IMG/VR virus record: IMGVR_UViG_3300009474_000008
Location: 1-26,422 of that record
DNA from: a virus
Length of the DNA: 26,422 bases
Reading direction: 5' to 3' (one strand)
Shown here in pieces: positions 1-26,422 of the stretch; position 1 is the stretch's first letter; the number at the start of each line of letters is the position of its first letter. The notes beneath the pieces are model-generated. The model saw only the letters and a list, made by a program, of their open reading frames with translations, did no database searches and was not told the DNA's origin. The position numbers and the translations under genes are program-made.

Positions 1-165
1 GAAGTCAAACACGCTGCATTAGAACAAGCCGTTAAGGATGCGTTAAAGCAGATTGATAACAACATAGTTGAGTTTAGCCAATCGGGTGAACATGGATGGG
101 CTGGAGGTGTATTGTATGGCATGACGTTGGCAGCTAATGTTATTAAACAGAAAACAAGACTATGA
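1..165 (+). CDS. Unknown phage protein, 3' end only
   Basis: The reading frame is open from the first base and ends with TGA at 163-165, giving 54 C-terminal residues; the start lies outside the window. The visible part is helical and polar, then ends in a Gly-rich hydrophobic stretch (GWAGGVLYGMTLAANV) and a basic tail. I do not recognise the family. The stop codon overlaps the next start (ATGA), so it belongs to the same tail-gene operon. The codon use (TTA, GGT, AAA) is like that of its neighbours. Confidence 0.7.
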   Translation, partial: EVKHAALEQAVKDALKQIDNNIVEFSQSGEHGWAGGVLYGMTLAANVIKQKTRL

Positions 166-437
166 TAATCGCACTAATACTAAACGCTTTATACATCTTT
201 GGGCTAAAGGCTGCAATGGGTGATGGAATGATACTAGGCTTTGTGCCAAATAAGCTAGATAAGCTACCTACGTGGCTTAAAATGCCTTTATTTGAGTGTC
301 CAATCTGCATGGCTAGTATTCACAGCTACATAGGCTTTGTTTACATGGGTGCAAGTATTGAAACCGTGTTAATAATGCCGTTTTATATTGTGATGCTGGC
401 AGGGTTGAACTTCATAGTAATAAACACAATAGAATGA
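162..437 (+). CDS. Small membrane protein with CPxC motif
   Basis: A 91-residue protein with two hydrophobic segments, about residues 1-20 and 65-88, flanking a short soluble part. That part holds the motif FECPICMAS (about residues 43-51), in which the Cys pair could bind metal or form a disulfide. Small phage membrane proteins with an 'E/D-C-P-x-C-x-x-x/W' motif of the DUF1360 type look similar, but the assignment is tentative. It overlaps both neighbours by four bases (ATGA), so translation is probably coupled. Its place just before the tail chaperone and tape measure genes gives no clear role. Confidence 0.75.
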   Translation: MIIALILNALYIFGLKAAMGDGMILGFVPNKLDKLPTWLKMPLFECPICMASIHSYIGFVYMGASIETVLIMPFYIVMLAGLNFIVINTIE

Positions 438-1111
438 TTAAATACCTATACAAGAATAATGAATGGTTTAGAGCCAAAGTCAACAAGCTATGGCACTACA
501 AAGGCGACACCCTAAAAGGTACGGAGTTTGCTTTTGTTGACGCTTTAGGGCGCAAGTATTTTAAGTTTATTGATGACATGGATATACCTGTCATTCGTAA
601 AGGGCAAATACAGCTATTCTTAACCGAACTGTCAAGGGGGTTAGATAGTAACGAAACCGCTATGTTCCTAGACAACATGGAAAAGCAAATAGAAGCAGCA
701 TTGGCAATGCCTAAGAACGTGGCAGGGGTAAGCAAGTACCTAGCAAGCCTATCGCACCTAGTAGGGGAAATGAAACTAAGAAAGGAAAATATACTACACC
801 CCACCTTGCTAATGGATATGGCTGCGGTAATGTTTATCCGTGAAGATGAAAACCCTTTTGAGTTTGACCGCAAGATACACAACGAAAAAGTAGAAACCTT
901 TGTTAATGATGTGAGTGAAAGGATAGGGCTATATGATTTTTTCGTGCAAGCCAAGTTGAACGCATACATACCGTATTTAGAACAATTGACGCAAGACTTC
1001 AAGGGCTTGTATCAGTATCTGAAAGTGAAGATAGAAGCGGAGAACTTGGCACTCGAGACATTTTATGGTACAGAGCCGAACTCTACACCCAACAAAACAA
1101 CCAAGAAATAG
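434..1111 (+). CDS. Probable tail assembly chaperone (frame 0 product)
   Basis: A 225-residue, mostly alpha-helical acidic protein with no recognised domain. The call rests on position and architecture. It lies directly before the tape measure gene, where long-tailed phages encode the G/GT-type tail assembly chaperones that coat the tape measure protein before tube polymerisation. As in those systems, a second open frame (-1) overlaps its 3' end and fills the gap to the tape measure gene. The C-terminus in frame 0 is a low-complexity Thr/Asn/Lys tail, as often seen on the unshifted product. The start ATG overlaps the previous stop (ATGA). An unrelated tail or neck protein is possible. Confidence 0.6.
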   Translation: MIKYLYKNNEWFRAKVNKLWHYKGDTLKGTEFAFVDALGRKYFKFIDDMDIPVIRKGQIQLFLTELSRGLDSNETAMFLDNMEKQIEAALAMPKNVAGVSKYLASLSHLVGEMKLRKENILHPTLLMDMAAVMFIREDENPFEFDRKIHNEKVETFVNDVSERIGLYDFFVQAKLNAYIPYLEQLTQDFKGLYQYLKVKIEAENLALETFYGTEPNSTPNKTTKK

Positions 1112-1263
1112 AACTACTATCGTTAGCTAATGGCGACCCGTTAGTGTTTGATAGGATTAAACGAATGACAGTAAACGAGTGGCTTAACTTAGTGATATAT
1201 GGCTTTAGAACAAGTAACAGTAGAGTACAACCTAGCGTTGGAGAAAGCAAAAGCCCAGTTTAA
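937..1263 (+). other. -1 frame extension, possible GT-type frameshift product
   Basis: The frame one base behind the chaperone gene is open from just after a TGA at 934-936 to TAA at 1261-1263. It has no ATG before 1164, so it would need ribosomal frameshifting. The part from about 1045 to 1200 reads like real protein (RDILWYRAELYTQQ, then LANGDPLVFDRIKRMTVNEW) and covers 87 bases that would otherwise be non-coding in a very compact operon. A textbook slippery heptamer, T TTT TTC, lies in the correct phase at 937-943. A later shift near 1060-1066 (A TTT TAT) would keep more of the frame 0 protein but is not a standard slip site. It overlaps the start of the tape measure gene. Confidence 0.45.
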
Positions 1264-3898
1264 TGGGTTAGTGCAAACTATTCAGCAAGGTGAGCAAAAG
1301 ATAACGAATAGTTCTAAGCAAGCCAACAACCAAATATTAAGCGATGAGCAAAAGGCGCATAACAAGCGTGTTCAGTTTATTAAAGAGGAAACACAGGATT
1401 TAGCGGAACTACAAAAGCGCAAAAAGTTAGCGTACTCACCAGAGGAAATAAGCCAATACAACAAACGCATAGCAGAAACACAGCAACGCATTAAGACGTT
1501 AAGCGGTGAAACTGGCAACCTAACTAAAACGAATGGCAACTTAATTACAAGCTTTAAAAGTATAGCCGTTAGCGTTGGTATTGCCTTTGGTGTTCAGCAG
1601 TTGTTAAGTTTCGGCAGTGAGTTATTAGCATTAGGGCAAAAGTCTAAGACCGTAACAAACGCATTTAATGCTATTGCCACATCAGCGGATTTGGGAGCAC
1701 TAAGATCATCAACAGGGTTCGGGGTAACGGATTTACAGCTAAAGCAATTAGCGGTAAGGGCTAATATGTTTAAAATATCACTTGATACGCTACCAAGCCT
1801 ATTAAAGTTTGCAACGATTAGGGCAGCTGAAACAGGGCAAGAGGTTGACTACTTAGTTAACTCAATTATTGATGGTATTGGTAGGCAATCACCACTAATA
1901 CTTGATAACTTAGGATTGAGTGCTATTGATGTACGTAGTGAATTTAAAAAGACGGGCGACATGGCTAAATCGGTAGCAAACATTATTGAGCGTGACATGG
2001 GTAACTCTGTTACTTCAATAGACGATGCTACTAGTGCCGTTCAACGCTTTAACACATCACTAGCAAATATTAAAGAACGGTTAGCAACAGCCTTTACAAG
2101 TTATACCGCTAATGGATTAAAGGTTATAAGCGATGGATTAACTGATGTATCAAATACATTAGGAGGCTTTGAAACTAGCGTATATGAAATACAAACTGCT
2201 CTAGGGGCTTATGGGGGCGATATTGATATGGTAGTAAAGGCATATGAAAGGTTTGGAACTGTAAATGGTGATGTAATTGATAAAATTAATAAATTACGGG
2301 AGATAACAAATGAAAATGGCGAGGCATGGAAAGAGTTAAGAGATGAAATAGCTGGATTTGATTCGCAAGGTTTATTTGCTAATAAGCTAAAGGAAATAAC
2401 CGATTTAATGCAACCATTTGAAGAGCAAGGTAAAACCGCAACACAAACGTATATTAGTTTAAAAGTAGCATTTTCGTTAGTTTCTGATGCATGGGATGAT
2501 TTTGTTTCTAAAACAAATAACCCAATACAGATTTCGGAAACACTTAAACAACTTAATGAAGAACTAACGGTATTAAAAGAACAATTTGAGAATACCGATA
2601 TAACTAGCCCACTATTCAGAAGTTTACAACAGCAGATTAAAGACCTTGAAGCAAGGATTGAAAGCATAGTAAACCCAACTAACAAAGGTAGCATTGCAGC
2701 CTTAGAAGCGGAAATATCAAGACTAAGTGAGCAACAAAAACAACTTAACACCACCACCGAAGCAAGTATAGAAAAGTATGCTAAACTTCAAACAAAAATA
2801 AATGAACTACAACGCAACATAAGCGAGTTAAAGCGATTGGGCGACCCGTTAGCGCAGTTTAACATTAAGCGTATTGGCGATGAAATAGAGGTAAGTAAAA
2901 AGCAACTTGATGACCTTGAAACCATAATGGAAGGCATAGCGGATAAAACGTTAACCGCTGCAAAAATGTTTAAAAAGTTTGACGATGAGATTAAAAACCT
3001 TAAAAAGTCAACGGGGGATGCTAATATAGGTGGGTTTCTTACTGAAGATACAATTAAGAGACAAGAGGAATTTAATTCTATACTAACGAGTAGCGTAACT
3101 ACTTTAGTAGGCGACCTTACAGGGCTATTTAATTCAATCGGTCAACAACAAGACGATGCAATTAACCGCCAACTCGAAGCGGAGCGTACACGGGCGCAAG
3201 AGCATTTCGATATAATGAAAGGCATTTGGCAAAACCAATTAGATAACGGTCAGATTACCAAAGAGGAACTGTTTAACCAAGAAACAGCCTACAACGAAAA
3301 GATTAACGCACTAGAAGCGAAACAAGTTGAACTACGTAAACAGCAACTAAGAAAACAAGCAATAGCGGAAAAGGCTAACGCATCATTTCAATTGATTGTA
3401 GGCACTACAACGGCAGTAGCTAAGAACCTAGCCAATCCGCCAGCGATTATAGCTATTATAGCAGCAGCGACAGCACAATTAGGAATATTAGCAGCTACAC
3501 CAATTCCAGAGTTTGCAAAAGGTGTTGTAGGCTTACAAGGTGCTGGAACGGAAACAAGCGATAGCATACACGCCAAACTATCTAAAGGGGAAAGCGTAAT
3601 AACAGCGAAAGCAACACGGGCTAACAAAGATGCATTGACCGCAATGAACAACGGCGAGTATGAGAAGTTCGTGCAGCAAAAATACATTATGCCAGCGTTG
3701 GAAGTAAGACGGGAAAAGCAACGTAATAGCTTTGCAGAAACAATATCTAAGTCTATGCAATCGGGTGTTTATGACGACAGCCTACTAATACACGAAACAC
3801 GCAAAAACAAAGCCGTTAGCATACGTAACGCAGACCAGATAGGTAAAGCCACAGCCCGGGAGTTAGGGCGCAACAGTTACTTTAAAAATAGGGTTTAA
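1199..3898 (+). CDS. Tail tape measure protein
   Basis: This 899-residue protein is the longest in the window and sets tail length while acting as scaffold for the tail tube. The N-terminal 110 residues are coiled coil. A hydrophobic segment follows (about 115-145), then a mixed region and long coiled coils at about 440-620 and 655-735. A second hydrophobic stretch rich in Ala and Ile lies at about 745-785. It ends with the GLQG...SIHAKLSKGESVI region and a basic C-terminal tail, as commonly seen in tape measure proteins of Bacteroidetes phages. By the usual 0.15 nm per residue the tail would be roughly 130 nm. The stop shares one base with the next start (TAATG). Confidence 0.9.
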   Translation: MALEQVTVEYNLALEKAKAQFNGLVQTIQQGEQKITNSSKQANNQILSDEQKAHNKRVQFIKEETQDLAELQKRKKLAYSPEEISQYNKRIAETQQRIKTLSGETGNLTKTNGNLITSFKSIAVSVGIAFGVQQLLSFGSELLALGQKSKTVTNAFNAIATSADLGALRSSTGFGVTDLQLKQLAVRANMFKISLDTLPSLLKFATIRAAETGQEVDYLVNSIIDGIGRQSPLILDNLGLSAIDVRSEFKKTGDMAKSVANIIERDMGNSVTSIDDATSAVQRFNTSLANIKERLATAFTSYTANGLKVISDGLTDVSNTLGGFETSVYEIQTALGAYGGDIDMVVKAYERFGTVNGDVIDKINKLREITNENGEAWKELRDEIAGFDSQGLFANKLKEITDLMQPFEEQGKTATQTYISLKVAFSLVSDAWDDFVSKTNNPIQISETLKQLNEELTVLKEQFENTDITSPLFRSLQQQIKDLEARIESIVNPTNKGSIAALEAEISRLSEQQKQLNTTTEASIEKYAKLQTKINELQRNISELKRLGDPLAQFNIKRIGDEIEVSKKQLDDLETIMEGIADKTLTAAKMFKKFDDEIKNLKKSTGDANIGGFLTEDTIKRQEEFNSILTSSVTTLVGDLTGLFNSIGQQQDDAINRQLEAERTRAQEHFDIMKGIWQNQLDNGQITKEELFNQETAYNEKINALEAKQVELRKQQLRKQAIAEKANASFQLIVGTTTAVAKNLANPPAIIAIIAAATAQLGILAATPIPEFAKGVVGLQGAGTETSDSIHAKLSKGESVITAKATRANKDALTAMNNGEYEKFVQQKYIMPALEVRREKQRNSFAETISKSMQSGVYDDSLLIHETRKNKAVSIRNADQIGKATARELGRNSYFKNRV

Positions 3899-6066
3899 TG
3901 GATTACCAATTTACGCTAATAGCCAACGGCAACAGAACACTATTAACCCGTGACCCCGAAGGTTGGGAAGATATTGCATTGACATTAAGCAGAGATGAGC
4001 AATGGCACGGTATAACCCAAGAAGCCAGTGTTGATTTGGGTTTTTGGTGCGATGGTGGTGGCTTTGAAGTTATCAACGCACTATACGAAGCAAACGGGGC
4101 AGATGTTGAGATAATACTAGAAGTGTTGTATTGCGGTGAGTTAGTGTTTAACGGTATCTTACAGCTTAATAGCCTTATTCGTGGAAGGTGCGTATTAAAC
4201 GTGCCTGTGGATAATTTTGATGTAGGAGTAAAGATAAGGCGTAGAATTGAAACCCCTATAAACTTAGAGCAAGCCACTACATTAGACGGTGGCAATGTAA
4301 ACAACTATACATACGGTGGATATGATGTTAATATGCACAGCCGTACTATTTACCTTAAGTCGCAATTACAGCAGTTAGACCCGTTTACTAGGGAAACAAC
4401 ACAGCCAATAACACTAGGATTGCAATATGGCGCATGGATTAATCATGGAATATTAGCCACTAATGGCGACCTAAGTACATTAACCGATAACCCAAGCGTT
4501 GTAGATTTTAGGAATGGCGGTAGCTTTTTGAGGTCAGCTAGTAATATTCAACCGTTCTTTACTAATAATGACCCTATCGTTTCGTTTCCAGTTACATTGG
4601 ATTTGAGTTGGGACTTTAGCGGTATTTATAGTGATATAATATCAAGCCCACAAAGCAGACAGTTGAACGGTAATTGGATATTGCAATTGCATTACGGTTC
4701 TGACTTGGCTACAGGTTCACAAATAACATTAGCCCAAGTAAACGGATATGTAACATCAAATGGAACTTATACAGCCTTGTTTGTTGGCAGTGGCTCAACT
4801 ACTATAACACTTGAAGCAGGGGATAGGATTTGGCTTGCATGGGCAATAACAGGCGGTAACTACTTATTAACTACTGGCGGTGGTACTTTTGATGTTCAAT
4901 TTAAATGGGCTTATCAAAGTTTTAGGCTAACATTAGAAACCAATTCGGGCTTTGATGAAAGCACTACAAAAGCATGGGCAATACACGAACTATTTAGCAG
5001 ACTAACGCACGCTACAAGCAATGAGCCGAGTAGCTTTAGAAGTAACTACTTTGGGCGCACCAATTCACAGCCCGTTAGCTATCCTGTTACGGGGTGCGGT
5101 GGATATACAGCCATAACAAACGGGTTAAAGCTACGACAGTACGAAGATGAGCGTTCAGCCATTGTAGTGTCTATGCAAGACCTTTTAGATAGTATGGATA
5201 GCTTACACGGTATCGGGTGGGGTGTGCTTAATAACAAAATGATTGTAGAGCCTATTGAATATTTTTATCAATCTAACGTACTTAAAAAACTAGACTACGT
5301 GCCAGCATTTGAAATGCGTATAGCACAGAACAAGTACGTTAACGAAATAGAGATAGGTTATGAGAAATGGGAAACGGAAGATGTAAACGGTATTGAAGAA
5401 CCAAATAGCATACATAGCTACTCACTACCTAAAGTACAACGCAAAAACAAGGTTGAAAAGGTTAGCCCGTACATAGGTGGCAGCTATGCTATTGAAACCA
5501 CAAGGCGAAGACCTGTAAGTATATTTACTACTTTCGATTGGAAGTTCGATACTGATAACTTTATACTAGCCTTAAAGCATAACGTAAACGAGTTGAACGT
5601 ATGCGAAAAGGATGAAAACTTCAGCAACGTAGCGAACTTACTAGAACCCGATACAACGTACAATCTAAGATACTCGCCAGCACGTAACCTGTTAAGGCAA
5701 TTAAAAGCATATACGGGCGGTCTATTTAGGAAACCCCTTGAAGATGTAAGGTTTCAAAGTGGCGAGGGCAATATAACCTTAGAAGCCACTGAACTAACTA
5801 ATTGTTTGGGGAACTTTGACGGTGCATTGTTAATCGAAAACCAAGACTTTGTAAGTGGTGAGTTTGCCCCGTATTGGATACCCGAAGTTTACAGTTTCGA
5901 ATATGTGTTAAGCTTTAGCGACTTTCTAGCGATACGCAACAACCCGTATGGCTTGATAGGCTTTAGCGAAACAGACACGGCACACATTTACGGCTACATA
6001 CTAAATTTAGAGTTCAACCTAAAGACAGGCGCAGCAAGTTTTGAACTATTAAGGGCTAATATTTAA
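3898..6066 (+). CDS. Large tail protein, probable tail-tip or baseplate component
   Basis: A 722-residue protein placed directly after the tape measure gene, where siphophages encode the distal tail and tail-associated proteins that build the tail tip. The first 90 residues (DYQFTLIANGNRTLLTRDPEGWEDI onward) look like a beta-sandwich. The middle (about 100-360) is rich in beta strands, Gly and Asn. The C-terminal third has a mixed alpha/beta character with many charged residues. I see no peptidase or lysozyme motif. It is the last gene of this operon, because an operator and promoter follow directly. The tail-tip role is inferred from order and size, not from a recognised domain. Confidence 0.7.
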   Translation: MDYQFTLIANGNRTLLTRDPEGWEDIALTLSRDEQWHGITQEASVDLGFWCDGGGFEVINALYEANGADVEIILEVLYCGELVFNGILQLNSLIRGRCVLNVPVDNFDVGVKIRRRIETPINLEQATTLDGGNVNNYTYGGYDVNMHSRTIYLKSQLQQLDPFTRETTQPITLGLQYGAWINHGILATNGDLSTLTDNPSVVDFRNGGSFLRSASNIQPFFTNNDPIVSFPVTLDLSWDFSGIYSDIISSPQSRQLNGNWILQLHYGSDLATGSQITLAQVNGYVTSNGTYTALFVGSGSTTITLEAGDRIWLAWAITGGNYLLTTGGGTFDVQFKWAYQSFRLTLETNSGFDESTTKAWAIHELFSRLTHATSNEPSSFRSNYFGRTNSQPVSYPVTGCGGYTAITNGLKLRQYEDERSAIVVSMQDLLDSMDSLHGIGWGVLNNKMIVEPIEYFYQSNVLKKLDYVPAFEMRIAQNKYVNEIEIGYEKWETEDVNGIEEPNSIHSYSLPKVQRKNKVEKVSPYIGGSYAIETTRRRPVSIFTTFDWKFDTDNFILALKHNVNELNVCEKDENFSNVANLLEPDTTYNLRYSPARNLLRQLKAYTGGLFRKPLEDVRFQSGEGNITLEATELTNCLGNFDGALLIENQDFVSGEFAPYWIPEVYSFEYVLSFSDFLAIRNNPYGLIGFSETDTAHIYGYILNLEFNLKTGAASFELLRANI

Positions 6067-6068
6067 TT

Positions 6069-6084
6069 TTTAGACTAGCCTAAA
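6069..6084. promoter_or_regulatory. Palindromic operator, copy 1
   Basis: The sequence TTTAGACTAGCCTAAA is a near-perfect palindrome, TTTAG(A)..(C)CTAAA. It sits seven bases before the -33 element of the promoter at 6092-6119, the same distance as in copy 2. Copies 2 and 3 share the arms and the central G. It is probably a binding site for a dimeric phage transcription factor. Confidence 0.6.
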
Positions 6085-6091
6085 ACTATTG

Positions 6092-6119
6092 TTTGGTAAT
6101 ACTAAAATAGCTATATTTG
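6092..6119 (+). promoter_or_regulatory. Bacteroidetes-type promoter, probably giving a leaderless mRNA
   Basis: TTTG at 6092-6095 is followed after 16 bases by TATATTTG at 6112-6119, a full match to the Bacteroidetes -7 consensus TAnnTTTG. Only four bases separate this element from the ATG at 6124, so transcription should start at or next to the start codon. The next in-frame ATG of the gene lies far downstream, so the leaderless reading is hard to avoid. Confidence 0.75.
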
Positions 6120-6123
6120 TAGC

Positions 6124-6915
6124 ATGGCAGTTTTTGCGATAGATAACCAAGCTTTGGACTTCACTAGTGAGGAAGCTATCTATTGCCGTACCACAGGGAA
6201 AAACTACTACCAAATATTTCCAAACAGCAAATGTAGTGAGGTAGAATTTAGGTTGACAGAGCAAACAGATTTGGAGTTGTTCACTAACCCTAACTTTACG
6301 GACTTATTGACAGACCCAAGCGGTTGGAGTTGGAACTTAGCTAACGTAAGCAACAACCAAGTAATACTACCCCCTACGGGCTACATAGAGCAAACGGTAA
6401 CGGGTTTAATTATCGGTGCTTACTATCGGGTATGTATTCAGATAATAGACATTACACCACCACAAGCGTTAGCAATAGTGTTAAGTGGTTCAGCAGGGTT
6501 TAATAATGCTAATACCTTTAATGATGAAGGTATATGGTGTAGCTATTTTATAGCCACAGACACAAGCACTACAATAACCTTTGCAAGTACCGCTAACGTG
6601 CGTAATATCACTATTGACAGTGCAAGCATTAAAGAGATAAGCTTACCAGTAGTTGAAATACAAACGTGCGATGGTGATGTAGTAAGTGTCACAACGGAAA
6701 CAATCGACCTATACAAAAATACCGCAAAGGTTACGTTTTGTTGGTCGCAATTAAATAACGGGTGTTATAAAATGTGTATATCGCCAGCACCCGAAACGGC
6801 ATTGAATTTATTAGACGGAGTTAATTTAATTACAACCGAAGGTGGCAGAGGTATAATACTTACAGTAAGTACCGCAAGCTTTAACCAAACGGGCAGACTA
6901 ACAAGACAACCATAA
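6124..6915 (+). CDS. Virion surface protein with carbohydrate-binding-like domain
   Basis: A 263-residue protein. Residues about 48-178 read like a jelly-roll carbohydrate-binding module: FTNPNFTDLL...SGWSW at the start, ILPPTGYIEQTVTGLIIGAYYRV in the middle, and ITIDSASIKEI at the end. Such domains on phages usually sit on tail fibres and bind surface glycans. The flanking regions are short beta-rich segments with Cys pairs (YCRTTGK, GCYKMCIS). It opens a transcription unit with its own promoter and operator. I infer a role in adsorption or virion decoration; the exact location on the particle is not shown. Confidence 0.65.
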   Translation: MAVFAIDNQALDFTSEEAIYCRTTGKNYYQIFPNSKCSEVEFRLTEQTDLELFTNPNFTDLLTDPSGWSWNLANVSNNQVILPPTGYIEQTVTGLIIGAYYRVCIQIIDITPPQALAIVLSGSAGFNNANTFNDEGIWCSYFIATDTSTTITFASTANVRNITIDSASIKEISLPVVEIQTCDGDVVSVTTETIDLYKNTAKVTFCWSQLNNGCYKMCISPAPETALNLLDGVNLITTEGGRGIILTVSTASFNQTGRLTRQP

Positions 6916-7406
6916 TGGCAGACGTAAAAATATCAGACTTACCAGCGTTAAGCGTGAATGCCTTAACAGGAAATGAAGCGTTTATAGTGCAAGAGGGTAA
7001 CACTAATTCAAGGGTTCTACTTGATACATTAGGGGCGTACTTAGCAGGTAGTATAGTAGGCTATTCCGATGTAATTACATTGGACGGCAGTGCAAACAAC
7101 GGTTTAATAAATAACTACGTTGACTTATTTACGCCTGCCGCTGGAAAGATTATTAAATCTATATTTATCAAAGCAGACAGCCTAACTCCTACCAATGCTA
7201 ATGTCAGTGTAGTATTACATGATGGCGACCCATTAAACGATGTAGAACTTGTTGCAGCGGTAAGTGCTGCGGAATTAAACATTGGATTGAGCCAGTTTGG
7301 ATGTAATGGTGAGACGGTTGCAAGTGGGTATTTGTTAAAGTTATTAGTAACTGATAATACGATTACTGGTGGCACAATATTAGTGGTAGCAAACTATTTA
7401 ATCTGA
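6915..7406 (+). CDS. Fibre-type virion protein with ISDLPAL N-terminus
   Basis: A 163-residue protein. The first 45 residues (KISDLPALSVNALTGNEAFIVQEG...SRVLLDTLGAYL) match a short N-terminal module found on many phage fibre and appendage proteins, which links the appendage to the virion. The remaining 115 residues are beta-rich, with a compact jelly-roll-like pattern (VITLDGS...LLKLLVTDN...ILVVANYLI). The start shares one base with the previous stop (TAATG), so it is probably translated by reinitiation. Part of the adsorption or decoration module. Confidence 0.65.
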   Translation: MADVKISDLPALSVNALTGNEAFIVQEGNTNSRVLLDTLGAYLAGSIVGYSDVITLDGSANNGLINNYVDLFTPAAGKIIKSIFIKADSLTPTNANVSVVLHDGDPLNDVELVAAVSAAELNIGLSQFGCNGETVASGYLLKLLVTDNTITGGTILVVANYLI

Positions 7407-7410
7407 CAAT

Positions 7411-8322
7411 ATGAAAAGGTTTTTGAAGTATCTTATTATTATACTAGGTTGTGCGTTGTTCAGCACGGCGGTACACGCCCAACGTAGGATAACCACCGAT
7501 AAATTGTTTTTAAACGAAAGCATACAATTGAGCAAGGCTTACAATGGTGATACCTTGCTATACTTTATGCAAAACAATGCACTCGCTACGGGCTTATCGT
7601 TTTCGATTGCAGGGTCTGCGTTTTCGTTTGACTACTCAGCTACTTCGTTAGGGTTCTTTTTGAATTATACCAATGGCGACACAAGTACATTTGACGTAAG
7701 GTCTGATGGCGTGTTGATACAGTGGGGCGAAAACGATGGCAATGTAGGTATCGGAACGGAAACACCAACGGAAAAACTGCACGTTGACGGCACGGTACTT
7801 ATTACCGACACGCTTACGATTGCTGATGGAAGCGAAAGCGATGGCTACGTATTAACATCTGATGCAAGCGGTAACGCCACATGGCAAGACCCTACCGCTT
7901 ATGGTGAAATGGGTTTCGGTGATAGCACGGTTACGCAGGCATTAACTCAAAACGTGTGGAGTGTAGTAACCAACTCCAATAATACTTTATGGCAAACAGC
8001 AGCAATAGATACTCACAACGTACAATACAGCGGTGATAGCCTTATTATTGGCAAAACGGGAGTGTATCAACTTAATGCACAATTATCAGTAGATGGAACG
8101 GCAAACAGCGTTATAAGGTTGGGCGTTTATGTTAACGGTTCGTTAGCTTGCACTTGCACGGGTTATCAAGAACTTGTGAACAACAAGATAATCCAACTAA
8201 CCTACATAAACATAGATGGCTTGACTGCTGGTGATGTGGTGCAAGTAGTGATAACGAATACGGCGAATAATGACGATGTTGATGCAGTTGGAGGTAAGAT
8301 AACAATCAATAAAATACGATAA
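7411..8322 (+). CDS. Fibre-like protein with Sec signal peptide and C1q-like C-terminus
   Basis: A 303-residue protein. Residues 1-23 are a clear Sec signal peptide: basic MKRFLK, a long hydrophobic core, and AHA before QRR. Residues about 110-126 hold VGIGTETPTEKLHVDG and about 145-160 hold DGYVLTSDASGNATW, modules common in Bacteroidetes surface and fibre proteins. The last 140 residues look like a C1q/TNF-type trimeric jelly roll (VWSVVTNSNNTLW, GVYQLNAQLSVDG, ending in GKITINKI). Tail fibres are assembled in the cytoplasm and normally have no signal peptide, so this one is either exported or was acquired from a host surface protein. Its neighbours are adsorption genes. Confidence 0.7.
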   Translation: MKRFLKYLIIILGCALFSTAVHAQRRITTDKLFLNESIQLSKAYNGDTLLYFMQNNALATGLSFSIAGSAFSFDYSATSLGFFLNYTNGDTSTFDVRSDGVLIQWGENDGNVGIGTETPTEKLHVDGTVLITDTLTIADGSESDGYVLTSDASGNATWQDPTAYGEMGFGDSTVTQALTQNVWSVVTNSNNTLWQTAAIDTHNVQYSGDSLIIGKTGVYQLNAQLSVDGTANSVIRLGVYVNGSLACTCTGYQELVNNKIIQLTYINIDGLTAGDVVQVVITNTANNDDVDAVGGKITINKIR

Positions 8323-9045
8323 ATGCCTGTATTCTCGTTAAATGGTGCTCAATCTTGTGAAAAGTGCTACATCTTTAGAATAGGTGTGGGTAGCTACACT
8401 AGTGGAAGTATTACAGTAGAAGTAGGTAACGACGACTTTACAAGTATTAAAACCATAGCCACAATAACGGCAGACGGAAACTACGACATAGATATTAACT
8501 TTGCAGCGTATGAATGTACCACGTTTAACGCTATACAGATAACACTATCAAGCCCATCAACAGCGATATACCAAGTTAAAGGGTTCTTTGTTGCCGATAG
8601 TTGTGCGGATAACTTTTGTTCCCGTTGTTTTGAGGTAACGGATAATGACGATTGCTTAGTTGAATTGAGTTGGACAAACGGGCGCAACTTTGCAGACTTA
8701 GAATATAGCCAACTTAACTACACTCAATCGGTATGGGTTAAAGGCGAACTAAATAATGCTAACTACCCTATCGAGAATAACGTGTTTAGGTTTGGTAATG
8801 GTGATACCATACTAACATACGGGCGCAGGGTAAAGACTATGCAATTAGCTTTAAAAGAACTACCCGAATACATACACAATGCTATTAGTTTAGGGTTAAT
8901 GCACGATGAGTTTTATATCAATGGCGAGCAGTACCGATTAGCAGCGGACGGATATGAACCGATATGGCGCAGAACTAGCAAACTAGCCCCCGTAATAGTT
9001 GACGTGTTCAAAAAACAAGAAAACAGTAGAAACCAATTGTGTTAA
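8323..9045 (+). CDS. Cysteine-rich virion-associated protein, unknown
   Basis: A 240-residue protein, starting directly after the previous stop. The first 100 residues are a beta-sandwich with CEKC near residue 12-15 and a cluster CADNFCSRCFEVTDNDDC at about 93-110. The C-terminal half (NGRNFADLEYSQLNYTQSVWVKGEL onward) is a second alpha/beta domain, and the last residue is Cys. The cysteines could form metal sites or disulfides. I do not recognise the family, but it ends the block of surface genes and is probably a virion component. Confidence 0.6.
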   Translation: MPVFSLNGAQSCEKCYIFRIGVGSYTSGSITVEVGNDDFTSIKTIATITADGNYDIDINFAAYECTTFNAIQITLSSPSTAIYQVKGFFVADSCADNFCSRCFEVTDNDDCLVELSWTNGRNFADLEYSQLNYTQSVWVKGELNNANYPIENNVFRFGNGDTILTYGRRVKTMQLALKELPEYIHNAISLGLMHDEFYINGEQYRLAADGYEPIWRRTSKLAPVIVDVFKKQENSRNQLC

Positions 9046-9046
9046 A

Positions 9047-9697
9047 ATGATTACACTAATACACCCAAGCCGTAACCGCCCCGAAATGGCGTATAAACAA
9101 CTGCAAAACTGGTTAGATAAATCAAGCGGTGAAATAGTAATACAGCATATTTTATCAATAGATATTGATGAACCACAAGCCGACAAGTACAAGGAACTGT
9201 TTACAGCAAGCCTAATCGTACAAACTAACCCAAGTGAGGGTTATGTAGTTGGTGCGACTAACGAGGGCGCAAAGTTCGCTAAAGGGCGTATTTTAATCTA
9301 TTTAAGTGATGACTTTGATTGTCCGCAAGACTGGGACTTGGAAGTAACAAATAGACTAGCTGGCAGACGGTTAACAGCGTTACACGTAAACGATGACTAT
9401 TCTAACTTTAGAAACCTATTTACGATACCGATTATCACAAGGGACTTATACGATAAATGGGGGTTCTTTTGGCATCCAGACTTTAAGTCAATGTTTTGCG
9501 ACAACTTCATGTGGGAGCAAGTAAAGCGTGAGGGCTATATTCTAAAGGCTAAAGACTTAGTATTTAGGCATGACCACCACGACTTAAAACGTGCGGAAAA
9601 AGACGAAACGTACATACGCAGCGGAGCACAATACCACGCAGGTAGGGACGTATTTAACACACTATGCAAACGACTAAAATGGAACTGTCGATACTAA
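9047..9697 (+). CDS. Glycosyltransferase, GT2-like (GT-A fold)
   Basis: A 216-residue protein from ATG 9047. The start MITLIHPSRNRPEMAYKQL is the first beta strand and helix typical of family 2 glycosyltransferases. A strand-plus-acidic motif follows at about 83-91 (LIYLSDDFDCP), the place of the metal- and nucleotide-sugar-binding DxD. A TTG start 48 bases earlier would overlap the previous gene and add a tail without family resemblance, so ATG 9047, two bases after the previous stop, is preferred. The substrate is unknown. It is the first of a run of sugar-modifying genes and could act on virion proteins or on host surface glycans. Confidence 0.75.
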   Translation: MITLIHPSRNRPEMAYKQLQNWLDKSSGEIVIQHILSIDIDEPQADKYKELFTASLIVQTNPSEGYVVGATNEGAKFAKGRILIYLSDDFDCPQDWDLEVTNRLAGRRLTALHVNDDYSNFRNLFTIPIITRDLYDKWGFFWHPDFKSMFCDNFMWEQVKREGYILKAKDLVFRHDHHDLKRAEKDETYIRSGAQYHAGRDVFNTLCKRLKWNCRY

Positions 9698-10260
9698 TAG
9701 CAACGGTTGATAGTAGGGTTAACGAGTTTAACGCACTAAAGGCAGAATTTGACCGCCAGGCGGAAGGTAAGCCCGTAGAGATATTGAGCCTATGCGATAA
9801 CAAAGAAATGCCAATAGGCACTAAACGTCAGAAGTTATTGGAAATGGCTAAAGGGCGGTTTATTGTTTTCTTTGACGATGACGACACCCCCGTTAGTAAC
9901 TACATTGACCTTATACTCCATGCAATTAGTTTTGATGTGGATTGTGTAAGTGTTAAAATACAAATGACAACCAACGGGGCTAACCCACAACTTTGCATAC
10001 ACCGTTTACGCTGTCCAATGGGGGGCGGTAAGCTTGCTAAAAGGTATCATTGTGATTGGATCAGACCGATAACGCATTTTAACCCTGTTTTACGTACCTT
10101 AGCACTAAAGGCAGGTTTTGGCAACGAGCGATACGGTGAAGATGTACAATACTGGAAACGTATTAATAAGCTAGTAAAAAAAGACTATTGGATACCTGAT
10201 GTATTGTTTCATTACAACTACTCTGATAAAACACCACACAACGAAAAGTACGGAATATGA
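9679..10260 (+). CDS. Glycosyltransferase, GT2-like (GT-A fold)
   Basis: A 193-residue protein from ATG 9679, or 198 residues from ATG 9664. I prefer the later start because the family begins with the strand MELSILIATVDSR. The catalytic DxD-like motif FFDDDDTP lies at about 63-70, and GEDVQYWKRI at about 152-161 is the usual acidic acceptor-side motif. It lacks any membrane anchor, so it is probably a soluble cytoplasmic enzyme. It overlaps the previous gene by 19 bases and the next by four (ATGA). Its similarity in layout to the preceding gene suggests a shared pathway, with donor and acceptor unknown. Confidence 0.8.
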   Translation: MELSILIATVDSRVNEFNALKAEFDRQAEGKPVEILSLCDNKEMPIGTKRQKLLEMAKGRFIVFFDDDDTPVSNYIDLILHAISFDVDCVSVKIQMTTNGANPQLCIHRLRCPMGGGKLAKRYHCDWIRPITHFNPVLRTLALKAGFGNERYGEDVQYWKRINKLVKKDYWIPDVLFHYNYSDKTPHNEKYGI

Positions 10261-10925
10261 CAAACCCATTAGTAATAAATGTAGCATTGGGCAAGTGGTA
10301 TCCAAAAGGGCAACAAAGGCTAATAGAGAGTCTTAACGTACACGGCTGGCAATCTGTTAAAGGTTGGACAGATAGACCCGTAGAAGGCTTTAATACCGAT
10401 AACCCGTACACTTGTAAAGCTAGTGCACTTCAGTACGCTTTAGACAAAAAACACGATGTAGTTTTATGGTGCGATGCTTCAATATACGCTATCAAGCCTA
10501 TCAATAAGCTAATGGAGTTAGTTGACAAACAGGGCTATTTTTTTTGGGGAAGTGGTGAAAATTGCGCCCAAACGGTTTCCGATGCCTGTTTAAAGCTATT
10601 CGGATTAACAAGGGACGAAGCAGAATTTATACCCGAATGCGCATCAAGTGTGTTTGGTATAAACTTAAATACTTACATAGGTAGGGAATTTGCGGAACGG
10701 TTTATAAAGTACACTAAGCTAGGTGCAGCGGATGGGAGTAGGCAACACGACAACCAATCACAAGACCCACGTTTTAAGTACCACAGGCAAGACCAGAGCG
10801 TTGCAAGCTTAGTTATGCACGAACTGGGTATGGAATTAGAGCACACCCGTTACGTTGGTTATAAAGCCTATTTAATACACTATGATAATACTGAAAATAT
10901 TTGTTTACTAAATGAAGGAATGTAA
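10257..10925 (+). CDS. Glycosyltransferase-like protein
   Basis: A 222-residue protein that begins with a beta strand (LVINVALGKWYPKGQQRLIESL) and carries VVLWCDASIYAIKP at about 67-80, where the DAS takes the place of a DxD motif. A late RQDQSVASLVMHELGM segment resembles the conserved Asp/Gln region of enzymes that use nucleotide sugars. The fold is probably GT-A, but the family is less clear than for its two upstream neighbours. It overlaps the upstream gene by four bases and shares one base with the next start (TAATG). Confidence 0.6.
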   Translation: MTNPLVINVALGKWYPKGQQRLIESLNVHGWQSVKGWTDRPVEGFNTDNPYTCKASALQYALDKKHDVVLWCDASIYAIKPINKLMELVDKQGYFFWGSGENCAQTVSDACLKLFGLTRDEAEFIPECASSVFGINLNTYIGREFAERFIKYTKLGAADGSRQHDNQSQDPRFKYHRQDQSVASLVMHELGMELEHTRYVGYKAYLIHYDNTENICLLNEGM

Positions 10926-11524
10926 TGAAAGAAGATAATTTAAACAAGCTAGGTTTTGAGGGCGACCCCCACGTATTGCCTGTGATTAAAAAACTAGCTA
11001 AGAAACACAAAGTAGGGGCAATCATTGAAACGGGCACATTCTTTGGTAACACAACCGCTAAGTTTGCGGAGTTAGGTTTGCCAGTGGTAACAATTGAAAG
11101 CCAAAGCAAACAATTTAGCGCAGCGTACAGCAACCTAAAGAAAAAGGGTTTTGATGTTGACAAATACCAAGACGGTACTATTTGGATGGTTAACGCTCAT
11201 TCACAAGATGTATTAGGGCAAGTGATTGACAACACGGGGCAAGATGCTATCTTGTTTTATCTTGATGCGCATTGGGAAAGCCACTTACCACTATTGAACG
11301 AACTTGACCACATAGCCAAAAGCGGTGTAAAAGCGGTTATAGTTATTCATGACTTCCAAGTGCCAAACAAAGATTTTGGGTTTGATGTGTACGGTGGTCA
11401 GCCTTTAAACTATGAATTTATAAAGGACAAACTAGATACCATTTACCCTAAAGGCTACAACTATTTTTACAACGAGGTAGCAGAAGGGCATAAAAGGGGT
11501 TTAATATTTGTAGAACCGAAATAA
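10925..11524 (+). CDS. Class I SAM-dependent methyltransferase-like protein
   Basis: A 199-residue protein. Residues about 32-45 (AIIETGTFFGNTTAKF) form the glycine-rich motif I that binds S-adenosylmethionine in Rossmann-type methyltransferases. The acidic end of the next strand (VTIES, about 56-60) would hold the ribose. FYLDAHWESHLPLLNEL (about 111-127) and VIVIHDF (about 139-145) match the metal-binding Asp/His region of the CmcI/TylF (methyltransferase 24) type. It closes the glycosyltransferase operon, so O-methylation of a sugar is a reasonable guess. A terminator follows 33 bases after the stop. Confidence 0.7.
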   Translation: MKEDNLNKLGFEGDPHVLPVIKKLAKKHKVGAIIETGTFFGNTTAKFAELGLPVVTIESQSKQFSAAYSNLKKKGFDVDKYQDGTIWMVNAHSQDVLGQVIDNTGQDAILFYLDAHWESHLPLLNELDHIAKSGVKAVIVIHDFQVPNKDFGFDVYGGQPLNYEFIKDKLDTIYPKGYNYFYNEVAEGHKRGLIFVEPK

Positions 11525-11557
11525 AGTATTATCTTAGCGGAGTGTTTTAGTGTGTTG

Positions 11558-11590
11558 CCCTCAATCCCGTAAGGTTGGGGGTATTTTTTT
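11558..11590 (+). terminator. Rho-independent terminator after the glycosyltransferase operon
   Basis: CCCTCAATC at 11558-11566 pairs with GGTTGGGGG at 11573-11581 through nine base pairs, two of them G-U, with a six-base loop. A run of seven T follows at 11584-11590. It separates the glycosyltransferase operon from the tail-protein unit. Confidence 0.8.
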
Positions 11591-11607
11591 GCCTATCAAA
11601 AAATAAA

Positions 11608-11623
11608 TTTAGATTAGTCTAAA
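11608..11623. promoter_or_regulatory. Palindromic operator, copy 2
   Basis: TTTAGATTAGTCTAAA is a palindrome apart from its centre. It shares arms and spacing with copy 1: seven bases separate it from the TTTG at 11631. Confidence 0.6.
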
Positions 11624-11626
11624 AAA

Positions 11627-11657
11627 TTTGTTTGGCAATATAAAAAGATTATCTTTG
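11627..11657 (+). promoter_or_regulatory. Bacteroidetes-type promoter for the major tail protein gene
   Basis: TTTG occurs twice in a row at 11627-11634. TATCTTTG at 11650-11657 is a full match to TAnnTTTG. Transcription should start near 11662, which is exactly where the structured leader begins. Confidence 0.75.
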
Positions 11658-11658
11658 T

Positions 11659-11741
11659 AAGGTCGAAGGACTTTAAACTACGTGCCAATTTTACCCCACA
11701 GGCATAAATAAGTTGGGGTGTTAACTTATAACACCTATCAA
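11659..11741 (+). promoter_or_regulatory. Structured mRNA leader (pseudoknot plus hairpin), copy 1
   Basis: Four helices can be drawn. AAGGTC (11659-11664) pairs with GACTTT (11669-11674) around a GAAG loop. GTGCC (11682-11686) pairs with GGCAT (11701-11705). ACCCCA (11693-11698) pairs with TGGGGT (11714-11719). The second and third helices cross each other, giving an H-type pseudoknot with a U-rich first loop, a two-base second loop and an eight-base A-rich third loop. Last, GGTGTTA (11717-11723) pairs with TAACACC (11729-11735), six bases before the ATG. The order, loop lengths and several loop sequences recur before the capsid gene, with compensatory changes in the helices. The pseudoknot and the 3' hairpin share a few bases, so they may stack or compete. 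Confidence 0.65.
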
Positions 11742-12281
11742 ATGGCTTTTGATTATTGTAATGCCCCACTTACCGACCATGAACTAATTGCGTGCGGTAA
11801 CTGGAAGAAAGGCAGTATTAACGCTGTCGCTATTATCGAAGATGCAACCCTATTAACAGACTACGAAAGTATAACGGATTGGAACGCTGCTATTGCTGCT
11901 GGCGATGTAAAAATCATTAAGCAAGTAAAAGGCGAACTACCAGAGCCAAGCGTTATTGAAGGTTCTAACCCTGTTGGCGGTGGTCGTGAAAATATCACAG
12001 ACGGTTATAACTATACCCTCGAGGTACAAGATTATAACGTGTCAGCAGATAACGACACGTTTTACGAAAGCTTAAACCCACGTATTGCGGCTATCGCTTA
12101 CTTCATGCCTAAGACGGGCGAGATTGGCGTAGTATTGCAAGAGGTTACGTTTAACGCTCGCCCTGTTGTGCCAATGTCAAGCACTGAAAAACAGCACTAC
12201 CTATTGACGGCTAATTGGGATGCGCCTAGCAATGAATTTCCTTTGCGTTACACTGCACCTGCTGGAATATTTACCGTGTGA
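11742..12281 (+). CDS. Probable major tail (tube) protein
   Basis: A 179-residue protein from ATG 11742. An upstream GTG at 11718 is in frame but lies inside the 3' hairpin of the conserved leader, so it is rejected. The protein has the size and beta-rich character of siphophage tail-tube subunits, with a flexible loop in the middle (EGSNPVGGGRENITDG, about 76-91). It has its own strong promoter, operator and leader, as expected for a protein made in many copies. Its codon use is also less dominated by TTA/CTA than that of its neighbours. The last four bases overlap the next start (GTGA). It could instead be another abundant virion protein. Confidence 0.6.
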   Translation: MAFDYCNAPLTDHELIACGNWKKGSINAVAIIEDATLLTDYESITDWNAAIAAGDVKIIKQVKGELPEPSVIEGSNPVGGGRENITDGYNYTLEVQDYNVSADNDTFYESLNPRIAAIAYFMPKTGEIGVVLQEVTFNARPVVPMSSTEKQHYLLTANWDAPSNEFPLRYTAPAGIFTV

Positions 12282-13141
12282 GTAAGGGTGTAATATTGTT
12301 GGCACTTGGAAAACCTGCCTATGGGCAGTTTGCCTATAATATGGCGTTGTCTATACGTGCCTACAATACTACAATACCAATACACCTACTTTATGAGCCT
12401 AGTGTTAAGCTAAGCCATGAACTAGATGTATTTACCCACAAAACGATAATAGACCCCGTACACGTGTACCAAGATGGTAAATTTACCCCTGCATTGGCTA
12501 AACTCAATCTCTATAAATACTTGTTGTTTGACGAGAATATTTATGTTGATGTGGATGGTATTTGTATAGCAGATGTTGAGCGTTGTTTTAAACAAACAAA
12601 AGACTACGCAGCGGAAAGCTTAGGGTATGAGCCATTAAGCAACAAAGAATACGGGTGGCGTATGCATTGGGCAACAGGCGAAACAATAATGAAGCATTAC
12701 GGGCTAAAACCCGACACAATGATACCGTTTATAAACAGTTCTTTTCAATTTATACGAAAGGGTAAGTTTGCCGAAAAGCTATACGCACAAGCGTTAATGA
12801 ACTTCAATAACTGCATACCGTTGAGGGAATTAAAAAACGATTGGGGTAAAAGCCAACCCGATGAACTGTATATGAATGTAGCGTGTGGGCAGTTAAGTTA
12901 CGACCCTACTATTGAGCCACAAGTTTACTTTAGAACTCGCTCAATGGCTGGCGGTAATGAAACGGTTGAAACCTTATCTAAGAAATACACCTTTGTTGGT
13001 TTGTACGGTACTAAGGTAACTAACCACAGAGTTGTAAAGATGCTTTATAATAGTGTTGTGGGTGGTATATTCAATAAAATGGGTAAGCCACACGTACACA
13101 AGATTGAACAATTGTTGAACTTTAAATTTATGGGAAGATGA
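12278..13141 (+). CDS. GT8-like glycosyltransferase coupled to the tail protein gene
   Basis: A 287-residue protein starting with GTG, four bases of which overlap the previous stop. The first strand is GVILLALGKPAYGQFAYNMALSI. KLNLYKYLLFDENIYVDVDGICI (about 72-96) is the DxD region of retaining GT-A enzymes of family 8, where DVD binds the metal and nucleotide sugar. PFINSSFQFIRKG (about 150-162) matches the 'N-S-G/S' acceptor motif of that family, and an NDWGKSQPDELYMNVAC segment follows. The tight coupling to the tail gene suggests that its target may be the tail protein. The donor is unknown. Confidence 0.75.
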   Translation: MSKGVILLALGKPAYGQFAYNMALSIRAYNTTIPIHLLYEPSVKLSHELDVFTHKTIIDPVHVYQDGKFTPALAKLNLYKYLLFDENIYVDVDGICIADVERCFKQTKDYAAESLGYEPLSNKEYGWRMHWATGETIMKHYGLKPDTMIPFINSSFQFIRKGKFAEKLYAQALMNFNNCIPLRELKNDWGKSQPDELYMNVACGQLSYDPTIEPQVYFRTRSMAGGNETVETLSKKYTFVGLYGTKVTNHRVVKMLYNSVVGGIFNKMGKPHVHKIEQLLNFKFMGR

Positions 13142-13194
13142 AAAAACCTACGAAACCAAAAAGCGGAAGTTGTTGCGGTGGCACTAAAAGATAA
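13138..13194 (+). CDS. 18-residue Lys-rich peptide with Cys-Cys-Gly-Gly
   Basis: A tiny reading frame, MKKPTKPKSGSCCGGTKR, whose ATG overlaps the stop of the glycosyltransferase gene (ATGA). It ends three bases before the portal start. It is basic and has one adjacent Cys pair. The overlap pattern is the same as between the larger genes of the operon, which supports translation. No function is known. It may be only a translational bridge that brings ribosomes to the portal start. Confidence 0.45.
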   Translation: MKKPTKPKSGSCCGGTKR

Positions 13195-13197
13195 CCA

Positions 13198-15033
13198 ATG
13201 ATTGAATTAACGGATTTAGATAGCATTAGAAAAACAGCGGTAAAGGCTTTAACATCCAAAGAGGGTGCGCCTAATCCTATTTACTATCCAGCCGTTGATA
13301 TGCAATATAGGGTAGCGGTACATTCGGAAGATGTATTTCCCGATAGGATGTTCAAACAAAAAGCACCTAACGAAACGGATGCAGAATTTGAGTACCGCAA
13401 AAAGACATACAGGAACAATACCAAACAGGATTGGAATAGGGCGGTAGGGTTATTAAACAGGCTTTGGAATGACCAAAATTGGAGTTTAAAGTTTAATGAT
13501 GACGAAGCCCTTTATTCCGACAACTCAATGGCTAACTACGTCTATAAAGACTACCCTAGAGGTGGTAACTTTATAGAGTGGTTTAAGACAACCGTAACAA
13601 AAGCCAAAGCCAATCTATTTAACGGGGTTATAGCTGTTAAACCCGAACTATCATATATTGTAGGTGAAGATGGGGACTACCTAATAAGCGATAGCGGAAC
13701 GTATGTAGTTGATGACACGGTACTACCTGAACCCGTAGCATATGTGTACACCCCCGAACAAGTATTAGACTTTCAAGATGAAAAATTTGCACTAATTTTA
13801 TTGAGCGAAAAAAGCCCCGTAAAACTAGCCCGTAATTCCAATCAAGAAAAGATGGAAGGGTTAGTGATGGACTTTTACGATGATAAGTACATTTACAGGA
13901 TTAAGCAATACGGGGTAAAATCGGATTACACTTTTGAAACTACTGTGTACTTTGAGCACAATCTAGGGTATTTGCCAGTGGATAAAATTAAAGGCATACC
14001 ATTAGGGCGTGATGACAATAACGGCTACCAACTATATAAATCATTGTTTTACGATGCGATTGACCTACTAGATACCGCATTGTATGACTTTAGTACACTT
14101 CAATGTAGCAAGGTAGCACACGCATTCTTAGAGCGTTGGGAGTATGTTGACGAATGTAGTGCAGGTTGCAGCGATTACGAGCGTGACGGCATATTCAGAA
14201 TACCTAGTGACGGTGGTTATGTGGTGTGTTCAACTTGTAACGGCAAAGGTACAAGTTCTAAAAAGGGCGTATTTAATACCTTCCAAATTAGAAGTAAAGG
14301 TTTAACGGTATCGGCTGACGATGCTATTAGCCCACCGCCAGCAGGGTATATAAACAAAGATGCCACTATCTTAGAGTTCTTGAAGAAAGAAATACAAGAC
14401 ACGATAGATAAGGCGTTTGTAATGGCTAATATCCCTATTTCTGGGCAAGCCAATGGCAACAGTGCAACCGAAGCCAAGATTGACAGAGATGAATTAATAG
14501 TGGCATTAATGATGGAAGCCACCCAACTATTCGGGTTGCTAAACAATACGCTATACTACATTGGTGGTATGAGGTATGGCAGTTCTTACAAAGGGCACGT
14601 TATTACGAAGCCTACGGACTTATCTATACTAACAGCTTACGACCTTACACAAGAGATAAATAGTGCCGTTAATCAGCCTAGTATCGTTAAATCGCAATTA
14701 CAAAAAGAATACTTGAATGCTAGGTTTAGTGGCGACACCGCAGAAATGCAAGAACTAAATACAGTAGTTGAATATACCGATGCTTTACTTTATATGACTG
14801 ACGAAAGCATACGGGCTAACTTATTGGCTGGCACTATTGCTAAATGGCAGGTAATCCTACATAATTCTATTGTGTCTTTCATTAAGCAAAAAACAACCGA
14901 TAACCCTACTTATTTGGAGGGCGATTTGGCAACCATAAAAACAGACCTAGAAAGCATGGCGAAACAGATGGAAGCGAGCATAAGCCCCACAACGGGGGCA
15001 AATACGATATTGGACATAGCCGCAGGGCTATAA
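13198..15033 (+). CDS. Portal protein
   Basis: This 611-residue protein forms the dodecameric ring at the capsid vertex through which DNA is packaged and ejected. Its length, its position before the Mu F-like gene, scaffold and capsid genes, and several segments support the call: LFYDAIDLLDTALYDFS (wing/stem start), FLKKEIQDTIDKAFVMANIP, and SATEAKIDRDELIVALMMEATQLFGLLNNTLYYIGG, the long helices near the stem and crown. Unusual for a portal is a Cys-rich insertion at about 316-352 with CSAGC and CSTCNGKG, the latter being a DnaJ-like zinc knuckle. A terminator follows 20 bases after the stop. Confidence 0.85.
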   Translation: MIELTDLDSIRKTAVKALTSKEGAPNPIYYPAVDMQYRVAVHSEDVFPDRMFKQKAPNETDAEFEYRKKTYRNNTKQDWNRAVGLLNRLWNDQNWSLKFNDDEALYSDNSMANYVYKDYPRGGNFIEWFKTTVTKAKANLFNGVIAVKPELSYIVGEDGDYLISDSGTYVVDDTVLPEPVAYVYTPEQVLDFQDEKFALILLSEKSPVKLARNSNQEKMEGLVMDFYDDKYIYRIKQYGVKSDYTFETTVYFEHNLGYLPVDKIKGIPLGRDDNNGYQLYKSLFYDAIDLLDTALYDFSTLQCSKVAHAFLERWEYVDECSAGCSDYERDGIFRIPSDGGYVVCSTCNGKGTSSKKGVFNTFQIRSKGLTVSADDAISPPPAGYINKDATILEFLKKEIQDTIDKAFVMANIPISGQANGNSATEAKIDRDELIVALMMEATQLFGLLNNTLYYIGGMRYGSSYKGHVITKPTDLSILTAYDLTQEINSAVNQPSIVKSQLQKEYLNARFSGDTAEMQELNTVVEYTDALLYMTDESIRANLLAGTIAKWQVILHNSIVSFIKQKTTDNPTYLEGDLATIKTDLESMAKQMEASISPTTGANTILDIAAGL

Positions 15034-15053
15034 AGTTGTCTTTCTTGTGTTTT

Positions 15054-15086
15054 CCCCTGCTATCACTTGTGGTAGTGGGGGTTTTT
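15054..15086 (+). terminator. Rho-independent terminator after the portal gene
   Basis: CCCC at 15054-15057 pairs with GGGG, and CTATCAC pairs with GTGGTAG after a small internal loop. TTTTT follows at 15082-15086. Termination is probably partial, since the next head gene starts only 12 bases later with no clear promoter of its own. Confidence 0.7.
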
Positions 15087-15097
15087 ATTAAAAGATT

Positions 15098-15973
15098 ATG
15101 ACAGAGAAGCTACTCAAAATAATAGAGCAAATAGCCAATAACATAGACAACTATCCGCAGGATTTAGTTGCTGGATCTTTGGCTACGCAGGACCTTTTAA
15201 CAAAGGTTTACACGCAGCTATTAGATGAGATGGATTACACTAATGGTATGTTGGCAGCAACGCAGCGTAACTTTGACCTAATCAACCAAGTTGATAGCAC
15301 TATTAAGGCTTTATTTGTTAAATCGCCATACTTAGCAGGGCTAACGGAATACGCTAAAGGCATGAGGGCGCAAGTAGGGTTAGTTGGGCAGTATTTCGGG
15401 GTTTTAGGCAAAGACATAAGTTTAGAAAGCTATCAAACCGTAATACGAAACATACAAGCCAATGCCATAGGCAAATTAACAGAAGATGCCATAAGTAACG
15501 CATTTGCAAAGCCGTTAAAAGACATACTAAACCAAAGTATAACCACAGGCACAACCCGTAAGGAGGTAATTGATAGCGTTACCAATTTTGTAAACGGAAC
15601 ACCCGAACTTGACGGTAAATTGGTTAAATACGTAAAGCAAGTAAGTAACGATGCTTTTGCGGTGGTTGATAGGCAAACTAGCAAATATTTAGCCGAGCAG
15701 TTAGGTTTAAATGATTGGTGGTTATACGCAGGTGGAACGGTAAAAGATAGCCGTCAATTTTGCATTGAAAGACACGGACATTACTACCATACTAAAGAAA
15801 TTGAAAGTTGGGTTAATCTAACATGGCAAGGCAAAGCCCCCGTTAATGAGGGTACTATCTTTGCTTTACTTGGTGGGTATAACTGTCAACACATTGCGAT
15901 GCCCGTTACCATTGAATTAGTACCGCAAGAAGATATAGACAGAAACATTGCAAATGGAAATTATACCCCGTAA
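15098..15973 (+). CDS. Mu F-like head morphogenesis protein
   Basis: A 291-residue protein of the Mu gpF / SPP1 gp7 group of minor head proteins, which attach to the portal and help capsid assembly or DNA ejection. The N-terminal two thirds are helical. The C-terminal domain carries the family signature YAGGTVKDSRQFC (about 209-221), ERHGHYYHTKEIESW, and LLGGYNCQHIAMPV (about 262-275). The Asp-Ser-Arg and Cys/His residues are the conserved set. Its position right after the portal is standard. Confidence 0.85.
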   Translation: MTEKLLKIIEQIANNIDNYPQDLVAGSLATQDLLTKVYTQLLDEMDYTNGMLAATQRNFDLINQVDSTIKALFVKSPYLAGLTEYAKGMRAQVGLVGQYFGVLGKDISLESYQTVIRNIQANAIGKLTEDAISNAFAKPLKDILNQSITTGTTRKEVIDSVTNFVNGTPELDGKLVKYVKQVSNDAFAVVDRQTSKYLAEQLGLNDWWLYAGGTVKDSRQFCIERHGHYYHTKEIESWVNLTWQGKAPVNEGTIFALLGGYNCQHIAMPVTIELVPQEDIDRNIANGNYTP

Positions 15974-15978
15974 TTTTG
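15948..15978 (+). promoter_or_regulatory. Possible promoter at the end of the morphogenesis gene
   Basis: TTG at 15948-15950 is followed after 20 bases by TAATTTTG at 15971-15978, a full match to TAnnTTTG. It overlaps the stop codon of the preceding gene. Transcription would start near 15983, just before the palindrome at 15996. Confidence 0.5.
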
Positions 15979-15995
15979 TACTATCAAAATAAAAG

Positions 15996-16011
15996 TTTAG
16001 ATTTGTCTAAA
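15996..16011. promoter_or_regulatory. Palindromic operator, copy 3
   Basis: TTTAGATTTGTCTAAA has the same arms as copies 1 and 2. Unlike them it lies downstream of the nearest promoter-like sequence and only 13 bases before the ATG at 16025. A protein bound here would block rather than assist that promoter, or the RNA copy could form a hairpin before the start codon. Confidence 0.5.
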
Positions 16012-16024
16012 ATATTTTTAAGAC

Positions 16025-16249
16025 ATGGCACGAATTAAGATAACCAATAGTAAAACTGGCGATGTAAGGGAAGTTGAAGAATTTGTTTTGACTAGCCACT
16101 TGCACCGAAAAGGTTGGCGTAAGATTGATAAGTTTGAAGTAGAACGGTTTCCAGTTGATGACGAACAAGTAGAAGATGAAAAAGAAAAAGAAGAAATACA
16201 AGTAGAAAAACCAAAAACAAGAGGACGTAAACCAAAGACAGACAAATGA
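16025..16249 (+). CDS. Small protein with acidic stretch and basic AT-hook-like tail
   Basis: A 74-residue protein. Residues 1-45 look like a small folded domain (MARIKITNSKTGDVREVEEF). A strongly acidic Glu-rich stretch follows (about 46-60), then a basic tail KPKTRGRKPKTDK in which RGRKP resembles an AT-hook. It lies between the morphogenesis and scaffold genes and overlaps the scaffold start by four bases (ATGA). The family is unknown. A link to DNA or to the assembling head is possible but unproven. Confidence 0.65.
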   Translation: MARIKITNSKTGDVREVEEFVLTSHLHRKGWRKIDKFEVERFPVDDEQVEDEKEKEEIQVEKPKTRGRKPKTDK

Positions 16250-17082
16250 TAGAAAGCGCAGAACTTTTAAAAGCAATCGGACTTGAAAGTGCCGAAACAA
16301 TCGATGAGGTAAAAGCCCACATTGAAAAGACTTTCATACCTACAAACCTAATCCAAGAAAACGAGTTGATTAAGACGCACGTTGGTAAGGTTATAGGCAA
16401 ACGTATTGGCGAAGCGGAAACCCGTGTAAAGGCAAACGCTAAAGCACTAGGTATTGAACTTGAAGATATAAGCGGTAAAAAGTTTGAGGAAATACTAGAA
16501 GTATATACCGAAAAACTAAGTGCAAAGCAAAAGGAACTGCAAGAATTAGCAGGGAAAGGCGATGATGCTAAAGTGGCTGAACTACAAAAGGAAACCGATA
16601 AGCTAAAAGCAAAACTAGCTGAAAAAGATAATTTCCTATTGGCAGCGGTAGCGGAAAAAGAAAAGGTAGTAACGGAGTTTGCAGGGTATAAAACTAACCT
16701 ACAAAAAACCGAACTAACTAGTAAGGCTTGGGGTTCATTGACGTATAGCGATAGCGCAACCGAATTAGTTAAAAAAGGGTTTCAAACATTGGTAAATGAT
16801 AAGTACGAAGTACGCTTACCAAATGAAGATGAAACAGCAACTAAAGACGGGTTAGTAGTTATTGATAAGTCAACAGGTGAGCGACCTAAGACGGCAACGG
16901 ATTTTACGAGCTTTGCGGAAATCTTACAGACCGAAGCAAAAGCAGCAAACATATTGAAAGTAGGTGGACATAAAGATACACCGCCAGCAATTAAGAAACC
17001 AATCTTAGTTGACGAAGCACCAAAGGTAAATAAGCCAATTAATAGGGCTGAACAACATTTGGAGCGACTGAAACAAGGTTAA
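16246..17082 (+). CDS. Scaffold-like head assembly protein
   Basis: A 278-residue charged protein that lies directly before the capsid gene. Residues about 75-150 are a long coiled coil (EKLSAKQKELQELAGKGDD and following). The C-terminal third is a small alpha/beta region ending in a basic, helical tail (NRAEQHLERLKQG), the usual place where scaffolds contact the capsid protein. Position, coiled coil and tail all fit a procapsid scaffold that is removed before DNA packaging. No protease motif is visible. Confidence 0.75.
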   Translation: MIESAELLKAIGLESAETIDEVKAHIEKTFIPTNLIQENELIKTHVGKVIGKRIGEAETRVKANAKALGIELEDISGKKFEEILEVYTEKLSAKQKELQELAGKGDDAKVAELQKETDKLKAKLAEKDNFLLAAVAEKEKVVTEFAGYKTNLQKTELTSKAWGSLTYSDSATELVKKGFQTLVNDKYEVRLPNEDETATKDGLVVIDKSTGERPKTATDFTSFAEILQTEAKAANILKVGGHKDTPPAIKKPILVDEAPKVNKPINRAEQHLERLKQG

Positions 17083-17185
17083 GCCGAAGGGCTAATACTA
17101 AGTGTCGAGGGACAATAAAACCACGTGCTATTTTCTTACCAGAGCATTATAATTAGGTAGGGATTAACTTTTAATCTCTATAAAA
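17082..17185 (+). promoter_or_regulatory. Structured mRNA leader (pseudoknot plus hairpin), copy 2
   Basis: AGCC-GAAG-GGCT at 17082-17093 and TGTC-GAGG-GACA at 17103-17114 are two small hairpins like the 5' hairpin of copy 1. GTGCT (17125-17129) pairs with AGCAT (17143-17147). CTTACC (17135-17140) pairs with GGTAGG (17156-17161), crossing the former. The second loop is two and the third eight bases, as in copy 1. GGGATTAA (17160-17167) pairs with TTAATCTC (17171-17178), seven bases before the ATG at 17186. No promoter is evident here, so this copy probably lies inside a longer mRNA. Compared with copy 1, GTGCC/GGCAT has become GTGCT/AGCAT and the 3' stem differs at several paired positions. 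Confidence 0.65.
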
Positions 17186-18226
17186 ATGAGTTATGAATCT
17201 AGTGCTTACGTTAGCTGTCCAGCTATCCAAGCCAAACTAAACGAAATCTTTAACAATGCGGACTTAACGCAAAGGCGTTATATTCCCCCTTTCCTAAGTG
17301 CGATAATTTCGCCACTTAACACTCAAGGTGTAACACTTCAACAACGTATTGGCGGTAATGGTCGCAAACGTGAAGTTCAAGCGGTTTACAGCCCACGACT
17401 ATGTACTAACAGCGTAAGTTCAAGCCGTTTAGATGCTTGTACCGCTGGCGACAAAGTAGGCGAACTATCGCAAACTTACGAGGTTGACCCAGATGCAGGT
17501 TCATTTATCACTAAGAACTTGGAACTACGTGACCTTATTGACACTTGCGAAACCGATAGCTTTTATGTAGCTAACACAATCAATAAAATGATTGATGCGG
17601 TTGTACGTGTTATGGGTACTACCACACTAGCGGAAGCTGCTGTGTTGTTTGGCGTACACGCTGACACTGGTACTACTGGCGCAGTAAGCGTAAGCACTCA
17701 AATCGGTAACAACGTAAGCGATGACATCATCACTAAGTTGTCTTACCTTTTGAAAATTAGCGAATACTCAAACAATGAAGCTTGGGTAGTTGGTGGTTCA
17801 TTTGACTTCAATCGCTACTATTCAGCAGTTGGCTTGTCTTGTTGCACCGATGCTTTGAACTTTGACTTGGCAGCGTACAACGGTCAATATGGACCGATGC
17901 CATTGTTTGACAAAGGCGTTGATGCTGCTTGGGGTGATAACCACGTTGGTTTGTTGTTGCCTAACGCTTTGCAATTGATTACTTACAACGAGTATGTAGG
18001 TGAGCGTGGTATTCGTGTAATTGACACCGAAACTTACAAACAAGGCACAATAGTTGACCCTGCCACTGGCATTATGTTCGACTACTCTGCTAAGTTTGAT
18101 TGCGGAACTTGGACATTCTCTTTGGGTCTTGCTCACCAATTGGTAGCTGCACCTGACGATATGTTCTATGCTTGCGATGAGTTGCGTGGAACGAATGGAT
18201 TTTGGGACTTTGTTATCGCTAACTAA
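17186..18226 (+). CDS. Major capsid protein
   Basis: A 346-residue protein in the standard place after the scaffold. The start MSYESSAYVSCPAIQAKLNEIF, the middle AWVVGGSFDFNRYYS and the end GIMFDYSAKFDCGTWTFSLGLAHQL read like capsid proteins of Bacteroidetes siphophages, presumably of the HK97 fold. It has many Cys residues (about nine), which could give cross-links or metal sites. Leu codons change sharply inside the gene: TTA/CTA dominate up to about 17640 and TTG almost exclusively after it. A structured leader precedes it. The next gene starts two bases after its stop. Confidence 0.85.
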   Translation: MSYESSAYVSCPAIQAKLNEIFNNADLTQRRYIPPFLSAIISPLNTQGVTLQQRIGGNGRKREVQAVYSPRLCTNSVSSSRLDACTAGDKVGELSQTYEVDPDAGSFITKNLELRDLIDTCETDSFYVANTINKMIDAVVRVMGTTTLAEAAVLFGVHADTGTTGAVSVSTQIGNNVSDDIITKLSYLLKISEYSNNEAWVVGGSFDFNRYYSAVGLSCCTDALNFDLAAYNGQYGPMPLFDKGVDAAWGDNHVGLLLPNALQLITYNEYVGERGIRVIDTETYKQGTIVDPATGIMFDYSAKFDCGTWTFSLGLAHQLVAAPDDMFYACDELRGTNGFWDFVIAN

Positions 18227-18228
18227 GC

Positions 18229-19242
18229 ATGACTTGTCTTGACAATCTGATTGGAGTAAGCCCACTATTAGGAGATAATCCTGATAGTGGGTTATTCCTG
18301 TCGGATATAGACATAACGCTACAACAAGCGAACAACCTACAAACTACCAACGATACAAGCGGAGTTGATTACTTGCAAAAGAAAATTGAGTTTGCCCAAA
18401 AGACGGTAGTTAATGACTTTGTTAACCGATTAAGGGAAAGCAAGCCAAACCTAAAAGCATTCGGGGTAAATACTATCCTAGAAAGCAATACCGTAGGTAA
18501 GTACCGCCAAAATAAGCCTGTATTGAACGCTAATGCAGCGGTTGAGCGTGGTTTGTACTTGGATATTAACGATGCCACCTATTTAAGCCTAAAGATTACT
18601 AGTATATCTTTAATGGCTCAAACCACAGGTAACGTAACTATTAAAGTGTACGACCTAATACAAGGTAAGCAAATAGACAGCATAGTAATAGCGTGTGTAG
18701 CTGGCGAAATAAGCACCACAAGCGTAAACAAGTCTTACGACAACAACGGACAAAGGTATCAATTAGCGTTCTTGTATGACGGTGCTACGGCTAGTTATAT
18801 TAATGACTATAATAACTCAAAGTGCTTAAGCTGTACACCAAGTTGGAACGTAGGTAATTGCAAATGGAGTGGTGCAACGATGACAAACGGGGCTACCAAA
18901 ATACGGTCTAATTTGTCAACAGGTGGGCTAAACGGGGCTAATGGGTTATCAATTACCTATACGGTTGATTGCGATGTGAATAGCTTGGTTTGCCAATTAA
19001 AGTCAAGGTTAGCATTTCCTTTGTTGTACAAGACAGCGGTATTGGTTGCGGATAGTTATAAGCTAACACCACGTATAAACGCTACGGTAAAGATACCTAA
19101 TGTGCCAACTGAAGATTGGAGGGCTTGGGCGGTTAACGAATATGAAAAGGTGATGGATAACCTTATACAAGGTATTCAACTACCTAATACAGCTTGTTTT
19201 AAATGTATTGCAAGGGTTAACCAAGTAGCAGTATTGCCATGA
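18229..19242 (+). CDS. Head or connector structural protein, unknown
   Basis: A 337-residue protein that directly follows the capsid gene, where head-completion or connector proteins are encoded. The N-terminal 110 residues are helical (LQQANNLQTTND, QKKIEFAQKTVVNDFVNRL). A beta-sandwich lies at about 125-190 (NVTIKVYDLIQGKQIDSIVI), then a Cys cluster CLSCTPSWNVGNCKW (about 203-217), and a helical C-terminus (AWAVNEYEKVMDNLIQGIQ). The beta part could face outward as a decoration. I do not recognise the family beyond this. It overlaps the next gene by four bases (ATGA). Confidence 0.6.
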   Translation: MTCLDNLIGVSPLLGDNPDSGLFLSDIDITLQQANNLQTTNDTSGVDYLQKKIEFAQKTVVNDFVNRLRESKPNLKAFGVNTILESNTVGKYRQNKPVLNANAAVERGLYLDINDATYLSLKITSISLMAQTTGNVTIKVYDLIQGKQIDSIVIACVAGEISTTSVNKSYDNNGQRYQLAFLYDGATASYINDYNNSKCLSCTPSWNVGNCKWSGATMTNGATKIRSNLSTGGLNGANGLSITYTVDCDVNSLVCQLKSRLAFPLLYKTAVLVADSYKLTPRINATVKIPNVPTEDWRAWAVNEYEKVMDNLIQGIQLPNTACFKCIARVNQVAVLP

Positions 19243-19766
19243 ATAGCGCACAATGGATAGCAAAGGAACGGGCTAAATTTGAAAGGATTGGGGTATGTTT
19301 TGGTCGTGCGGTTTCCGATGTTCATGCTTTGCAAACACAAAGGATATACGTAAGCGGTAAGAATAGCCAAGATGCAAACATAGGCAGCTATAATACTAGT
19401 AATCCGTTGTATGTAAATCCAAAGTACGCACCGAAGAAATTTCCCACACGGGGTAAAAACGGTGCAGCAAGGTTTAAGAACGGCAAGCCACATAAAACAG
19501 GGTATTTTACAAGCTATTCAGCCTTTAGGCAAAATCAAGGACGACAAACCGCAACGGTTGATTTAAGATTAAGCGGTGCTTTATTCAGAGACTATGCAAG
19601 TAGCTTGATAAGAATTGACAATAAATGGTATTCAGGCGTAAAGAATAAAGACAACGCAGATAAATTAAGGGGCGCAATTGATAAATACGGGGCAACGGTT
19701 TTTAGACTTTCCCCAAGTGAACGTAAACTACTAAACGAGAGGGCTGCTAAATGCTTCAATCAATAA
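19239..19766 (+). CDS. Head-tail connector or neck protein, probable
   Basis: A 175-residue basic protein. Its size, its Gly/Asn/Arg-rich middle (YAPKKFPTRGKNGAARFKNG) and the later segment TATVDLRLSGALFRDYASSLIRIDN fit the small head-tail joining proteins of siphophages. The 'DLRLSGAL...' strand-helix is found in several of them. The C-terminal RLSPSERKLLNERAAKC is amphipathic. It lies between the head genes and a tail-terminator-like gene and overlaps the latter by 16 bases. The role is inferred from position. Confidence 0.5.
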   Translation: MNSAQWIAKERAKFERIGVCFGRAVSDVHALQTQRIYVSGKNSQDANIGSYNTSNPLYVNPKYAPKKFPTRGKNGAARFKNGKPHKTGYFTSYSAFRQNQGRQTATVDLRLSGALFRDYASSLIRIDNKWYSGVKNKDNADKLRGAIDKYGATVFRLSPSERKLLNERAAKCFNQ

Positions 19767-21781
19767 TTGACTATCTTACAATCAAGCTGCAAGCGTTAAA
19801 GATTGCGGACGTTTATGGTTTAGGTGAATTGGTAGTTAATGACGATAGCGAAAAGCCAGCACTATACACGGGTAGCGGTCAATACCACTCATTAGTAAAC
19901 TTTGACCACCATAACGGACTAATGTACTTTAGATTGGTTAGCCCCGTAACCAACACAGTATCGGAATCACAAGTAGGGGGCGAAGATGTATTCCAACGGA
20001 CTTACAATTTAAGGGTAATAGCCTACGTAAACAAAGAAGTTTACAACACTGACAACAACTACATAGACGATAAGATAGCACACAATATCCAACTAGCTAT
20101 TGATAATGAAGATGATGGGCTACTAAGCACTTCATTAGGTGCGCAAACCGCCACCATTCAAACGGTAAGCTACGAAACCAACAGGCGCAATGTAAGCGAT
20201 GGTGAAAGTTTAGGATTTGATATACCGTTTAACTACGTGTTTCTAGCTTTAGATTTTAGCGTAATAATAATAGGCTCACAAGATTGTTTTAACACTTATG
20301 GGTGTAACGACACACCAATTAATTATCTTGATTTACTACGTAGTGAAGTTTGCGAAACAGAGTGCCAGCAAGCCACAGCAATAGTAAAGAACAGCGATGG
20401 CGATACATTAAGCACTACCTTTATTGATAGTGGCGCAAGTGCTGACATAACCGTAGGCAATAGTGATATACTACGCAGCGATACCACCACAATAGCAAGC
20501 GTAGCAGCACAAGACAGTTATACCGTTAGTGATAGCGTAGTTACCCTACAAAACACCGCCTTAACGGTTTTAAGCACTACAAACGTATTAGCTGATAGCA
20601 CGGCAACCATAACTGCTCCAGATGCCACAGGCACGGCTAAAAACAGCTTAGGAACGACTATCGGAACAGGGAGCGCACCAAGTGGTGGTAGTGGCAATAT
20701 AAACGTTGCAGATAGCAGCATATTACGTTCAGATGCCACAACGATAGCAACCACACCAGCAACAGTATCGTACACCGTAGCCGATAGCCCTGTAAGGGTA
20801 GAATACGTTGACGGTACGTTAATAAGCAATACCAACGTAAAGGCTGCGAGTTCAGCCACTATACAAGTGCCTAATCAAGCAAGCTTAGACGACCAAGTAA
20901 ACACAAGCACCACAGCACAAGTAGTAACGGCTATACAACTAGCTAATAAAGAGTGCGGAGTATTGGAAGGGTTAGCAGCTGAATACGGCAATATAGGAAA
21001 CTTCGCAACGTGGGGCGCAACCACTACTCCATATTGTGTAGGTATTCATGGAAATGAGTTTTACGTAGTATTGGACGGTGGTAGCGTTCAAGTATTCGAT
21101 GCAGCCACTAGGACACTGCAAAGAACTGTTTTAGGTTTTGGGACTTTAGCTAGGCATATAAGGTTTAACGCTACGCAGTATTTAGTTACTTCATTTGGCT
21201 TAAACCAAGTTAGGATAATGACCACCGCCACTGACGTACAGGCAGCGGTACTTACAACCGTAAACCCATTTAGCGCAGCATTTAACCCTAACAACGGGAA
21301 TGTTTTTTGGATAAACGGCACTAATGTGATAGAGGAAAAAACACAACTTAATGTAGTGGTGGGGGTAACATTCACAAGTGCTAACGTAGTACGCCAGCGA
21401 ACTATAAAAAACGAACCTAGCACAAATAGAATTTGGATAGGTGGCGATAGCGGTAACGCAGTGTTTGGGCGGTTAAGCTACTTTGATGCCACAACAAGAG
21501 CATTTACTAATATTACGTTTAGCGGAACAATTACTTTTGCTATTAATGTAATAACTGGTTTAGCATTTGACGGGACATATATTTACGTAATCCACCAGAC
21601 TGGCGGTAGTACGGCAATGTGCATGACTAAAATAGACAGCACTGGCGTTGTTCAAAACCAAACACTAATACTTGGGGACGATGGCGGTATATGTGGGAAT
21701 TATTACACGGGCTACGGTTGCCCAACGGTTATTTATCCAATCTCAATTTTAAATACTTGTGGAATTGCTAAAGTTCTTTAG
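19751..21781 (+). CDS. Tail-terminator-like protein fused to repeats and a beta-propeller
   Basis: A 676-residue, clearly modular protein. Residues 1-180 look like a tail terminator or completion protein (helix IIDYLTIKLQAL, strands VFQRTYNLRVIAYV). Residues about 205-375 hold two beta-rich repeats 80-85 residues apart, each with ILRSD-TTIA...SYTV-DS. Residues about 400-676 have the strand rhythm of an NHL/YVTN-type beta-propeller (GIHGNEFYVVLDGGSVQVFDAATRTL; NPNNGNVFWINGTNVIEE; AFDGTYIYVIHQTGG). The last part would stand out from the neck as a binding or decorating domain. The next gene starts inside its 3' end. Confidence 0.65.
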   Translation: MLQSIIDYLTIKLQALKIADVYGLGELVVNDDSEKPALYTGSGQYHSLVNFDHHNGLMYFRLVSPVTNTVSESQVGGEDVFQRTYNLRVIAYVNKEVYNTDNNYIDDKIAHNIQLAIDNEDDGLLSTSLGAQTATIQTVSYETNRRNVSDGESLGFDIPFNYVFLALDFSVIIIGSQDCFNTYGCNDTPINYLDLLRSEVCETECQQATAIVKNSDGDTLSTTFIDSGASADITVGNSDILRSDTTTIASVAAQDSYTVSDSVVTLQNTALTVLSTTNVLADSTATITAPDATGTAKNSLGTTIGTGSAPSGGSGNINVADSSILRSDATTIATTPATVSYTVADSPVRVEYVDGTLISNTNVKAASSATIQVPNQASLDDQVNTSTTAQVVTAIQLANKECGVLEGLAAEYGNIGNFATWGATTTPYCVGIHGNEFYVVLDGGSVQVFDAATRTLQRTVLGFGTLARHIRFNATQYLVTSFGLNQVRIMTTATDVQAAVLTTVNPFSAAFNPNNGNVFWINGTNVIEEKTQLNVVVGVTFTSANVVRQRTIKNEPSTNRIWIGGDSGNAVFGRLSYFDATTRAFTNITFSGTITFAINVITGLAFDGTYIYVIHQTGGSTAMCMTKIDSTGVVQNQTLILGDDGGICGNYYTGYGCPTVIYPISILNTCGIAKVL

Positions 21782-21947
21782 ACATATAAACGGGGTTATA
21801 GACCTTATAAGCGAAACGGAGCGCAACGATTGTGAACCGTTTGACGTATCACATATTGACGACTTTTATAATCGCTTAAATGACTTGTATATTGAGGACG
21901 GTATTGTAAAACTTAGAATTACACAAGATGCAGAAAATGGAAATTAG
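21759..21947 (+). CDS. Small acidic protein, unknown
   Basis: A 62-residue acidic protein whose start overlaps the previous gene by 23 bases. The N-terminus is helical (MELLKFFRHINGVIDLI), followed by polar, acidic sequence with a short strand (GIVKLRITQ). No membrane segment or known motif is visible. It lies between the neck gene and holin-like membrane genes. The family is unknown. Confidence 0.6.
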   Translation: MELLKFFRHINGVIDLISETERNDCEPFDVSHIDDFYNRLNDLYIEDGIVKLRITQDAENGN

Positions 21948-22155
21948 AAACCTGTTAGCGGTTTGTTGGAGTGGATTTGGTGCGTTATATATTATTGGTA
22001 TTACCTTTATGGATATACCTGTAAATAACCACCGTGCAGTTGATACCGTGTTAGGTTTTGTGTTAGGTACAATAGTGTCAACGATTATAGGCTTTTACTT
22101 TGGGAGCAGTAAAGGCAGTGCTGATAAAAACGAAATGATTAAGAATAAAGAATAA
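21928..22155 (+). CDS. Small two-helix membrane protein, holin-like
   Basis: A 75-residue protein with two membrane segments, about residues 8-26 and 40-59, joined by a short loop with IPVNNHRAVD, and ending in YFGSSKGSADKNEMIKNKE. Phage proteins with two such helices and a 'YYFGSSKGS..K' end are common, often beside lysis genes, and are usually called holin-like. Two starts are possible, ATG 21928 or 21937. The second has the more A-rich upstream sequence. A holin would form membrane pores that release the lysis enzyme. Confidence 0.6.
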   Translation: MQKMEIRNLLAVCWSGFGALYIIGITFMDIPVNNHRAVDTVLGFVLGTIVSTIIGFYFGSSKGSADKNEMIKNKE

Positions 22156-22185
22156 CTAACAAGCCTTTGGGGGGCGCAAACTAAA

Positions 22186-22401
22186 ATGGAAAAAGTGGAA
22201 GATTTTTTACGCAAACATCCGACTTTGGGTTTTGTTACAAGCTTATGGGCGTTCTGTCAACCGTTCCTAGACACGCTTACCCCTATACTACAATTCATTG
22301 CGTTGGTTATTGGTGTAATGATTGGAGCGATAACGCTACGGTTAAAGCTAATGGAGTACAACGAAAAGAAAGTAAAACAGATGCACAATGATAAGGATTG
22401 A
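22186..22401 (+). CDS. Small membrane protein, possible holin
   Basis: A 71-residue protein with an amphipathic N-terminus (MEKVEDFLRKHPTLGFVTSLWAF), one long hydrophobic region (about 32-54, possibly two short helices) and a basic C-terminal tail (LKLMEYNEKKVKQMHNDKD). The size and charge pattern fit a class II or III holin or anti-holin. It lies next to another small membrane gene, 30 bases downstream of it, and overlaps the next small gene by 14 bases. Confidence 0.55.
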   Translation: MEKVEDFLRKHPTLGFVTSLWAFCQPFLDTLTPILQFIALVIGVMIGAITLRLKLMEYNEKKVKQMHNDKD

Positions 22402-22531
22402 AGGCAATGACTTGTTTGACGGGCATATCTCGTTAGGTATTTACAGCTACCTTGTAATTGAGGAGGATAATTCCGAAAATACAGAGTTGGTTATCGGGTT
22501 GCTACTTTTTAATATTGTTTTCACTTATTGA
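22388..22531 (+). CDS. 47-residue protein with hydrophobic C-terminus
   Basis: A short frame with ATG at 22388 overlapping the previous gene by 14 bases. It reads MIRIEGNDLFDGHISLGIYS, a short acidic link, then LVIGLLLFNIVFTY. The hydrophobic end could be a membrane segment. The overlap and the codon choice agree with the neighbours, but no family is recognised. It is the last gene before a terminator. Confidence 0.4.
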   Translation: MIRIEGNDLFDGHISLGIYSYLVIEEDNSENTELVIGLLLFNIVFTY

Positions 22532-22591
22532 GAAATTAGTATTACCTTTACGGTGTGATGCCTAATCGAGTTCACTGCTCGAAAGCATAAG

Positions 22592-22625
22592 CCCTTGTAG
22601 TTTACCGCTGCAAGGGTATTTTTTT
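22592..22625 (+). terminator. Rho-independent terminator after the late gene block
   Basis: CCCTTGTAG (22592-22600) pairs with CTGCAAGGG (22608-22616) over nine pairs, one of them G-U, and a T-rich run with seven consecutive T ends at 22625. It closes the long structural operon. Confidence 0.85.
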
Positions 22626-22633
22626 ATATACTC

Positions 22634-22756
22634 ATGCAACTATTAAACATCTTTTTGTATCTTTGTGTAATAGGTGTGTTGATATACTTGGTACACACCG
22701 CCAATAACGGTAAATACGTTGGCGAACAAAAACTAAACGTTCTTTATACTACGTAG
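22634..22756 (+). CDS. 40-residue membrane peptide (doubtful)
   Basis: A short frame directly after the terminator. It reads MQLLNIFLYLCVIGVLIYLV, a good membrane helix, then a polar tail to residue 40. It could be a small membrane protein, but no promoter lies before it, and a promoter-like TATCTTTG lies inside it. The frame may therefore be chance. Confidence 0.3.
   Translation: MQLLNIFLYLCVIGVLIYLVHTANNGKYVGEQKLNVLYTT
22658..22665 (+). promoter_or_regulatory. Possible -7 element before the non-coding stretch
   Basis: TATCTTTG matches TAnnTTTG exactly, but no good TTG/TTTG is found about 20 bases upstream. A transcript would start near 22670 and run through the inverted repeats. Confidence 0.35.
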
Positions 22757-23000
22757 TTAAACAGATTAAATCTAGGCTCTGGCATTCAACCCCAATACAA
22801 CCTAGGCATCACCAATAAATCCATCTGTAAAATAGGCGTTGTGAACCTAGTTAACTATTAGAGTAGCCGCAGCATAGGTGAGTATAGTTGAACGAGTAAT
22901 ACCCTTTTACCATTAAGCAGGGTATTAAACATCATTCTTGTTTTGTAATCAAGCAAAACTAAAGGGGTGATGCATAGGTGGGGTATATCTTTACCTCAAC
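22757..23000 (+). other. Non-coding stretch rich in inverted repeats, candidate structured RNA
   Basis: I find no convincing gene in this stretch. Perfect or near-perfect pairings are visible: ACAGAT (22761)/ATCTGT (22823), CTAGG (22772)/CCTAG (22801), ACCTA (22845)/TAGGT (22875), AACTAT (22853)/ATAGTT (22884), and TAATACCC (22897)/GGGTATTA (22920). A long hairpin covers 22930-22972, with ten pairs, a three-base bulge and six more pairs. GCATCACC (22806) could also pair with GGTGATGC (22966), which would compete with that hairpin. GCATAGGTG occurs twice, exactly 100 bases apart (22872 and 22972). It may be a phage non-coding RNA, or a replication or packaging region. Confidence 0.4.
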
Positions 23001-23038
23001 CACAAATAATAAACACAAAAACAATCTTTACAAATAAC

Positions 23039-23069
23039 TTGACAATATCGAAACTAATGTTTTACTTTG
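23039..23069 (+). promoter_or_regulatory. Bacteroidetes-type promoter
   Basis: TTG at 23039-23041 (part of TTGACA) is followed after 20 bases by TTACTTTG at 23062-23069, one mismatch from TAnnTTTG. Transcription would start near 23074, giving an A-rich leader of about 18 bases before ATG 23093. Confidence 0.55.
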
Positions 23070-23092
23070 CCGTACACTAAAACAAAAATACT

Positions 23093-23437
23093 ATGACACA
23101 TCAATTAGAGAATAACACTTACTGCGTTTTTAAAACGGCAGAAGAATGTAAAAAGGCTTTTAAATTAGCTAAGAAATTATTCGGCAATTATAAATTTGCT
23201 GGTAAAAGTAAAGATGTTTGCCTATGTTATTATACGGATAACTTTTGGACTTGTGAAAAAAACTACATGGATGATAAGCAAATACCAGCAGACGAGTTCC
23301 TAGCCCGTCTGCAAAACAAATGGGTAGAGCCTAACAAAATAGCAGAAATAGAGCAAGCGATAAAAGACTTTGAAGCTAAGTCAGACTTCGGAACAGCACG
23401 AGGGTTAACGTTAGCCCTTGCAATAATAAATAGTTGA
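23093..23437 (+). CDS. Unknown 114-residue protein
   Basis: A 114-residue soluble protein with its own promoter and terminator, so it is a single-gene unit. The N-terminal part is alpha/beta (TYCVFKTAEECKKAFKLAKKLF) with the segment DVCLCYYTDNFWTCEKNY (about 42-59), rich in Cys and aromatic residues. The C-terminal 40 residues are helical (PNKIAEIEQAIKDFEAKS). It looks like a small DNA- or protein-binding accessory protein, but I do not recognise the family. Confidence 0.65.
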   Translation: MTHQLENNTYCVFKTAEECKKAFKLAKKLFGNYKFAGKSKDVCLCYYTDNFWTCEKNYMDDKQIPADEFLARLQNKWVEPNKIAEIEQAIKDFEAKSDFGTARGLTLALAIINS

Positions 23438-23449
23438 GTTGGTTAGTTT

Positions 23450-23480
23450 GGGGGGTGTGGTGGTTCGCACCCCCCTTTTT
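23450..23480 (+). terminator. Strong Rho-independent terminator
   Basis: GGGGGGTGTG (23450-23459) pairs with CGCACCCCCC (23466-23475) over ten pairs with one G-U, loop of six bases, then TTTTT. It is the most GC-rich element in the window. Confidence 0.85.
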
Positions 23481-23497
23481 ATTTCATAAATATTCGT

Positions 23498-23505
23498 TAT
23501 CTTTG
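23498..23505 (+). promoter_or_regulatory. -7 promoter element four bases before a start codon
   Basis: TATCTTTG is an exact TAnnTTTG, with a T-rich stretch instead of TTG near -33. The ATG at 23510 is four bases away, the same distance as at 6124. Either that ATG is leaderless or the in-frame ATG at 23546 is used with a leader of about 36 bases. Confidence 0.55.
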
Positions 23506-23509
23506 ATTT

Positions 23510-23980
23510 ATGCCAACAGAAACGAAAGCACCCAAAGCAAACGTAATGGAGTTAACCTTAGACCGATACATACACAACCCAGAGGAAACCTTTGGGCGGT
23601 TTTATATTGATGGGGCTTACCAATGTTATACACTTGAAGACCAACACCGAGATATAAAGGTAAAAGGCGATACACGTATTCCAGCAGGGCGTTATGAGGT
23701 AGTATTAAGGCGTGAAGGCGGACATCACATAAAGTACGCTCAAAAGTTCCCCGATATTCACAAGGGTATGCTACACTTGCTTAACGTGCCGAACTTTCAA
23801 TTTATCCTTATACACGTTGGTAATACCGAACTCGATACAATGGGTTGTATATTGGTAGGATTAACCAAACAAGCTAAGACAATCGGGCAAAGCATAGCAG
23901 CATACAAAAAGATATACCCACCGATTGCAAAGGCATTAATCGAAGGCAAAAAAGTATTCATAACAATCAACGACTTATAA
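23510..23980 (+). CDS. DUF5675 family protein
   Basis: A 156-residue protein. The family pattern is clear: ELTLDRYIHNPEETFGRFYIDG, YTLEDQHRD, RIPAGRYEVVLRR, LHLLNVPNF, and LIHVGNTELDTMGCILVG (about 99-116). The His...Asp-Thr-x-Gly-Cys set resembles the His and Cys of L,D-transpeptidase-like enzymes, so a role in cell-wall processing has been thought possible, though I know of no proven activity. The family begins at MELTLDRY, so the start may be ATG 23546 rather than 23510. It is the first of a unit with the zinc protein and DUF3310 genes. Confidence 0.85.
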   Translation: MPTETKAPKANVMELTLDRYIHNPEETFGRFYIDGAYQCYTLEDQHRDIKVKGDTRIPAGRYEVVLRREGGHHIKYAQKFPDIHKGMLHLLNVPNFQFILIHVGNTELDTMGCILVGLTKQAKTIGQSIAAYKKIYPPIAKALIEGKKVFITINDL

Positions 23981-23982
23981 CT

Positions 23983-24150
23983 ATGTTTCAATTTCCTTCA
24001 TTAACATTTACTAATACTCAAGTAAAACTACCTTGTTCTACTTGTTATGGCAGTGGGTTTTTATATCAACACAGGGGGTTTTTAAGTACCATACAGTGCG
24101 TTAATTGTAATGGTTCAGGTTTGGTATTAACTACAATAAATACGTTATGA
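23983..24150 (+). CDS. 55-residue zinc-knuckle protein
   Basis: ATG at 23983, two bases after the previous stop. It carries two CxxCxGxG knuckles, CSTCYGSG (18-25) and CVNCNGSG (39-46), as in the zinc-binding domain of DnaJ, with 13 residues between. Two such knuckles bind one zinc ion. It has no J-domain, so it is a stand-alone version. The stop overlaps the next start (ATGA), which supports translation. Partner and function are unknown. Confidence 0.7.
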   Translation: MFQFPSLTFTNTQVKLPCSTCYGSGFLYQHRGFLSTIQCVNCNGSGLVLTTINTL

Positions 24151-24395
24151 GTGATAACCATACTAGTAATATTGGCAGTAATAAGGTTAATCCAATCCAC
24201 TATAAAGGCTATTCTGTCGAAACTATCGAAATGATGGTTAGGATATTCGGGGCTGAAAATGTTGCCACTCATTGCGAAATCAACGCTTTTAAATACCGCA
24301 TGAGATTAGGCAAGAAACAAGGCGAAAGTATAACCGACGACCTAGCAAAAGAAAAGTGGTATCTTGACAAAGCCAATGAATTACGTAGCCTGTAA
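24147..24395 (+). CDS. DUF3310 family protein
   Basis: An 82-residue protein that shows the complete family pattern: NPIHYKGYSVETIEMM (15-30), THCEINAFKYRMRLGKKQG (about 41-59), and DLAKEKWYLDKANEL (65-79). This family is widespread in phages, often near DNA-metabolism genes and sometimes fused to nucleotide-handling domains, but its function is not established. It is coupled to the zinc protein by a four-base overlap and lies 28 bases before the phosphoesterase gene. Confidence 0.85.
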   Translation: MSDNHTSNIGSNKVNPIHYKGYSVETIEMMVRIFGAENVATHCEINAFKYRMRLGKKQGESITDDLAKEKWYLDKANELRSL

Positions 24396-24423
24396 CGGGC
24401 TATTTTCATTTTAAAACTAACCT

Positions 24424-25833
24424 ATGGTATTCGACTTTAAAGATGGTAACTTATCTGACCAAATACGGGAATTACTAAAGGATTACGATAGCCCTAAAAT
24501 GCCTGAATTTAAAGCCATAGCGGAGCAGCTAGGAGCAACGGCTAACTATGTTAAGACCACCTACTATCGAGATAAGCAAAAGACCGTAGCGGTAGAAGTT
24601 GAAGGTGCTGAAAGTTGGGAAGTAAAAAACGGCAACTATGTATGGGAAACCAAACAAGGGTTAATAAACCTGCCCGTTGACTTTATTGATAAGTTGTTTT
24701 TTGAATACTCGCAGCACGGGCGCAACTATGACAGCACTAAAATACGAAATAAGCACAACCTAAAGCCGTGGCAGTGGAACTCTATTAAAAGCCGTTTACA
24801 GCTTTATAAGAACGCTAACATATTCAGCCCTTACACATGGGACAACACCCCACAAAGTGAACGTGAAGGAATGGTGGCAGCTAAAATGCAACTACTATTA
24901 TCGGATAGCGGACACGTAGTTACTGACCAGTACCATAAGGCTATTGAAAAGGCGTATAAAACTGAAATTGAAAAGGCTAACAAAGCTAAGTTCTTTGGAG
25001 ATGAATTAAAGGCGCAACTACTTGACCATTTACCAACGATTGAAAAATACAGGATTGCACGAATACCCGAACCCTACAAAACGGATTGCATAGTAGCTAC
25101 ACTCGCAGACTTACACATAGGGGCATTTGTAGAAGGTTTAAGAGCCACTAAAGACTACAATAACGATATACTAAGGGGCTACCTAGTTAAGACCGCTGAT
25201 CGCATTAATAGATACGGGGCTAAAGAGGTACACATTAACTTACTAGGCGACCTTATCGAAAGCTTTACAGGCTTAAACCACCCTAACAGCTGGAAGTCTA
25301 TGCAATATGGTATGTACGGCGTAACCGTAGTAAAAGAAGCATATAACATTATACTAGAGTTCCTATGCTCAATTAATAACCTAGTGCAAGTTAACGGAGT
25401 AGGTGGCAACCATGACCGCCCAACGGCATCAAACAAAGAAGAAAGCAATGGCGAAATAGCTGAACTAATATTTTGGGTTTTGGGAAACTCATTACCAACT
25501 ATCAAGTTTACATACAACCATTCATTGAATGCACAAGTAATTGACGGTATTAACTACATTTTAGTGCATGGCGATAAAAGCCACAGTAAAGACACTAAGA
25601 TAGGCACGTTAGTATTCAATCATGGCAAACAAGATATGTTTAACCTAGTGTTAGCAGGGCATTTGCACAGCCGTATAACAGGGTGCGACAGTTCTAAGTA
25701 TCGTAAAATAACTTCACCAAGTATATTTACGGGCAACCAATATTCAGATGACTTAGGCTTTAACGGAAATGCAGGGTTTTTACTTACATACCGAGAAGAT
25801 AACTACCCAGTAGTAACCGATTATACTATTTAG
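24424..25833 (+). CDS. Calcineurin-like metallophosphoesterase
   Basis: A 469-residue protein. The C-terminal domain has the five metal-binding blocks in order: LADLHIG (about 227-233), LLGDLIE (about 273-279), GNHDR (about 327-331), VHGD (about 380-383) and AGHLHSR (about 410-416). Enzymes of this type cleave phosphodiester or phosphomonoester bonds; phage members often act on DNA. The first 60 residues (IRELLKDYDSPKMPEFKAIAEQLGATANYVKTTYYRD) look like a helix-turn-helix region, and a helical linker follows (about 140-215). An N-terminal DNA-binding part fused to a nuclease-like domain is the likely design. Confidence 0.85.
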   Translation: MVFDFKDGNLSDQIRELLKDYDSPKMPEFKAIAEQLGATANYVKTTYYRDKQKTVAVEVEGAESWEVKNGNYVWETKQGLINLPVDFIDKLFFEYSQHGRNYDSTKIRNKHNLKPWQWNSIKSRLQLYKNANIFSPYTWDNTPQSEREGMVAAKMQLLLSDSGHVVTDQYHKAIEKAYKTEIEKANKAKFFGDELKAQLLDHLPTIEKYRIARIPEPYKTDCIVATLADLHIGAFVEGLRATKDYNNDILRGYLVKTADRINRYGAKEVHINLLGDLIESFTGLNHPNSWKSMQYGMYGVTVVKEAYNIILEFLCSINNLVQVNGVGGNHDRPTASNKEESNGEIAELIFWVLGNSLPTIKFTYNHSLNAQVIDGINYILVHGDKSHSKDTKIGTLVFNHGKQDMFNLVLAGHLHSRITGCDSSKYRKITSPSIFTGNQYSDDLGFNGNAGFLLTYREDNYPVVTDYTI

Positions 25834-25854
25834 GTAAAATAAAGTATTGGTAAT

Positions 25855-25879
25855 TTTACTTTAACTATACTAAAGTAAA
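25855..25879. terminator. AT-rich hairpin between convergent genes
   Basis: TTTACTTTA (25855) pairs perfectly with TAAAGTAAA (25871) over nine bases with a seven-base loop. It lies exactly between two genes that end facing each other, and T- and A-rich tails flank it. It probably works in both directions, but the low GC content means weak termination. Confidence 0.5.
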
Positions 25880-26302
25880 TTAAAACACTAACACCGCAGT
25901 AGTAAAACCACCAATTAAAGCAGCCACTGAAATAATTACCCATCGCTTACGGACTTGCTTACGGGTGTACTTTATTAGGTGCTCACTTTCACCAATGACC
26001 ATATCCATTTCCGTAATAGCTTGGTTAAGGTTTTCAATGGTGTAATCTTTGTTCTTAATGAGATACTTTTGATTGTCAAGTTGTTTGGCTTGCTTTTCAT
26101 TAATTAGCCGTAAATCTTCAATATTCATTGATAGTAACTTGTTTTCCTTTACAAGACCTTCATAACGTATGAGCCTAACGCTAATCGTATCCATTTGAGC
26201 CACGCTAATAATAACCGTACTGTCATTTAAGTAACTCTGTGAATAGCTTGATACGGTTGCTATCAATAGCGTAAGCGTTAATATTGTCTTGTACATCGGC
26301 AC
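25880..26302 (-). CDS. Exported coiled-coil protein with C-terminal membrane helix, spanin-like
   Basis: A 140-residue protein on the minus strand. From MYKTILTLTLLIATVSSYSQ it has a signal sequence or membrane anchor. A coiled coil of about 75 residues follows (about 40-110), then a membrane helix at the very C-terminus (WVIISVAALIGGFTTAVLVF). A single protein with an exported N-terminus, a periplasmic coil and a C-terminal anchor is the layout of unimolecular spanins, which fuse inner and outer membrane at the end of lysis. It lacks the lipobox Cys that they have, and basic residues precede the last helix. The start may be ATG 26302 or 26296. Confidence 0.6.
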   Translation of the reverse strand: MPMYKTILTLTLLIATVSSYSQSYLNDSTVIISVAQMDTISVRLIRYEGLVKENKLLSMNIEDLRLINEKQAKQLDNQKYLIKNKDYTIENLNQAITEMDMVIGESEHLIKYTRKQVRKRWVIISVAALIGGFTTAVLVF

Positions 26303-26422
26303 GTATTTTGTCTAATTGTTTGTTGCGTTGTTTTAATCTTTGTTCTACCACTTCAATATCGCATTGGAGCGTATTAATTTCCTTTAGTAGCCGTTGGTTT
26401 TGTTTATCCTTATTTTTAGCCA
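26223..26422 (-). CDS. Coiled-coil protein, 5' end cut by the window
   Basis: A frame that is open from the window edge to a TGA at 26223-26225, with 66 residues visible. The window ends one base into a probable ATG (TGGCTAAAAATAAG follows on the minus strand), so the gene is nearly complete. It is helical and strongly charged (KDKQNQRLLKEINTLQ, RLKQRNKQLDKIRADVQ). It overlaps the spanin-like gene by 80 bases in another frame. No membrane segment is visible. The long overlap of two adjacent lysis-type genes recalls Rz/Rz1 organisation. Confidence 0.6.
   Translation of the reverse strand, partial: AKNKDKQNQRLLKEINTLQCDIEVVEQRLKQRNKQLDKIRADVQDNINAYAIDSNRIKLFTELLK

Follow-up and report, generated by a model that had tools for sequence, protein, structure and literature searches.

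A covarying H-type pseudoknot leader precedes the probable tail-tube gene and the major capsid gene in a group of tailed phages

The nearest phage example of the element described here is the leader of gene 32 in phages T4, T2 and RB69, in which an H-type pseudoknot is located upstream of the start codon and separated from it by an AU-rich spacer (PMC3014915). This pseudoknot is single, lies 67 nt upstream of the gene for a single-stranded DNA-binding protein in a host that uses Shine-Dalgarno sites, and the gene is repressed by its own product. The nearest mechanism is that of the tisB mRNA of E. coli, where an H-type standby-site pseudoknot near the 5' end recruits the 30S subunit together with ribosomal protein S1. 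SELEX showed nanomolar affinity of S1 for an H-type pseudoknot, the protein requires one to load the 30S subunit on this mRNA, and standby pseudoknots were also predicted in zor and shoB of E. coli (PMC7708055). The tisB knot acts ~100 nt from a sequestered Shine-Dalgarno-type site in a toxin mRNA and has no homology to the leaders reported below. The nearest tandem arrangement is the STAXI motif (Weinberg 2010), a pseudoknot repeated two to three times with UUCG tetraloops, found near genes for SSB, integrase, topoisomerase and antirestriction proteins (PMC2864571). Furthermore, the intergenic IRES of Dicistroviridae places several ribosome-recruiting pseudoknots ahead of a capsid-protein cistron; its mechanism is eukaryotic, its pseudoknots are reported to be dispensable in E. 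coli (PMC9458429), and it is not homologous either.

We analysed a 26.4-kb IMG/VR record (the window) carrying late genes of a tailed phage, in which one pseudoknot leader precedes a probable tail-tube gene and another the major capsid gene. None of the gene 32, tisB and STAXI elements is placed as these leaders are. In contrast to gene 32, the leaders are usually tandem before the capsid gene, end 20-32 nt upstream of the start codon and belong to virion structural genes, as the downstream products model as a tail tube and an HK97 capsid rather than a single-stranded DNA-binding protein; unlike tisB, they have neither a Shine-Dalgarno sequence nor a distant standby site. STAXI differs in gene context, and the parsed elements contain no TTCG tetraloop and have no Rfam match. 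In fact, none of the 4227 Rfam 15 families matched the window at E≤1, and a search of 60 kb of relatives gave four matches, none of which reached the gathering score or fell on a leader; the models of preQ1, SAM-II and other pseudoknot riboswitches accordingly had no match at gathering score. No paper matching the element was found among open-licence PMC papers, and a description elsewhere is possible. As far as searched, the leaders therefore represent a new, undescribed cis-acting RNA element, in agreement with the first-pass annotation, which knew of no described RNA of this form.

The gene following leader A (gene A, plus strand, 11742-12281) encodes a protein of 179 amino acids. Its AlphaFold2 model is beta-rich (pLDDT 78), and the top Foldseek matches are tail-tube proteins (monocin MttP best, E 4e-4), with further matches to tail-tube proteins of a gene transfer agent and of siphophages; because the TM-scores are just 0.36-0.49, the tail-tube identity is probable. 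For the 346-amino-acid product of the gene following leader B (plus strand, 17186-18226), structural models suggest a major capsid protein of HK97 fold (AlphaFold2; best Foldseek match a phage capsid, E 1.8e-8). Neither protein had a match in PHROG or Pfam, no sequence similar to the capsid protein, portal or gene A product was found in 50,697 phage records (tblastn for capsid and gene A), and a portal profile scan of GTDB revealed no prophage.

Some further features of the window surround these genes. At 11556-11591, an inverted repeat rich in G+C runs into a stretch of T (CCCTCAATCCCGTAAGGTTGGGGGTATTTTTTT); terminator-like when read by eye, it looks like a signal that would end the preceding transcript ahead of the leader A promoter. 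The palindrome TTTAGAYTNGYCTAAA occurs at 6069-6084, 11608-11623 and 15996-16011, each time ahead of a structural-gene start, and at homologous places in a relative (L015, 2325-2340, 8063-8078 and 12451-12466; chance expectation 0.45 and 0.40 matches); the copy at 11608-11623 adjoins the leader A promoter, and the palindrome is a candidate operator of a late-gene regulator. Glycosyltransferase-like genes lie in a run between the tail genes and gene A (9664-11524) and at 12278-13141; the homolog of one of them in the closest relative (L015:6216-6797) has a PHROG glycosyltransferase match.

Leader A (11659-11741) is located between a Bacteroidota-type promoter (TTTG-N19-TATCTTTG, exact pattern match at 11627-11657, plus strand) and gene A, whose ATG is at 11742. 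All elements of both leaders lie on the plus strand, and every element named in the first-pass annotation is present where that annotation had placed it. The H-type pseudoknot of leader A (11682-11719) consists of stem 1 (S1), GTGCC (11682-11686) with GGCAT (11701-11705), and stem 2 (S2), ACCCCA (11693-11698) with TGGGGT (11714-11719), connected by loops L1 (AATTTT), L2 (CA) and L3 (AAATAAGT). Upstream of it is a GTC-GAAG-GAC hairpin (11662-11671), with a loop AG complementary to the CT immediately 5' of ACGTGC; since the homologous element before most capsid genes is a full pseudoknot, this hairpin is read as a degenerate distal pseudoknot. Downstream follows a 3' hairpin, GGTGTTA-ACTTA-TAACACC (11717-11735). 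Leader B (17100-17185) is located between the stop of a putative scaffold gene (17082) and the capsid gene (ATG at 17186). Its distal pseudoknot (17103-17122) is degenerate, with TGTC (17103-17106) pairing with GACA (17111-17114) and the loop bases GG (17109-17110) with CC (17121-17122); relatives have a full S2 of 4-7 bp at this place. The proximal H-type pseudoknot (17125-17161) is formed by S1, GTGCT (17125-17129) with AGCAT (17143-17147), and S2, CTTACC (17135-17140) with GGTAGG (17156-17161), with loops L1 ATTTT, L2 AG and L3 TATAATTA, and is again followed by a 3' hairpin, GGGATTA-ACTTT-TAATCTC (17160-17178). Directly 3' of the scaffold stop there is an additional C-GAAG-G hairpin (GCC-GAAG-GGC, 17083-17093), which could be, together with a downstream CT, a third degenerate knot; three knots are apparently present ahead of the capsid gene of L157.

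The closest relative, G001 (IMGVR_UViG_3300046004_001078), is 86% identical to the window in this region at the nucleotide level and, with 44,064 bp and a 127-bp direct terminal repeat, is probably complete on account of this repeat. In the window as well as in G001, leaders A and B are the top-scoring plus-strand matches to the pseudoknot shape. A search of viral contigs with the DNA pattern ACGTGC-N-GCAT-N-TTAACTTWTAA returned the close relative only, together with chance matches (unrelated L005-L007); the window's own motif is too narrow, and protein searches were needed to find the family. With a profile of the tail protein encoded at 3898-6066, relatives of graded similarity were obtained, among them L022 (portal 46% identical), whose capsid gene is preceded by the same knot in altered stem sequences. 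A portal profile then yielded 77 loci and a capsid profile 80, the two sets overlapping, so that ~100 related IMG/VR contigs were obtained by the portal and capsid searches. Among cultured phages, the tail gene found five distant records; JQ and Arctus_1, two of these records in which a capsid gene is annotated, have only a few bases ahead of it, leaving no space for a leader. The element is absent from L071 and L072, more distant relatives with capsids.

Because the contigs are redundant, we give dereplicated counts. The element is present before gene A in 25 of 27 leaders and before the capsid gene in all 22, with a relaxed stem 1 required in a few (gene A of L154 and L215, capsid gene of L154 and L222) and a weak gene A pseudoknot in L086; it is a tandem pair in 18 of the 22 capsid leaders. 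Whether or not a promoter is present, the proximal pseudoknot of nearly every leader of either gene ends 20-32 nt upstream of the ATG (20-31 nt for gene A); the distal capsid pseudoknot ends 46-72 nt upstream of it, mostly 54-62. The exceptions are marine relatives, L124 and L219 having the gene A element at -56 and L124, L219 and L220 a single capsid element at -84 to -86. Stem 1 has the form UGnn/nnCA (UGCC/GGCA, UGUC/GACA, UGGC/GCCA, UGGU/ACCA), its UG..CA ends being imposed by the parser; in a few lineages it is replaced by another paired stem (GGCT/AGCC versus GGGT/ACCC in gene A of L124 and L219; CGGC/GCCG and TCCC/GGGA in the capsid leader of L154). Stem 2 comprises 3-7 bp and occurs as 43 distinct self-complementary sequences across 59 anchored pseudoknots, and loop 3 is A-rich (AUAAA, UUAAA, AUAAG). 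At a score of at least 22, 80 contigs (1.03 Mb) contained 131 plus-strand matches, 85 of which immediately precede gene A or the capsid gene; the remaining 46, like the 78 minus-strand matches, are located elsewhere and mark the chance level. Of the plus-strand matches located up to 80 nt from an open reading frame, just three distinct ones precede other frames. This clustering of the strong copies assigns the element to gene A and the capsid gene.

The fold is best seen by comparing leader B of the window with that of G001, where three double changes each keep a base pair: TGTC/GACA to TGCC/GGCA in the upstream stem, GTGCT/AGCAT to GTGCC/GGCAT in S1 and CTTACC/GGTAGG to CTTACT/AGTAGG in S2. 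These changes alone are good evidence for the predicted knot. Furthermore, the distal loop pairing is GG/CC in the window, AGG/CCT in G001 and ACG/CGT in L022. A best-pseudoknot score of at least 17 was reached by 15 of 18 A leaders and 12 of 13 capsid leaders, compared with 7-9% of dinucleotide shuffles; note that the score thresholds were set after the first sequences had been seen. In place of a covariance model, for which MAFFT misplaces the variable loops, chimeras of two unrelated leaders were used, one supplying the 5' half and the other the 3' half, which is a fair control because the parser maximises pairing. The mean stem-2 score of the 59 pseudoknots was 11.7 for true halves and 5.4 for chimeras, and a score of at least 12 was obtained for 49% of the former versus 4% of the latter. 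A formal pair count for the capsid distal pseudoknot in 15 sequences found 91% of cells paired versus 76.5% after shuffling (0 of 500 shuffles as high) and 35-47% when slid, with both sides changed in six of nine pairs. G-U intermediates (TAGCA/TGCTA, TGGCA/TGCTA and TGGCA/TGCCA in L106, L109 and L129; GGGG/CCCC, GGGG/CTCC and GGAG/CTCC in L098, L140 and L115) suggest selection on RNA. With two helices, the second formed by the hairpin loop and downstream bases, and with compensatory change in both, we regard it as shown by comparative evidence that the leaders fold as H-type pseudoknots. The lineages L227 and L228, whose capsids are 25-26% identical to the query, turned up in the last viral scan after the pseudoknot rule had been fixed and serve as a prospective check. 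The capsid leader of L227 has tandem pseudoknots (UGCU-ua-ACAUC-AGCA-uugua-GAUGU and a second one), that of L228 has tandem pseudoknots as read by eye, and a candidate pseudoknot lies ahead of gene A in both; at the sequence level, these lineages confirmed the predicted leaders. In L229-L242 (~24% capsid identity), a different long-range knot was seen by eye ~60-115 nt before the capsid ATG, whose loop and partner covary (CCCAAA/UUUGGG, CCCAU/AUGGG, CCCAAU/AUUGGG); in these contigs, the homolog of gene A follows the capsid gene and has no such knot.

The central claim of the first-pass annotation, a covarying pseudoknot leader before the probable tail-tube gene that recurs before the capsid gene, is thus borne out by the double changes in G001 and the covariation across the family: further copies in relatives and compensation at their paired positions were looked for, and both were found. 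Its details hold for a narrower group. The shared order of elements is present in both window leaders but is specific to the window clade, the family-wide pattern being one or two H-type pseudoknots. What had been read as a plain C-GARG-G hairpin is a remnant of the distal pseudoknot, with the loop pairs GG/CC, AGG/CCT and ACG/CGT. The 3' hairpin is not a general part, as it is confined to the window clade, where it overlaps and competes with the 3' arm of stem 2 (S2'), and is missing in the major clade; nor is the ACTT loop conserved family-wide. ACGTGC as a conserved core was rejected, being confined to the leaders of the window clade; its hits elsewhere were unrelated.

Bacteroidota ribosomes mask their anti-Shine-Dalgarno sequence and do not use Shine-Dalgarno pairing. 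The promoter, the features of the initiation region and the helicase of G001, which shares 53% identity with the helicase of Flavobacterium columnare phages, point to a Bacteroidota bacterium as the host. Of 27 dereplicated A leaders, 21 carry the promoter motif TAnnTTTG 65-84 nt upstream of the ATG (expected, 1.7), and in A leaders the pseudoknot starts 13-26 nt past the promoter; among the 22 capsid leaders, a promoter can be recognised in just one. The last 20 nt before the ATG have a G+C content of 18%, and A prevails at -3 (0.78/0.86), -6 (0.74/0.82) and -12 (0.89/0.59). Not one of 49 leaders contains a Shine-Dalgarno-like run, as anticipated in the first-pass annotation for a host lacking such sites. 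In Flavobacterium johnsoniae, the same features were measured as tuning initiation, the region from -20 to +20 is little paired, and S1 was proposed to replace Shine-Dalgarno pairing in Bacteroidota (PMC6847099).

Three functions have to be weighed, namely mRNA stability, translation and sensing of the product, and sequence alone cannot separate them; translation is favoured, as the distance from the knot to the AUG is constant for both genes, with and without a promoter. We give roughly even chances to the leaders being a ribosome-recruiting translation enhancer that works without a Shine-Dalgarno sequence. The pseudoknot adjoins what would be the landing zone, from -20 to the AUG, rich in A and U and largely unpaired; it would hold the 30S subunit there, most plausibly via ribosomal protein bS1, and would stop upstream RNA from folding into the initiation region. 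A ribosome unable to use Shine-Dalgarno pairing could in this way give high output of the two most abundant virion proteins, and two copies before the capsid gene would fit the greater demand for capsid protein. A tisB-like role in recruiting S1 and the 30S subunit is a candidate that draws on position and on the context without Shine-Dalgarno sequences; the S1-pseudoknot precedent comes from E. coli, which counts against carrying it over to Bacteroidota bS1. Also against an enhancer, the dicistrovirus IRES is reported to work in E. coli via S1 with no need for its pseudoknots (PMC9458429), the window clade has an added hairpin within the -20 zone, and L124 and L219 carry the gene A element at -56. 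Protection of the RNA is an equally possible role of the pseudoknot. In that case, the knots would keep ribonucleases off the 5' ends of two messages, the tail-tube mRNA and a processed capsid mRNA, and raise both relative to their neighbours. The knot of the A leaders is close to the transcript 5' end (13-26 nt past the promoter), a roadblock within the operon would favour the capsid over the scaffold message, and disruption of the dicistrovirus pseudoknots is reported to alter mRNA stability in E. coli (PMC9458429). However, what the two genes have in common is the distance to the ATG and not to the 5' end, with a promoter in just one of 22 capsid leaders; no processing site was found, and a stabiliser has no need to end 20-32 nt ahead of a start codon, so that we consider this function rather unlikely. 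A search for the RNase J family, intended to test the stabiliser reading, gave matches in nearly all control genomes too and so carries no weight either way.

Repression by a capsid, tail-tube or other phage protein that binds the knots when abundant, as gp32 does on the gene 32 mRNA with its regulatory pseudoknot and AU-rich stretch before the AUG (PMC3014915), would be consistent with an element common to two genes and with the conserved UG..CA ends of S1, which might be a protein-recognition site. Yet S2 and L1 vary freely in sequence, leaving only the shape and S1 for a protein to recognise, no dedicated RNA-binding protein was identified, and, as the ribosome footprint does not cover the element, repression would require spreading; we regard an autogenous operator as doubtful. 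The 3' hairpin of the window clade and S2' have bases in common, and in marine relatives the 5' arm of S1 is also complementary to bases beside the ATG (TAGTTGC/GCAACTA, AAGTTGC/GCAACTT and AGTTGTCG/CGACAACT; gene A, L076:5342, L086:4793 and L215:1406; capsid gene, L124:13497, L219:9501 and L220:4703), a possible off-state that would exclude the pseudoknot. Both pairings look more like a switch than an enhancer, that is, a ligand- or state-sensing device in which pseudoknot and alternative hairpin are mutually exclusive and the start region is exposed or hidden. Neither pairing exists in the major clade, though, no unpaired bases suitable for a ligand pocket are conserved beyond the A-rich L3, and the downstream genes are structural rather than metabolic, all of which makes such a switch quite improbable. 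Least probable of all is an element acting on transcription, be it a put-like antiterminator on RNA polymerase or a DNA-level signal: the A leaders do open a transcription unit past the terminator-like repeat at 11556-11591, but the elements keep a fixed distance to the ATG, those of the capsid gene lie within the operon and lack a promoter, and the G-U intermediates argue for RNA.

Since the fold is kept while nearly all paired bases change, sequence-based scans can miss such structures, and this RNA family, undescribed as far as searched, belongs to an uncultured phage group for which searches with capsid, portal and gene A found no relative in 50,697 phage records. The element, compact and strongly covarying, is reserved for two genes whose products are probably the most abundant proteins of the virion. 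Beyond enhancement of translation as such, we hold it possible, with somewhat less than even confidence, that the leaders are a phage-encoded, Shine-Dalgarno-independent ribosome recruiter, a small bacterial analogue of an IRES, in which the number and placement of tandem knots would set the output of capsid and tail-tube protein. For the question of how strong messages win ribosomes in Bacteroidota, this element offers a natural, easily mutated handle, and it might serve as a part for expressing genes at high level in Flavobacterium and Bacteroides.
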